Source: Eremothecium cymbalariae DBVPG#7215
Taxonomy: Eukaryota > Ascomycota > Saccharomycetes > Saccharomycetales > Saccharomycetaceae
Length of the DNA stretch: 64,000 nt
Direction of reading: 5' to 3'
Assembly (NCBI RefSeq): GCF_000235365.1
Contig: NC_016453.1
Coordinates: 496,001 to 560,000 of the forward strand
Position 1 is the first letter of the stretch. Every line of letters starts with the position of its first letter. The notes under the pieces were generated by a model. The model was given only the letters and a program-made list of their open reading frames with translations, searched no databases and was not told the DNA's origin. The position numbers were made by a program, and so were the translations under genes. Positions 1 to 64,000 of the stretch are shown here, piece by piece.

Positions 1-1586
1 GGTCTGGACTGTTGGGGTAGCAATTTCAGAAGTCTATAAGGACCTCTACTGTAGTCTGCTTCGTCTTCGGGGTCTTGACAGAATAAGTTAAAGGACGGCA
101 CATCTCTACTTGGCTTTTTCCATGGGAATCTCCGAAGAATCATACAATAATACATAACAGCCACTGACCAAACATCAACCGGCCTTGGATCGTAGTAAAC
201 TTGGGTTAGCAGCTCCGGAGCCAAGTATGGATCACTGCCCACAATCCCCTTCGAAAGTTCAATCTTATCTCCATAGCTATATTGAAATATTACGGAACTA
301 CCAAAATCAATCAACTTCAATATACCTGTGGAAGTCACAACGCAATTATCCAGCTTTAAATCCCTATGTGCCAAACCTTGAGAATGCAAATAATGAACAC
401 CGCTACAGATTTGTTTGAAATAGCAAGAAACCTCATATTCATCCATGAGATCGCTCATAACCAATGTGAAAAAGTCATATGGACAATATTCCATTACTAC
501 CAGGAACAGCTCCCCCTCTTGAAACATATCCAACGTCTCTATTACATTTTGGTGACGTAATGTTGAGCCAATGCAAAACTCAGATGTAACTTTCCGTGAA
601 TAACTTTTCAGGGTTTCCCGAGAGTTACGAGCTCTGAAGCGCTTGACCGCAAACAGTTGGCCATCACTACCCTTTATTACAGATACAGAGCCAGATACCC
701 CTTCTCCGAGAACCTTGCCAGGAACCCCATATTTTCGGATTAACTGACGGGCATCCTCTGCACCATATAATGTCATCTGCACTGTATTGCGATCAGTTAT
801 TACAGCACTAGCAGGGACTCCAGTGATATCATCAACATTATGACCCGTTTGTGATACCTCATCAGGTGATACCGAAGATGTGTTTTTCTCAGGCGTGCCA
901 GAACTCTGATGTAGTTTAAAGAATCGCTTTAGCCTTAAGGATTTCTTAGAAAGCAGATTCTCCGAATTATTAGCTAACTTCGGAGGGATCTTCCGCTGCT
1001 GCTGCTGCAGTTTTTGCACCTCTTTATCTTGAATAGATTCAATTTGTTTGAGTAGATATTGAGCTGGGTGTTGTTTTGGATGCGGAGCAGTGTCAAGAGT
1101 CGTTACAGACCCTGATGAATTCGTAGCTCTACGTGGCAGATCATAACAGTTATATGGGTTTTGCTGCTGATGTACATGAGCTTGTTTAACATGCGGATTG
1201 TTAAGCAAAGGAGGTAACATTATTCGCGAAGACACGTCGTTTGGTGAATGCCTACCATTCCCACCACTACTACGACTTGCAGCATCATTATTGTACGAGG
1301 ATGCATGGCTTGATCCACTATGTTTAGGCGATAATAGCATTCCTAAAAATTCCTTCCCCTCATTGCCCACTAAATAACCACAATTATCACTGCCACTCAA
1401 ATTCACAATATTATTATTACTATTACTATAGCTACTACTACCACGAAAGAACCTCATCAAGTTCAATCTACTCCTGCTTTTTTGCCTCGCTGAGCTTAAA
1501 CAACTACAGTTAGAAGTTGTACACTTGAGTGACCCCGATTCAACCATACTATTTCGACTTGAATGAAACGATAGTGTATCTCCCAT
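1..1586 (-). CDS. NPR1/PRR2/HRK1-family serine/threonine protein kinase, 3' end cut off
   Basis: The 5' part of a fungal-specific Ser/Thr kinase gene; the reading frame stays open to base 1, so the C terminus is outside the window. About 528 residues are visible. The first ~290 are low-complexity (Ser/Asn-rich, a short Gln run), as in Npr1, Prr2 and Hrk1. The catalytic domain then starts with the glycine loop [11 protein letters not shown], followed by VAIK-type lysine in [14 protein letters not shown] at ~405, DFG at ~422, and [11 protein letters not shown] in the activation segment. Members of this family regulate plasma-membrane transporters and stress responses. The start is the first ATG of the frame, at 1586. 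Which family member this is (Prr2-like features in the glycine loop) cannot be settled by eye. Confidence 0.85.
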
Positions 1587-2330
1587 AACGTATACAGCGG
1601 TATAACACTAAATCCCCCACAAATATTAAAAAATGAAGCAGATTTTTATTTCTGAATGAAGACACGTACCCAAAGAACACACGGCAATCCCACTTTCACA
1701 GATATACCTTACACCGGTCCTCCAGTCCTTGGTATCCCTCTCTAAATCCTACAACTTAGATATGGAATGAACGCCCGTTAGATTTTCCAAATTACAACCA
1801 ATAAGTCATAAACTCCAGGCTTATGCTCCCTCTAAAAACAATAAACACACTTTCTGAATACAAAAGAACAAATGTATCTATTTTGTTCATGGAAAGATAA
1901 TAAAATGAATAAATCAATCTAATATATGCTGTATATATGTATATATTAGATTATTAATACTTTTTAAGGAAAACAAGGTCAAATAAAATAGTATTTCCGT
2001 GAAAAAATGACAGCGAAAAAAAGGTTCATCTAGAAGCAGACAATCGCAGTTCACAGAAGGACGCAATCATAGCATGGCACTACTCCTGTAACGGCGGGTG
2101 TTATGCGCTAGGAGCATGAACCACCACGAGAGACAGTTGGTGACATGTATAAAGGTACTCAGATAACAATATAACGAAGTTATACGGAAGAAGTTATGTA
2201 TATGTATATATATGTTGGCTTGTAATTTTTGTATTGCGTATAATAGGATTTAAGGACAACGGGCCATGTTCAGCAAGAGGGGGGGGTTCGCTGCGGGGCA
2301 GGAACTCGGTGTCTTGGTAAGATCAGTTTG
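1587..2330. other. intergenic: 5' of kinase gene, 3' of MAM3
   Basis: AT-rich spacer upstream of the kinase gene and downstream of MAM3. It holds a TA-rich stretch around 1920-1950 and 2195-2215 and a run of eight G at 2279-2286. I see no gene, tRNA or convincing regulatory motif. Confidence 0.5.
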
Positions 2331-4598
2331 TCAGTTGCGTGCGGTGAGATTTGATACCGCGGGAAATTTAGGGCTACGAGTGACAGATTTGGTTCGATTG
2401 CGGTCTGGGGAGAAGGACGAGGAGGTGGATTCTGAGTGAGTACTGTTAGGTAGCTTTCTGGCAGCGTTAGAATCATCCCAATCTTGGGCGGGTTCGATGA
2501 TAGTTTTATGGACTCCTTGTACTGTGATGACTGATTCTACGATACCGTTCTTCGTTGACTTATAGCTGGAAGCTATGACGTTTCTGTAAAGGGGATCCTT
2601 TTCGCTATAGGGGGATACTGGAGACAGTTTTTCCAGTGGCAGCTGAGATGGCGAGGTAGCCATGTTGCTGTTGTTTTCCGGATCAGATAAAACGGTGGAC
2701 ACTACGTAGGAGGTTTCGCCTGTTTCTACGGTGTGTTTGAAGGCTTTATCCGATTGCATGGAATGCTCTTTTACCAGCTTGGTCGTCATCGAGGGCATGG
2801 TGAAGCCGTGGGAAGATTTATTATCGGTGGTGCCATAGTCCTGGTGGAGTGAGGAGGAACCATTCCGGAAAGGCATTGTCACAGACTGCTGTGCCTCCAG
2901 CGTTGCATCCTGCCGGCGTTCCTGCTCCTGCCGGCCCTGCTGCTTTGATACATCATTTGAAACAGAGGGCCTGGGTGAAGACATCGACTTCTGTAATTGC
3001 GAGCTTTGGCGTTTAATAGTCACATACGGGTTATTGATGTTAAGGGGATTAGCAGCCGGATTTAGTGGCTGAATGATATCAGTTACAGGAATGCGGATTT
3101 CATTGTTGACCATAGGAAGTGAGGATTGTTGTGGTTGTTGTTGCTGCTGTTGTTCTTTAGTGATGGAGGTAGTACTCTTAGCGGACACGGCACTATCACC
3201 CCCGCCAATCACTAGAGCCCCTCTTGCGGATTCCAAACCAGAACCAGGACCCGAGTCTGTAGCGGCAGCAGCAGCAGCAGCAGCAGCAGCAGACGCTCTA
3301 CTTGAACTGGTGTACAAAGAATGAAGATAAGAAGTAATATGGCGTTTTGACAATGGTCCTGGCTGCTTACGCATGATACGCTGGTGAATGTTGACAAAGA
3401 CATCAGACTCATCAACAATTTCTTCACCAATAAGCTCCTCAATTACATCTTCCAACGTCAAGACACCAAGAGCACCAGAAGAAGAACCAGGATCTTTAGA
3501 CACAACGCACATATGTGATTTACCCTCTTGAAAGTAATTGAGAATATTCAGACAAGATGTTTTTGGCGACGTTTCGGGCAGCGTGGCAAGAGGAAAGTGC
3601 GAAACTGGAAGGGCATCTGCAGGATCATATGAAATCAATACACGCACCAACAACATACCGATGAAGTTCGTAGGCTGTCCCGGTAAATATATTGGGACAC
3701 GGGAAAATCCAGAATTAAACAACTCCTCTACAGCCTTCTCATCAAGTATCTTATCCGCACTGATCGTAAACACATTTTCAATAGGCGTCATGATCTCTTG
3801 TACCTGCTTATCCTTTAAATCCAAAACCGCAGAGATAATAGTCACCTCGTCCTGTGTCAGCCTCTCCACTCCCATAGTCTTATGCAACGTAACCAGCGTT
3901 TTCAAACCTGACTTCTTGTAAACGGTACCGTGGTCCTCCCCAAGAAGATAATCCAACAAAAGCGCAATAGGGTATGCCATCGGATACATCAGATACATCA
4001 GTGACAACACAAAGGGACTGAACCATGCGCCAACTTCCAACCCATAACGAACACACAGCGACTGCGGTATGATCTCCCCGAAAACAACTATCAACGCAGT
4101 GCTCATGACAACCGCCTGCCACCCGCCTCCGATACATCTATCGAGCACAATCGGCAGCGTCTCATTCGTTATCACATTACTCAACAAAAGCGTCACCAAA
4201 ACCCAATGTTTACCGCGTCCTAACAACCTCAGCACCCGCTGCGCATGTTTCTGCTCCGCTTTACTACCTGAAGTGCTGATCACCTTCAAATATATCTCAT
4301 CCTGACCCATCAAACCCAACGTCAACCCCGCAAACACACCTCCGAGCAAAACCAAAAGAACCGAAACAGCCATAAATGTATAAAACGACTCACCCTCTGC
4401 CCCCGCCGATCCCAACCCTGACCGGCCACCCAGAGCACCACTCACAACCATGTCCGTCATCCTGCTACCGCCGCCGCTATTCCCACCGTTCCTGAATACC
4501 AATCTGGAAACGGGCAGCGCCGCTAGACTAGGAATCCTACCTAACACCGCTAAACTAGCGTACGCCCTACCTCTTACACCATATTGCGTTCGTCGCAT
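2331..4598 (-). CDS. MAM3: Mam3-like CNNM/DUF21 transmembrane protein with CBS domains
   Basis: 755-residue protein matching yeast Mam3 (YOL060C; vacuolar membrane protein that affects manganese and magnesium handling), a member of the CNNM/HlyC-CorC family. An N-terminal membrane region of four hydrophobic segments (about residues 65-260, including [20 protein letters not shown] and the conserved [10 protein letters not shown]) is followed by a CBS pair (about 280-405, ending [20 protein letters not shown]). The C-terminal ~350 residues are low-complexity with an alanine run and a glutamine run encoded by CAG/GCA repeats near 3130-3290. The frame extends three codons further upstream without an ATG, so the start is taken as the ATG at 4598. 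Neighbour GPD2 lies next to MAM3 in S. cerevisiae as well (YOL060C-YOL059W). Confidence 0.93.
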
Positions 4599-4885
4599 GT
4601 ATGTCAATCACTATCAATCAGAAAAAAATCCCTTGACCTCCACAAATAACAACCGGGCACAAGAAACCACACAAACCTAAAAACAGAGACTTATTTACTT
4701 ATCCTTCTAACACTAAGCCTTTTCTCTCCCTCTCTGCTCTCCTTTCTTGTTCTTTTTTTAAAAAAAAGACCATCCTTTTCTGTAAAAGTAATACGCATTT
4801 CTAGAAGACGAACCATAAGACCAACTACGTCCCACACCCCTGCAGGCCGGCCGTGGTGCTCACCACCTCCCTGCTGGTTCAGCCT

Positions 4886-4922
4886 GCCAAGCGGATGCAT
4901 CCAGAGCATGCATCCGCTTGGC
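4886..4922. repeat. inverted repeat, 15-bp arms, 7-nt loop
   Basis: Perfect arms 4886-4900 (begins GCCAAGCGG) and 4908-4922 (ends CCGCTTGGC) flank the loop CCAGAGC. It lies in the MAM3/GPD promoter region. Confidence 0.9.
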
Positions 4923-4931
4923 CCTTCCCGC

Positions 4932-5008
4932 GGGGTTACCCTGCCCGGGCTGTAGTGCAACCAGACACCCGAAGCATCACGGCACCATATCTAAAGCAGG
5001 GTAACCCC
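4932..5008. repeat. inverted repeat, 13-bp arms, 51-nt spacer
   Basis: GGGGTTACCCTGC at 4932-4944 is exactly complementary to GCAGGGTAACCCC at 4996-5008. Confidence 0.85.
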
Positions 5009-5233
5009 ACCCAGCTGGTTGTGCCGTTCGCCGCCAAAAAGAAACGCCGCGCCGTCCTGGCGGCCCTGGTCTTCTCGGCCCGGGTCGGCCCCAACGCTAG
5101 ACCCTGTTCCGTGACCTCCACGCGAGGACAGATCACGACTCACGATACGTCATTTGGTCCCACACAGACGTTTTTTGGCCCCCCGAAAACCCAGCGCCTA
5201 CCAGCTGCGCTAGCAGCTGCGCGTGCGGAGCCA

Positions 5234-5266
5234 CCAGTGGCGGCCGGCCACGCCGGCCGCCACTGG
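5234..5266. repeat. near-perfect hairpin, 15-bp arms, 3-nt loop
   Basis: Arms 5234-5248 (CCAGTGGCGGCCGGC) and 5252-5266 are exactly complementary with the loop CAC. A smaller repeat, CAGCTGC/GCAGCTG with a 4-nt spacer, sits just upstream at 5202-5219. Confidence 0.9.
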
Positions 5267-5396
5267 GTCCGGGCGGGGCAAGAAAAAAAGCCAACCAACC
5301 ATTTCTTCCCATTCTTCGCTGACGGAGACCCCCCAGACGAAACCCATTTTTTATTTCTTATTATTCATTCCACGAAAGTGGAGAACGGCTAAAGAG

Positions 5397-5404
5397 TATA
5401 AATA
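5397..5404 (+). promoter_or_regulatory. TATA box of the GPD gene
   Basis: TATAAATA lies 56 bp before the first usable ATG of the GPD gene and sits in a small inverted repeat (AGAGTAT, AA, ATACTCT; 5393-5408). GPD genes are highly expressed and stress-induced, which fits a TATA-containing promoter. Assignment is by sequence and position only. Confidence 0.65.
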
Positions 5405-5436
5405 CTCTAAGCCAGAAGCACCAGGCAGCTCGAGCC

Positions 5437-5499
5437 ATGATGGGCGGCCTGTTTATTGTATGTTCTGTGGCACGGCTGCTATCAGTATACATCGGCTAG
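5437..5499 (+). promoter_or_regulatory. possible upstream ORF overlapping the first GPD start
   Basis: ATG at 5437 opens a 20-codon frame (MMGGLFIVC...) ending at TAG 5497-5499. It is out of frame with GPD and overlaps the long-form start at 5460. If it is on the mRNA, ribosomes that translate it would bypass 5460 and could restart at 5709. The transcription start is unknown, so its presence on the mRNA is inferred. Confidence 0.35.
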
Positions 5500-6857
5500 T
5501 AACATCGCTCAGAGTTAACAGAAGTCATAGCACCAGGTGCGGATCACGAGCTCTTAATACCGGGACAGCAGGATTATTAGCGGCACAGAGAATTCAGCAC
5601 AGCGCTAATTTGCAATACAAAAGAACTCATAGTAATAGGCCGGCAATCTACTCAGGGCCTCCAGTGTCAGACAACAAAACAGCAGCAAGCAGAGTATCAT
5701 CAGTGAGAATGGCAGGTACAGATAGACTACAACAGACGTCTCAGATTCTTTCACGGTCGACGTCGCAGCAGCTGGTGATGGAACGCCCGTTCAAGGTCAC
5801 GGTGATTGGATCGGGCAACTGGGGTACCACGATTGGGAAGGTTATAGCGGAGAACACGCAGTTGCGTCCGCGGATGTTTGTGTCACGTGTTGACATGTGG
5901 GTTTTCGAGGAGGTCATCGACGGCAAGAAGTTGACGGAGATCATCAACACGGAGCACGAGAACGTCAAGTATCTACCGGGGATCAAGCTCCCTGAGAATT
6001 TGGTGGCGAACCCCTCGTTGGCGGAGTCGGCCAGGGACGCGGACATTTTGGTGTTCAACATCCCGCACCAGTTTCTCCCCCGGGTGGTGGACCAGTTGAA
6101 GGGTCACGTGAAGCCGGGCGCGCGCGCGATTTCGTGTCTCAAGGGCTTTGAGGTGGACCAGGAGGGGGTCAAGTTGTTGTCGTCGTATATCGAGAAGCAC
6201 TTGGACATAGCCTGCGGCGCGTTGTCGGGCGCCAACTTGGCGCCCGAGGTTGCCAAGGGCAACTGGTCGGAAACCACTGTCGCGTACACAATCCCCAGAA
6301 ACTTCCGCGGGACCTGCAGGGACGTGGATCACGTTGTTCTTAAGAGCCTCTTCCACAGACCCTATTTCCACGTGTCTGTCATAGAGGATGTGGCAGGGAT
6401 TTCGGTGGCCGGTGCCTTGAAGAACATTGTTGCCTTGGCCTGTGGCTTTGTGTTGGGCTTGGGTTGGGGTAACAACGCTGCCGCTGCGGTCCAGCGCATT
6501 GGTCTAGGCGAGATGATCAAGTTCGGCAAGATGTTCTTCCCAGAATGCAAGGTGGAGACGTTTTACCAGGAGTCTGCCGGAGTCGCGGACTTGATCACCA
6601 CCTGTTTCGGCGGCAGAAACGTGCGGATCGGCAAGGCCATGGCCACCACGGGCAAGACCGCAAAGGAGTTGGAGCAGGAGCTTTTGAACGGCCAGTCGTC
6701 GCAGGGCATCTACACCACATCCGAGGTGCATGAGTGGCTAGAACGTTGCGGGAAGTTGGAGGACTTTCCTTTGTTTGAGAGTGTGTATCAGATCGTCTAC
6801 TGCGGTGCGTCTATGGAGCGCTTGCCGGAGATGCTTGAGAAAGTTGAGCAAGCGTAG
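5460..6857 (+). CDS. GPD1: NAD-dependent glycerol-3-phosphate dehydrogenase
   Basis: Reduces dihydroxyacetone phosphate to glycerol 3-phosphate with NADH, for osmolyte glycerol and redox balance. The long form is 465 residues. The Rossmann motif GSGNWGTT lies at ~117-124, KGFE and LSGANLAPEVAKGNW carry conserved active-site residues, and GGRNVRIGKAM and LLNGQSSQGI lie near the C terminus. Two in-frame ATGs are plausible. The one at 5460 has a T at -3 and adds ~83 residues that are Arg/Ser-rich with no acidic residue in the first 70, like a mitochondrial presequence. The one at 5709 has A at -3 and gives 382 residues with MAGTDRLQQTSQ, resembling the PTS2-bearing start of S. cerevisiae Gpd1. 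This single locus corresponds to both GPD1 and GPD2 of duplicated yeasts. Codons are much more GC-rich than in neighbouring ARG1. Confidence 0.95.
   Translation: MFCGTAAISIHRLVTSLRVNRSHSTRCGSRALNTGTAGLLAAQRIQHSANLQYKRTHSNRPAIYSGPPVSDNKTAASRVSSVRMAGTDRLQQTSQILSRSTSQQLVMERPFKVTVIGSGNWGTTIGKVIAENTQLRPRMFVSRVDMWVFEEVIDGKKLTEIINTEHENVKYLPGIKLPENLVANPSLAESARDADILVFNIPHQFLPRVVDQLKGHVKPGARAISCLKGFEVDQEGVKLLSSYIEKHLDIACGALSGANLAPEVAKGNWSETTVAYTIPRNFRGTCRDVDHVVLKSLFHRPYFHVSVIEDVAGISVAGALKNIVALACGFVLGLGWGNNAAAAVQRIGLGEMIKFGKMFFPECKVETFYQESAGVADLITTCFGGRNVRIGKAMATTGKTAKELEQELLNGQSSQGIYTTSEVHEWLERCGKLEDFPLFESVYQIVYCGASMERLPEMLEKVEQA
6225..6247. repeat. inverted repeat inside GPD coding sequence, 11-bp arms, 1-nt loop
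   Basis: Arms TCGGGCGCCAA (6225-6235) and TTGGCGCCCGA (6237-6247) are exactly complementary. They encode the conserved peptide SGANLAPE. Confidence 0.85.
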
Positions 6858-7243
6858 TCGGGCGCGGAGAGCCATCCATGTCTTGAGAACAGAAACGGCA
6901 GGGCCTTCTTCCCGATCGAGAACAAGAAGAACTACTGCTGCTGGGAACAGTGAGCAAGGAACAATACGAGTTGGGAAAACATTGATCCGTCATTATTATG
7001 TAATACGTCGTTGGGTAGCACCAAGGAACATCTGTACATTACACTGTGTTGTCGTGTTTGGGGAGGCGGGATCACGGTTTCGGGGTTGGTGTCAAGTTTG
7101 GCGAACTCGCGGGATATATATATATATATAGAATGTGTAGCGGGCGGGCGGGGGTTGTTGATTTTCGTCTGTTTTGTTAATGGTTTTCCCATTGGAATTT
7201 GTTGAGGTGTGGTTCTTTTGAATGGCGGGTGTGTGTCTGTCAG

Positions 7244-7275
7244 TCCAAGCACCACACGTACGTGTGGTGCTTGGA
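7244..7275. repeat. perfect 32-bp palindrome without a loop
   Basis: The half-site TCCAAGCACCACACGT (7244-7259) is followed directly by its exact complement to 7275. It lies between GPD and ARG1. Confidence 0.95.
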
Positions 7276-7309
7276 TCATGGACAGCGACTGTGACAACGA
7301 GTAGATGGA

Positions 7310-7318
7310 ATGAGTCAT
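7310..7318 (+). promoter_or_regulatory. Gcn4 binding site (ATGAGTCAT) upstream of ARG1
   Basis: ATGAGTCAT is the optimal palindromic Gcn4 site, 131 bp before the ARG1 ATG. In yeast ARG1 is a classic target of general amino-acid control, so the site is expected here. Confidence 0.75.
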
Positions 7319-7449
7319 GTTTTTTTCATAAAACGGGTTTGTTGGGTGAAGTATATATATATTTATGTATGTGAGTGAGAGTGTGTAGACGTGGGTAGTC
7401 AGTTTTTATGTTGTATGCAAGGTAGCAGTAGTTTTATCGATAACACAGG

Positions 7450-8706
7450 ATGGTGAACGGTAAAGTTTGTTTAGCGTACTCGGGGGGGTTGGATACGTCG
7501 GTTATTTTGGCTTGGTTGTTGGAGCAGGGTTACGAGGTTGTTGCTTTCATGGCTAATGTTGGGCAGGAGGAGGATTTTGCAGCGGCAGAGGAGAAGGCGT
7601 TGAAGATCGGAGCCAGTAAATTTGTGTGTGTTGATTGCAGAGAGGAGTTTGTTAAGGATGTTCTGTTCCCTGCTGTGCAGGTGAATGCGGTGTATGAAGA
7701 TGTGTATTTGTTGGGGACGTCGCTAGCTAGGCCTGTAATTGCGAAGGCTCAGATTGATGTTGCAGAACGGGAGGGATGCTTTGCTGTGTCGCATGGATGC
7801 ACGGGCAAGGGCAATGATCAGATTCGGTTTGAGTTGGGCTTTTATGCTTTGAAGCCGGATGTGAAGGTTATTGCACCTTGGAGAGAGCCTGAGTTTTTCA
7901 ATAGATTTGCTGGGAGGAACGATCTGCTCGAATATGCTAGTGTGAAAGGTATCCCTGTGGCGCAGACTAAGGCTAAACCGTGGTCCACGGATGAGAATCA
8001 GGCGCATATTTCGTACGAGGCTGGTATTCTGGAGGATCCAGATGTGACGCCTCCCAAGGATATGTGGAAGTTGATCACTGACCCGGAGGATGCTCCAGAT
8101 GTGCCAGAAGATGTGACGGTTGTGTTTGAACGTGGGATACCGGTTAAAATTGTGTACAAGGAGGGCCAGGTTGTGAAGGAAGCTGTTGAACCGCTTGATA
8201 TTTTTTTGACTGCTTCTAAGGTGGCTAGACGTAATGGTGTTGGGAGGATTGATATTGTTGAGAATCGGTACATTAACCTCAAGTCTAGAGGCTGTTACGA
8301 GCAGGCTCCCTTGACTTTGTTGAGAAGAGCCCATGTGGACCTGGAAGGATTAACGTTGGATAAAGAGGTCCGCCATTTGAGAGATCAGTTCGTTACTCCA
8401 ACCTATTCCCGGTTACTTTACAATGGTTCGTATTTCACGCCAGAATGCGAATACGTTAGAGCTATGATTCCTCCTTCTCAGAATACTGTTAACGGACAAG
8501 TCAGGTTACGTCTGTACAAGGGTAATCTGGTTGTGCTGGGCAGATCATCTAGCACCGAGAACTTATACGATGCTAGCGAATCATCCATGGATGAACTAAC
8601 TGGGTTTGAGCCCACTGATACTTCTGGTTTCATTGCTATCCAAGCCATCAGAGTTAAGAAGTATGGCCAATCTAAGATTGACAGAAATGAACCATTAACT
8701 TTGTAG
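7450..8706 (+). CDS. ARG1: argininosuccinate synthase
   Basis: Joins citrulline and aspartate with ATP to give argininosuccinate, the penultimate step of arginine synthesis in the cytosol. The protein is 418 residues (420 in S. cerevisiae). The ATP-binding loop AYSGGLDTS is at residues 9-17. SHGCTGKGNDQIRFE (about 115-129), PWREPEFFNRFAGR and DENQAHISYEAGILEDP are hallmarks of the family. The start ATG is the first of the frame and the alignment with the yeast enzyme begins there. A Gcn4 site lies upstream. ARG1 follows GPD2 in S. cerevisiae too (YOL059W-YOL058W). Confidence 0.98.
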   Translation: MVNGKVCLAYSGGLDTSVILAWLLEQGYEVVAFMANVGQEEDFAAAEEKALKIGASKFVCVDCREEFVKDVLFPAVQVNAVYEDVYLLGTSLARPVIAKAQIDVAEREGCFAVSHGCTGKGNDQIRFELGFYALKPDVKVIAPWREPEFFNRFAGRNDLLEYASVKGIPVAQTKAKPWSTDENQAHISYEAGILEDPDVTPPKDMWKLITDPEDAPDVPEDVTVVFERGIPVKIVYKEGQVVKEAVEPLDIFLTASKVARRNGVGRIDIVENRYINLKSRGCYEQAPLTLLRRAHVDLEGLTLDKEVRHLRDQFVTPTYSRLLYNGSYFTPECEYVRAMIPPSQNTVNGQVRLRLYKGNLVVLGRSSSTENLYDASESSMDELTGFEPTDTSGFIAIQAIRVKKYGQSKIDRNEPLTL

Positions 8707-9146
8707 AGAAACTACTGTACCGATTATAATCCAATGTATATAACATATATTCATATACATATAGAAAATTGTTCAAAGATGCCTTATACTTTTTTGCTTT
8801 TCTCTGACATGATTCGCATCACTTCTGGTCAAAAGTGGTGATATGGATGATCATGGCTATCCTTTCCGCATATGGAACAGCTCGAACAGTCAGAGCCGCG
8901 TTCTTGAACGGATGGATGTCCTTTTAACAAGAACCAAGATACAGGCTATTTTTGAAAACAAGCGCTCTTTCCAAATTGCAAATTTGTTGGAGCAGTCTAG
9001 CAACTCCCTTTTACAAGGGATATTTTTATAAAATATATATATATATATCAAAAAACACACTCCTTCATTCTTATGCTGAAAAGTTTTCATTCGAGTATAC
9101 AAATCAGCTTCTAAGGTTTATTATCATAGTAACATATAGGAAGACC
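8707..9146. other. ARG1-YOL057W intergenic region
   Basis: Contains TA-rich stretches (8731-8764, 9032-9049). The YOL057W frame is open upstream from 8952, but that part is AT-rich, encodes a lysine/isoleucine/tyrosine-rich peptide unlike the family, and is taken as leader. Confidence 0.5.
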
Positions 9147-11237
9147 ATGTCATCTAGTGCACAGCTTGCCAAAGCTCATTTGGCAGACCATCAGCCACCA
9201 ATAGTTATGCTAACAGCTAAGTCTTTCTTCGAGCAATTAACGAAAGAGGAGTCGCTGTATGCCCACTATATGTCGAAGGCATCGCATGCTGGGTCTCGAG
9301 TAGTATTGAGACAAGTTTCTCATGAGAGTGAAGCTATTTTTGACTTGGTGTTAGGTATTCACATTAAATTAAACGGGAAATATGAAGATTCTCAAGAACT
9401 AAATTACTATTTGGAATATGTTTCTCAGTTCTTGAGTAACTTGGGCAATTATAATTCTTTTGGTAATTCCAAGTTCATTCCACGTTGTTCCAAGGAATAC
9501 TTTTATCAATTGATGAAATGTGCGGGGATTAGCAAAGAGTCGAAGGTTAACACGACATCATGCCCAATTAATACATATGAAGAGTTAGTCGAACAAGGGA
9601 TATATAGGATCGATTCTCGATCTTCTTTTTTGGGGTTTCCAACTAGTGGTCATGTTTCAGGATATTATTTCGGTGATGTATCTGAAGAGGATCTTGTTTT
9701 GTTAAAGAAGGAAGTCTTTGGGGCAAAAGATGTTATGCCTGAAAACACCAGAATTAAAAAATTGGACAATGGTGACTTTGAAATCTTAGTGGCATCAGAA
9801 AGTACGTCGACAGCGGACAAGTATCCTGAAGAATCTTTAAAGCTATCCAATGGTGCTACTTTGACTTTTAAATTTGGTGATCATTCTCGTGAGATGAAGT
9901 TAGTTGCCGACTATATTTCAAAGGCCAAAGAGTATGCTGCAAACGATACCCAGCGTCTGATGCTTTCTGAATACGTAGACCATTTTAGAACTGGTAACAT
10001 GAAGTCTCATAAGAGATCTCAAATACAATGGGTCAAGGATTTAGCTCCCATTATTGAGACCAACACTGGTTTCATCGAAACGTACAGAGAACCATCGGGT
10101 ATTATTGGTGAATTTGAATCGTTGGTGGCAATTACAAATAAGCATCGAACGAGAAAGTTCGCTGCATTGGTTCAATCCGCAGGGAAGTTCATTTCTTTAT
10201 TACCATGGGGCCCTGAATTCGAAAAGTCTAAACTTGAACCTCCCGACTTTACTTCTTTGGAAGTGCTCACGTTTGCTGCTAGCGGTATTCCTGCAGGGAT
10301 CAATATTCCCAACTATGATGATGTAAGACTCAATATTGGGTTTAAAAACGTTTCTTTGGGTAACATTGTTAGTTCCACTTTAAGCTCAAAGGAGACCACT
10401 TTCTTACATGCTCAGGATGATGTGCTGTTTAGAAAATATCAAGCTGAATCCTTTGAAGTCCAAGTTGGTATTCATGAGCTATTAGGGCATGGATCTGGTA
10501 AACTTTTATGTGAGTTAGAAGATGGATCCTTTAATTTTGATAAAGAAAACCCCCCAATAGGATTGGACGGGAAGCCAGTAAGTACATATTATCGCAAGGG
10601 TGAGACTTGGGGATCCAAATTTGGCGGTTTGGCCGGACCTTATGAAGAATGTCGTGCAGAGGTTATTGCTATGTATTTGATCACAAATAGGGAGTTGTTA
10701 TCCATATTTGGATTCAAATCTAAAGAAGAACAGGACTCAATCATTTACATTGGATTCTTGCAAATGGCTCGTGCTGGGTTGATGGCCTTAGACTTTTGGG
10801 ACGAAAGCACCCAAAAATGGGGCCAACCACATATGCAAGCTCGTTTTGCAATTATGAAGACATTCTTTAACCATTCTCAAGACAAGAATTTCCTGAAGTT
10901 CTCATTCAGTAGACCAGATTACGATGATTTGAAAATTGAGTTAAAGCAGGATCTCATCGAGACTGTGGGACATGAGTGTATGAAAGATTTCTTGAAACAT
11001 TTGCATATCTACAAGGCATCCTGCGATGTCGAAGCTGGAACTGCGTACTTCAAAGATAGAAGTTCGGTCACACCAGAATTGGCTCGCTTCAAGGCAGTTG
11101 TTAACAAGAAGAAACTACCAAGAAAGCAGTTTATCCAAGCCAATACCTCGGTAAACTCCGAGGGTATCGTAACATTGCACGAATACGAAGCCACGCCGTT
11201 GGGTATGTTGCAATCTTTCACTGAAAGAGAATACTAA
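9147..11237 (+). CDS. dipeptidyl peptidase III (zinc metallopeptidase, M49)
   Basis: Ortholog of S. cerevisiae YOL057W, which releases dipeptides from the N terminus of oligopeptides. 696 residues (yeast 711). The zinc-binding HELLGH is at ~443-448 (as [14 protein letters not shown]), and the second zinc motif EECRAE at ~499-504; together they define family M49. KASHAGSR near residue 45 matches the yeast N-terminal region. I chose ATG 9147 because the extra 65 codons upstream show no family similarity while [15 protein letters not shown] starts about where the yeast protein does. Gene order ARG1-YOL057W-GPM is the same as on S. cerevisiae chromosome XV. Confidence 0.96.
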
Positions 11238-11462
11238 GCAGAATTGGCCCTTAGATATATTAATTTACTGCGTAACTGTTATGTACAAAATGTTATTATA
11301 TATTATATATGTAGTTGGCCTCCTGTTCCGAAACGTGTCCCTGACTGAATATTAATGCGATGAACGTGGAAGATAATCTTAACAAAGTTGAAACGTTGGA
11401 AGGGTATTTTATTAGAAAGAAACGCAAATAATCAAAGTTAACATTTTGACTGGAGGCGAACA

Positions 11463-12404
11463 ATGCCAGGCCATAAAGTTAGTTTCATGCATAAATTATC
11501 TATGACAAATAGTGGAACGTTTAAACTATTCGTATTGAGACATGGTCAGTCGGAATTAAATCACGAGAATATATTCTGCGGGTGGATCGATGCCCATTTG
11601 ACTGAAATGGGCAAACGCCAAGCAAGCAACTCAGCAAGTTTAATAAAGGCGTACTGTCAACAGCACAATATATCACTGCCTAAGATTGGATATACTTCGA
11701 GACTTGTTCGCACCCAAGAAACGATGGAGGTGATGATGAAGACGTTGGGTTTAGATGCTTGTTTCCACGTGACCACAGCCTTGTTAGATGCTCAAGAACA
11801 TGTGCGTAAAGCTAGTAGTGCAAACATGATTCCTATATTACAGACCTGGAGGTTGAATGAGCGGCATTACGGGTCATGGCAAGGGCTACGTAAACCTGAG
11901 GTGTTGGAGCAGTATGGCAAGGATGAGTACAACTTTATCAGACGTAACTATTATGGACGGCCACCAGATGTTGATCTGTCAAAGGAGATGGTTCAAGAGA
12001 ACGATGAGCAAGGTCCTGTGACGGGTTACCACTTCAAGGAACCAAACAGGAAGCTCAAGTATACAGAAGAAACTGCCGAGCGGATACAATTCCCTCAGAG
12101 CGAATCGTTATGCGATGTTGTTCGCAGACTGACGCCATTTTTGGTTGAAATAATTCTGAGGTTCGCGAAACAGTACGGGGGAAGCGCCATCGTAGTGGGA
12201 CATGGAAGTTCTGTGCGTTCCATATTAAAGGTATTGCAGAATCTTTCTGATGATGAGATTAAAGATGTGGAGATACCAAACGGAGTTCCGTTATTACTCG
12301 AGCTGGATCTACAGGACAATTCCGTCGTGAAGCACTTTTATTTGGATCCTGAACTAGCCAAGGATGAAGGAAAGCGTCGTGAGAGCAGAGTAACAAAAGA
12401 GTAA
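11463..12404 (+). CDS. GPM3: phosphoglycerate mutase family protein (GPM2/GPM3 type)
   Basis: Histidine phosphatase/phosphoglycerate mutase fold, 313 residues. The active-site VLRHGQSELN (about 25-34) carries the phospho-accepting histidine; TSRLVRTQET, WRLNERHYGSWQG and VVGHGSSVRS supply the other catalytic arginine, glutamate and histidine positions. The last motif differs from the AAHGNSLRA of the main glycolytic enzyme Gpm1, and the protein is longer, so it fits the Gpm2/Gpm3 group, whose yeast members lack clear mutase function. The pair GPM2/GPM3 arose by genome duplication; this single gene stands for both. Confidence 0.9.
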   Translation: MPGHKVSFMHKLSMTNSGTFKLFVLRHGQSELNHENIFCGWIDAHLTEMGKRQASNSASLIKAYCQQHNISLPKIGYTSRLVRTQETMEVMMKTLGLDACFHVTTALLDAQEHVRKASSANMIPILQTWRLNERHYGSWQGLRKPEVLEQYGKDEYNFIRRNYYGRPPDVDLSKEMVQENDEQGPVTGYHFKEPNRKLKYTEETAERIQFPQSESLCDVVRRLTPFLVEIILRFAKQYGGSAIVVGHGSSVRSILKVLQNLSDDEIKDVEIPNGVPLLLELDLQDNSVVKHFYLDPELAKDEGKRRESRVTKE

Positions 12405-12701
12405 TATTATCATATATAATGTCTGTGAGTACTGAGATTAATGATATATATATATATATACATATACATATGTATATGTATGTATGTTTAGTTGTATTAT
12501 TTAATAATATTGATAGATCTGCATAACCCGAAAGCAAATTATGATGAACGTAACAGTCGCACAAATAAAGAAAAACTAATGGCCAAACAGAAGTAACAAC
12601 ACCATCGATATTTAAAGAAGATCCTATCGAGCATTCCGAGCGGTAAAAGATGCATCATATTGCGGTTATCAACTATTAAATGCCGGGCCGACACACAAGA
12701 C

Positions 12702-12793
12702 ATAAAATAAAATAAAATAAAATAAAATAAAATAAAATAAAATAAAATAAAATAAAATAAAATAAAATAAAATAAAATAAAATAAAATAAAAA
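12702..12793. repeat. AAAAT pentanucleotide microsatellite, about 18 copies
   Basis: Uninterrupted repetition of the 5-base unit over about 92 bp between the converging GPM3 and RPN4 genes. Confidence 0.95.
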
Positions 12794-13150
12794 CAGAGTC
12801 TGTTGGTATGAAATATGCAATATTTGCGTATGCAAAAAAAGGTCATGGTAACGTAGGATAGGATAGAATAGAATAGGAAAGGTAGGTTAGATTATGTTGC
12901 TAATTCAGCTCTTAGTTCCTCATCCGAATAATAATGGAAGGACGAACAATAATGGAAAACATTTCAACAGTATATTAACGTATAATAGTAATAATGATCA
13001 TAAAAGAATGTAACTTCCAAAATATGTGGGTTTTAATTTATAAATCCTTGAAGAAAAAGGAATAATGATAATAAGAATAAAAAAATAATTATAATATTGT
13101 CTTGTGATTTGATTTTACCAGTTTCATCTTGCATCTGTTGATATTCTCAG

Positions 13151-13174
13151 ACACACACACACACACACACACAC
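13151..13174. repeat. AC dinucleotide microsatellite, 12 copies
   Basis: Uninterrupted AC repeat just 3' of the RPN4 stop codon. Confidence 0.95.
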
Positions 13175-13211
13175 TGGTTTCTGTCGTCCTAGTTTTTCTT
13201 TCATATTTTCA

Positions 13212-15391
13212 TCACGCTTCAACATATTCCACGTTTTCCTTAGCAAATTGAATGACCTTTTGAGCTTCTTCACCAACCAGTTCATGTTTGACTTTTACGT
13301 GTCTACTCAACGCGTCTCCGCGTGAAAATGTACGCTGGTAGCCCTCTGTTCCGTGGTCTCGAATGCAGATTAGGCAGCGGAAGATTTTCTTTTTGGCTGC
13401 GTGGATCGTCTTTTGGTGCCTGATCAAGTCATAAGGCCTGGAGAATTTTTTGAGGCATAGTTGTTTGGTAATTGAGTTGATCAACTGGCAGGTGTGTTCC
13501 TCGTTGACATCGTTTGACGACGCATTGTGGTGGTGGTGGTGGTGATTATACCCGCCTTGGGTTTGTGCGGAAGCGGGACCAGAGGTGCCGCCACTACTAT
13601 TAGCCGAAGCAGTCGAAGCTACAGCGGCTACGGAAGGGGTGGACGCCTTCTTGGCGACATGTGGAGTAGTACCGGTCACATTAGACTTCCGCCTACTTGC
13701 TGCTGCACGCCTTGTTGTTTTGGTCAATGTGGTTGCACTGGTTGCAAGCACCTTTGTTGCAGGGGCAGACGTAGTGGCTGCTGCCACTGCCGCTTCTCCA
13801 GTCACTGAGGTTGCAGCAGCGGCGGAACTATTGACGGTGCCTAACTGTTCTGTTTTGGCCTCGGCGGCGGCAGCGGCGGCGTTCGCAGAAGACTTGGTAT
13901 TCTTCTTGACTGCCGGCATAGGAACAGAAACAAGAACTGAATCCGAGGCTGCTGTCGAAACAAGTACTGCAGGCGGTGGGGACGGAACAAGCAATTTGGT
14001 CTCAAAAACAGTGGGCTCTCTTGATAACCGATCCGTGCAGATCACCATGCTAGATTTGCGCTTGCGCTTGCCCTCAAACAGGGTATCGTCGTCGAAAACA
14101 GAGGAAGAGTAGTCATCCTCGTTACCATCGTTGATAAACTCGTCACCGCCTTCCACAATCACGTTAGCATCAACGAATGAGTCTGTAGCCAAAAGCGGAC
14201 GAGAACACGAAGAAATCGAAGGGTTAAAATTAATCTTCCTCGTGCGATCAAAGATCTGGGAATCGTCGTCATCGGCCTCGTCGTCGTCACCGTCGTCACC
14301 GTCGTCTTCGCCAGCGACATCAGCACCAGCAAGGGCAGCGCCAGCACCGTTGTTGTCATCATCGTCGTAATCCTGCTCGTAATCCTCTCCGAGAAGCTCC
14401 AAGGAGTTGGAATCGTCGTCGTCGTCGTCACTCAGATCATCGTCAAATTCTTGATCAAATAGCTGCTGCATCGGATCGTGCATGTGAGACTGAGAGTTGT
14501 GGATGTTGTCCTGCAACGGCCAAAAGTAGTTCATCTTGTGGCTGTTCTCCTCCATGTAGTAATCACAGATGTAATCCTCATCATCCAGAAGATCCAGCTC
14601 TTGTTGTTGTTCAGCAATTCTTGTCTGATGGTCCTCGATCAGATTGTATTTACTAGGGGACAGTTGGTGTGCGTTCGCAGCTGCACCTGGAGCACCACAC
14701 TGCGGCGGCGCTGCAATAGGCGTCGACGCAGCCGGGGCGGCACATCCTGCCGAAAGCCTGGGAACGAAAGGATTACCCATCATCATCACGCTGTTCAGCG
14801 ATATTGTGGGCTGCACGGGCGTTAGCCTATTTGCAGTAGCGGCCGCCGGAAGCTGCTTGCCAGGCTGCTGCTGCAGCTGCTGGAATAACTGCATCAGCTG
14901 TTGATGCTGCTGCTGCTGTTGCTGCTGCTGCTGGCCGTTGGATGGGTGGTTGTCAAGGTCGGATCAGCATACTTGCTGAAAATATTGCTGGCAACACAAC
15001 CGTCGCCCGCCGCCACGTAGCCAGCATGTGTATCGTCTATCACTGGGGTATTGTTATCGATAATCGTTTGCGAAGGCATAGAACAATGATCATTAGCTGT
15101 TGCTGCCGCTGCCGCCGCGGCTGCGGCAGCAGTGAACGCATTATTATGGGGATGATGAGCATTATGAGTATGGGGATGCTGATGCTGATGCTGATTAGCC
15201 GTCGTGAAATGTTTGAAAATAGGACTCGAAAGTTGCTGGAAATCCTGATGTTCCTGGGGGGGGAGAATTAATAGATCTTCAAAAAACTTGTTCGAATGAC
15301 TACTAGGATTCCAGTGGTCTGGAATTCTATTAAGCTCATCATCCAAAACATCTGCTAAACTTCTTCTCAATTCTAATTCTGCCGTAGACAT
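13212..15391 (-). CDS. RPN4: Rpn4-like proteasome transcription factor, frame broken near 14945
   Basis: C2H2 zinc-finger activator of proteasome genes, itself short-lived in yeast. Two frames together give about 720 residues (yeast 531). The N-terminal frame (15391-14894) starts MSTAELELRRSLADVLDDEL like yeast Rpn4 and contains KYADPTLTTT, a signature of that protein. The second frame continues with Gln-rich, acidic (DDLSDDDDDDSNS) and Ala/Thr-rich stretches and ends with the zinc fingers (HTCQLINSITKQLCLKKFSRPYDLIRHQKTIH, split CxC/HxH pattern; FRCLICIRDH...HVKVKH). The two frames are offset by one base; the sequence lacks one base relative to a continuous frame, most simply in the G run at 14944-14946 (C run on the coding strand), just before a CAG repeat. 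The first stop and the second ATG overlap as TGATG at 14892-14896. RPN4 and OSH2 are neighbours in S. cerevisiae (YDL020C-YDL019C). Confidence 0.88.
15101..15131. repeat. imperfect hairpin in RPN4 alanine-run coding sequence
   Basis: Outer arms of 9 bp (TGCTGCCGC and its complement), one T:T mismatch, inner 4-bp stem and a 3-nt loop, within the GC-rich alanine-coding stretch. Confidence 0.6.
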
Positions 15392-16736
15392 AGTATAAGT
15401 GTGATATATAGACCGCTTTTTTTTATTATTTTTAATCTTAAGAGTTTTGAAACGAAAATTCGATCAAATAACGTGTGATGTTTCTTCAAATAGTGGTGAG
15501 AAAGGTAGTAGGGGGAAAAATATTATTACTATTAGTTTTTTCGTGAGAAAATTCCAAAAAAACAAAACAAAAAAAAGCCACTTAATTATGAATCAATGGA
15601 TCTTTTTCTTCTTCCTTTTTTTTGAGTTATAATCTTCAAAAAACCTGCAAAAAGACAACTATGCCTGTATGTTTAATAACGTGGTGCTGTTTGTTGCTAC
15701 CTTTGCTGGTCAATAAATTGTGTGCTTTATTCCGCAGGTCAGGACAGGACAGGACAACGCTTGTTGCGAACTTTGGAAAAAAGTTTATATGAATTGTAAT
15801 GGTGTATGATATGATATTGGTCTATGGGAGGGTGGGGGACGAGATGGGGATGGGGATGGGATGAGGATGGGGATGAGACGGGGTGGGATGGGGTCAATGG
15901 ATGGGATGATGCGCAATGAGAGAGAGAGTGTGTGTGGGGAGGGATATAGTGTTTGGAACTGTATACAAAGTATAGTAAACCTGCTTCAGGGGGGACGCAA
16001 AAGAGGTATATATGGGATAGAAGAAGAAGAAGGAAAGAAAAAAGATGGATATTATTATCGTAGAAAACAAGAAGAAAAACAAGAAAATTTTTAAATTCTG
16101 TTCTGGTATAAAAGAAGAGAAAGGGAATGGCAAAGGCTATGGTGATGGTCCAATTATGTTTCCTTTTGGCTTTTTCGCCCTCTGTCTTTTCTTCGGTCGG
16201 AACCGCAGAATTTTTTGTTTAAAGTTCGATAAAGCCGAACTTTTCTGAAGAGGCCAGAGATTTCACTCTTCATGGCTTTGCTTTTTTTCACAGTTGTTAT
16301 CGCGGGATCAAGATTGGTAATTAGTAATAGTATTGTAGACAACGTAGTTGTGATCGTGGATACGGACGTGGACACGACGTGGATGGTGGTTTTAAAAATA
16401 ATCTTGCTCTTGCGCTGTTACTATGGGCTGTGGGATTGGGATCTTCTTTTTTGGATCCTCCGGGGTCAAGGAACCGTGTAGAAGAAAAAGGACACTTGTT
16501 TTTCCTAAAACGGTAATCCCCTTGACGAAGCGGGGAGGGTGGGGAGCAGGAGGGGGAGGGAAGGGGATGAGTAATATAATAGGAGACAATAGTTCGTTGG
16601 TAGTGATGGGTGAGAGAAACTTCTGGAAGGGCCGGCGGCACAGCCAAGCTGCAGGCAAGCAGCGGCTTGCCTGCAGCTTGGCTGCTTTCATGTTGCTTTC
16701 GTGGGCCCGGACACCACGCCGCCGCCGCGGCGGCGG
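15392..16736. other. RPN4 upstream / THI20 downstream region
   Basis: About 1.3 kb. The part nearest RPN4 has T-rich and A-rich tracts; 15840-15935 is strongly purine-biased with GGGAT/GGGATGA repeats; 16020-16100 is A/G-rich. From about 16620 it turns GC-rich and enters the inverted-repeat cluster. I looked for a remnant of the TenA domain on the minus strand and found none. Confidence 0.6.
16641..16684. repeat. hairpin, 20-bp perfect arms, 4-nt loop
   Basis: Arms 16641-16660 and 16665-16684 are exactly complementary around the loop AGCG. It lies just downstream of the THI20 stop codon. Confidence 0.95.
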
Positions 16737-16737
16737 C
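16718..16737. repeat. perfect 20-bp GCC/GGC palindrome
   Basis: GCCGCCGCCG followed directly by its complement. Next to it, a CGGCGGCTAC unit is directly repeated about 2.5 times (16731-16758). The THI20 stop codon lies in these direct repeats (16737-16739). Confidence 0.9.
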
Positions 16738-17693
16738 TACCGGCGGCTACCGGCGGCTCCTGGCTGCTGCTGCTGCTGCGCAGCAGCAGCAGCCAGGAGC
16801 CCAGGCCCAGGCCTGGGCCGTGTCACATGGTACATGTGATTGACCGGACCGTTCTCGCGTACTTTTGTCACCGCCAACCACGGTTCTAGCTCGATTGTGG
16901 TTTGCACGTACTGGAGTCCGCCGCGCACGGCGGACTCCAGTACATCGCCGCAGGCGAGGTTGCTGGCTATAGCCGAGGCTAACGTGCATCCGGTGCCATG
17001 TGTGTTTTTCGTTTTTATCCACCGCGATTCAAACACCTTCGTACCGTCTCCGCTGGCCGTTACCAATATATCTGCTACGCGCCGTTGCTGCAGCTCCGAA
17101 GCGGAATTGCTGTCCGGCGGCTTGTCCAGCGGACAATGGCCTCCCTTAAGTAAGATGTTTGGGGCTTCTGTTGCAACCAGTAGCTGTTTCGCAATGTGTT
17201 CCATTTCTTGTACGGAGGATACTTGCTGTGTTTCATCTCTTCCGAGCAGTGCGAGAGCCTCCGGGATGTTGGGTGTAACCAAGGTGGCTCGTTTCAACAG
17301 GTGGAGCAAGTGTGGGTCTCTGCTGCTTGCGAAGAGCACGGCTCCTGACGTAGCCGTCATGACGGGGTCGACGACCAGCTGCCCCTTGAATTGGAAGTCG
17401 TCCAGGATGTGCAGCAGTGTTTGGGTGGCGGCTGGTGTGAGCATTCCAGTTTTGATGACGTCGACTCTCATGTCGGACATTATGGCTTGCAGGATGTGAG
17501 CGATTGTGTCCGGGGGTGTTGCGGACACCGCGTGCACGGCACGCGGTGTCTGGACGGTGATGGCGGTAATGCATGTCATTGCGTAGCATCCGTGAGCTGT
17601 GATAGTTTTTATATCGGCTTCGATGCCTGCTCCGCCGCTGGGGTCAGAGCCAGCGATGGTGAGCACCGTAGGTGTTGTAGGGTCTGTATGCAT
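16737..17693 (-). CDS. THI20: hydroxymethylpyrimidine (phosphate) kinase, ThiD domain only
   Basis: ThiD phosphorylates HMP and HMP-phosphate in thiamine synthesis. 318 residues. TIAGSDPSGGAGIEADIKT (about 12-30) binds substrate; DPVMTATSGAVL, ILLKGGH and KTKNTHGTGCTLASA (catalytic cysteine) follow. In S. cerevisiae Thi20 (551 residues) the ThiD half continues into a TenA/thiaminase II half. Here the homology ends at GPVNHMYHV, and the last ~27 residues are a Pro/Gly/Ala/Gln-rich tail (RPRPGPGLLAAAAAQQQQQ) read from inverted repeats at 16755-16819. No TenA sequence follows. The gene is unusually GC-rich. ATG 17693 is where the alignment begins. Position between a GPM/RPN4 gene and OSH fits the ancestral place of YOL055C. 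Confidence 0.9.
   Translation of the reverse strand: MHTDPTTPTVLTIAGSDPSGGAGIEADIKTITAHGCYAMTCITAITVQTPRAVHAVSATPPDTIAHILQAIMSDMRVDVIKTGMLTPAATQTLLHILDDFQFKGQLVVDPVMTATSGAVLFASSRDPHLLHLLKRATLVTPNIPEALALLGRDETQQVSSVQEMEHIAKQLLVATEAPNILLKGGHCPLDKPPDSNSASELQQRRVADILVTASGDGTKVFESRWIKTKNTHGTGCTLASAIASNLACGDVLESAVRGGLQYVQTTIELEPWLAVTKVRENGPVNHMYHVTRPRPGPGLLAAAAAQQQQQPGAAGSRR
16755..16801. repeat. hairpin, 22-bp perfect arms, 3-nt loop
   Basis: The longest arms in the window: 16755-16776 (starts GGCTCCTGGCTGCTG) and 16780-16801 with loop TGC. It lies within the 3' end of the THI20 frame and encodes alanine/glutamine runs. A 16-bp perfect palindrome (GGCCCAGG and its complement, 16804-16819) adjoins it. 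Confidence 0.95.
16908..16943. repeat. hairpin inside conserved THI20 coding sequence, 16-bp perfect arms, 4-nt loop
   Basis: Arms 16908-16923 (GTACTGGAGTCCGCCG) and 16928-16943 flank the loop CGCA. On the coding strand it encodes VLESAVRGGLQYV, which belongs to the ThiD core rather than to an insertion. Confidence 0.95.
17524..17550. repeat. hairpin inside THI20 coding sequence, 12-bp perfect arms, 3-nt loop
   Basis: Arms GACACCGCGTGC (17524-17535) and GCACGCGGTGTC (17539-17550), loop ACG; encodes QTPRAVHAVSA. Confidence 0.9.
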
Positions 17694-18145
17694 GAGGGTG
17701 ATTAGGGGGTGGTGGGAGGTGTTGTGGATGTGTTGTGGAGGTGGAGGGTGGAGGTGTTTTTGTGAGTGGTGAAAAATCCCGATTTTGTTTCTGACTTGTG
17801 GCTAGTTCCGTAGCAGGTTCTTGGAAAACGCGTTTTCAAAAGCGGCTAGAGAAGAGCAAGCAGCACGGGCAGCTTGCTGGCTTGTTACTGGTTTGTTTCT
17901 ATTATAACCAGTTTTTTTTAGTATTTCCGGAGCGTTTTCAGATCCGTACCAAGCCGTTTGTTTCCGAACGGTGGTGTGGACTTGGTTGATGATGTACACA
18001 CGACGTGAGACGTGGATAATGGGTGCTGGAGGTTCGCCGGCGAGGCGACGTCGGAAAGGTGAGGTGCGGGTAATGTACAGAAAAGATGTATGTATAAAAA
18101 TGTTATTATTGTTAACTAGGTATTCGGCGGGGCCGTTCTCTTCGT
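17694..18145. other. THI20 promoter / OSH 3' region
   Basis: Starts with a GT-rich stretch (17695-17770). It includes the 14-bp palindrome GAAAACGCGTTTTC at 17824-17837 and an AGCAAGC/GCTTGCT repeat at about 17854-17878. No gene or known thiamine-regulon motif was recognised. Confidence 0.5.
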
Positions 18146-21100
18146 TTAGAAAATATTGCCAGAAGCTTGCAATTTTTGTTCTTTACGTAGCTTCCAGTAT
18201 TGGCCAGTGTATTCCCAGTAGTCCTGGCCGGTGACTGGATGACGGACTTTTTTAAACCATTTTGGACTGTAGGCGGCATTTTCTGCTTCACGTACTCTAC
18301 GTGTAGCGCGTTGCTTCTCTTCCAAACGACGTTTTTCGTCAGCGGCATCACTGTAGCGGCCATCTTCCATGGCTCTTTGATCAGGACGTAGACGGGTATC
18401 TGTTGGGGCTAGCCAGAGTAGTAGTTTTGGTTGTAGGGCGTTTAGTGTTATAGCGAACGAGGTTAGGTTAAATGGGGAGTTGGGGCGCTCGTTTGTGTGC
18501 CATAACAAAAACTTGTTTCCGTCGTAATTAGGGCCAACAACGGTGGAGGTTTGTTTCGCACGATGGTGGGGCTTTGATTTGTCCAAGGTTAGTTCTTCGG
18601 AAGAACTCGGTATTAGGACGGCTTTGCCGTAAATGGATTCGTTCCAGTGGCCACCTAGAACCCATTTCTTTATTCCGCTGGAGTTGTATACTTCGCCTCT
18701 GACTTCGAAGGCGTTTGCGGAGCGCCAGCCACGCGCTTTGAAATGTAGCAGACAGTAGTCCCCGGTGGTGTGATTCGTGATTGTGACATCTCCGTGGTTG
18801 TCAATTTCGGGCTTGCCGATTAGAATGCCTATGACGGAGTTTTCCGGTTTTTTCCATGTGTATAGGTCTTCGCGGGAGCCGTCGTCAGGTCTTAGGGCCA
18901 AGTACCATAGGCCTAGATGCTTAACGTCGAATGATCTGCCGTAGAATTTTGAATCGACGTGGGATTCACCCCAGAAGTCCCATTTGGGGGATTCGGTCCA
19001 CGTGGCAGATATGGGTGGGTGGTGAGATACTTGTTCAGTGAAGAACCTGTAATTTTTATCGGGCCGCGCATATTCAAAGGTTTCTCCCAATAGTGGGTTG
19101 AAGGGCTTGGCAACTCTATTGGTGGTAGAAGCATACGACGATGATATGAATGCAGCAACGTGTAACAATCTGAGGGTGGAATCATCGAATGAGCACGCGG
19201 TGTCTAATATATCGCTGTATTCTAAATCTTCGGCGACTCTTTGCAACAAAGAGGTTGGCTCGTTGAAAGTAACTGGTAAACTCATTCTAGTCATATCCTT
19301 GCCAATCATCGATTTCAATGCGGACCATAAGTTAATCTTTGGGCGTTCGTCTTTATTCAGCGCCAACTTTTTCCTGACCTCTTCTTCGTACCCCAAATAT
19401 GTCCCCTCTGCTAGAAGCATTTCCATTTTCGCTTTCTGAGCTGCCGTGAGAGCTACATTTTGCCAACATTTGGCTTCTGCAAGTGGAGCAGAAACAACAT
19501 CTGTAGTTGAGTCACCTATGATTATATCGCCTGGTGCGAAACCAGACACAGTGTTGGCAACAGCAGCAGCATCCATTGCATCGGTTATGGTGGAACAGGC
19601 GGTTGAATGTAACCCCAGGTCTCGAAAATTTTGGTCGGCCAATTCAACTGCTTGCTCCAATTCTAATCCAGGTTCTTTTAGCACAACATGCGCTGCATTA
19701 GTAGTGGTTGTGATGCTGGCAGCGGCATTGTTACTAACCATCGGAAGTAGTTTCTGAGCTGAGTCATTTTTAACGGACGTGTCCTCGACCCGTGAGGAAG
19801 AAACATTTTCAGCTTTCGCCCCCTTCTTCTCCCCCGCTGCCCCATGCAGGTTTTCGTCTTGAGCATGAGCGTGGTAGTGGTTGCTGTTGCCGTCGTGATT
19901 GTTATAATCATCATCTTCACCTAAATCCTCAGCATCGAAAAACTCATCAATGTCGGAATCATCGTCATCTGATGACTGGTTGGACTGAATAAACTCAACG
20001 ATTTCAGCAAACTGTTTTGTAGAAGCTCTTGCATTGACCGTTTCAGCGGTGGATGCACCGTCTGCTTGAGACATCCCCTCAGAGGCGATAGTAGCTTCGT
20101 TTAGCTTTTTCTGTAGAAGTTTTTTCAGATTTCTTCTATCCTTATCCATACTGGCTAATTTCTCAGATTTCTCTATTAGCTCTATCTCCAATTCCTTCAC
20201 TGACCTGATCCAGAGGTTATTAATGTCTTTTTGCTTAGATAACATCTTGACCAACCGTTGATCCCTTTTCTCTGTTAACTTATGTAATTGTGAAAAATTC
20301 TTGTTGATGGTAGATAGAGATTTCTTGGCCGTATCGAGAACAGATTCAGAAGCATGACCATCATCCAACAGCTCATTTAGGGTTGTAATTTCGATCACAA
20401 TTGACCTCTGTAACATAGAGAGTTCCTGGGAAAATGGACCATACGTCATTTTTACATCCTCTTCCTCGTATATGGCGGATTGGGGTTTGCCGTTAACTAA
20501 TAGATCTTCGGGCTCCTCCTCTTCTTCCTCATAATCTTCTTCAGCTCTTAATACCAAAGAACTGGGCATATTTCCGAGATTTCCATGTGATAATGTGGGA
20601 TCCTCCATCAGGACACTTTCGTGAGTAAGTTTTTGAGAGCCATGGTAAGATTCATTACCAGAGTGTGTTAAAGAACTGGAACCGCTCACGCTTCTTGAAC
20701 AATTCTTATTATGTTTAACTTTTGCCACATATTGCCGACCTGAGTGGGTCAAATTGTCGTTTAGCTCAAGGTCGCTTGAAGAGGGCGACGAGGATCCTGA
20801 GTCAGAACGCAAGCGGCTTGCTTGTTCTTGGATGTGACGACGTTGATCGTAATTTTGTAAGGACTTGAAGTTATCGGATGATATTTTGCTGTTTAACGTC
20901 AAAGTCGTTGCCGATGCGGTTGCAAGCATTTTAGAGATAGGAATGTTAGATCCATTTAGTTGTTGTGGTGGCTGAGGAGTTTGTTGCTGGGCTCCTGGTG
21001 GTGGTGGTGGTGACAGCGCTGGTAGTGGATGCTGCTGCTGCTGTTGTTGTTCCAAAGCAGCAGAATGGGAGGTTCCACGAACTATGATTTCTCTGTCTTT

Positions 21101-22282
21101 TGCTGTCCTAATTGCACTTTGAATTGCCCATACCCACTTGTTTGTCTCTATTGGGTGATTACCCTTTAAATGCCATCTCACAGTGCCGTTGCTGCCGCCG
21201 ATGATTTCGAACTTTAATTTTTCACTTGAATCTAGGTGTAAATAACACGTGGACATATTTAACGAGCCACGACAAGCATTCCCCGTGTCTTCTTGATCTT
21301 TGTAATAGGATAATGTTCCATCGGAACTTAGGATAAACCAACGCAGTTTATAACCCTGTGCGAAATTGGTCCATTTACGTAGATAGCCCTTGTAAGAAGG
21401 TGGTTCGTGAAGATTATTTGTGACATCTATGACACTTTGTTCCCTAGCAGCCTTATCCAGTAATAATTTGATCTCAGTCTCCACTGCAGTCTTAGTATGT
21501 TCGGATGAGGTAGCATCTTTCTCAACAGGCACCTTACCAAGAGAATTTACAGGCAATCTGCCCCTCTTGTCTCTCTTAAATGGATCACCGCCGTGGTCCA
21601 GAATCCAACGGCACATCATCACGTCGCGTTTCTTTACAAATTCATGCAATACAGTATCACCTGTCTCCGGATCATTCCCATTAATATCTAACAGCTCAGA
21701 ATTTCTCGGATTGCTTAATATCGATTCCAAATGCGCAAAATCCCTGTTATCGAAGGCTAACCTGAACTCGTGTGCGATCTCGGCAACATAGTTAGCCCTA
21801 CTGACTTGCATCAACTGTGCAATGTTCAAGTTCTTACACATCTCAATAGGCTGCAAATGCGCATTATTAATGATACAATCATTGATTTTTCGATGATTCA
21901 TCAACAGTTGTACAACATCACCACGTGATTGTAACGCTGCTAAATGCAAAGACGAGTTACCATCAGAATCTTGCTTGTTTATATCCAGCTCAACCAACTG
22001 AGAATCAGATTTAGACGAACTAGGCTTGTTACACCAGTTCGATACAATGTCCCTAATCAATACAAAAGGCGCAACCTGCACAGCATAATGTAAGGTTAGT
22101 TGAACAACTTCTTGCACAGCTGGGTTATTCAAAGGCTGAAAATCAGCTGACTGAATTAGTTGATTCAACTTAGAAAACTCACCTTGACGAAGAGAATCTA
22201 ATAGCTTAAGCCTCAACAAAGGCTTGCTAATTGAAGAAGACTCCGTTTTCTCTTCAATATTCACTACTTCCTCCTCACTCAT
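18146..22282 (-). CDS. OSH2: oxysterol-binding protein with ankyrin repeats and PH domain (Osh1/Osh2 type)
   Basis: Sterol/phosphoinositide transfer protein at ER contact sites, 1378 residues (yeast Osh1 1188, Osh2 1283). Ankyrin repeats at about 50-260 (DSDGNSSLHLAALQSRGDVVQLL; NDPETGDTVLHEFV), a PH domain at about 295-395 (YKGYLRKWTNFAQGYKLRWF), a Gln/Pro linker, then the FFAT motif EFFDAED near 778, which binds ER VAP proteins. The C-terminal ORD starts near 980 and contains the family fingerprint EQVSHHPPISA near 1081. This single gene corresponds to both OSH1/SWH1 (YAR042W) and OSH2 (YDL019C); its neighbours RPN4 and YAT1 come from the two different S. cerevisiae copies of the region. 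Confidence 0.96.
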   Translation of the reverse strand: MSEEEVVNIEEKTESSSISKPLLRLKLLDSLRQGEFSKLNQLIQSADFQPLNNPAVQEVVQLTLHYAVQVAPFVLIRDIVSNWCNKPSSSKSDSQLVELDINKQDSDGNSSLHLAALQSRGDVVQLLMNHRKINDCIINNAHLQPIEMCKNLNIAQLMQVSRANYVAEIAHEFRLAFDNRDFAHLESILSNPRNSELLDINGNDPETGDTVLHEFVKKRDVMMCRWILDHGGDPFKRDKRGRLPVNSLGKVPVEKDATSSEHTKTAVETEIKLLLDKAAREQSVIDVTNNLHEPPSYKGYLRKWTNFAQGYKLRWFILSSDGTLSYYKDQEDTGNACRGSLNMSTCYLHLDSSEKLKFEIIGGSNGTVRWHLKGNHPIETNKWVWAIQSAIRTAKDREIIVRGTSHSAALEQQQQQQHPLPALSPPPPPGAQQQTPQPPQQLNGSNIPISKMLATASATTLTLNSKISSDNFKSLQNYDQRRHIQEQASRLRSDSGSSSPSSSDLELNDNLTHSGRQYVAKVKHNKNCSRSVSGSSSLTHSGNESYHGSQKLTHESVLMEDPTLSHGNLGNMPSSLVLRAEEDYEEEEEEPEDLLVNGKPQSAIYEEEDVKMTYGPFSQELSMLQRSIVIEITTLNELLDDGHASESVLDTAKKSLSTINKNFSQLHKLTEKRDQRLVKMLSKQKDINNLWIRSVKELEIELIEKSEKLASMDKDRRNLKKLLQKKLNEATIASEGMSQADGASTAETVNARASTKQFAEIVEFIQSNQSSDDDDSDIDEFFDAEDLGEDDDYNNHDGNSNHYHAHAQDENLHGAAGEKKGAKAENVSSSRVEDTSVKNDSAQKLLPMVSNNAAASITTTTNAAHVVLKEPGLELEQAVELADQNFRDLGLHSTACSTITDAMDAAAVANTVSGFAPGDIIIGDSTTDVVSAPLAEAKCWQNVALTAAQKAKMEMLLAEGTYLGYEEEVRKKLALNKDERPKINLWSALKSMIGKDMTRMSLPVTFNEPTSLLQRVAEDLEYSDILDTACSFDDSTLRLLHVAAFISSSYASTTNRVAKPFNPLLGETFEYARPDKNYRFFTEQVSHHPPISATWTESPKWDFWGESHVDSKFYGRSFDVKHLGLWYLALRPDDGSREDLYTWKKPENSVIGILIGKPEIDNHGDVTITNHTTGDYCLLHFKARGWRSANAFEVRGEVYNSSGIKKWVLGGHWNESIYGKAVLIPSSSEELTLDKSKPHHRAKQTSTVVGPNYDGNKFLLWHTNERPNSPFNLTSFAITLNALQPKLLLWLAPTDTRLRPDQRAMEDGRYSDAADEKRRLEEKQRATRRVREAENAAYSPKWFKKVRHPVTGQDYWEYTGQYWKLRKEQKLQASGNIF

Positions 22283-22328
22283 GCTTCAATCTAATGTTAT
22301 CACCTAGTAGTACAATTTTTCAATACAG

Positions 22329-22380
22329 TTTCGAAATATAACTTCGAAATATAGCTTCAAAATATAACTTCAAATATTAC
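22329..22380. repeat. four degenerate tandem copies of a ~13-bp unit
   Basis: Units like TTCGAAATATAAC repeat four times with a few changes, 50-100 bp upstream of the OSH start codon, so within its 5' leader or core promoter. Confidence 0.75.
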
Positions 22381-23091
22381 TCCAAACCCTGTCCTTGTTT
22401 TACTTCGTTGGGGTTATATTTCCACTGAAAATATTTTCTTTTTCAATTAAGTCAACACTAATGATGATCCAACTATGTTGATAATCGTGTCTTCGAAATG
22501 GTGTATTTATTCCAATTGAAGAATGTTTTCTGTTCCAAAAATTAACTTAAATAATATAGGAGTAAATCGTACCTAAGAATTTGAGTCCCGTATTTTTCTC
22601 TGCTCTACAACACTATTCTTGTCGCAATTGTATAGATGCCCTGCCTGCCTATACTTTTCCTGTTCCAACTTATTGGGAGGCGTTTGGATACTTTGGTAAT
22701 GTAGTTAGTTGTGTTCCTTGCTTCAGAAAAAGTGCGTGTAATAGGGATTGCGGATCACGAATGGCTATGCTCTACGTTTGACTAATCCAGCAAAAGCACA
22801 ACAACAGTTCAACGACTACGTGTTTCGATATAATTCAAAAGTGGCTTAATTCTGTATAAACATGCTTTGTCTTTAAATAGAATATATATCTGTTATTTGT
22901 GTATTATGTACATCATAACTGGGATTTAGTTCGTTCCAAAAATTTTCGTAACTACCATACAATAATGATGATGGGTTTTTTAATAAGGCGAACAAGGTCA
23001 TTGCTTAAGATGTGAAAGTCGTGAGCCGTGAAGGATCAGTCATTCGGGAAGGATTAGACTCTCCCAAACGTACTGCTATTAGCTACGGCGA

Positions 23092-23105
23092 GGGGGGGGG
23101 GGGGG
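23092..23105. repeat. G14 homopolymer
   Basis: Fourteen consecutive G in an otherwise AT-rich spacer. Length may be misestimated because homopolymers are error-prone. Confidence 0.85.
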
Positions 23106-23845
23106 TAGGGGAAGAGAACAGGTAAATTAAAAATTTGAGATGTTCAGGTTAACTATAATGACTAAATCTTTTCTACAGGGAGTTTTGGTTGGAATAGATA
23201 GAAAGATGAAGAGAACAAGAAACGTAGTGTGATTGGTGTGATTTTCCTTCGGGGAAATCTTTAGCATATTAAATAGTATGCAATGGATATTTCAAGCTTG
23301 CAAAATTGTATAGTTTTTTGTGTTTGAAAATCAAGTTTAAACCTTGAATACCAAACAATAGTTTTTTAAACGGTTCCGGGGTCTCTTTTCTCGAAAGTGA
23401 GCTAGCTGTGCCTTTGCGTGTATATGTGATGTTATAATCGAATTCAACCATTTATTTAATCCGAGAGATGCGCAGAAGGACCTTGGATCTGTTCTTTACT
23501 AGGAGCTCATCAAACGGCTATCCCAGCAGGAAGAACAGCTTGCCAGCCTTGGATAACATTATATTCATTGCCTTTTAGGGGCCAATAACTACTGTTTTGG
23601 TGCTTATGAAGGTCTGGATGTTTTGAACACAGCCCGAATATATCTCATCTCCTGAGGTGAGGAATATAGTGCAATCTGAACAAGCGTCACTTCCTCACTG
23701 TTGGGCATGCTGAAACCTTCGGAAGTCGTTGCGAAAGGGACAAGAGAAACACAAAATATATAGATTTTCTTTTTGTTTTAGGAAGAGGAACAAGGGCAGT
23801 ATACATGTTATGTTAATAAGTTCGTAAGTTAAAGACTTTTTTTTC

Positions 23846-25888
23846 TCATCCGGTTATGCTCACATCGAAGTAGTCGTAACCAGATAGCAAGTACTTGAGG
23901 TCGTCTGACCTCTTGTATTGATAGGGAGTGGGTTTCGTGTTATTGGCCCTATCGGATATTCTGTTCATCTCCACTAGGAACTTTTCAATTAAAGAAGCGA
24001 ATCTTTTAGTTTGTCTGTGTCTAGATGAGATCAGCAGCGAAATGCTACCAGGACGGATAATATAGCCAATTCCGAAACCATTAGCACAAACTGGGCCGAA
24101 ACCGAAACCTTTTAAGCATGAATTACTACAATTTGAGGTGCTTAGCACATTGGTGTTCAACAGGCTCCAGCCACTATCTTCGAAGATAGGTGGGATCGGA
24201 ATGCTATCTTTAAAATTATTTCTCCATATACAATACAAGGCATATAAGTGACGATCTTGGCCTTGTCCGAGAGAACACTCTTTAGAAATTTTAGAATGAT
24301 GGGCGCAAGCCGTTTGTAATAAAGTCAGCCGTTCTCTATCGGTGCTAATGCTGTTGAACATAGATTTGACAAACTCTTTGGACTTGTGTGAAACAGTCCT
24401 AATGGCTTCCGTTCGGCCATTCTGGAACGACTTAGTCATCGCAGGTTCATACGTCATTTCGAATTTACCGTACAGCGCATAGTACGCCGTTTGAAAAGCC
24501 ATTTGCAAAAATGCATCGGGAGAAGTTTTAAAATGGGATTTGATGCGGTTCGATCCATACTGTTTAAAGTGTAAGACTGCAAATTCAAACTGAGACAGCA
24601 TGTCACTGAGCCGCGTTTCTGCAAAATGAAGGGATGACAGTAAGAAAGAATCCAAAACCCATTCCAACCTTCTTGGTATAATAATCAAGTTTGCTGCATG
24701 GCTAGGCCGGTTGCTCACGGGATGAGGACGTTCATCAAATATCTTTGGAACGGTTTTGGCGATTCCCTGAGCAAAATTCAGAATACTGTCAGTGTATATA
24801 TCTCTGACTAGTCTTAGAACAGTATGGCCATCAACACCGGTGTGCTCGAAGTTTATTCCAGCCTTACCATTTTTCGTTACAATTAGTTGTAACTTATAAT
24901 ACCATCTATTTAAACAAGTGCCTTGTTGAACACCAAGTGGAATACCCTGGTTAACATTTTGTTTCAATTCCTTCGGGGTTGGAAAACGTATATCTGAAGT
25001 GCCACATAGCATAGAGTTAGCAAGTTCCAAATCATCAGAGATTTCCACATCATCCAGACAGATAATGAAAAGCGCACTGTCAATAATTTTCAAATTGTTC
25101 CAGTTGGTAGAATCATGAGATTTCGATATATATTCACGAATATTCGACCAAACACGTGTGGTTTCCGTGCTGAACACACCCCATGGATACCTGTTACTCG
25201 GTTCAGACCCACGCTCACCATCCATTATTATTGAATAGAGGTTCCACTCCAACTGCTCGGGACTCTGAAATATAGGCTCGTTGTCCACATCAAGAACATC
25301 GAACCAGTAAAACTGCGACTTGTACATGACCACTACGTGATGTGAAGTAGAGTCTATTTGAAAGTGACAAGAATCATCACCAGGGGCTGGAGGAATCCTC
25401 GAGGATCCAAACATCTTTGCATACTGATCCATGGATAGCCTAACACCTCTAACAACATCTTGACTTAAAGTATCATGTCGTATAGCTTTTACAAACTTCA
25501 AAATCGAAACTACTAGCTTTGAAGCCCTCTTCAGCTGTACCGAGTGCTCCCCAAAGGTTGCCGACGATACAATTCGCATCGTAGGATCATCTTCAAGTTG
25601 GAAATATGGATTCACATTCAACACCACCGATTCATCATACTGCAAGTACGAATCATACCAAAACTGTTCAATGTACGAAGTCTTGTGATCTCGCCTATCC
25701 AACTCCGCATCGTAATCCCTCAACCCAGCATCTAACATCTTTAACACATCTTCAGATTGCTTCACAGCCTCCTGAGTATAAGAATGCCGCTTTTCATCTT
25801 GAAGCGGCTCCAACCTTGCTAAATACCTATCTAGTGTGTCTCGCAAATCAGGAATAGGCAAACGTTGCAACCTAAATTCCTCCATCAT
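23846..25888 (-). CDS. YAT1: outer mitochondrial carnitine acetyltransferase Yat1
   Basis: Transfers acetyl groups between CoA and carnitine. 680 residues (yeast 687). The start FRLQRLPIPDLRDTLDRYLARLEPL and SYIEQFWYDSYLQYDESVVLNVNPYF match Yat1 closely. The catalytic histidine is in NFEHTGVDGH at ~346, and VLSTSN...GFGPVCANGFGIGY near 590-620 is the carnitine/CoA site signature. No N-terminal presequence, in line with Yat1 rather than Cat2. The C terminus KYLLSGYDYFDVSITG also matches Yat1. OSH-YAT1 adjacency mirrors S. cerevisiae chromosome I (YAR042W-YAR035W). Confidence 0.97.
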   Translation of the reverse strand: MMEEFRLQRLPIPDLRDTLDRYLARLEPLQDEKRHSYTQEAVKQSEDVLKMLDAGLRDYDAELDRRDHKTSYIEQFWYDSYLQYDESVVLNVNPYFQLEDDPTMRIVSSATFGEHSVQLKRASKLVVSILKFVKAIRHDTLSQDVVRGVRLSMDQYAKMFGSSRIPPAPGDDSCHFQIDSTSHHVVVMYKSQFYWFDVLDVDNEPIFQSPEQLEWNLYSIIMDGERGSEPSNRYPWGVFSTETTRVWSNIREYISKSHDSTNWNNLKIIDSALFIICLDDVEISDDLELANSMLCGTSDIRFPTPKELKQNVNQGIPLGVQQGTCLNRWYYKLQLIVTKNGKAGINFEHTGVDGHTVLRLVRDIYTDSILNFAQGIAKTVPKIFDERPHPVSNRPSHAANLIIIPRRLEWVLDSFLLSSLHFAETRLSDMLSQFEFAVLHFKQYGSNRIKSHFKTSPDAFLQMAFQTAYYALYGKFEMTYEPAMTKSFQNGRTEAIRTVSHKSKEFVKSMFNSISTDRERLTLLQTACAHHSKISKECSLGQGQDRHLYALYCIWRNNFKDSIPIPPIFEDSGWSLLNTNVLSTSNCSNSCLKGFGFGPVCANGFGIGYIIRPGSISLLISSRHRQTKRFASLIEKFLVEMNRISDRANNTKPTPYQYKRSDDLKYLLSGYDYFDVSITG

Positions 25889-26784
25889 GTCGTACTCTTC
25901 GAGAACCAGATCAGATCCAATCAGAAGAATAATACATAAATAAATAGTCGATTGACCTACATTAAAACTGCCAAAGAATAGATGGCCCCTGGCTCTACTG
26001 ACTCCTAATGGACCCTTTTTATATCGCTTCCGTTTTTGCTCTCTTGGAACCCCGGATTTCTTTAATCATCAACTCAAGCTCCACGGGAGATGGATAGATG
26101 GATTGCTTGGTTATCCTACACACGGGTGGACGCAATCGGTTGGGAATTAATAATTCAACAACTCCCAACATTCTAAAAGCACAGTTTATCATGCAATGAA
26201 ATAGAGTATCGCTGTCCGTCCGTTATCTCGCTTACTCCTAATCGAACAAAAAACATACCATTTCCATTAATCCCGTTTATAGAATGGGACAAAGCGCGCT
26301 ACCATGTCATTATTATATTCAATTCCCCATTTACCATCCATCTCTCTGCCGTAGCCTATGTCTCTCGAGCTGGTTACCAAAATAGTATCGAATTACATAA
26401 TCAACCACTCGAGAAACATGTTGTCATGACAATAAAATCACGTGATATTTTCCAGGTTTCGGCGGTGATGCTATGAAACTGCTATTGGTAAGATTGTTAT
26501 ACCAGAGCACACGAACGCAAAGAAAAACCAAAACAAATGAATGTTATTAAGGGTCAAGATGATCACTTCAGGTAGAATTAGAAACTAAAGGGTAGGTAGG
26601 ATATAGATCAGGAACGTAGGTACTTGAGTTTATTAGATAAGTTGTTCGAAGGTCAATTGTATTATTCACGAGTATTTTGTTTTTTCATTTATTATAGGCT
26701 TTTGAAGGAATTGGGCAGGGCTTAAAAATAGGAGAAAAAAGTGGTAGTTGGGATCTACTAAGGAGAGGCAGGTACGTGCACAGT
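25889..26784. other. divergent YAT1/CDC15 promoter region
   Basis: About 0.9 kb. Contains a CACGTG E-box (ATCACGTGAT, 26437-26446, Cbf1-type) and the 12-bp palindrome TTGTCATGACAA at 26421-26432. No gene is seen. Confidence 0.55.
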
Positions 26785-29466
26785 ATGCATCGAGTGAACG
26801 TTACACCAGCGCAGAGACATACGGGACATAAAACGCACTATGCGCTAAAGCAGGTGATTGGGAAGGGGGCATATGGGGTTGTTTATAAGGCGGTGAATAA
26901 GGCTACCGATCAGGTTATTGCGATTAAGGCTATTGAGTATCAGAATGAGGAGGAGTTACATGAACATATGCTAGAGATTGATTTATTGAAGAACTTGAGG
27001 CACGAGAATATTGTGAAGTACCATGGGTTTATACAGTCTTCACATGAGTTATATATTCTTTTGGAGTATTGCATTAGAGGGTCATTACGAGATTTGATTA
27101 AGAAGGAAGCTTTAAGTGAGGCAAAGGCGAAGGTTTATGTGAAGCAGACAGTGAGGGGTTTGCAATACTTACATGATCAGGGTGTTATCCATAGGGATAT
27201 TAAGGCTGCTAATTTGTTGCTTACTGAGAATGGGATAGTGAAACTTGCAGATTTTGGTGTTTCTACAAGGGTCACGAATATGGCGATGACTTACGCAGGT
27301 TCTCCAAATTGGATGGCTCCCGAAGTTATGTTAGGTAAGGGGGCGTCAACCGTTAGTGATATTTGGTCACTTGGCGCGACAGTTGTAGAATTACTAACAG
27401 GAAATCCCCCGTTTCATAATTTGGTTAATGAGGCTGCGTGCTATGCTATTGTCAATGATGTCTATTATCCGCCAGAACACTTATCGACACAATGCAAGAA
27501 TTTCATTGAGAGATGCTTTCAGAAAAATATGTTTAAACGACCCCAAGCACACCAGTTGTTGCAGCAAGACTGGTTGAAGGAGGGCAGGGATAAGTTAGAG
27601 CAATTTAAAGAAGATAACGTTACGGAAGACAAATGGGATTCCGATTTTCTGGAAGTTAATACTGTTGCTTCTAGGTCATCGCCAAAGAAAAAGCTGGATG
27701 ATTCTTATAGATATATCGACCAATTAAGATCTGGCCAATTAATTTCCCCCCCTGAAGTCGTTATGCAGCACGTAACCGCGGAGGACATATCTGACTTGCT
27801 GTTTGAGCTATGTGCTACCGATGAAGCTAAAAAAGAGGAGCTGTTTATGTCTTTATTCGCTCTTGATAAAGAGTATATGATGGGTGCAGGCTTGAGGTTG
27901 TTTATTACTTTAGGGGGTGTTCCCCTGTTGCTTTCTTATGAAGAGGTACTATCTACCTATTTTGCAACAAATATTGCATTGTTAGTTCAATGTGGCATAC
28001 TAACTAATATTAATAATATACAAGATACATCACTGCTATTGAAGATCACCGATCATATGGCTCGTACTCTTTCCAGTGACCGTTGGTGCAAATGGTGCTC
28101 TTCGGTTTCTTCATTGCAAGATGCATTGATATCTGAATTGCTTCATGGAAGTAAATTGGCAGAAACAACCTTACTACAACTATCTTCCCATCCAGCGTTC
28201 AGATTCGATTTGGGCAAACTAATGTTATCTAATTTTAGAGGATCTCTAAGATTGCAATATACTATCTTTAAATGTTTGAATAACATCGTCAAACGCACTT
28301 ATTCACTGGACTTCACTAATCAAACACCACCAAACTCAGTTTCAGCGTCATCTTCTGTTAGCTCTCTTTCGCTTCATATGGATTCTTCCTCGTACCCCGC
28401 AGGGGAAACTCTACCTAATAATTTTATTGATTGGCTACTACATTTCATCCCAGGTCCAGATGGCACCTCAAAAAATACTAAACTATTTTTAGAGCTTTGT
28501 TATTATTCAACTCATCTTAGCTCCATTCGCCTAAGCGAATTGATTGAAAGTCCCCCATTTTTGGACTTCATTTCTGAACTCCAAAGTAATCCAAAACTTC
28601 CACACTGGGCGTTATGTTTGAATATTTGTGTGGAGTTATCGAACGAATTGAATAAGGATGCATTACCAAAGATGTTACGCATAGGAAACCGCTTTTTTGA
28701 TCAGCCCGACCTGTTCACAGGCACCTTGGAGATCCTCTTAAACTGTTTGTTATTTGCATTGCGTGAAGGATACCAGTGTAAATTAAGCGGCCCACCCGAA
28801 TCGATTCAAATTCTTAATGATAGCTACGAATGTGGAATAATTCCATGTAATATCTTAATAGCGAGATTTTTCGAAAAAGAGGACCAATTCCCTAATTTCA
28901 TAACGAAATTTACCAAATTAATCTCCCTCCCCCCTTGTGGGAAATTGTGCCATGACTTAGTAATGACTCCTAAGTTTGTGGACAAGATGATTCGCATTTT
29001 TACACTCTATCAAGCTAGTCTAATAATCCAAATTGATGCTTTGAAGTTCTTAAAGCTTGTGCTTACAAAAGCTTTAGAATACACTCCTCAAAGCAAGCAT
29101 ACTGGCGTTTCGCCAGGGAAATTACTGGAATCTGTACTTTTGAAGCCACTCAAAAATTCAGATGAAGTATCTCTTTCCCAAATTTTCAGTCGCATGTCTA
29201 AGTTTTTATCAACTAATTGGAGTCCCAGTAAATCAGCTCAGTTACACATGACAACTGGTACTGCCAATTTGCTAGACACACCCATTGCATCAACGACTCA
29301 GTCTCCTTCTTCATCCCGTCATGGTCGTTTGGGAAAAGTAGGTAATGATTCCATATTAATTCAGCAGTTATGTGAGGATATAGCCGCACTCAATAAGGAT
29401 AACTATACGCCTTCGCATGATTCAGATGGGTTTCTAGTTCCTAGAAGGTTGCCATCTGGGTATTGA
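26785..29466 (+). CDS. CDC15: mitotic exit network kinase Cdc15
   Basis: Hippo/MST-like kinase that activates Dbf2-Mob1 for mitotic exit, acting at the spindle pole body. 893 residues (yeast 974). Kinase domain at about 20-275: glycine loop IGKGAYGVVYKA, VIAIKAIEY, HRDIKAANLL, DFGVST, GSPNWMAPEV. The remaining ~600 residues form the large C-terminal regulatory part typical of fungal Cdc15. The frame extends three codons upstream without an ATG, so ATG 26785 is the start. CDC15 and KIN3 are tandem neighbours, as in S. cerevisiae (YAR019C-YAR018C). Confidence 0.96.
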   Translation: MHRVNVTPAQRHTGHKTHYALKQVIGKGAYGVVYKAVNKATDQVIAIKAIEYQNEEELHEHMLEIDLLKNLRHENIVKYHGFIQSSHELYILLEYCIRGSLRDLIKKEALSEAKAKVYVKQTVRGLQYLHDQGVIHRDIKAANLLLTENGIVKLADFGVSTRVTNMAMTYAGSPNWMAPEVMLGKGASTVSDIWSLGATVVELLTGNPPFHNLVNEAACYAIVNDVYYPPEHLSTQCKNFIERCFQKNMFKRPQAHQLLQQDWLKEGRDKLEQFKEDNVTEDKWDSDFLEVNTVASRSSPKKKLDDSYRYIDQLRSGQLISPPEVVMQHVTAEDISDLLFELCATDEAKKEELFMSLFALDKEYMMGAGLRLFITLGGVPLLLSYEEVLSTYFATNIALLVQCGILTNINNIQDTSLLLKITDHMARTLSSDRWCKWCSSVSSLQDALISELLHGSKLAETTLLQLSSHPAFRFDLGKLMLSNFRGSLRLQYTIFKCLNNIVKRTYSLDFTNQTPPNSVSASSSVSSLSLHMDSSSYPAGETLPNNFIDWLLHFIPGPDGTSKNTKLFLELCYYSTHLSSIRLSELIESPPFLDFISELQSNPKLPHWALCLNICVELSNELNKDALPKMLRIGNRFFDQPDLFTGTLEILLNCLLFALREGYQCKLSGPPESIQILNDSYECGIIPCNILIARFFEKEDQFPNFITKFTKLISLPPCGKLCHDLVMTPKFVDKMIRIFTLYQASLIIQIDALKFLKLVLTKALEYTPQSKHTGVSPGKLLESVLLKPLKNSDEVSLSQIFSRMSKFLSTNWSPSKSAQLHMTTGTANLLDTPIASTTQSPSSSRHGRLGKVGNDSILIQQLCEDIAALNKDNYTPSHDSDGFLVPRRLPSGY

Positions 29467-29686
29467 TTGTTTAGAACTATTATATTTCTAAATCAGGAAA
29501 TATATAAATAAACATAACTTAAAAGCGTTCGTTCCTCGAGGCTCACATTGTTTATGTATATTCCGTTTTGGTATCTAATACATTTTTTATATATCAACTG
29601 GTTGTTTGGTGTATCAAGTTGCATACCATTTGATCAGGAGAATCCGATAACCTACAAATCTGTAGAAATTTCATCAAGTAGATGTT

Positions 29687-30976
29687 ATGTTAGAACTTGC
29701 TGAAGACAATAAGATATATGAGGAACTGTTCCCTAAGCAATTCGGTCGCTCACAGCAAAATGAATTTAAAGTCCTCGAAGAGATTGGGCGTGGTTCTTTT
29801 GGGTCTGTACGCAAAGTGCTTCATATTCCGACTTCGAGGTTAATGGTTCGTAAGGAAATCCAATATGGGAACATGAATACTAAGGAACGTCAACAACTTA
29901 TATCGGAATGTTCAATTTTAGCAAGATTACGGCATGAAAACATAGTTGAGTTTTATAGTTGGGACCATCCAGCTTCTGGAAGAGTAAATTCCAATGGTAC
30001 CACTTTCCAGGGAGAAGTTTTGTATCTTTACATGGAGTATTGCTCCTGTGGTGATCTCTCCCAAATGATAAAACACTATAAGAACCAACGCAAGTATATA
30101 AAAGAAAAAAATGTTTGGAGAATTACAGTTCAAATTTTAATGGCATTGCATAAATGTCATACATCTCGTGATTTACCTCAATTAGAGACAATTTATGACA
30201 TGTGTGATGAGGGATCAGCAAATAGTCACTTAGTCATTCATAGAGACTTGAAACCAGGGAATATCTTCTTAACTAGTTCCGAAGAAGAGGCCAAGGAATT
30301 TGGTCGTGGTGGAAACAATGTTGAATATGGCAAGGTGTATGTGAAATTAGGTGATTTCGGCCTTGCAAAATCGCTGCAATCAAGCATTGAGTTTGCTACA
30401 ACATATGTGGGCACACCATATTACATGTCACCAGAGGTCTTGATGGACCAACCATATAGTCCACTTAGCGATATTTGGTCTCTTGGGTGCGTTATTTACG
30501 AGATGTGCGCATTACAAGTGCCTTTCCAAGCTAAGAATTTTATGGAACTACAAACGAAGATCAAACAAGGTTACGTTGAACCATTACCCGATCACTATAG
30601 TAGTGAATTACAAGATGTAATAGAAGCATGTATCAATGTTGACCAAGCTATGCGTCCCAGTGCCTTTGAATTACTTCAGAGGATTCAATTGAAGATAGCA
30701 AGAAAGTCATTGGAATTAGAGAAGTTCGAAAGACATTTATTAGTTTATGAAAGAGAATTGACCAAAATAGGAGAAATGTTGGAAATGCAAGCCAGAGATT
30801 ATGACAGGGAAATAAACGGTCGCAGGCTACGATACCGTAAAGATTTCGAGACTGCAGTAGACAAAAGAGTCAAGGAATTCATGAGTGGGAAAAGATACCA
30901 AGAAGCTCCTGAATTCCAAGATCGATACAACGTTCGCATGCCTATAAACCCATGGCGATCAGATAGGAAAATGTGA
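29687..30976 (+). CDS. KIN3: NIMA-related kinase Kin3
   Basis: Nonessential NIMA-type kinase linked to DNA damage response and mitosis. 429 residues (yeast 435). Kinase domain at about 25-300: [20 protein letters not shown] (catalytic lysine), [30 protein letters not shown]. An insertion between helices ([20 protein letters not shown]) before HRD is also a Kin3 feature. A basic coiled-coil-like tail follows. A very short out-of-frame ATG at 29682 overlaps the start. Confidence 0.95.
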
Positions 30977-31159
30977 AAGAAGAAAAACAAATTGATATAT
31001 ATAAACATATAAACATATAACAATAACAAATCAATCTGGGATAAAGTACGGCAGTTATATATAATATGATGTGTATAATATAATAATAGGAAATATTGAA
31101 AGTTTGTTTTTACGCACACATTCTTTTTTAAAAACTGAAGAGTATATTATATATGAGTT

Positions 31160-32074
31160 TCACCACTTTTTCCCTGTTAAAACCTCATATGCCTCCACAT
31201 ACTTATTTCTTGTTCTTTCGACAATATCTTCTGGCATTTTGACGCCATCCACACCATTTAGCTTATTAGCAGTTAGCCAGTCTCTCAAAAACTGCTTGTC
31301 ATAAGATTCCTGTGACCTACCAATAGCATAATGTTCGCTGCTCCAGAAACGAGAAGAGTCAGGAGTCAATACTTCATCAACAAGTACAATTTCATTCGTT
31401 ATCTCATCAATACCAAATTCAAACTTCGTATCAGCGATGATTATTCCCTTGGACTTCGCATACTCTCTACACTTAGTATAAAGATTAATAGCCAAAGCAG
31501 CTACACGATCACATAATTCTTTGCCAATCAAAGCCGCTGCCTGTTCTGGAGAAATATTCTCATCGTGGTCCCCTTGTTCAGCCTTAGTTGAAGGAGTGAA
31601 TATGGCTTGAGGGAATTCCTGAGACTCCTGCCACCCCAATGGCTGCGGCTGCCCATGAACGTTCCCCGTTCTTTGGTACTCCTTCCAAGCAGAACCAGTA
31701 ATATAGCCCCGAACAATCACCTCCAATGGGATTAACTTATGTTTCTGCACCAACAACGCTCTACCATCTAACTGCTCCTTGTACTTGGGTTCCGACAATT
31801 CCTTGGGTAATAAATCATAAATAGTCTGTCCAGGTGCCAACGGCTTAAGGTGGTTCCGCACATCCCCCTCCAAAAACTTGAACCAGAACTCTGACAACCT
31901 GGTTAAAAGCACTCCCTTATCTGGTATAGTGTTCCCCATAATTACATCATATGCGGAAATACGGTCAGTGGCAACAAACAGCAACGTCTGCCCGTCCACC
32001 TCGTAGATATCCCTCACCTTGCCCCTAGCCAACAAGGGAAGAATACCATCCAGCTCCGTCTTATCAACTGTCAT
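31160..32074 (-). CDS. ADE1: SAICAR synthetase
   Basis: Phosphoribosylaminoimidazole-succinocarboxamide synthase: joins CAIR and aspartate using ATP in de novo purine synthesis. 304 residues (yeast 306). GKVRDIYEVDGQTLLFVATDRISAYDV at the N terminus, PLEVIVRGYITGSAWKEYQ in the middle, and the KFEFGIDE / DEVLTPDSSRFW signature near 215-245. KIN3 and ADE1 are neighbours on S. cerevisiae chromosome I (YAR018C, YAR015W). Confidence 0.98.
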   Translation of the reverse strand: MTVDKTELDGILPLLARGKVRDIYEVDGQTLLFVATDRISAYDVIMGNTIPDKGVLLTRLSEFWFKFLEGDVRNHLKPLAPGQTIYDLLPKELSEPKYKEQLDGRALLVQKHKLIPLEVIVRGYITGSAWKEYQRTGNVHGQPQPLGWQESQEFPQAIFTPSTKAEQGDHDENISPEQAAALIGKELCDRVAALAINLYTKCREYAKSKGIIIADTKFEFGIDEITNEIVLVDEVLTPDSSRFWSSEHYAIGRSQESYDKQFLRDWLTANKLNGVDGVKMPEDIVERTRNKYVEAYEVLTGKKW

Positions 32075-32338
32075 TACCGATACTCCCCACTAATATATAC
32101 TTTCTATGTTAATATGCCTTCAGAAAAAAACCTACTGAAAAACCCCTGTTGCAAGAAGCTCTTTCCAATCGACACTGTTCACGATCTCACGCCTTTCTTT
32201 AAATACAAGTCAGGTCTAGACCTCGTTTCAAAATCTTCCCAATGGCGGCTCCCCATCCGTCGTTGCCCTTATATTATACAACATTGCCTAAATTACTTTT
32301 CTTCCACACCCACACAGAGGAAGAGAAACAGAGAAACA

Positions 32339-32344
32339 GAGTCA
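32339..32344 (-). promoter_or_regulatory. possible Bas1/Gcn4 site (TGACTC) upstream of ADE1
   Basis: TGACTC on the minus strand, 265 bp before the ADE1 start. Yeast ADE genes are activated by Bas1-Bas2 through this core. A six-base match alone is weak evidence. Confidence 0.4.
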
Positions 32345-32466
32345 AGTCGCACCAAAACCAAATCATTGGTCTCTCGAAAACCTATATACAAAAACAGAAT
32401 TCCTCTGGAACCCACATCGCCCCACCCCACCATGCATCCCGCACCCTCCAGCTCCGAAAACGATCC

Positions 32467-32482
32467 TGATGCTCGAGCATCA
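32467..32482. repeat. perfect 16-bp palindrome
   Basis: TGATGCTC followed directly by its complement, in the ADE1/BUD14 promoter region. Confidence 0.9.
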
Positions 32483-33114
32483 TGCCTCCCCTCGAGCGAT
32501 CTTCCCAGGATTATCTTACAGCTCCTACCGAACAAGAGACTGCATCATCCTGCAGCCTGTTCGAGCCTGTGGCAAGTCGTATTACATAAGCCATCACTGT
32601 GTACGTGATGGTGATGCTCGAGAATAAAAAGAAACAATAAAGGAAGACGAGAATCTGTAACAGAGCAGTAAAAATGTCGCCTTAGTTGGCCTCCGATGAT
32701 TTTGTTTCATTGAACAAGGGGGATTAGACCAAAAATAACAGTAAGTGGAGGTTGGTGAAGGATTGAATTGCTTCAAGGGTATAGGAGTTAGGTTGAATCA
32801 ATCAATAGGCGGATACAGGATTACACAATTGTTTCGTTTACCAGGACAGGGAGCAAAAATACAATTTTTACTAGATAGTTGAAATTGTAAGGTGTTTTGC
32901 TTTTTCATTTTTGTTGCACGGTTTGTATAGGAAGGACTAAGTGCTGGCAGAAAACACGAAGCAATTAGCTAAGATAGTTGAGGAATTTATTTACACAAGG
33001 AGGTAAATTGTGATATATTAAATTTGAAACGGTGTCAAGAGACGTTGTGGGCATAGGATTGGCTTCGATAACGTTAAATAGAGAAGTTTAAGGGATTTTT
33101 GGAGTGTTTTGAGG

Positions 33115-35199
33115 ATGCCTAACTTTCTTGATAGGGCATACGATCGGTATAGTGCGAGTCAGGGAGGAAGTAAGCTTTCTTCGCATCACAAATCGCTGTT
33201 ATTGGATCCATCTTTGGTGGAAGATTATCAGGATATTATGTTGCAGTTACCAAATGGGGGGAATGCAATACGGACGGACGATGAGCTGAGTGCCAATGGG
33301 AGTGTTGTTGTGATGTCTCCGCCTGAGACGCCGGAGCGGAAACGTGAGAGTGTTTTATTGCCGGAGGGGACTCCCGAGAGCGAGGGAGGAGGGATAGGGA
33401 ATCAGCCGGTTTTGGGTTCCCCGTTAAAGCACACCATACTTGCCAGTGAGGTTGATAGCGTAGAGCCTAAGGCAGCAGTGAGGGCAGCACTACGAAACTG
33501 CAATGGGAAGATGGGCGGGACACAGCCACGTCTTCTTGAAAGCGATGCAGCAGGAAAACGATTGATGGATGCAAGTGCCGAGGAGGCATATCCAGACGGA
33601 CAGGGAAGTTCTGCAGTAGAGGTTAGCAGGACTGATGACGGTAATGAGCACGATGAAATAAATAAAAGTTCGGAATATGATGATGAAGATGATGAGTACT
33701 GTTATTCGGATTCTGATTTTGAAGAAAGTCTTGAGGGCAGGCTTAGAGAAATGGAGTCTGTGAAACAAGAGGGGCGTGCATTACAGGAAAAGAACAGGCC
33801 CAATGTACTGAGCGTAGGTGGTGGTGATTCCGCAGCTAGAGGTGTCTCTAATTTTAGGGCGAACTCTTATTCGGATGCACCTAGTGATGAAGAACTTGAT
33901 GAAATATCCTCGTCAGAAGAACTTTCTCTAATTAAAGATGATGACGAAGATATAGATGACTATTTGCCTTTACCACCTCCACAGGAACTGGATCCTGGGA
34001 AGTTATATGCACTCTATCCGTTTCAAGGACCGGACCCCTCGCATTGCCAATTGGATCAGGATCAAGGGTGCGTCTTATTAAATGATCAGGACTCTTACTG
34101 GTGGCTGGTGAGACGTTGCGTGGATGGAAAAATTGGGTTTGCCCCTGCAGAAATATTGGAGACTTTCCCAGAACGGTTAGCCAGATTGAATTGTTGGAAA
34201 AATGAAAATATGTCTACTCAATCACTTTTCCAGTTAAATCAGAAAGAGGATAGTCCCGAACACAAAAACGACGCTGATAGTTCCCAATTAAAATCTTACG
34301 AAGAAGGCAATAAATCAGTTAGCTTCAACGACGTGGTGAGTTATGCTGAGCGTTACTATCAGCCTTCAAAGGCGCAAGATCAAGTCTACGCAAATAAACA
34401 CGAAGACGATGAACAAAACATAAGTTTTCATGTTGATGAAATTCATCACACTAGATTAAACGATCACGATATGATTGACGAAGACATCAGTGATGTTCTA
34501 AGTGAGGCCCCTGCTTCCTCTGAAGCTATGGTACCACTTAACATTAAGAAGGTTAGAAATAATAATACGGAAAATAATAGCACAGATGACGTTCCGCAGG
34601 TTGTAACCCCACCAAATTCTGAGCCCGCAAAAAATAAAGACGATGAGTTAAAACAGATATTTAAGGCACCGATATTGCCATTTTCGAATAGTCGCGCGAT
34701 TGAAATACCAAGCTCTAATTCCCACAACTCCATATCTACCATTGGGGAATATTCACCTTCCTCCTCGGAATACACTAATGATTCCCCACAGTTTGACAGC
34801 AAGGGCAAGTTTATTAAGGACAATCAAAATAATGCTATCCCTACCGCAAGAGCAATTCAAGACATCTCACGACTGGTAAGCACCCCAACCGATGAGACAT
34901 TACAGAATCCTACAGATGATGAACAAATTTTAGTATCAACACCCCAGATCTCATCATCTTCGTCCGGTTCTACTACAGAATTACGAACAAATATAACCAA
35001 TACTGAATCTGAGGAATCTTTTCTAGATATTCCCAGGAATGAACACAACTCATTATCATCTGTAACAAGTACTCAATCCATCGGAAAATATGGTCATCAC
35101 CCAGTTGTTCATGAACTATACAACCCAGTATTTGACAAAATTGAAGATCTATTGGAAAAATTAGAAAAGTTTAAAACTTCTCCTTCAAAGTTGAGTTAA
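33115..35199 (+). CDS. BUD14: Bud14 SH3-domain protein, type 1 phosphatase targeting subunit
   Basis: Directs the phosphatase Glc7 and controls formins and dynein at the bud cortex. 694 residues (yeast 707). The SH3 domain spans about 293-355 (KLYALYPFQGPDPSHCQLDQ; SYWWLVRRCVDGKIGFAPAEIL). The short motif KSVSF at ~400 is a PP1-binding RVxF-type site, in the context KSVSFNDVV. The rest is acidic and Ser-rich. The frame reaches two codons upstream of the ATG at 33115 without another ATG. ADE1-BUD14 adjacency matches YAR015W-YAR014C. Confidence 0.95.
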   Translation: MPNFLDRAYDRYSASQGGSKLSSHHKSLLLDPSLVEDYQDIMLQLPNGGNAIRTDDELSANGSVVVMSPPETPERKRESVLLPEGTPESEGGGIGNQPVLGSPLKHTILASEVDSVEPKAAVRAALRNCNGKMGGTQPRLLESDAAGKRLMDASAEEAYPDGQGSSAVEVSRTDDGNEHDEINKSSEYDDEDDEYCYSDSDFEESLEGRLREMESVKQEGRALQEKNRPNVLSVGGGDSAARGVSNFRANSYSDAPSDEELDEISSSEELSLIKDDDEDIDDYLPLPPPQELDPGKLYALYPFQGPDPSHCQLDQDQGCVLLNDQDSYWWLVRRCVDGKIGFAPAEILETFPERLARLNCWKNENMSTQSLFQLNQKEDSPEHKNDADSSQLKSYEEGNKSVSFNDVVSYAERYYQPSKAQDQVYANKHEDDEQNISFHVDEIHHTRLNDHDMIDEDISDVLSEAPASSEAMVPLNIKKVRNNNTENNSTDDVPQVVTPPNSEPAKNKDDELKQIFKAPILPFSNSRAIEIPSSNSHNSISTIGEYSPSSSEYTNDSPQFDSKGKFIKDNQNNAIPTARAIQDISRLVSTPTDETLQNPTDDEQILVSTPQISSSSSGSTTELRTNITNTESEESFLDIPRNEHNSLSSVTSTQSIGKYGHHPVVHELYNPVFDKIEDLLEKLEKFKTSPSKLS

Positions 35200-35477
35200 A
35201 ATTGGCATCTCCTTTCATATTTCTAGGTACCAACTACAGTTGTAATTATTCTCTTCGATACATATTAATCCTAATATTGCTAATATCAGTATATTTCTCT
35301 GAATTATTCGTTGATCGTTCAGCGCGATCCGTCTTGGAAATTGTTTTTCAGTTTCACATATATTCTTCTTCATGCATATAACCTCATCTCGTTTCATCTC
35401 ATCTCATTCATACAAACATATCAGTAGTCTGGTGACAAGAACTTTCCATCCACCTAGAGCAGTTGTAATAGTCCATA

Positions 35478-38222
35478 ATGAACAGCAATTGGGTACTGAA
35501 TGAATCCACGTTACTCCAACTGACATCCGTTTTAATTCGTTCCATGTCTTCGTTGGCACACGAGAGATGTGAAGCAATGGAAACCTTAGAGTCTTTTAAG
35601 TTACAGGTAGAATTCATTAACAACTTATGTTTTCTGCTTGTTGAAGGTATGGAAAATCCTCTTTTGAAATCAAACTTTAGTTCCAGAGACCTTCAGAATG
35701 TTAGTGCTACGTCAGGAATGCTGTTGAAAAATACTATTATACAACAAACTTCTGGTAAATTTGGCTATGAATTGGCGTACTTCAAAGCCAATATTTTTAG
35801 AGGTCTGTGTTCTACATCTTCGTTAATTTCTAATATCAGCGGGATTGCCGTTGCATCCATGTTTAGTTACTACAGTAGACAGCACAGAGATGATGTAGTG
35901 GGACTAGAGACACTTTCCAAACTTTTGGAAATGACATTTCAGGGTAATTTGGCATCCATCAAGGCAATGTCTAAAATTATGGAAGACAATGCTCAATTTT
36001 TTCAGTTAACTTGGGCCGGAACTGACAATTTGTTGGAATTTTTAGTGGATTGTTTTATGCAAATCATTACGGAATCCGGTGATCCTGAGATTAGGGCAGA
36101 AGCAATTAAATGTATTAACAGTGTGATACCACTGAATGCCCAGTGCTTTCTTGTAAAGATATATTCATTCTTAGACTGTTTGTTTCAACTAGCGACAACA
36201 AATTCGAATGATTTGGTTAGAAAGCAGGTTTGTATTGCATTCAGCAACATATTGGAATGCAGGCCTGATACGCTGGTTCCTCATATGCAAGGAATTTTAC
36301 AATTTGCATTACACCTCATTGATACCTGTAATGAAGAAGACGTTGCATTGGATGCATGCGAATTTTTGTTTTCATTCTCAACAAATTCTAATATTCCTGA
36401 ACATATGCTTAAACCATATATTTCTGCTATCATCCCAGTATTGTTAAGAAAAATGGTCTATAATGAGGATTCAATTGCTACTTTCGAATTAAATAACGGA
36501 GATGATGCTGATTTTGAGGATAAAGATGAAGATATCAAACCCGTTTCTGCGAAAATAAGAAAGGGTAGTGATAACGAGGAGGATGAAGAGGGTGAAGATT
36601 ACGGTGATGATAGTTTTATGGATAATAGTGGCACTGGTAGCGATTGGAATCTCAGGAAATGTTCTGCAGCTACTTTAGACTCTCTGGCTAATCTTTTCCC
36701 TCATGAAGTTGTTGTAGTTGCTTTCCCATTGCTGAGAGAATCTTTGACATCAGAGCATTGGTTCATCCGGGAAGCTTGTATCTTGGCTCTCGGTGCCATA
36801 GTAGAAGGTGGGATTCAATATTTTGATAACCATTTACCTGCATTAATTCCCTTTTTGGTCGAACAATTGAGGGATGAATGGGCTGCAGTGAGGAAGATAA
36901 CTTGTTGGACATTGAGTAGGTTTTCGACTTGGATACTGAATGATCATACTGAGTTCCTAGTTCCTGTCTTAGAGCCAATCCTTAACACACTGCTGGATCG
37001 CAAGAAAGAAGTTCAACAATCAGCAATTACAGCAGTTGCAGTATTTATCGAAAACTCCGATTCTGAATTAATTGAAGCTATATTATACACAGAGCTATTA
37101 AATACCTTTAGTCGCTGCTTCCAACACTATAAAAAGAAGAATCTAATTGTACTATATGATGCAATAGGCAGGTTATCTGAAAAAGTCGAACTTGAAGACT
37201 CAGCAATCCAATTACTTTTGCCACCTCTGATATCTAAATGGACATCATTGAGCGATAACGACAAAGAATTATGGCCATTATTAGAATGTTTGTCTTATGT
37301 TTCTGCGTCATTAGGTGAAAGGTTCATGCCCATGGCCCCAGACGTTTACAATAGAGCATTTAGAATATTGGTACATTGTGTTGATATGGAAACAAAATCA
37401 CATAGCGATCCAACAATCCAGGTTCCCGAAAAGGATTTCACTATAACGTCTTTAGATTTAATTGATGGGTTAGTGCAGGGCCTGGGACAAAAATCTCAAG
37501 AAATATTGTTCCCCAATAACGATGTTACGATATTGCAACTCATGTTGCAATGTCTTAACGATCCAAATCATGATGTCAGACAGAGTACATTTGCACTACT
37601 TGGTGATATTACTATGTGCTACGACACCAAACTATTACAATCGGCGATTGCCGACTTACTCAAATCCATAATTAGCGAATTATCGTACAGCGATGACTCA
37701 GATGCTGTATCTAGTGTTAACAATGCTGTGTGGTCCCTTGGCTTAATTGCTGAACGTCTAGACATAGGCGAATACATTTTCGACATATCAAGAGCTGTTC
37801 TCGATCTCTTCACTACAAACACCACCATCGTTCACCGCTCTATTATGGAAAACTTGGTTGTCACCATTGGACGTCTCGCACACTATCATCCAGAACAATT
37901 CGTCTCTGGATTATTTGCTTCGCCGGCCATCATTACCAGATGCTGTCAGATAGCAAAAGATTTAGACGATCCAGATGAAAAATCATCTTCATACTACGGC
38001 CTAATAAAAATTTGCAACATCATGGATTCTAATAAATACCTCCCCATTAAAGCAATTAAGTATTTTGTTCAAGGGTTGGCTGTAAACTTGCCTCGAGAAC
38101 ATATTTCACACTGGCAGGAAGATTTAAATGCCTTATTCCTCAGACATCAAACGCAAATTAGTCAGTTAGCTCATCGCTTTACGAATGATGAGGCTGCTAT
38201 AATATCCTTTGTAATGAACTAG
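35478..38222 (+). CDS. KAP104: karyopherin beta-2 / transportin Kap104
   Basis: Imports mRNA-binding proteins such as Nab2 and Hrp1 into the nucleus by recognising PY-type signals. 914 residues (yeast 918), built of HEAT repeats (for example DPEIRAEAIKCINSVIPL; DEWAAVRKITCWTLSRFSTW). An acidic loop at about 340-385 (DNEEDEEGEDYGDDSF) precedes SDWNLRKCSAATLDSLAN, a region strongly conserved in transportins; the loop releases cargo upon Ran-GTP binding. Confidence 0.95.
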   Translation: MNSNWVLNESTLLQLTSVLIRSMSSLAHERCEAMETLESFKLQVEFINNLCFLLVEGMENPLLKSNFSSRDLQNVSATSGMLLKNTIIQQTSGKFGYELAYFKANIFRGLCSTSSLISNISGIAVASMFSYYSRQHRDDVVGLETLSKLLEMTFQGNLASIKAMSKIMEDNAQFFQLTWAGTDNLLEFLVDCFMQIITESGDPEIRAEAIKCINSVIPLNAQCFLVKIYSFLDCLFQLATTNSNDLVRKQVCIAFSNILECRPDTLVPHMQGILQFALHLIDTCNEEDVALDACEFLFSFSTNSNIPEHMLKPYISAIIPVLLRKMVYNEDSIATFELNNGDDADFEDKDEDIKPVSAKIRKGSDNEEDEEGEDYGDDSFMDNSGTGSDWNLRKCSAATLDSLANLFPHEVVVVAFPLLRESLTSEHWFIREACILALGAIVEGGIQYFDNHLPALIPFLVEQLRDEWAAVRKITCWTLSRFSTWILNDHTEFLVPVLEPILNTLLDRKKEVQQSAITAVAVFIENSDSELIEAILYTELLNTFSRCFQHYKKKNLIVLYDAIGRLSEKVELEDSAIQLLLPPLISKWTSLSDNDKELWPLLECLSYVSASLGERFMPMAPDVYNRAFRILVHCVDMETKSHSDPTIQVPEKDFTITSLDLIDGLVQGLGQKSQEILFPNNDVTILQLMLQCLNDPNHDVRQSTFALLGDITMCYDTKLLQSAIADLLKSIISELSYSDDSDAVSSVNNAVWSLGLIAERLDIGEYIFDISRAVLDLFTTNTTIVHRSIMENLVVTIGRLAHYHPEQFVSGLFASPAIITRCCQIAKDLDDPDEKSSSYYGLIKICNIMDSNKYLPIKAIKYFVQGLAVNLPREHISHWQEDLNALFLRHQTQISQLAHRFTNDEAAIISFVMN

Positions 38223-38473
38223 CGGTCAATTGCTGTTGCCGATACTAAACTCATAAAACAGTCTGATACATGATTTACGAATATTTTCCGTGATTTATGA
38301 AAGAACCATATATATCTCTGTTAATTATTTCATCACATTTTTTTGAAATTTGTTATTAAGCTTTCATATGATCAAAAAAACTAAGGTTTTGCAGTTACAT
38401 TCAAAAAGTTCGAACTGGAGTTCTACAAAGTGATTACAGGACGATCCCTCTAGTGGGCTTTACTCAGGGAAAT

Positions 38474-39862
38474 ATGATATCTATGATTGGATCATCAAGG
38501 GTTGTTCTTGATGGACAGGTGAAACCTGCCACCATTGTATATTCCAACAAGTCCGGTAAAATCTTACAAGTTATACATGAACTTGTAGATGATATTTCAG
38601 ATGTGCGAGTAAAAGATTATGGTGTTGAAGTCTACCACGATGTAACCCCTAATATTATTATGCCAGGATTAGTTGATTCTCATGTCCATCTTAATGAGCC
38701 AGGTAGGACTGAGTGGGAAGGGTTTACAACTGGAACTAAGGCAGCAGCAAGTGGGGGTGTTACTACAGTTGTCGACATGCCGTTGAATTCAATTCCTCCT
38801 ACTACGACAGTGAAAAATTTTGAAGCAAAACTTGAGGCGGCGAATGGACAATGCTGGTGTGATGTTGCATTCTGGGGAGGATTGGTGCCTAGTAATTTGT
38901 CTGACTTGGTACCTCTAACGAAATTTGGTGTAAGGGGTTTCAAGGGCTTTTTAATGGACTCAGGAGTTAAAGAATTTCCTGCTATCGATGCCACGTACAT
39001 TAATGCTGCTATAGAAGCATTGAAGGGGAAGAATTCACTGCTATTGTTCCATGCAGAGACGGATTTGTGTTCTTCTAAGCAGGCTGAAGACCTACCAACA
39101 GATTATAGTACATATTTGAAAACCAGACCGGATCGGTTTGAAACTGATGCTATATCTGTGATTATTTCATGTTTAGATGAAACATCAAAGAAATTTGGAG
39201 ATGCAGTTCCAAAAGTTCATATCGTCCATTTGTCATCAGAAAAAGCGTTATCCTTGATTTCACAAGCCAAAGATAGAGGGTTGCCTATTACTGCAGAAAC
39301 TTGTTTCCATTATCTCACTATTGCTGCAGAGGACATCCCCTCTAAAGCTACCACGTATAAATGTGCGCCACCAATTCGTGATGAGGATAATCGAAAAGCA
39401 TTGTGGGATGGGTTACGCAAAAATATTCTCACTACGGTCGTGAGTGATCACTCTCCGTGTACCCCCCAATTGAAAGACTTGTCCAAAGGTAACTTTTTGA
39501 CCGCATGGGGAGGTATTTCCTCTGTAGGATTTGGCCTCCCATTACTATTTACTTATGGTGCCAAGTTGGAAGAAATTGTCCGTTGGTGCGCTGAAAATAC
39601 TGCCAAACAAGTTGCCCTGGATCACCAAAAGGGGTTCATACGAATGGGGTACGATGCTGACTTCCTAGTATTCGATGATACGGCTACCCAAAAAATCTCT
39701 AATGCCAATGTGTTCTTCAAGAATAAATTGACGGCATATGACGGATTGGAGCTAACCGGCCGTGTGGTTAAAACCTTCTTAAGAGGCAATCTAATTTATC
39801 ATTACAGGGATGGCCATTCCAAGGATGCTCTTGGTCAGCTAATCTTGGAGCCAAGGACTTGA
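38474..39862 (+). CDS. DAL1: allantoinase
   Basis: Hydrolyses allantoin to allantoate in purine nitrogen catabolism. 462 residues (yeast 460). Amidohydrolase metal ligands: DSHVHLNEPG near 70, GFKGFLMDSG (lysine expected to be carbamylated), FHAET, HIVHLSSEKA and VSDHSPCTP. ERP-side and KAP104-side neighbours are unrelated to allantoin use, so the gene is not part of a DAL cluster. The frame extends upstream only from a GTG; the first ATG is at 38474, with another at 38483. Confidence 0.95.
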   Translation: MISMIGSSRVVLDGQVKPATIVYSNKSGKILQVIHELVDDISDVRVKDYGVEVYHDVTPNIIMPGLVDSHVHLNEPGRTEWEGFTTGTKAAASGGVTTVVDMPLNSIPPTTTVKNFEAKLEAANGQCWCDVAFWGGLVPSNLSDLVPLTKFGVRGFKGFLMDSGVKEFPAIDATYINAAIEALKGKNSLLLFHAETDLCSSKQAEDLPTDYSTYLKTRPDRFETDAISVIISCLDETSKKFGDAVPKVHIVHLSSEKALSLISQAKDRGLPITAETCFHYLTIAAEDIPSKATTYKCAPPIRDEDNRKALWDGLRKNILTTVVSDHSPCTPQLKDLSKGNFLTAWGGISSVGFGLPLLFTYGAKLEEIVRWCAENTAKQVALDHQKGFIRMGYDADFLVFDDTATQKISNANVFFKNKLTAYDGLELTGRVVKTFLRGNLIYHYRDGHSKDALGQLILEPRT

Positions 39863-39931
39863 TAATCTAACTTCTAATTTTTTTTAAAAAATGATGATGA
39901 TCTTTAAAATGGACAGCTACTTGCGAAGTAC

Positions 39932-40615
39932 TTAGGCGGGCAATATTCTAGTATTTTTAAATAGTAATCGTACGATGAATAGCTGGGAAACTCCCATTAA
40001 CAGAGTAATACCTATGCAGTATAATGAAAAAATGTCAGCACTTTTTGCAGTCGACTCCACTGTATGATGGCTTCGACTATTTCTTACCTTATAGTATTTC
40101 ATATTTTGTTGAAGCGTACTCAACTGACGTTCTATTTTGTCAAGCGAATCCTTTAATTTCTCATGTAAGAAGAGCGTGTCTGTGTCCTCCGAACCCTTCC
40201 TCAAAGGTCTAGAATTTTTGTCAGGAATACTCCCAACATGAGTCTCACATGAATAGTCAATCTCTATATCAATAATCTTGTTGCTTTTACTAGATCCAGT
40301 AAAACAGAATGCATATTCACCGCTATCTTTTGCTTTATATTCCCATTCTCCTTGTTTAATTCTAGTCCTCTCCACCAACGCTGTCTTACGATCATTGGGC
40401 CCAAGGACCTTGTAATTCACCTCAAAACTATTCTTATCGTCATGCTGTACCGCAAAGTAATATGATATTGTACATGTACTTTCTGGTATTATTACATAAA
40501 AGCACTCTTCCTTGTCCGCCCATAATTCAAATGTCACAGGGGATGCCTCACAACAAAATGGTAGCCATACAGCTAAACCGCCCAGTATATAATGCCCAAT
40601 TGACATCATCTTCAT
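39932..40615 (-). CDS. ERP3: p24/EMP24 family cargo receptor (Erp type)
   Basis: 227-residue type I membrane protein of COPII vesicles. Signal peptide (about 1-24), a GOLD domain with the two conserved cysteines (EECFYVIIPESTCTISYY and EIDYSCE), a heptad-rich stalk (LHEKLKDSLDKIERQLSTLQQ), one transmembrane segment (IFSLYCIGITLLMGVSQLFI) and a short basic tail. It precedes CDC7 as ERP3 does in S. cerevisiae (YDL018C-YDL017W). ERP1/ERP3-type subdivision rests on this synteny. Confidence 0.88.
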   Translation of the reverse strand: MKMMSIGHYILGGLAVWLPFCCEASPVTFELWADKEECFYVIIPESTCTISYYFAVQHDDKNSFEVNYKVLGPNDRKTALVERTRIKQGEWEYKAKDSGEYAFCFTGSSKSNKIIDIEIDYSCETHVGSIPDKNSRPLRKGSEDTDTLFLHEKLKDSLDKIERQLSTLQQNMKYYKVRNSRSHHTVESTAKSADIFSLYCIGITLLMGVSQLFIVRLLFKNTRILPA

Positions 40616-40816
40616 CCTTTAAAACTCAACCCCAATTCAATAATTGGATTACAAATAGGGATAGAACTCCTATTGATGTTGCCGCTAAGCAAGGGCATTG
40701 GCTGTATTACATGTTCTAGAGTGTTTATAAAAAAAACAGAAAATGAACGCGATCTTAATGAGATTCATCAACAAAACATAGACTATACCTATAATAATAG
40801 TAAAGAAAGTTGGTGA

Positions 40817-42376
<1,560 letters not shown>

Positions 42377-42491
42377 CAAAGCTATAAGAGAATAACTACC
42401 ACATTTCGTAACGCCTTTGCGTGCAAAATATCAATCAGCATTTATATAGAAAATAATAGAATAGTCATCATTGTTTGATTCCCAATAATAT

Positions 42492-43406
42492 CTAGAAAAC
42501 GAAAGGTATCAAAAAGGCCCTTTTAGTGCCATACTTTTGGTTTTTCTTCATAGCCCACAAATACATCTGAACAGTAGATACTGCTAAAAACAATAAGCTA
42601 AAAGCATTCATTTTGAAAAGAAGAGTAAACCAAATCCACGCAAAAACCTCAAAAGTATAATTTGGAGCTACCAAAAACCTGAAAAGACTCTCGTCCATTG
42701 GTACTCGTTTAGTAACACCTTTACGCTTCTGCGAATCCCCCCATCTACGCAATTGGATATGACTATAGAAGTTCCAAAGCTCTGAAATGACGAATAATCC
42801 TATCAACTTGTTCAAGTAGTTCAACCTCAACTTTGAATACACAGGGAACAACACCACGTCGGGGATTAGAAATCCATATCCAAAATACCCCAAAGAGATT
42901 AATCCATTCAAAACCCAGTAATGGAAAGAGTTTTTGAATATATTAAATAAAGGCATCGTCGATTGAGAAAACGAATGAACAAAAAGGGTCTCAAATTCAC
43001 GCTTTAAATAATGAACCAAAATCAGATAATAAGCAACACGATTGAGTTGAGGGTTATATCCAGCTGAATGGCTATACTTTAAAACATTCTGGCGGCTTAG
43101 AGAAAGCCTGTACATAACAGTATGAACCAATATAGGACCAAGGTATTCTGCCAAAAATACCAATCTCCACGAAATTTGAGGCCCAAGATCCTTCACATAC
43201 AAAACTTCATCCTTATGCTCCTTGAAAAATTCTGAAGAACTAATACCAATGTACTTATCCTCCTTCTTATAACTCAATTTCAACCTATTCGTGTTTATAT
43301 TCCCATTAAACTTGGAAATTTGCGATAATATCCCCTCTAAATTATTCACTGATGTCAAACTGACATCTTTTAAGCTTTTTGAACGAGACTTAACGACAAC
43401 ACCCAT
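42492..43406 (-). CDS. TSC13: very-long-chain trans-2-enoyl-CoA reductase
   Basis: Last step of microsomal fatty-acid elongation, needed for sphingolipid C26 chains, in the ER membrane. 304 residues (yeast 310). A ubiquitin-like N-terminal part, then VKDLGPQISWRLVFLAEYLGPILVH, a multi-pass core, and the steroid-reductase C terminus VAPNYTFEVFAWIWF with the catalytic tyrosine. C-terminal RAFLIPFVF is identical to the yeast protein. Order CDC7-TSC13-NOP1 matches YDL017W-YDL015C-YDL014W. Confidence 0.97.
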   Translation of the reverse strand: MGVVVKSRSKSLKDVSLTSVNNLEGILSQISKFNGNINTNRLKLSYKKEDKYIGISSSEFFKEHKDEVLYVKDLGPQISWRLVFLAEYLGPILVHTVMYRLSLSRQNVLKYSHSAGYNPQLNRVAYYLILVHYLKREFETLFVHSFSQSTMPLFNIFKNSFHYWVLNGLISLGYFGYGFLIPDVVLFPVYSKLRLNYLNKLIGLFVISELWNFYSHIQLRRWGDSQKRKGVTKRVPMDESLFRFLVAPNYTFEVFAWIWFTLLFKMNAFSLLFLAVSTVQMYLWAMKKNQKYGTKRAFLIPFVF

Positions 43407-43504
43407 GATATCTCAGACCAACCAAAATCTCTAGAATCTATTAATCAGACAACTACAGTATATTCAAATCACACAGATCCTTTCTTTAACTTTAATAATA
43501 CATC

Positions 43505-43831
43505 ATGTCCAGGCCAACTAACCCTTCTCCAATGGGAGCATTATTAAATAAAAACATTGAACATCACCATTTACGTACCATAACGCTTCCGAACTTTAAC
43601 ATGCATCTCCCCTCTAATGACGCAAACTATAACTTCGACATTCTTTTGCATAATTTAAGTTGTGATCTACAAATGCATTTTAGGCCCTCAAAACATATCA
43701 TATCTGTGATAATGTTTCTTCAGTCGCCAGCGCCAACAACAATTCGGAAAATCACCTGGGCATCTCCTTTGCAGAAAAACGCATCCACTCATTCATTAAA
43801 AATATGCACTTCATCATTTTTAGAAGCCTAA
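43505..43831 (+). CDS. uncertain small ORF divergent from TSC13
   Basis: 108-codon frame starting at a real ATG (MSRPTNPSPMGALLNKN), 98 bp from the TSC13 start. I do not recognise it. From about 43690 the -1 frame reads on to a stop at 43861-43863 as HLGISFAEKRIHSFIKNM and then FRSLTGHMFELMEY, which looks more protein-like than the tail of the first frame. It may be a small gene with one more frame break, or chance. No intron signals were found. Confidence 0.2.
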   Translation: MSRPTNPSPMGALLNKNIEHHHLRTITLPNFNMHLPSNDANYNFDILLHNLSCDLQMHFRPSKHIISVIMFLQSPAPTTIRKITWASPLQKNASTHSLKICTSSFLEA

Positions 43832-44449
43832 CCGGCCATATGTTCGAGTTGATGGAATATTAGTATATGCGTATTTTGCACCGGCTTAGAATTGGTTTAT
43901 ATTCCATGGCGTATTAAAAATCGGTTTTAATTACCTCTATTTTCTCTTCCTCCGGCCTGCATAATATTCTCCAATATAATGAAGTTGGAGAACAGTAATC
44001 GAAAGCATTTGTTTTCTGAACTGTTCTCCGGGATTTATTTATACAATATAAAATGCCGTAGTATTTATATATATACACATCTATATGTGTATATATGTGT
44101 ATATATGTGTATATATACTTGTTCAGTAGGAAGGCCATAATTAGAATATGTTTTACGGATCATGTGATGCTGTCGCTATAATTTTCAAGAGATTTTTGAA
44201 GAACTCATGTCATTATATACGATATTGATGTCGTTTGTAGTGATCGTATTTCTTTTTTGAGTTTTCACGTTTCTTCTTTGAAAAATTTTCAACCTCATCA
44301 CCTTTCTTGCGTTAGACTGGGAAGCTCATCTCAGAACTTCTATTAACTCCATTCATTTTTGATCAGTTGTGGAGGTGTATAAGAGAGCTTGTTTATCTTT
44401 AGAGTGGAAAAGTCAATTCCAATAACATATCAATCAAGTAACATTAGCA
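43832..44449. other. NOP1 upstream region
   Basis: Contains a TATATACACAT-type inverted repeat (12-bp arms at 44069-44080 and 44085-44096) followed by TGTGTATATA repeats to about 44118, then the ribosome-biogenesis motifs annotated separately. Confidence 0.6.
44280..44299 (-). promoter_or_regulatory. RRPE and PAC motifs upstream of NOP1
   Basis: GAAAAATTTTC (44280-44290, RRPE-like) is followed within 4 bp by CTCATC (44294-44299, PAC core GATGAG on the other strand); a second CTCATC lies at 44325-44330. The pair marks ribosome-biogenesis promoters in yeasts (Stb3, and Dot6/Tod6, respectively), fitting NOP1, whose ATG is about 150 bp downstream. Confidence 0.75.
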
Positions 44450-45406
44450 ATGGCTTTCCAAGCAGGTTCTAGAGGTGGTAGAGGCGGTTCCAGAGGCGGT
44501 TTCCGTGGTAGCTCCAGAGGTGCTCCTAGAGGCGGTGGTCGTGGTGGTGCCAGAGGTGGCTCCAGAGGCGGTTTTCGCGGTAGCTCGAGAGGAGGTCCAA
44601 GAGGTGGGTCTAGAGGCGCTCCCAGAGGTGGTTCCAGAGGTGGTTCCAGAGGTGGTAGGGGAGGTGCTAGGGGAGGTGCCAAAGTTGTCATTGAACCACA
44701 CAAACATGCAGGTGTTTTCATTGCTAGAGGTAAGGAAGATTTATTGGTAACCAAGAATATTGCACCAGGTGAATCGGTTTATGGAGAAAAGAGAATTTCA
44801 GTCGAGGAGCCATCATCTGAAGACGGCGTGCCTCCAACTAAGGTTGAATACCGTGTTTGGAATCCATTCAGATCCAAGTTAGCTGCTGGTATTATGGGTG
44901 GTTTGGATGAACTATTTATCACTCCAGGTAAGAAAGTGCTGTATTTAGGTGCTGCTTCTGGTACTTCTGTTTCTCATGTTGCTGATGTCGTTGGGCCTGA
45001 AGGCTTGGTGTACGCAGTTGAGTTTTCCCACAGACCAGGTAGAGAATTGATCTCTATGGCCAAAAAGAGACCTAACGTTATTCCTATCATTGAAGATGCC
45101 AGACACCCACAGAAATACAGAATGTTGATCGGTATGGTTGACGCTGTGTTTGCCGATGTTGCCCAACCCGATCAAGCTCGTATCATTGCCTTGAACTCAC
45201 ACATGTTCTTGAAAGACCAAGGTGGTGTTGTCATCTCCATCAAGGCCAACTGTATTGACTCCACGGTGGACGCAGAAACCGTTTTTGCCAGGGAAGTACA
45301 AAAGTTGAGAGACGAGAAAATCAAGCCATTGGAGCAATTGACTTTAGAACCTTACGAAAGAGACCATTGTATTGTCATTGGTAGATATATGAGAAGTGGA
45401 TTGTAA
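44450..45406 (+). CDS. NOP1: fibrillarin, rRNA 2'-O-methyltransferase
   Basis: Catalytic subunit of C/D snoRNPs in the nucleolus. 318 residues (yeast 327). Residues 1-~80 form the glycine/arginine-rich domain (repeated [14 protein letters not shown] units). The methyltransferase domain follows, with the SAM-binding motif [17 protein letters not shown] near 163-180 and [16 protein letters not shown] near 230. CTG codes leucine in VLYLG, which argues against a CTG-serine clade yeast. Confidence 0.98.
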
Positions 45407-45990
45407 CTGTAAATCCAGTCTTCCCACTTTTCTAGCGACAGATTAAATTTGGGGATTATAGGTATAAGCTAATAATGCTACTCCACTATTTTAGAACTAC
45501 CATCGTTTCCCTTCACATCCATTTACTGACTGCTGCTCCAATTTTTTTTGTTCTGCATCCCTTTGCCTTGTAAAATAGCCTTTTCTTAGTAGTTTTTGTA
45601 TAAAATGCAACTAGAGAAGAAGTATTAAAAAATACACATACTGCTCTTAAAATATATAATATACATATATATATATATTAAGAGGCTGCTGGAGATTTCT
45701 ACTCCCATAAGTTATCTTAATAAGAATACCGATTAAATCCTCCCTATATCCCTCATCACTAGCCAAATATTTTGTGTTATTTGTCTGTTACCGCAAGTGC
45801 ATCTTTCGTCAGCTTCGCAATCTCTGGAAACTGGAAAAAGAAATCATATGACTTGTAGAATAAAAAGGTTTTAGCCCCATTAACACTGAGTAAGAGATAA
45901 AAAGCTAATTATAAGGTAGCTGTGGATATTGCCACTTTGGTTACTTATCATATAAAGGGAATAGACATAGGAGTTATATCTGGGCATAGG
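45407..45990. other. NOP1-SLX5 intergenic region
   Basis: TA-rich tract at 45647-45680. The SLX5 frame is open upstream from 45922 but begins at a GTG there. No gene is seen. Confidence 0.5.
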
Positions 45991-47750
45991 ATGTCTGCCT
46001 CTGACGCATCAAGGAATGCAATCATCGAGATAGAAAGTGATCCTGAAGAGGATCAACGTATTATTGACCAATATAGGCAAACAAGGCTAATTCCAGACAG
46101 GCGGTTGAATAGACCAAGGGATGCAGCAAATAGGTTTGTTAGTGCGGATAGCTATACTGCTAGATTGCAAAGCATTGATAATAATAGGGTGGTAGTTGAT
46201 GAGGGTGATGATGATTTGCAGATTGTAAATGAAATTTATCTGGACGACGAGGGACCTATTGACGGAACGGCAGATTTTGTTGACTTGGACAACTATCAAG
46301 GCCAGCCAGCTGGCATGGTTATTAATCACACTCCAAATGGTGTAGCGAGTGGCGGGGGTGGTGGGGGGGTGATGATGATGTAGCGATTCTAGAAGAACGT
46401 ACGAGGGAACCAACGTTTCTCTTAAATTTGCCAAATGGCCAAACGCTACGAATTAGCGGGTCAATTTACGATAGGCCTGTCAGGCGATCTTTTGAAACGC
46501 AGAGGGTTGCAAGAGCGAATATGCTGAGACGGGCAGCGAGAAGTGCCCAAAGGTTGTTTATGACAGATAATGATAGCGATACTGCTGAAGAAAGAGAGAT
46601 GAGTAATGACCGTGAATATCTGCCACAGACAGTAGTAAGGCAGAGACAACAATCAGCCATGCAAGAAGGTATGCAACGACAAAGGCAGCAGCAGAACAGT
46701 CGACAAAGAGAGCGTATTATTGACCCAGAGGTGGAGATGTTGGATCCGGAGCTACGAAACATATTCTATCAAGCAGGAACGCTTCATGAGGTAAGAACCA
46801 TGTTGAACGCTAGTGGGTTAAGTGGCAATCCAGCAACTACCCAACAGTTGCTCCAAAGGTACATGCAGTTTCGCTCTAGACAGATTAACAACTGGGCAAG
46901 ACAGAGGTCTCAGGAGTTTCAATCAAGAAGAGTTAACGGATCGACAAGAACTGATGAGTCTCAAGAAGGTAATAACACTTCAAGAAATGTCTTTCGTCAC
47001 CAGCATCCGTTGAACTCTCAGCGAAGGAACTCTTTTACTAGCTATGTTTTGGCCAGGTCTCTGGGTGGGTTTGGTGTGTGGCCTAATGATTTCTTCGGAG
47101 ATGATGAAGAAGAGGTCACACAAAATATTATAGACATGATTCAAGCTAGGGAAGAGAGGGACTTGGATAGTCGTAAAAGGAAATATATGGAAGACACTAG
47201 ATCACAACAGCAAAGTTTTATCAGTAAAGCTCAAAAATTACCCGAAGGTTACTATTCATCCTTTGATCCCGCGCCAAAAATGAAAATGGCCATTGAAAAG
47301 AACGGAAAATCGGAAGAACTTGTAGTTACAGACGATCAGGCTGCTAAGTCATATATCGACGTTCCAGTTTGTTGCCTTTGTGGGGTCGAGTTAGGATTAG
47401 GAATTCCGGATGACTTCAAAGGGATATCTCAAAAGGACCGCGGAGTTTCCTTCGAAAGCCTAGTTTCTAAATATGAATTTCATTGTCCCTACCAAACACT
47501 AGCAAGGCCGTCTGTCGCTGATAGAGATCTATCTAAAAAGACTTTCGTTGCTCATTGCGGACACACCTTCTGTGGGAGATGCTTTGCCCGTATAAATAAT
47601 GCAAAGAAGTTTTCCAAAGTTTCGAAGAAGAAATTAGCAGAGTTAAGAGGGCCCTCCCATCCTGATAACTACGGGCCTCGCACTTGTCCTGCTGAAAGTT
47701 GTAAAGGGCAACTAAGAACAAGAGGCAAGATGAGAGAGGTATTTTTCTAA
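45991..47750 (+). CDS. SLX5: SUMO-targeted ubiquitin ligase subunit Slx5, frame broken at a G7 run
   Basis: With Slx8, ubiquitinates sumoylated proteins in the nucleus. Two frames offset by one base together match yeast Slx5 end to end. The first (45991-46383) has SUMO-interacting motifs AIIEIESD and DLQIVNEIYL; the second begins DDDVAILEERT, a third such motif, and runs to 47750. The C-terminal RING is VPVCCLCGVELG...CGHTFCGRCFARI...CP, with QKDRGVSFESLVSKYEFHCPYQTLARPS between, as in yeast. The shift lies at seven G (46363-46369): one G too many for a continuous frame, so sequencing error is likely. The second frame has no ATG near its beginning. Start 45991 is the first ATG; order NOP1-SLX5 is conserved (YDL014W-YDL013W). 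Confidence 0.92.
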
Positions 47751-48087
47751 ATCAATCAAGTAATTTAATAACAATTCTCCTGGATATTACCAGATTTGTC
47801 GCTGCTGTCATCCATCAGCGGTGCTCGCTCGCTTCGATAATTCCACCTTATCAGAAAAACTATTTGCTGCACGGATATTAGCATTAGTTTGTAATGTACA
47901 GACACACATACACATACATACACACTGATATATGTGCATATATATTTAAAGTGATAAACGGAGGGGTTTTCTGCATACTGATTCAGCGTTGGTACAAGGA
48001 GGGATCTATACAATTGTGATTATTGTACTTGTGTAATTTGTTTTTAGTGCGGTTTTGAATTCAGACTGATATACAACACAACACACA
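47751..48087. other. SLX5-transporter intergenic region
   Basis: Short spacer with a CACATACA-rich stretch (47901-47925). Nothing else recognised. Confidence 0.5.
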
Positions 48088-49152
48088 ATGAGACAAAGCT
48101 TTGTAATCCTGCTTTGCCTTGGAATGATTATAACTGGGTGTATAAATTCGATTGCTACTAAGTACCAGGATAAGCAATGTGTGCGAAACTGTTTAACTGA
48201 CTCCCCCGAACTTCTACAGCAACCTGTTTTGCAAACGGTGCAGATGTTTTTGGGGGAGGCATCTGCACTATTTGCATTCTATCTACTTGGTGCACGTCCA
48301 TCGACTAGTGTGACTAAATTTCTTCTTCAAAATAAAAACACTGTTCTTCTATCAATTCCTGCAGTATGTGATATTTGTGGTACTACAATGATGCATTTAG
48401 CACTAACGCTAGTGCCTGTGTCTATTTATCAGATGGTTAGAGGCTCACTGGTTATCGTAGTTGCTACATTCAGTGTTGTGTTTCTAAACAAAAAGTTAAC
48501 CCGTGGGGAATGGCTTTCATTGTATACTGTGATGTTTGGAATTGGGATTGTTGGGCTCACCGGATTTGATGATTGGAATTCGGATAAACCAGCAGCTAAT
48601 ACTTTATTAGGGATTACACTCATTCTGGTAGCTCAGTTATTTATGGCCGCGCAATATGTTATTGAAGAACATTTAATCTCTAGATACCCATTTGATTCGT
48701 TAGAGGTTGTTGGTTTTGAAGGTTTATTTGGTGGTGCTATCACTTTATTCTTTCTACTCTTGGGTACTTTTACAATTGCTTGGAAAGATCCAAGCTCACC
48801 TTTAAATTTGTTTCAAGGTTTAAAGGATGTGAGTTATTCAGGAAATCTAATGGTCTCTTCATTTACCATTATGATATCAATTGCATTTTACAACTTCTTT
48901 GGAATTGCTATTACCAACCATATGAATGCCACTTCCAGAAGCACTATCGATACAAGTAGAACGCTCCTGGTATGGTTAGTATCCCTAATATTAGGCTGGG
49001 AACGTTTCAGCTTTTTGCAATTGATCGGTTTTGCCCTTTCGGTGGTAGGAACTTTGATATTTAACGGTGCTATTTCATTTGCGAACTATCAGGTACCCCA
49101 GCGGCAGCACGATTATTATGGCTATGAAGAGTTGCCAAATGATAGGTCCTGA
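48088..49152 (+). CDS. multi-pass DMT-superfamily membrane protein, SLC35F6-like
   Basis: 354 residues with about ten hydrophobic segments, the first at the very N terminus (FVILLCLGMIITGCINSIATKY). The N-terminal TG..N....KYQD motif, PAVCDICGTTMMHLALTLVPVSIYQMVRGSLVIVVA and VGFEGLFGG are typical of the SLC35F6/nucleotide-sugar-transporter-like group, whose human member is lysosomal/mitochondrial with unclear substrate. It sits between SLX5 and YDL012C, which are adjacent in S. cerevisiae, so it was lost or moved there. Function not inferred beyond transporter-like. Confidence 0.8.
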   Translation: MRQSFVILLCLGMIITGCINSIATKYQDKQCVRNCLTDSPELLQQPVLQTVQMFLGEASALFAFYLLGARPSTSVTKFLLQNKNTVLLSIPAVCDICGTTMMHLALTLVPVSIYQMVRGSLVIVVATFSVVFLNKKLTRGEWLSLYTVMFGIGIVGLTGFDDWNSDKPAANTLLGITLILVAQLFMAAQYVIEEHLISRYPFDSLEVVGFEGLFGGAITLFFLLLGTFTIAWKDPSSPLNLFQGLKDVSYSGNLMVSSFTIMISIAFYNFFGIAITNHMNATSRSTIDTSRTLLVWLVSLILGWERFSFLQLIGFALSVVGTLIFNGAISFANYQVPQRQHDYYGYEELPNDRS

Positions 49153-49613
49153 GAACCGATAAGTTTCTATAACAAATAAACAGAAGCATATAGAATCAAT
49201 TCTCTCATTCCTTTCTTTTAGTTTAAAATACTACTACTATAGTACAATATAAAATCTAAAGAGTCTTCACTATCTAGTGAGACATAACGGCAACCAAAAC
49301 CACGTATAAACCTAGAATAGACTAGAGTAGAAAAGAATAGAGATAGAGAAGATGATAGACATACAACGACGAACTAATACACTAGTTAAGCTCCGAATTC
49401 TCAACTCAGTTAGAAAACTAAAGATAAAGTCCCTTATATTATTTTTATTATTGTACCCTTTAAACGAGACACCTTAACGGAAGTAAGGCCTTCAACAGCG
49501 TCCATATATCGATTGAAGTTGGAGCCAGCCCTAAAACAAACACGCCTCTTTTCAAAGTCAGACAAATCTTTTTAACTTCTTAGTTTTCTGTTTGTTTTAA
49601 AATTTCGTTGATT
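49153..49613. other. convergent 3' region, transporter gene and YDL012C
   Basis: AT-rich spacer with CTA/TAG-rich short repeats (49226-49345). No gene is seen. Confidence 0.5.
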
Positions 49614-50223
49614 TTAGAATAGCATATCTAGTGTACAGCACAAGCATGCACCTGCCAAACAGGCCATTAGACAACTGTCCTTCTTAGATTCCGGTTGCTG
49701 TTGTACATAAATTGGTTGCTGTGGCTGGCCTCCATAGTAACCCTGCTGTGGTGGATGACCCTGCTGCGCATAACCCTGTTGTGGGTAACCCTGCTGTGGG
49801 TAACCCTGCTGTGGGCCTGGTTGTACTCCCGGGCCTGGCTGCTGGTAATAAGCCTTCTGAGGTTCATAATATTGTTGTTCATATCCCCTTGTATCACCAT
49901 AGGTGCCACTTTGGTTTGGAGGTGGTGCACTCGGGCGGTTGAACTAAATAAACCTTCATGTTAGTATATACTTTTCTTTCTTTCATCTAACAATCTCTGT
50001 GAGAATGAACGAAGCACTCTCTGAAAGTCTCCCAAACCGAATAGGGTCTATTCTCCCTCTTCTAAAAGAGAACAAAAGCCTAATCATAGAGTAAAACAGT
50101 ATTTTTAACTTCATTCCTGCGCTTTGTCAACCAGATTCAAACCTTATTTCTCTCTCTTAACAAAAAGAATTAACATACAGATTGTTTATTGTCACCCGTA
50201 CCGTAATAATCAGCAGCTGACAT
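49614..50223 (-). CDS. CYSTM tail-anchored plasma-membrane protein, two exons
   Basis: Ortholog of yeast YDL012C, also spliced. Exon 1 is 50223-50179 ([15 protein letters not shown]), the intron is 50178-49944 (235 nt), exon 2 is 49943-49614 (109 residues), total 124 residues. The intron has GTATGT at its 5' end, TACTAAC (49966-49960) as branch site and TATTTAG at its 3' end, and the join falls between codons. After a Pro/Gln/Tyr-rich part with QQGYP repeats comes the cysteine-rich tail anchor [25 protein letters not shown] proteins are implicated in stress tolerance and phosphate/manganese effects in yeast; the precise role is open. Confidence 0.95.
49944..50178 (-). other. spliceosomal intron of the YDL012C ortholog
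   Basis: 5' site GTATGT, branch site TACTAAC 16 nt before the 3' AG region, 3' site TAG. This is the only intron I could support in the window. Confidence 0.93.
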
Positions 50224-50456
50224 GGTTGAGAAACTATATGAGTCAAATATAGCACTTTCTGGTAATAGCCTAATAGCTTGTTAAGATTGATTGACCTAGG
50301 ATGCCATATTATTCAATTTGAAATTCTTCGAGAACGAGGGAGGGGGCAGGAATGGATCATACACATTTCTTTTTTCTGGAGCCTCGAGGCTTTGAAAATG
50401 TCTGGGTGGTCTTCTCGAGGCTATGGTGATGACACCGTAACAGGATTATATATCTT

Positions 50457-50481
50457 GGTTGCAGTTGTAACAATTGCAACC
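50457..50481. repeat. inverted repeat, 12-bp arms with one G/T mismatch, 1-nt loop
   Basis: GGTTGCAGTTGT, A, ACAATTGCAACC; the single mismatch would be a G:U pair in RNA. Confidence 0.8.
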
Positions 50482-51000
50482 TCTTGAGGCGCTCCATACG
50501 GTCACCGGGGAAGGGTTCTCTTTAAGACGCTGCTGCTCTTTGTATTGATTGCTCCTTTGGTGTTGTTTTTCCATTTTAATGCTGAATGTTCCTGTGGTGG
50601 TATTAACAAGCTGGTGGTTTTACTTTACTGAGACAATGTATAAAGTTTTATATGAACTAAATTCAGCTGCACAACAACGATATACTACTACTTGTGTGTA
50701 TTGATTCCTATATATCCCCGCAGGGGGTGGTGGGTTTCTTCTTCAAACTTTAAAACATCGAATATGGGTTTGTAACAAGTATCTGATGCATGCTGGATGC
50801 ATGTTTGAAAAGGCAAGATCCCTTAAACCTTCTTCCTTTCCTTTTTTCTTTCTTGATATAATCCTCCTTTTCGGCTGGAACTTTAATATATCGGAAAGAA
50901 CGATTTTATAACTTTTCTAAGATGAGGATGATGCACCATCAAAATTACTTGTTGGATACGTTATGGAAAAGTTATGTCACAATTCGCAAAGGGCCAGCGT

Positions 51001-51033
51001 CCTTTCTCCGCTTGCTTGGCAAGCGGAGAAAGG
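51001..51033. repeat. hairpin, 15-bp perfect arms, 3-nt loop
   Basis: CCTTTCTCCGCTTGC (51001-51015), loop TTG, exact complement 51019-51033, in an otherwise AT-rich promoter region about 570 bp before the next ATG. Confidence 0.95.
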
Positions 51034-51606
51034 CGTTTGGCGAAGAGGACATAATTGAGGAATTTCAGTTGCCCATTATGGGTGAAACATAAACAGAGGT
51101 CATCTTGTATGTTCAAACGCTTGCGTAAAAACATAATAATCCTCGCAGGGGCATATTTAAGTTACTGTTTATAGAAGTGTGGTGATACGCAGAGCAATTG
51201 CTGGAGATCTTCGAGGAGGCTAGAGAACAGGAGAAAATTGGGTGGTTGTGTGAGTGCGTAGAAGCAGCTTAAAAGCGTAAAGCAACACATAGCTGTTAGA
51301 GTGTGTACTTGTGGCACGTAGAGAGGTTTAATTTAATCCCAGTCAAACGTCACTCATTCGATAAGGACGGGTTAGTATTTAAAGCCCGTGATAATCACAT
51401 ATATCCATTGAACCAGTTTGATTACAAACGAGTGGGGTTAAATTTTAATTTTCTTTTTAATATCGCTGGCCTTTAGAGGCATTATTATAATAATTCACAC
51501 TTTTAAGGTTTTTATTAAACAGAATTCTTCGGACTGGATCTGATCATCAATTTAATCACACGTAAAGCGATTTCGCATTGATTTAAAAAGCATAAGTGTT
51601 CATCAG

Positions 51607-53373
51607 ATGGATGGACGGTTATATGCAAGCAGTGCGATGTCTAGTTCTTTACGCCCATTGGAAACTCTGGATATTAACCAGATGTCTGTTCTTTCGATGC
51701 ACATGATGTTAGATGAATATGACGTAAACAAGAGCATCACATTCCATAGGCCGCAGACATCACATGCGCTTGTGAATCCTTCTGTGGGTGCGGAAACTTC
51801 CGTTGGTCGCCGGACTTCACAGTACCACGATGAGTTGTCACAAGGCCAACCGGATTTATATTTCAATTACAACGATAACAGCACCCCTAACAGAAGTCCA
51901 GTCTACGAACTCCAGGGTCAAAGTCACAGAATAAGGAGTCGGAACACGATGAGAACAAGTAGTAGTGGGCCTGGTGGTGCAGCCTTTTTCAAGGCTGGGT
52001 TGTCTAACACTGTTTCGAAGCTGTCGCTCTTGGATGATCAGAATTTAACCAGCTTCCCCATACCTCCTCCTATGAAATCCCAATATGAGACTGGGGGTTG
52101 TTTGGGAAGGGAATTTAACATGTTCGTTCACGTTGAGGATACAAGAATCAGCTTTAATCCATCTTCCAATGAATGGGAGGAGTCTAATGAGTTGTTTCTC
52201 ATAGAAGATTACATCTCAGACATGGACACTAACGAGTTCGGGCCAACGATTTCGGGAAGCGCTCCCAGTATGAATAAGAACTATCATTCAAGAAAGAGGA
52301 TGTCTATTTCAGATTTGAAGAGTCGGATCTATAAGAATAAAGAGACGATGAAACTACCACTAAAGCTTAAATCTAAAAGAAAGCTTTCATTGCACAGTTC
52401 TTTGACTCTAACGCCTCAGATATATCCAGTGGATGGGGACAATGAGTTGGGAAACATGGCTATCATAACTGAAGACAATTACACTTACAATGACAACTTT
52501 AAAGAGAAATGTGACAACGCAAAAGGTGAACTAGGTGACTTTATTAGCATTAACAACAAAATACATAACCATGAGGGAGACAATTGCAAAGAGGGCAGGA
52601 ATAGTGACAATTACGACTATAAAATTAATGAAAACAAAAATAACAACCATAAAAACAACAATGATAACAGTAATAGCAGTAATAACAACAGGAACATTGG
52701 TAATAACAATAATAATGCTCAGAATTTTAAATCAAGCGGCTGCTTGAAAAGTAGAAACACCGATCAACTGTCGACCCAAACAGGGAACACGATGGTTGAT
52801 AACATTGAGGATGTTTTGTGTGATATGATAAAGCCAACTGAAAGTGCAATAGTGTTCTCTGACAAATACTTGTCAGATTTACCAATTAAGCATCAGTTGA
52901 AATGTTGTGTAATTTGTGAGAAGCCTCTGTATGAGTTAAGTGCATTGATACCTCCTGGTAGAAATTTCCAAGAAATTGTATGTGGCGGTTGTTCTGTGAA
53001 ATATGAGAATGCTTCCAAGATTTTAGAGGATTACGAATTTGAAGGCACGTTAGCTTCAATGGATGACGCCAATAATTCCATTGACAGTGGATTTGATGAG
53101 GTCCCTGAGGTTATAGTGGAAAATAGGAACAAAAGACAAAAGACATCCAACTTTTCCAACCAATTGATTACTAGGTTGCACCTTCAATCCCAGCAACTTG
53201 TAGCTCCATCATCGTCGCATTCATTTCCTATGCATTCTTTTGAAGATAATATCAAAGGTAAACTATTAGACCCAAACACAAAGACGTGGTTGCTCGAAGC
53301 TAGGCATAAACTAAGGTGGAGGTGGAGAGTTAGTGGCCTTCTTCCACGTTTCCTAAGTAAAAGGGGGCATTGA
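51607..53373 (+). CDS. unrecognised protein with a C4 zinc-ribbon-like motif
   Basis: 588 residues; I do not recognise the family. The N-terminal two thirds are Ser/Asn-rich, with an asparagine run at about 340-375 (52620-52730). At about 434-475 is CCVICEKPLYELSALIP followed by IVCGGCSVKYENASKILEDYEFEG, a Cys-x2-Cys ... Cys-x2-Cys arrangement that could bind one zinc. The C terminus has a short basic aromatic segment, TWLLEARHKLRWRWRVSGLL, that looks conserved because it is dense in Trp/Arg/Leu. Such an overall plan suits a regulatory or polarity factor, but that is only an impression. ATG 51607 is the first of the frame; another follows at residue 11. Confidence 0.75.
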   Translation: MDGRLYASSAMSSSLRPLETLDINQMSVLSMHMMLDEYDVNKSITFHRPQTSHALVNPSVGAETSVGRRTSQYHDELSQGQPDLYFNYNDNSTPNRSPVYELQGQSHRIRSRNTMRTSSSGPGGAAFFKAGLSNTVSKLSLLDDQNLTSFPIPPPMKSQYETGGCLGREFNMFVHVEDTRISFNPSSNEWEESNELFLIEDYISDMDTNEFGPTISGSAPSMNKNYHSRKRMSISDLKSRIYKNKETMKLPLKLKSKRKLSLHSSLTLTPQIYPVDGDNELGNMAIITEDNYTYNDNFKEKCDNAKGELGDFISINNKIHNHEGDNCKEGRNSDNYDYKINENKNNNHKNNNDNSNSSNNNRNIGNNNNNAQNFKSSGCLKSRNTDQLSTQTGNTMVDNIEDVLCDMIKPTESAIVFSDKYLSDLPIKHQLKCCVICEKPLYELSALIPPGRNFQEIVCGGCSVKYENASKILEDYEFEGTLASMDDANNSIDSGFDEVPEVIVENRNKRQKTSNFSNQLITRLHLQSQQLVAPSSSHSFPMHSFEDNIKGKLLDPNTKTWLLEARHKLRWRWRVSGLLPRFLSKRGH

Positions 53374-54358
53374 GGTGGAGACAATAACACATGCATACCT
53401 AAGAAATACTATAGCTTCGATTATATTCCTTTTATTAAGGCATTCTTCTTACCTAGTTTAGGCTCCTGGAGCGATCAGTAATTGTTGAAGCAGTGGCTCC
53501 AACACTTTTGAATATTCATTTTAAGAAAACATTAATGCGTATCGATGAAGGTTTTATGACCTTTAATGACTTTGGGTGTTTCAAATCGATATCGGCAAAC
53601 CTCTGACCCTTGTAGCAATAAGTATTACAAATTCTTTAATACATATCAAAGGCCAAAGCATACAACTAGTATCGGAAATGATCTACCACTAGGAACTGGG
53701 AATCGCAGGGCTCACATTCAAGCATATTTAGAATACAACGACAGATCAACATTTAATGCCAGAATATCAAGCAGTCAATGAATTGCACTATTTCAATGGT
53801 AAAGTGCATTTTTAAGGTTCATTTGGAATCAGTTGATGGTCCGTAAACCGCTCCTCGCAATTTCGAAACGTTCTCTTGATGAAAGAACATGATCGCATCT
53901 ATATATCCAGTAATGACGTGATGGAACATATAGACGGAAATCAGATGACACATGGAAAAAATATTTCCTAGTCTAATTATTTGAAAACCAGCTTTATTCA
54001 CTGATCTGATCTTATCTGATGTCGGCAGACAATGTAATCTTATTGAAAAGCACATGTAAAGCGATCATCAAAAGCTGTATTCTATAATACACAACAACTA
54101 TTCATCCCCATCCGATGTCCTTCAATCTATCAACCAGAATAACAGGTAGTACGTATATATCATATTATGGCTCCTTGCTATCATGAACTTTCTCGTAAGT
54201 AAACGTGATATTTGTGTAGTCGTATTCTTCATGGTTCAATAACGGCTTAATGAAAAAAAAATTTGTACATTGCCAACAATTATAAACACCACATCCATCC
54301 AGATGTGGAGAAAGGTAAGGTTACAATATTAAGTTTATACTGAGCAGCTTTTATAGTA
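53374..54358. other. intergenic region before PAC10
   Basis: About 1 kb, AT-rich, with scattered short frames (the longest 71 codons at 53566-53781, ATG-started but with no features). No RNA gene or motif was recognised. Confidence 0.5.
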
Positions 54359-54940
54359 ATGGATACTTTATTAAACTCGACTAAGACTAACCCTAGAGGT
54401 ATTCCAGAAGCACCGTTTGTAGAGAAAGTTGAAGACTATATCAGTGATCTCAATGATTTCGAATTATGCTTCAGCAAATTTCAAGAACGTCTATCAAAGT
54501 ACAAATTCATGCAAGAAGCTAAGCTTGGGAGCATTAACCAGTTGAAAACCAAAATTCCAGATTTAGAGAGTGCATTGTCTATTTGTAACCTGTTGAAATT
54601 AAAACAACAGGCTGGTGATTCAGTTGTTGAAACAAGCTATCAACTAAATGAAACCCTTTATTCTAAAGCTGCAATTGATACATCAAAAGATCTGAACGTG
54701 GGTCTTTGGCTGGGTGCAGATGTTATGTTAGAGTATCCTATTGATGAAGCAATTGAATTCCTGGCAGGGAAGCTGAAAGATGCTAAGCGTAATTTAGAAA
54801 TATCTAACGAAGACTTAGAGTTTCTAAGAGAGAATATCACTACCATGGAGGTCAACTGCGCAAGATTATATAACTGGGATGTGGAAAAAAGACAAGCATT
54901 AAATAAAGCACAAAAAGGTACTGAACAGTTGAAGATCTGA
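54359..54940 (+). CDS. PAC10: prefoldin subunit 3 (Pac10/Gim2)
   Basis: Alpha-class prefoldin subunit that hands unfolded actin and tubulin to the chaperonin CCT. 193 residues (yeast 199). Very close to yeast Pac10: NPRGIPEAPFVEKVEDYI, FELCFSKFQERLSKYKFMQE, VGLWLGADVMLEYPIDEAIEFL and FLRENITTMEVNCARLYNWDVEKRQ. Two coiled-coil helices flank a beta-hairpin core. With PEX8, MRPL25, PRP38, SMD1 and UPF3 it forms the block YGR078C-YGR072W of S. cerevisiae, here with two extra genes. Confidence 0.98.
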   Translation: MDTLLNSTKTNPRGIPEAPFVEKVEDYISDLNDFELCFSKFQERLSKYKFMQEAKLGSINQLKTKIPDLESALSICNLLKLKQQAGDSVVETSYQLNETLYSKAAIDTSKDLNVGLWLGADVMLEYPIDEAIEFLAGKLKDAKRNLEISNEDLEFLRENITTMEVNCARLYNWDVEKRQALNKAQKGTEQLKI

Positions 54941-55072
54941 AATTATAAGTTGTTTGCAAATCTTATATGTATTTATGTGAGTAAGTTATAGTAATGTTAC
55001 CTAATGAAAATCCTCTCAAAAGTCAACGTTTAATGTTATCCTGTTGACTTTTACTGGCATCAAGAGGCTTCG

Positions 55073-55886
55073 TTACCTTCTAAACGTATCTAGGAATTGC
55101 ACACCGAGGGGTCTTGCAGGCTCATCGGCTGGTTGTTCATCTAGTTCATTAGCTTCATTATTCTCTTCTGCTTCAGTAGCAGAAACTCTAACAATAGAAC
55201 TCATGGTGCTTGGGCTCCTACTCGGATTCATCTTTCCAAATGGGCAAGTTGCAAGAATCCTTCCCAGGTAATAGTCCCTTATCCAGGAATATACCACATA
55301 TCCATCCTATAAACCCAATAATAAACCCCACGAACCCCTGGTTCAACATGGCTAGAAATATAAGTCCATTTATTAGAAACTGATCGTTTAGTGTCCATTT
55401 TAGTTGTTTTGAACAACGGAAGGGTTGAGTTAGTAACACTTTAAACTCATAGATCCTCGGAGTATATTGCTTGTAGAAATGGAACAAAGATAAAAATATT
55501 GGAAGAGGGCCACTACTAAATCTGTTCCAATGAATAATATGGATCAAGTTAATAACCCTGTTGGATATCGATAAAGCCAGTATATTATAAATAAAACAAA
55601 GGATAATTATGTTAATGTATTTCTTGGCGCCAAATAATCTCTCAAGCTGTCGGAATTGATACCAAATCAACGTATATAATGCAACATCTGACTCATTAAC
55701 TGCTGCTATTTGAAAGGTGAAATATCTCCAAATTTGTTGATATTCTGATATAAATGGATCATATTGCAATAAGAACCAGTATTTGGTCTGAAATAATGAC
55801 GCAAGTAATGTAAGAGCCACACAACTTATCATACATATTTTCGTTACTGGAAATTGTGCCAACCCCAGAGGAGTATCTGCAGACAT
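55073..55886 (-). CDS. DSC2: rhomboid-like Dsc2, frame broken near the C terminus
   Basis: Polytopic rhomboid pseudoprotease of the Dsc (Tul1) ubiquitin ligase complex in Golgi/endosome membranes. The first frame (55886-55218) gives 222 residues: about six hydrophobic segments, DPFISEYQQIWRYFTFQ near the N terminus and LLPGKDSCNLPIWK after the last segment, but no catalytic GxSx serine. It stops at TAG right after KDESE. The +1 frame continues without interruption as RSPSTMSSIVRVSATEAEEN and ends ARPLGVQFLDTFRR (stop at 55073), a tail of the kind seen after the membrane domain in this family. So the full gene probably spans both frames (about 270 residues; yeast YOL073C has 322). The exact shift position lies between about 55222 and 55290. 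Confidence 0.78.
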
Positions 55887-56037
55887 AGTATTCAGCCTTT
55901 ATCCTTCTTCTTAGTTAGCTGCTCGCATGATTTGAAGTGGTTTGCATTCGCAAAACATGTGCCGTTTATATTTATTTGAGTTCAAGACAATTTAAAAAAA
56001 GTCTACTTAAAGGTGCAATCAAAACAGTCTGGTTCAC

Positions 56038-57768
56038 ATGAGACTTATACAAAAAGCACACGAAATAACAGCAATGGTGGACCTACAGTCGATGCAAAGG
56101 GAGGTTGACTTCCTAATTACTATGATTTCTAATAAAAGTCTTGGGGAGAAGAGCGCAGACCAACTAGGGCATAATCTAGTTTACTATACACCTAGAATCC
56201 AGGAAAGTAATCAACTGAAGCGATTGATATGGGCATTTTTCAATAGTAACACATGGAATACACAGTCATTTGATGTTTTAAAGCTACATGAGATTGGACA
56301 GGCCTTATTTGAATGGAAACTGAAGATATCAGAGCCCACTCTTTCTATAGGGGAGTTTTATTATGTTTGGCATGAGGCATTTTCCAAAGCCCACAGCTGG
56401 ACCTTACCTCAATTGGCTATTCTAAGTGGAGTGCTGAGTACTAAGCAAACATTTCTGAAGCTTCAACGCCAATTCTTCATCGATGAAACTGGCAGTTGTG
56501 AGAAGTTATATAGGGTTTGGAAGCTTGATTACTTTCTACCCGTTTGGAAGACTATGTTAAAGCATAATTTGAACAAAACCATGGTAATAGACAACTTAGC
56601 TCTATTATATGTCTCTATTTGTGAAGAAACTGATAAGGGGCTAAACTGGAATATTCTTTCCCAGTCTCTCCTAAAACTTGCAACGCAGTATATCATTAAT
56701 AGGGATGATACAACATTCTTGAACGGCTGGTTGAGTGATTTATCATTAGCTCTAAAATTTACTCTGCATAACTCTGCGCCATCTATTATATCTAAAGTGC
56801 TGGATAATATGTGCCAAATATCTTACGATTTGTCACAAAGGGAGATGAATCATTCCGAAACTACAAAGTATGCAGAAAAGTATCATTCTAATGTGATGTT
56901 TATGATGGTTCTCATAACACATGGATGTGTGGTAGGACGCAGGTCAGATCCAAAATTGCATCATCAGGTTTTGATGGTGCTTTTCTATATGAATTATATC
57001 GTGCGCGATTTCGGTACAGTGGGATTCCAGACGTACCAACAAGTTTATTCTGCAATCTTATCAGTTTTGACAAAAAGCTTGGAAACTTTCGACGTATCAT
57101 TGAAAGTAATGCAAGGGAATATTTGGACGAATGGAAATAATATAAACATGTCTCGTATTTTGTTTATGCTGGAATTCATGGAAGCCTCGATACCAACTCT
57201 ACGTCTTGAAGGGCCATATGTAGAACATGCATTGACCCCCGTTATTCAGGGTTATATTTCTTCTCCCGTCCAATCTATTCGAGAAGGTGCTCACTCAGTA
57301 GAACTAACCCTTTTTAAGAACATGTCATCTAGCAAGTCCTTCATCGAATGGAAGATGAATCATTGGAAATCTTACCTAGAACTCGCTATAAGCCAATTCT
57401 TTAACGGATTGCTAATCAAAACCCAGGTTTTGGCCATTTACGAGACATTGGTAGCACAACTCCCACATTTAACTATTTGGAACCATGATCTAACAAGAGA
57501 GCTGTTGCAGTTTACATACTCAAAAATTATCAATTGCCCTAAAATTCCCATGAAGGTGGCTCTCTGCGAGTGTCTGATTCTCCAGTGTAAGAACATAACT
57601 GACAAGTATATTTGCGACTGGTTGGATAACTCTCTGGAGCTGATCAATCAAATTCCACAACCTGATCGACACTTCTTATTAGATAAGCAATGGGACTTTG
57701 TCAAAAATAGTAGGAATGATTTAGCAATTCAGTGGTGGTATACACATGGCTTGGTCAACAGGTTGTAA
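56038..57768 (+). CDS. PEX8: peroxisomal import factor Pex8
   Basis: Intraperoxisomal peripheral membrane peroxin linking the docking and RING complexes. 576 residues (yeast 589). Shared landmarks include KLKISEPTLSIGEFYYVWHEAF, FIDETGSCEKLYRVWKL and the C-terminal NDLAIQWWYTHGLV, which matches the yeast LAIDWWYT region. Yeast Pex8 ends in the PTS1 SKL; this protein ends in NRL. A second ATG at 56074 (MVDLQSMQREVDFLIT) fits the yeast N terminus slightly better than the first. Confidence 0.95.
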   Translation: MRLIQKAHEITAMVDLQSMQREVDFLITMISNKSLGEKSADQLGHNLVYYTPRIQESNQLKRLIWAFFNSNTWNTQSFDVLKLHEIGQALFEWKLKISEPTLSIGEFYYVWHEAFSKAHSWTLPQLAILSGVLSTKQTFLKLQRQFFIDETGSCEKLYRVWKLDYFLPVWKTMLKHNLNKTMVIDNLALLYVSICEETDKGLNWNILSQSLLKLATQYIINRDDTTFLNGWLSDLSLALKFTLHNSAPSIISKVLDNMCQISYDLSQREMNHSETTKYAEKYHSNVMFMMVLITHGCVVGRRSDPKLHHQVLMVLFYMNYIVRDFGTVGFQTYQQVYSAILSVLTKSLETFDVSLKVMQGNIWTNGNNINMSRILFMLEFMEASIPTLRLEGPYVEHALTPVIQGYISSPVQSIREGAHSVELTLFKNMSSSKSFIEWKMNHWKSYLELAISQFFNGLLIKTQVLAIYETLVAQLPHLTIWNHDLTRELLQFTYSKIINCPKIPMKVALCECLILQCKNITDKYICDWLDNSLELINQIPQPDRHFLLDKQWDFVKNSRNDLAIQWWYTHGLVNRL

Positions 57769-58040
57769 TAAAACTTTAAATCAACGATCTAGAAGATTAT
57801 TCATGTACATATGTCTATATTTTCATAGTTTGACTGCATATATGAATCCACCTTAAATCTCATCTCATCATTACAATATTTGTTACCCGGCCTATTCCAG
57901 AATCATTTGCAATTGTGAAAAATTTTTGGTGATGGAATACAACAAGCTCATCTTGTTGACATTAATATCTGGATTTTATCTAATATTGAGAGGAGTGTTT
58001 GATTACATCTAATAATAACAGGCGTTCTTACTGCTTCACA

Positions 58041-58514
58041 ATGTCTGTTCCATCGATGAAACAATATTTTGAGCTTTTGCCTCCAAAACTAAAGAGTTTT
58101 TTTAAAAAGTATCCTCCACATTTAAATTATAGTGACAGGCCAGTTTCAACCTTACTACCAACTGCCAACCCTTTCTTACCTAATAAGCATCCGGTTACTG
58201 GTAAGTATCACGAACCTAAGTACTCTTTGAGACGCATGAGTGACATATACAAGTTAGCATATACGTATGGAATTCAAGATTTTTTACCACCGAGAAACAA
58301 GTTGTTCTTTGAAGAAAAGTACAACCAAAAGAAGATAGTCAAGGGTGTAATCTTTCCCAAGGGTCATAAATACGAGTTATCGCATGGTATGAAGATGAAA
58401 AAGATGGAAGAAGCCATTAAAAATGCAGATAAATACATCGTGGAAGCTAGAGGCTCTAAATACTTGAAAAAGCTGGAAAGGAGAAAGAGAGAGGGGACTA
58501 AAAGCTGGTTCTGA
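58041..58514 (+). CDS. MRPL25: mitochondrial large-subunit ribosomal protein (Mrpl25)
   Basis: 157 residues, the same length as the yeast protein (also called mL59). MKQYFELLPPKLKSFFKKYPP, PFLPNKHPVTGKYHEPKYSLRRMSDIYKLAYTYG and a basic C-terminal helix (KYLKKLERRKREGTKSWF) match it. The frame extends 14 codons upstream, but the alignment starts at ATG 58041. Confidence 0.95.
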   Translation: MSVPSMKQYFELLPPKLKSFFKKYPPHLNYSDRPVSTLLPTANPFLPNKHPVTGKYHEPKYSLRRMSDIYKLAYTYGIQDFLPPRNKLFFEEKYNQKKIVKGVIFPKGHKYELSHGMKMKKMEEAIKNADKYIVEARGSKYLKKLERRKREGTKSWF

Positions 58515-58750
58515 GTTTAGCACTCCTTCTATATTGGTCATTTTAGGTAAGTTTTCTATGCTCATATCATCTGGATTATACCTGTATAGTTAATCGTTTA
58601 CCAACCTGTAAATAGTAAAAATAAGATATTGTTGCAATGTAGTCTAATTTTTGTAAATGCAGTGAGATTGTTGAAGTGAAATCTCGCCTTTTAGGTGTAG
58701 TTATACAATAAATCAACAAAGATCATAAACCATAAATCAAAGCATAAGCT

Positions 58751-59476
58751 ATGTCCCGGGAGTTTCAAGTAGAGTCTGAGATATCTGATAAGCAATTAAA
58801 TCATCAATCTACTTCTTTAGTCATACCTAAAATTACCAGACTAAGAATTCATAATTCAATGTACTATAAGGTCAATTTACATCCAGCGAGTCTACGAGGA
58901 GAAACAATGAAGCATGTCTCTAAAGTTATGATCCGTGAACTCGGAACTTGTAAGAATAGGAGCACGGTAAGTGGAACTGCATGTGGTACAGTTGAATTTC
59001 AATGTTTGTTGATGAAGATGGTGGAGATTCGGCCAACATGGAGTCAGCTTCATTTGATGTTGCAGTTAGATGACTGCTCTGAAAAAGCTGGTCCCTTCAA
59101 CAATAAGTACATTGTGGTATTAATTCTAGTCTACCTCAGAATCCAATATTATTACTTGGTTAATAAAGGCACTGAAGAGATTAAACCACTAAGCAACCTG
59201 GACACCACTGGAGATATAGATGCAGGTAAGATTAAAACACTGTTCGCTCATTTTTTAAGAGATTGTAGAAAAATAAAGAGCATCAACTTACATGATGATC
59301 CATGGAGCACCTCTATCCAAAAAAGAGTAGATATATACCATATAGATGAGATTGTTGACTGGCTATGCACAAATGATTCAATATGGGGGGTTCCACTAGG
59401 AAAATGTCCATGGCTTATAGAAATACTTGAAGCAGAAGCAGATGAAGAAAGTGACGGTAGTGACCATACTTCCTAA
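58751..59476 (+). CDS. PRP38: pre-mRNA splicing factor Prp38
   Basis: Tri-snRNP protein required for spliceosome activation. 241 residues (yeast 242). EFQVESEISDKQLNHQSTSLVIPKITRLRIHNSMYYKVNL, IEIRPTW, KYIVVLILVYLRIQYYY, HIDEIVDWLCTNDSIWGVPLGKCPW all follow the yeast protein, ending in an acidic Ser-rich tail. Confidence 0.98.
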   Translation: MSREFQVESEISDKQLNHQSTSLVIPKITRLRIHNSMYYKVNLHPASLRGETMKHVSKVMIRELGTCKNRSTVSGTACGTVEFQCLLMKMVEIRPTWSQLHLMLQLDDCSEKAGPFNNKYIVVLILVYLRIQYYYLVNKGTEEIKPLSNLDTTGDIDAGKIKTLFAHFLRDCRKIKSINLHDDPWSTSIQKRVDIYHIDEIVDWLCTNDSIWGVPLGKCPWLIEILEAEADEESDGSDHTS

Positions 59477-59590
59477 AGGAAAACCTCAAAAATTTGAATA
59501 ATACCAGCATTAATATTTTTTTTCTAATTATGATACATAATTCAACGATATTATATCTTTTTGTGTTGTTGATATTACAAATTTATCACT

Positions 59591-60019
59591 TTATAGTGCC
59601 CGTTTTAACCTCTTGTTTGAATTGCCATTATGTTCAATTCTCCTCTTTCTAGTAGGATCATTGGTAACCTTTCCTGCTCTTTTCAACCTGCTTACTTCAT
59701 TCTTATCTACGAGCAAAACGTCCAAGTTCAATGAATCTGGAAGAATTATTTGCCTTATTGTGTTTCCACGTATATTGATGTACTGCAATGAGGTAGTACT
59801 TCTGTCACCTTCGCCAATTTGAGGAACAGCACCAGTGAGATAAACTGACGCTACAGAGGCCTTCGAAGTTTTACTAGGTAATGATAGTCTGACCTCAGTT
59901 AAAGTTGCATTCATTTGGGGTGAAACAGTCTGCAAAGTGCCCCATACTGTTGTGCCATTTTTTAATTCAATTGTTACTTGCTCATTGCGCAACTTCATAA
60001 GAAAGTGAGCTAACTTCAT
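59591..60019 (-). CDS. SMD1: Sm D1 core snRNP protein
   Basis: Part of the heptameric Sm ring on spliceosomal snRNAs. 142 residues (yeast 146). Sm1 motif: VTIELKNGTTVWGTLQTVSPQMNATLTEVRL; Sm2 motif: INIRGNTIRQIILPDSLNLD. A basic tail with RKRR and KRLKRAL follows. The frame opens 16 codons upstream, but ATG 60019 (MKLAHFLMKLRNEQ) is the yeast-equivalent start. Confidence 0.98.
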   Translation of the reverse strand: MKLAHFLMKLRNEQVTIELKNGTTVWGTLQTVSPQMNATLTEVRLSLPSKTSKASVASVYLTGAVPQIGEGDRSTTSLQYINIRGNTIRQIILPDSLNLDVLLVDKNEVSRLKRAGKVTNDPTRKRRIEHNGNSNKRLKRAL

Positions 60020-60772
60020 TTTTATCAGTAAAAGGAATGAAATATTGGTTTTCAGAAGGTAATCCAATGGATAGGTATGACAGACTCAAAGATTGGGAAT
60101 GTATGTGTTTAGTTGTCTCGCTAAGCAATACTTGAAAACGTTATTAACATTGTAGCAGTTGGTGTTTAAATTCTGCTGTTTTTGAAAAATCTAAACTACC
60201 TTCAACTTATCACGTGATTATGATAAGCAGATCTTCAATATTTGAAGAATCATTAGAATACTAGGATGGTTCATTGAAGGCAGAAATTCTTATCAAACAT
60301 AGGATAATGTGCCTTTTGGATATCACTTGTGTGGTGTGTATGTGCTATATGTAAGGAAAATATGTTCTTAAACGTGACTACATATGGTTTCAACAAATTA
60401 ACGTTTTAACGGTAGTACGAGAGTTATAGTTATGGATAACGTTGCTAATAATCTTTGAGGTATAGCTCTCCAGAACCGTTTGCTGCTTGTCAATCAAAGA
60501 ATCTATGATGGCACATTTTGTCTTCCTATGGTAGTTGACAGGAGAATAGGGATCGTCAAGGATTATCTGAAGTTATGTATTTACATTCTGGTAACGGCTA
60601 TTAAGTATATTACGAAACTTTTAGTTGAGCGCATAAATATGTTAGCTTTCGTAGCTAATCAATTTTTTACTACGGTCTTCTGGTTTGAATATACTGGCAA
60701 AATACAAGTTCAGTAGGGATGGAAGGACGGCGGGGTGAAAAGGGTGGTGGGCCATTGAAATAGTGTTACAGC
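60020..60772. other. SMD1 upstream region / 3' of coiled-coil gene
   Basis: Contains a CACGTG box (TTATCACGTGATTATGATAAG region, 60208-60228). An open frame at 60480-60716 begins at TTG, lacks a good ATG and resembles nothing known. No other gene is seen. Confidence 0.5.
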
Positions 60773-61693
60773 CTACCTAGTTTTGTTATCATTAAAATGC
60801 TCATGTATCCAGCGGCTTAAGAGATTACATTCTTGTTTCAAAAATTTGATCTCTTCTTCCAACGTAGCAGTTTCTGGACTGGTTTGTGAGAAGGTTTTCG
60901 ATTCTATTTGTAGAGGAGTTTCTGGTGTATTCACCACTATAGGAACTTCAAATATTGGAGATACTGAGTTCTTAGTGTCTATTTTCTGTGATTTTAGGTC
61001 TTCATTTTCTCTTTGTACTTGCTCGTAGTCTTTGACTACTTTCAAATACTTTTTATTTAATTTGGTCAATTCCTTTAACTTATTATCACACAATATTTCT
61101 AGGTCCATTTTCTCCCTTTCGAGTTCTGAATTGATATCAGACGTTTCTTTGAGCCTCTTCTCCAACGAACGTTTTGCATTGATACATGCTTGCAACTTAG
61201 TTTCAATATCTTTGACTGTTTTTGTCAAATCTTCGTTCTTTCTTGAACTTTGGTTCATCCGCCACTTTAGAATAGTGTACTCCCCATAAGGAACGTGTTT
61301 TAATGCATCATTCAATCTATAAGCGTCTGCTTTGGGGAAATTTGGAGGAAATGTATGGCCTTGTTTGTGTATCCATTTCAAAAGTATGTGACATAAAATT
61401 TCCAATTGTAACAAACCAGGTTCTGTAAAAGGATACTTGAGGTGTTCGATAAGCGGATATTCGAATTCATTTAATAAAGACCCTACACCAGAAATATCTA
61501 ATGATCTGATATATCTATCAAAAGATTCCCATGACGCGAAGTCTTGATCATTGACCTTTTTATTATGCAAAACTTTGACAAACAACAACTTAAGAAACCC
61601 CAAATCACTTAATTGTATGGCATTCTGTCGTATTGGTAAATCTAGCTGAAGACCTTTCAAAAACCTGATGAAGCTTTGGGTGAATGAATCCAT
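60773..61693 (-). CDS. unrecognised coiled-coil protein
   Basis: 306 residues, no family recognised. The N-terminal ~150 residues look globular and helical (FIRFLKGLQLDLPIRQNAIQLSDLGFLKLLFVKVL; WIHKQGHTFPPNFPKADAYRLNDALKHVPYGEYTILKWRM). A long coiled coil follows (about 155-240: KTVKDIETKLQACINAKRSLEKRL; EREKMDLEILCDNKLKELTKL), then a Ser/Thr/Pro-rich linker and a final short helix with CNLLSRWIHEHFND. It lies between SMD1 and UPF3, which are adjacent in S. cerevisiae. A structural role, for example at spindle poles or kinetochores, is conceivable from the architecture alone. Confidence 0.8.
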   Translation of the reverse strand: MDSFTQSFIRFLKGLQLDLPIRQNAIQLSDLGFLKLLFVKVLHNKKVNDQDFASWESFDRYIRSLDISGVGSLLNEFEYPLIEHLKYPFTEPGLLQLEILCHILLKWIHKQGHTFPPNFPKADAYRLNDALKHVPYGEYTILKWRMNQSSRKNEDLTKTVKDIETKLQACINAKRSLEKRLKETSDINSELEREKMDLEILCDNKLKELTKLNKKYLKVVKDYEQVQRENEDLKSQKIDTKNSVSPIFEVPIVVNTPETPLQIESKTFSQTSPETATLEEEIKFLKQECNLLSRWIHEHFNDNKTR

Positions 61694-61813
61694 CTCCCAC
61701 TAGTTTGTTGTGCCGATTTAGCCTTTGGCGGCTGCTCCCACAAAGTGGGAAAAATCGGGGATCCTTATTTGTCCGTTGAACGAATTATTTAGCCGACAAA
61801 CGCGACATATGCG

Positions 61814-63084
61814 TCAATCACCTTTCTGAAGAACTTTCTTAGACTTGAACTTAATGGTCTTAGGCTTAGCTGGCTTTGAATTGGGGATTTGCTTTGGATT
61901 GTCATCTATCCTTTTCTGCTTTCCGGAGCTATTATTAGTTACAGGCGCAGATGGTGATGGAGGATTTACTTGTTTATCCTTCGAAGCAAGTTTCTTGAGC
62001 TTTTGTACTTTCTTCTTTTCTTCAATCTTCTTCCTTCGTTTGGAAAGCTTATCATCCTTCTTACGTTTTTGTAGTTCTCTTTTGCCAGCATCCTCGGAGA
62101 TTACTTTATTTGAATTATCTTCTACTGCCTTTTTATTGATTTTATTCTTCTTCTTCCTCTTCTTCTTCCCCTTGCTGTTTTCCGCAACTTCGATCTCACC
62201 AGCTAGCTCCACCATAGCTTTTTCTGCCTGGGATTTGATTCTTGCATCCATTTGACGTCTCTTTTTAAATTCTTTCTCCAGAGGGTTCAAAATACATAAA
62301 TCCATGTATTGGTAATCCTCCTTATTTTCTTCCATCAAAGCTAAAGATTTATTGAAGATTTGGAATACAAGATCCTTGTCTAAAGTTCCTTCCCACTTGC
62401 TTTTTTGTTCTTGAAGCTGCTTATTAAAGTTACCATTTTTCATCTTCTTCACATATGATGAAATCATCAGGCTAGGAACCATTGCGTTTTCACGATCATC
62501 ACTGAAAGAAATATTACGAACAATGTTGGCCAGGATCTTCAGGTTAGTTAAATCATAAAATGTGAAGTAGCACCTTGAATATACTGGCAGTTTAAACGGC
62601 TTTCTTGAGTAATGTCCGCGGACAAAGTAATGATCACTGGTATTGTCTTCAACGAACAGCTCGCTTGGCAATTGAGGAGTAATTGTTTCGAAAAATCGCT
62701 CCTTTGTCAAATTTGGAGGCAGTAACCGAACCACCAACTTATATCCAGCATCCAAATTATCGGGTGCTACTGATGATCGCCCGTTGCTTGGTTTTTGGGT
62801 TTCTTGTTCTTTCTCCTCTTTTGCTGCTGAGGTGACACTTCTGCTTTCTTCATAGAAGGTTTAGAATTACCACCATTAGTTTTATACGGTTTACATGCCT
62901 CCAATTGGGAAGAATGTAACGTTCTATCCCTGTTCTTTGTATCTACTTGAGAATTTTCACTGCTTTTTGCCTTATCAATTGTCTTATCATCTGTTCTAGA
63001 ATTAACGGTAGTTCTCTGCGGCTTCCTCTTCATTTTAGCTGTCGCCAAGCCACCAGACTGCTTCTTTTGGCGGCGATCTTCCAT
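61814..63084 (-). CDS. UPF3: nonsense-mediated decay factor Upf3, frame broken near 62776
   Basis: Works with Upf1 and Upf2 to destroy mRNAs with premature stops. The main frame (to 61814) has the RRM-like Upf3 domain beginning YKLVVRLLPPNLTKERFFETI, then YSRCYFTFYDLTNL and SSYVKKMKNGNF, and a long lysine-rich C terminus. It has no ATG before the conserved domain: its first plausible codon is TTG. The -1-related frame upstream (63084-62767) starts with a good ATG and encodes 105 basic residues (MEDRRQKKQSGG...KKPKNQATGDHQ), just like the basic N-terminal extension of yeast Upf3 (387 residues). Joining needs one extra base between about 62770 and 62830; no homopolymer is present. PRP38-SMD1-UPF3 order is conserved. 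Confidence 0.87.
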
Positions 63085-63350
63085 TGAATCTGAGTTAGAG
63101 ATCTGGAGCTGCTCCTTTTATCACTTCTTTATTGCTAGCATTAATTATTAGATGCTCTGCAATAATTTTGTAGACGACATTTTTTCACCTTACGCATTCA
63201 TGTCGTTTCCAATACCGGGAAACCAAACTACAACTGTGTTCCATTGAATATTCGAGTTGAACTAACTCAAATTGAAGCTAGATCATGGTCAGAGTGGCCA
63301 ATATATAACTTGAAGGAAATAATTATCCTGTTCAAGGTTAGGCTAATATA

Positions 63351-64000
63351 ATGAACCAATTCATACAAGATTTGGCGTCAAACAATGTCAGCTTACTTAA
63401 TGTGAATTTAGAAGTAAATGGAACACTAGTTGCTACATTACAGAAAGAGCTGCAATCAGATTATTTAGATGATAATGAGATTGAGAGGTTTGTTGAGGAA
63501 TCGAAATTGTACGAAGGGAAGTGGACAAGGTTTAATATTCTCCTGCAGAGCTTCTTAAAATATTGCCGAGATGTCAATCCTTGGTCTTTATGGGAATCAT
63601 CAGATTTGATTTTCACCTACTACCAGGATTTGAGTACCTGCTTATTGAACGATTCATATGCAATGGGTAACTTGGTCTGGTTATTTAGAGATGTTACAGG
63701 ATGGATTATTCCATTGGCAACGAAATTGGATGCAAACTACGAGGTAATTGGTACAAGAGAAAACCAATTCTTGCAATATGTTGCCTCGGTGATTTCTAAA
63801 GTGTTCAATAGCATAAAGGCTAGATTTGAGGAGGTGCCAACAAGATATGATCAACTTCCTGAGAAACAACAGATTTTGCTGTTTGTTGCAAACAAATTGA
63901 ATAATATTTATTTCCAAATTGATTCCCCCTCGTCGTGTTCTAACATCTTTAGGAATATGAAACCAAAGTCTATGATTGAACATTTCTATCAATACCCAAT
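63351..64000 (+). CDS. THP1: Thp1, TREX-2 mRNA export subunit, 3' end cut off
   Basis: First 216 residues of a protein that with Sac3 couples transcription to mRNA export at nuclear pores. FIQDLASNNVSLLNVNLEVNG, FLKYCRDVNPWSLWESSDLIF, QFLQYVASVISKVFNSIKARF and FVANKLNNIYFQIDSPSSCSNIFRNMKPKSMIEHF follow yeast Thp1 (YOL072W, 455 residues) closely. The PCI domain would follow outside the window. Divergent from UPF3 with about 270 bp between starts. Confidence 0.95.
   Translation, partial: MNQFIQDLASNNVSLLNVNLEVNGTLVATLQKELQSDYLDDNEIERFVEESKLYEGKWTRFNILLQSFLKYCRDVNPWSLWESSDLIFTYYQDLSTCLLNDSYAMGNLVWLFRDVTGWIIPLATKLDANYEVIGTRENQFLQYVASVISKVFNSIKARFEEVPTRYDQLPEKQQILLFVANKLNNIYFQIDSPSSCSNIFRNMKPKSMIEHFYQYP

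Follow-up and report, generated by a model that had tools for sequence, protein, structure and literature searches.

Clusters of perfect, mostly GC-rich hairpins in Eremothecium cymbalariae and their probable origin in fold-back synthesis

The chromosome of the filamentous yeast Eremothecium cymbalariae bears tight clusters of perfect, mostly GC-rich hairpins, two of which lie around the genes GPD and THI20 within a 64,000-nucleotide stretch (the window, whose numbering is used for positions in Table 1 and in the text). The question this raises is whether such repeats are structures with a function, copies of a mobile element, errors of assembly, or the products of a process that writes local self-complementarity.

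Hairpins in the window and in the rest of the genome

An inventory of the window is given in Table 1. A direct inverted-repeat search found that all nine hairpins of the original prediction have perfect arms and lie precisely where they had been placed, and that its two palindromes are exact. A second search, with a minimum length of 12, recovered eight of the nine again and thereby missed only the 11-bp repeat; the last hairpin listed was absent from that prediction and lies beyond the interval it covered.

Table 1. Inverted repeats and the two associated genes in the window (energies are predicted DNA folding energies).
Feature	Position	Strand	Context
Hairpin, perfect, 15-bp arms, 7-nt loop	4886..4922		CNNM/MAM3-like gene–GPD intergenic; -18.3 kcal/mol
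Perfect inverted repeat, 13-bp arms, 51-nt spacer	4932..5008		Same CNNM/MAM3-like–GPD intergenic region
Hairpin, perfect, 15-bp arms, 3-nt loop	5234..5266		GPD upstream side; -22.3 kcal/mol
GPD, NAD-dependent glycerol-3-phosphate dehydrogenase gene	5460..6857	+	Pfam PF01210, PF07479
Palindrome, 11-bp arms, 1-nt centre	6225..6247		Within GPD coding sequence; chance possible
Perfect 32-bp palindrome (16-bp arms, loop 0)	7244..7275		GPD–argininosuccinate synthase gene interval; -16.2 kcal/mol
Hairpin, perfect, 20-bp arms, 4-nt loop	16641..16684		THI20 downstream side; -28.1 kcal/mol
20-bp GCC/GGC palindrome	16718..16737		Ends at 16737, first base at THI20 stop codon end
THI20-like phosphomethylpyrimidine kinase gene lacking a TenA domain	16737..17693	-	Pfam PF08543
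Hairpin, perfect, 22-bp arms, 3-nt loop	16755..16801		Codes Ala5-Gln5 tail of THI20; -31.8 kcal/mol
16-bp palindrome	16804..16819		THI20 C-terminal tail
Hairpin, perfect, 16-bp arms, 4-nt loop	16908..16943		Within THI20 kinase coding sequence, frame intact
Hairpin, perfect, 12-bp arms, 3-nt loop	17524..17550		Within THI20 kinase coding sequence, frame intact
Hairpin, perfect, 15-bp arms, 3-nt loop	51001..51033		Intergenic; -17.8 kcal/mol

Some hairpins are placed within genes and others on their upstream or downstream sides, and the THI20 reading frame is open throughout. The third-position GC content (GC3) of GPD is 0.70, the highest of the 21 window genes examined, followed by that of THI20 at 0.63. 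Two AT-rich hairpins with arms of at least 12 bp and loops of at most 10 nt are located at 12458 and 44069, and no tRNAs were found in the window by ARAGORN using the bacterial code.

Several patterns emerge from comparison with composition-matched shuffles in which dinucleotides are preserved within each 500-bp block. First, the window contains ten non-periodic hairpins with arms of at least 12 bp and loops of at most 10 nt, compared to 0.075 expected from 40 shuffles; seven have arms of at least 14 bp, a length that none of the 40 shuffles produced. Secondly, 21 further 10-kb stretches contain 16 such hairpins against 0.4 expected, clustered as well (a contig-1 duplicate, L007 and L010, is counted twice here, and likewise in the loop and arm spectra, the mismatch-tolerant search, both GC-piece counts and the repeat density given below), and real and shuffled counts, whose comparison had been proposed as a check, are unequal in both sets. 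Five additional 10-kb stretches contain no hairpins of these dimensions. The genome comprises 9.67 Mb in eight contigs, and the counts are drawn from the window and the sampled 10-kb stretches of E. cymbalariae only. To place the repeats around GPD and THI20 is too narrow: the window is nearly empty outside the two clusters found there, but similar clusters occur in other parts of the genome.

The individual repeats differ in how far they exceed chance. The 13-bp pair with its 51-nt spacer was seen once and never in 60 shuffles of positions 4840–17550, and none of 2000 codon shuffles of THI20 reproduced its 16- or 22-bp arms, the maximum being 13 bp. Four of 2000 matched the 12-bp arm of this gene, and the 11-bp GPD hairpin is weak alone, with codon shuffles of the GPD ORF giving at least 11 bp in 25 of 2000.

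Part of this could be ordinary background, as inverted repeats outnumber those of shuffled sequence in most genomes, and CAG/GCT codon runs give chance hairpins; GCTGC runs are indeed present in some members (16755–16801; L013:2301–2343). A broad survey (PMC13155455) reports an excess over dinucleotide shuffles in most eukaryotic phyla and across spacer lengths, and the total density here of 4.20 repeat bp per kb is not above the 4.2–4.8 it gives for Protista, Metazoa and Plantae. However, the same survey describes eukaryotic repeats as mostly AT-rich and without a spacer, few being left when the AT-rich ones are set aside, whereas here arm GC is at least 0.5 in 25 of 46 repeats, and loops of 3–4 nt are present in 19 of the 37 repeats with arm GC of at least 0.2. 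AT-only and periodic arms had, moreover, already been removed from the shuffle, spectrum, mismatch and GC-piece counts (in the arm-length spectrum the periodicity filter applies only to arms of at least 8 bp), and we consider background alone quite unlikely.

Loops, arms and GC-rich islands

The excess is restricted to loops of 0–7 nt. With arms of at least 10 bp, 44 repeats with such loops are observed compared to 3.5 expected, and 16 with loops of 8–40 nt compared to 11 expected, nested repeats being left unmerged in both cases; loops of 3 nt and 4 nt are equally frequent, with ten of each. Among loops of 0–7 nt in pieces with a GC content below 0.47, arms of 5–8 bp are near expectation (at 8 bp, 40 versus 32) and arms of at least 11 bp number 19 versus about one expected. 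In GC-rich pieces the excess is apparent already at 8 bp (11 versus 1.2), with a flat tail up to 22 bp. The over-represented arm lengths are 10–22 bp, and arms are perfect in 38 of 45 hairpins when the search tolerates mismatches. Because the tail of the arm-length distribution is flat, these data suggest that a single step often writes a long perfect arm, beyond any tidying of old quasi-palindromes.

Short spacers combined with perfect arms beyond chance, as expected of template-switch hairpins, are therefore present, and so are 3–4 nt loops and C:G closing pairs, which characterize stable single-strand hairpins. Of the hairpins with arms of at least 9 bp and loops of 2–4 nt, 15 are closed by C:G, four by G:C and six by T:A; the comparison of C:G in 15 of these 19 G/C-closed long-arm hairpins with 147 of 300 G/C-closed arms of 5–6 bp gives a binomial p of 0.0076, and was picked post hoc.

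Clustering in GC-rich islands is strong when the window is included and weaker outside it. In the window and sample together, 15 of 35 hairpins fall in the 16 GC-rich pieces among 324, and in the sample without the window 9 of 24 fall in 15 of 260 pieces (Fisher p = 0.011 by piece; p = 0.11 with GC of at least 0.50 and hairpins masked). Because the window was chosen for its hairpins, the independent sample is the more trustworthy for this effect, and the preference outside the window is modest.

Functional, mobile and mutational explanations

Short mobile palindromic elements, such as the GC clusters of yeast mitochondria and bacterial REP elements, would leave several dispersed copies with common sequence. 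Clustering, similar size and the words common to some arms (8 bp between 4886 and 51001; 7 bp between 4886 and 16641) are in keeping with such a family, but the arms are otherwise unrelated, and no dispersed copies with common sequence were found for the four window regions searched, which cover 10 of the 12 window features. Whole-genome searches with three of these regions gave no second copies, and the sole other match of the fourth (16600–17000) is a CAG-type tract on contig 7; since the tool disregards simple repeats as well as very frequent words, this result is not absolute. Furthermore, two hairpins lie within the THI20 kinase coding sequence without changing its frame. A mobile family is very unlikely, and a single dispersed repeat family, already discounted in the original prediction, is rejected for the tested regions.

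Contig 1 contains two 2465-bp segments with the same hairpins in both; the loop inversion between them is only apparent, because the segments are 100% identical and oppositely oriented. They bear on the possibility that the hairpins are sequencing or assembly artefacts (fold-back chimeras, or mis-filled gaps at GC-rich sites), which draws on the difficulty of sequencing GC-rich hairpins and on a genome paper dating from 2011. Presence in both segments argues against this, although identical copies could be co-assembled, as do the conserved ORFs THI20 and SEC10, which remain open across hairpins, and hairpins of the same form with AT-rich arms (L013:3142–3183, L025:6345–6378). Judged from the assembled sequence, an artefactual source appears unlikely.

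Selection for a role in DNA (cruciform formation, nucleosome exclusion) or RNA (mRNA stability, termination, translation control) would accord with the perfect pairing, with the strong predicted folding of nine window hairpins (-13.6 to -31.8 kcal/mol), and with the intergenic positions of several hairpins near the starts or ends of genes. There is a parallel in the short, close inverted repeats enriched in the 3′ regions of Saccharomyces cerevisiae genes, which are tied to poly(A) regions (PMC6420913). Those repeats are reported as AT-rich, however, whereas the E. cymbalariae hairpins are mainly GC-rich (arm GC is at least 0.5 in 10 of 12 window repeats) and favour no single gene position, some being within ORFs. 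They also have little sequence in common, no Rfam family matches the window at gathering score, and selection alone would not limit the excess in ordinary sequence to arms of at least 10 bp. We regard a functional origin as doubtful.

Two options were originally offered, functional elements or the perfecting of quasi-palindromes by mutation. The mutational one fits better because the arms are largely unrelated, second copies are lacking for the four window regions searched, gene positions vary and the excess is one of short loops and long arms; the perfecting of quasi-palindromes is only part of it, as one-step writing is also suggested. We therefore put at about two in three the probability that intrastrand template switching, or fold-back synthesis, left the hairpins as its footprints. 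In the course of replication or of repair synthesis, the 3′ end of a nascent strand would fold back at a few complementary bases, copy about 10–22 nt of its own strand and then return to its template, such that a single event would leave a perfect inverted repeat with a 0–7 nt loop; the same step may later re-perfect mutated arms.

We infer that the hairpins arose by mutation, that the DNA folded back in the process, and that GC-rich islands are regionally favoured; more speculatively, repair synthesis may be frequent in these islands, where it would raise GC through biased gene conversion and generate fold-backs too. A bolder and less likely extension is that E. cymbalariae has a regionally focused fold-back mutator: repair synthesis in GC-rich islands would fold back again and again, each time writing a perfect hairpin in one event, in promoters as well as within genes. 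The hairpins and the GC enrichment, third codon positions included, would then both be scars left by this synthesis.

Protein comparisons and a check of repair genes provide no extra support for template switching. In an alignment of THI20 with 119 homologues (120 listed of 7999 found, minus THI20 itself), hairpin-arm residues show no significant tendency to be more derived than other residues (116 of 299 circular shifts give as low a value), and in SEC10 the hairpin-coded Ala run sits in a variable linker with no clear insertion relative to one homologue, from L. fermentati. Loss of a repair gene was rejected as a cause, with matches present for SAE2 (reaching only its cut-off score), an RNase H2 subunit, MRE11 and four XPG-type proteins.

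Known systems and meaning

Fold-back mutation looks to be of a kind already known, with an unusual density in E. cymbalariae. Monttinen and Loytynoja (2022, PMC8794818) report that a single template switch can make a perfect stem and that 4-nt loops are enriched; the hairpins described here are similar in their perfect stems, probably made in one step, and in their favoured 4-nt loops. That study concerns RNA genes and ancestral reconstruction, whereas the E. cymbalariae clusters are in protein-gene regions and are known from one genome's sequence; 3-nt loops, under-represented among its template-switch candidates, are as common here as 4-nt loops, which counts against template switching. In S. 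cerevisiae genes, template switching homogenises inverted-repeat arms (PMC8604942), and these too are short inverted repeats with perfect arms in the coding sequence of a yeast, although with reported arms of 7–11 bp (16 in one gene) compared to the clustered 12–22 bp arms of E. cymbalariae. Loss of RNase H2 leads to quasi-palindrome mutations in yeast DNA under high transcription (PMC3820800), with comparable local hot spots and extension of arm identity, but that process was described in reporter assays with RNase H2 lost, and E. cymbalariae retains an RNase H2 subunit gene. In a limited literature search of titles and abstract openings, none of the matches listed dealt with clustered hairpins in Eremothecium or Ashbya.

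Knowledge of template switching comes from assays, population variants and RNA genes, and a natural genome with dense, still-perfect products would make it possible to measure directly how long the copied tracts are, which loops are preferred, how the rate varies by region and how the products decay. The writing of hairpins is also relevant to the way in which promoters and the tails of proteins acquire sequence all at once. Should the association with GC-rich islands be borne out, GC-biased repair and fold-back synthesis, both much debated as mutational processes, would be tied to the same places, and if a fold-back mutator does operate in E. cymbalariae, hairpin density could map repair or recombination activity.

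Hairpins in the window and elsewhere in the genome

All nine hairpins of the original prediction were recovered in place by a scan for perfect inverted repeats, eight of them also by a repeat finder, and both predicted palindromes are exact; far to the right there is another hairpin of this kind (see table). Counted against shuffled sequence, as the original prediction proposed, the hairpins stand far above chance. Under a null model of dinucleotide shuffling inside 500-bp blocks, which preserves local base composition, the window (41% GC) contains 11 hairpins with arms of at least 11 bp versus 0.175 expected, 10 with at least 12 bp versus 0.075 (two of these 10 being AT-rich), and seven with at least 14 bp versus 0 (loops of at most 10 nt; non-overlapping, non-periodic; 40 shuffles).

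Features of the window
Feature	Position	Remarks
Hairpin	4886-4922	
Hairpin	4932-5008	
Hairpin	5234-5266	
GPD N-terminal extension	5460-5790	about 100 residues ahead of the dehydrogenase domain; Pfam match begins at residue 112
Hairpin	6225-6247	
Hairpin	7244-7275	
ATAAA array	12702-12792	18 perfect tandem copies, downstream of the histidine phosphatase gene at a distance of about 300 bp
Hairpin	16641-16684	
Palindrome	16718-16737	
THI20 (-)	16737-17693	lacks the TenA domain (PF03070)
Hairpin	16755-16801	encodes Ala5-Gln5 tail of THI20
Palindrome	16804-16819	
Hairpin	16908-16943	kinase part of THI20, frame kept
Hairpin	17524-17550	kinase part of THI20, frame kept
Hairpin	51001-51033	perfect inverted-repeat scan

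Genes near the hairpins identified from Pfam matches are a CNNM-domain gene, GPD, and those for argininosuccinate synthase, a peptidase M49, a histidine phosphatase and phosphomethylpyrimidine kinase (THI20); gene names beyond these are presumed from the sequence. The GPD extension may be a targeting sequence or reflect use of a later start.

The genome comprises 9,669,424 bases in eight contigs (9671 kb without rDNA and 40.3% GC in the genome paper, PMC3276169), the window being positions 496001-560000 of contig 5. Outside it we sampled 26 stretches of 10 kb, namely C1:1-10000 and 25 places out of a systematic list of 100; the first 21 (C1:1-10000 and 20 listed places) come from contigs 1 and 2, and the later five from contigs 3, 4, 6, 7 and 8. 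The first 21 contain 16 hairpins with arms of at least 12 bp and loops of at most 10 nt versus 0.42 expected (12 shuffles), in seven stretches, with five in L013 and four in L025; 15 are independent, because L007 and L010 have one in common through identical 2465-bp segments. The later five contain none with arms of at least 12 bp, and three of them have one 11-bp hairpin each. Thus the observation is confirmed and extends past the window: hairpins do occur around GPD and THI20, as predicted, but are not confined there.

Several other features of these stretches were seen. The 2465-bp segments (L007:4144-6608 and L010:1-2465, contig 1) are 100% identical and in opposite orientation; an open reading frame of the L010 copy resembles a homeodomain protein by eye, and the segments may be mating-type cassettes. 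Upstream of an FtsH-type (AAA/peptidase M41) gene, L013:2140-3650 is crowded with additional imperfect hairpins and short direct repeats, at a density exceeding what the perfect-arm count reveals. A CAG/CTG-rich inverted repeat at L004:2870-2925 (contig 7) is similar to the 16755-16801 hairpin.

GC-rich islands and coding sequence

With the window counted, 35 hairpins have arms of at least 11 bp, and 15 of them fall in the 16 of 324 1-kb pieces with GC of at least 0.50. With the window left out, 9 of 24 fall in the 15 pieces, out of 260, whose GC is at least 0.47; 4 of these 15 pieces hold a hairpin, versus 13 of the other 245 (Fisher p = 0.011). Masking the hairpins and raising the cut to 0.50 brings p to 0.11, and the GC-rich pieces of five stretches (L008, L011, L012, L015 and L020) have no hairpins. 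The suggested clustering in GC-rich islands therefore holds in part, such islands being favoured but neither necessary nor sufficient. GPD (0.70) and THI20 (0.63) have the highest third-position GC among 21 window genes.

Coding constraint was assessed by synonymous-codon permutation. For THI20 the longest arm in 2000 trials is 13 bp, with at least 12 bp in four, versus 12, 16 and 22 bp observed. The observed arms were matched in 6 of 800 permutations for SEC10 (12 bp), 25 of 2000 for GPD (11 bp) and none of 2000 for an L025 reading frame without a Pfam match (14 bp). THI20 residues inside the arms are not more derived than the rest of the protein, and so the protein data give no sign that hairpin formation altered THI20. 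TenA is likewise absent from the A. gossypii and A. aceri orthologues (316 aa each) and is retained in E. sinecaudum (537 aa); judging from these sequences, this is a domain loss inside the genus.

Loops, arms and closing pairs

Loop and arm spectra were compiled from the window and the 26 stretches. For arms of at least 10 bp there are 44 repeats with loops of 0-7 nt versus 3.5 expected, and 16 with loops of 8-40 nt versus 11 (10 shuffles, nested repeats unmerged), with maxima at 3 and 4 nt (10 each). In the 301 kb of 1-kb pieces with GC below 0.47, arms of 5, 6, 7 and 8 bp show little or no excess (observed/expected 1458/1395, 406/380, 127/112 and 40/32), and there are 19 repeats with arms of at least 11 bp versus about 1 expected. 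In the 23 kb with GC of 0.47 or more, which include the window's own clusters, the excess is mild at 5-7 bp and clear at 8 bp (11/1.2), and the tail runs flat up to 22 bp; the duplicated segment is counted twice in this spectrum. A flat long-arm tail is the prediction of stems written in one step; growth by point mutation with selection predicts a medium-length excess first, and the 8-bp excess therefore leaves room for stepwise perfection in GC-rich pieces. A mismatch-tolerant search, which requires four intact inner pairs and so detects no inner mismatches, yielded 45 hairpins, 38 perfect, five with one mismatch and two with two.

With L010 omitted as a duplicate, the closing pair of hairpins with arms of at least 9 bp and loops of 2-4 nt is C:G in 15, G:C in 4 and T:A in 6, versus 147 C:G and 153 G:C for 5-6 bp arms (binomial p = 0.0076, in a test chosen after the list had been seen); loops of at least 5 nt lack the bias. 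Because its direction is independent of the strand read, it hints at single-strand hairpin stability.

Proposed fold-back copying and comparison with other genomes

The original prediction offered either function or a mutational process; short loops, long perfect arms, largely unrelated sequences and arbitrary position relative to genes speak for the latter, which we prefer. A polymerase copying a folded-back strand would produce short loops and long perfect arms, and would account for largely unrelated arm sequences, the lack of second copies of the regions searched, arbitrary position relative to genes and hairpins within reading frames. Three papers document this mutation type (PMC8794818, PMC8604942, PMC3820800). 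The first describes 4-nt loops as enriched and 3-nt loops as under-represented, whereas both are equally common here, so that the 3-nt detail disagrees. As to loss of a suppressor as the cause, none was found in the families searched, with matches to SAE2 (at its cut-off), RNase_H2-Ydr279, XPG_I (four) and Mre11_DNA_bind all present; gene presence would be no proof of normal activity.

A survey of 118,019 genomes (PMC13155455) describes eukaryotic perfect repeats as mostly AT-rich and spacer-free, with few left when the AT-rich ones are excluded. It puts the mean density at 1.91 repeat bp per kb for eukaryotes as a whole and at 4.2-4.8 for Protista, Metazoa and Plantae. By its definition (arms of at least 10 bp, spacers of at most 8), applied with a script whose details may not be identical, density is 6.03 repeat bp per kb in the window and 3.75 across the 26 stretches, and total density is thus unremarkable. 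The make-up is distinct from that described: arm GC is at least 0.5 in 25 of 46 repeats, and loops are 3-4 nt in 19 of 37 with arm GC of at least 0.2. Enriched repeats of S. cerevisiae are similarly reported as AT-rich and close to poly(A) sites (PMC6420913), and it is against these two descriptions that the E. cymbalariae hairpins appear unusual. Among the matches listed, the Eremothecium/Ashbya literature gives no account of such clusters. The class of mechanism is already known; what is new is that, in a yeast, long GC-rich hairpins with perfect arms and short loops stand in clusters.
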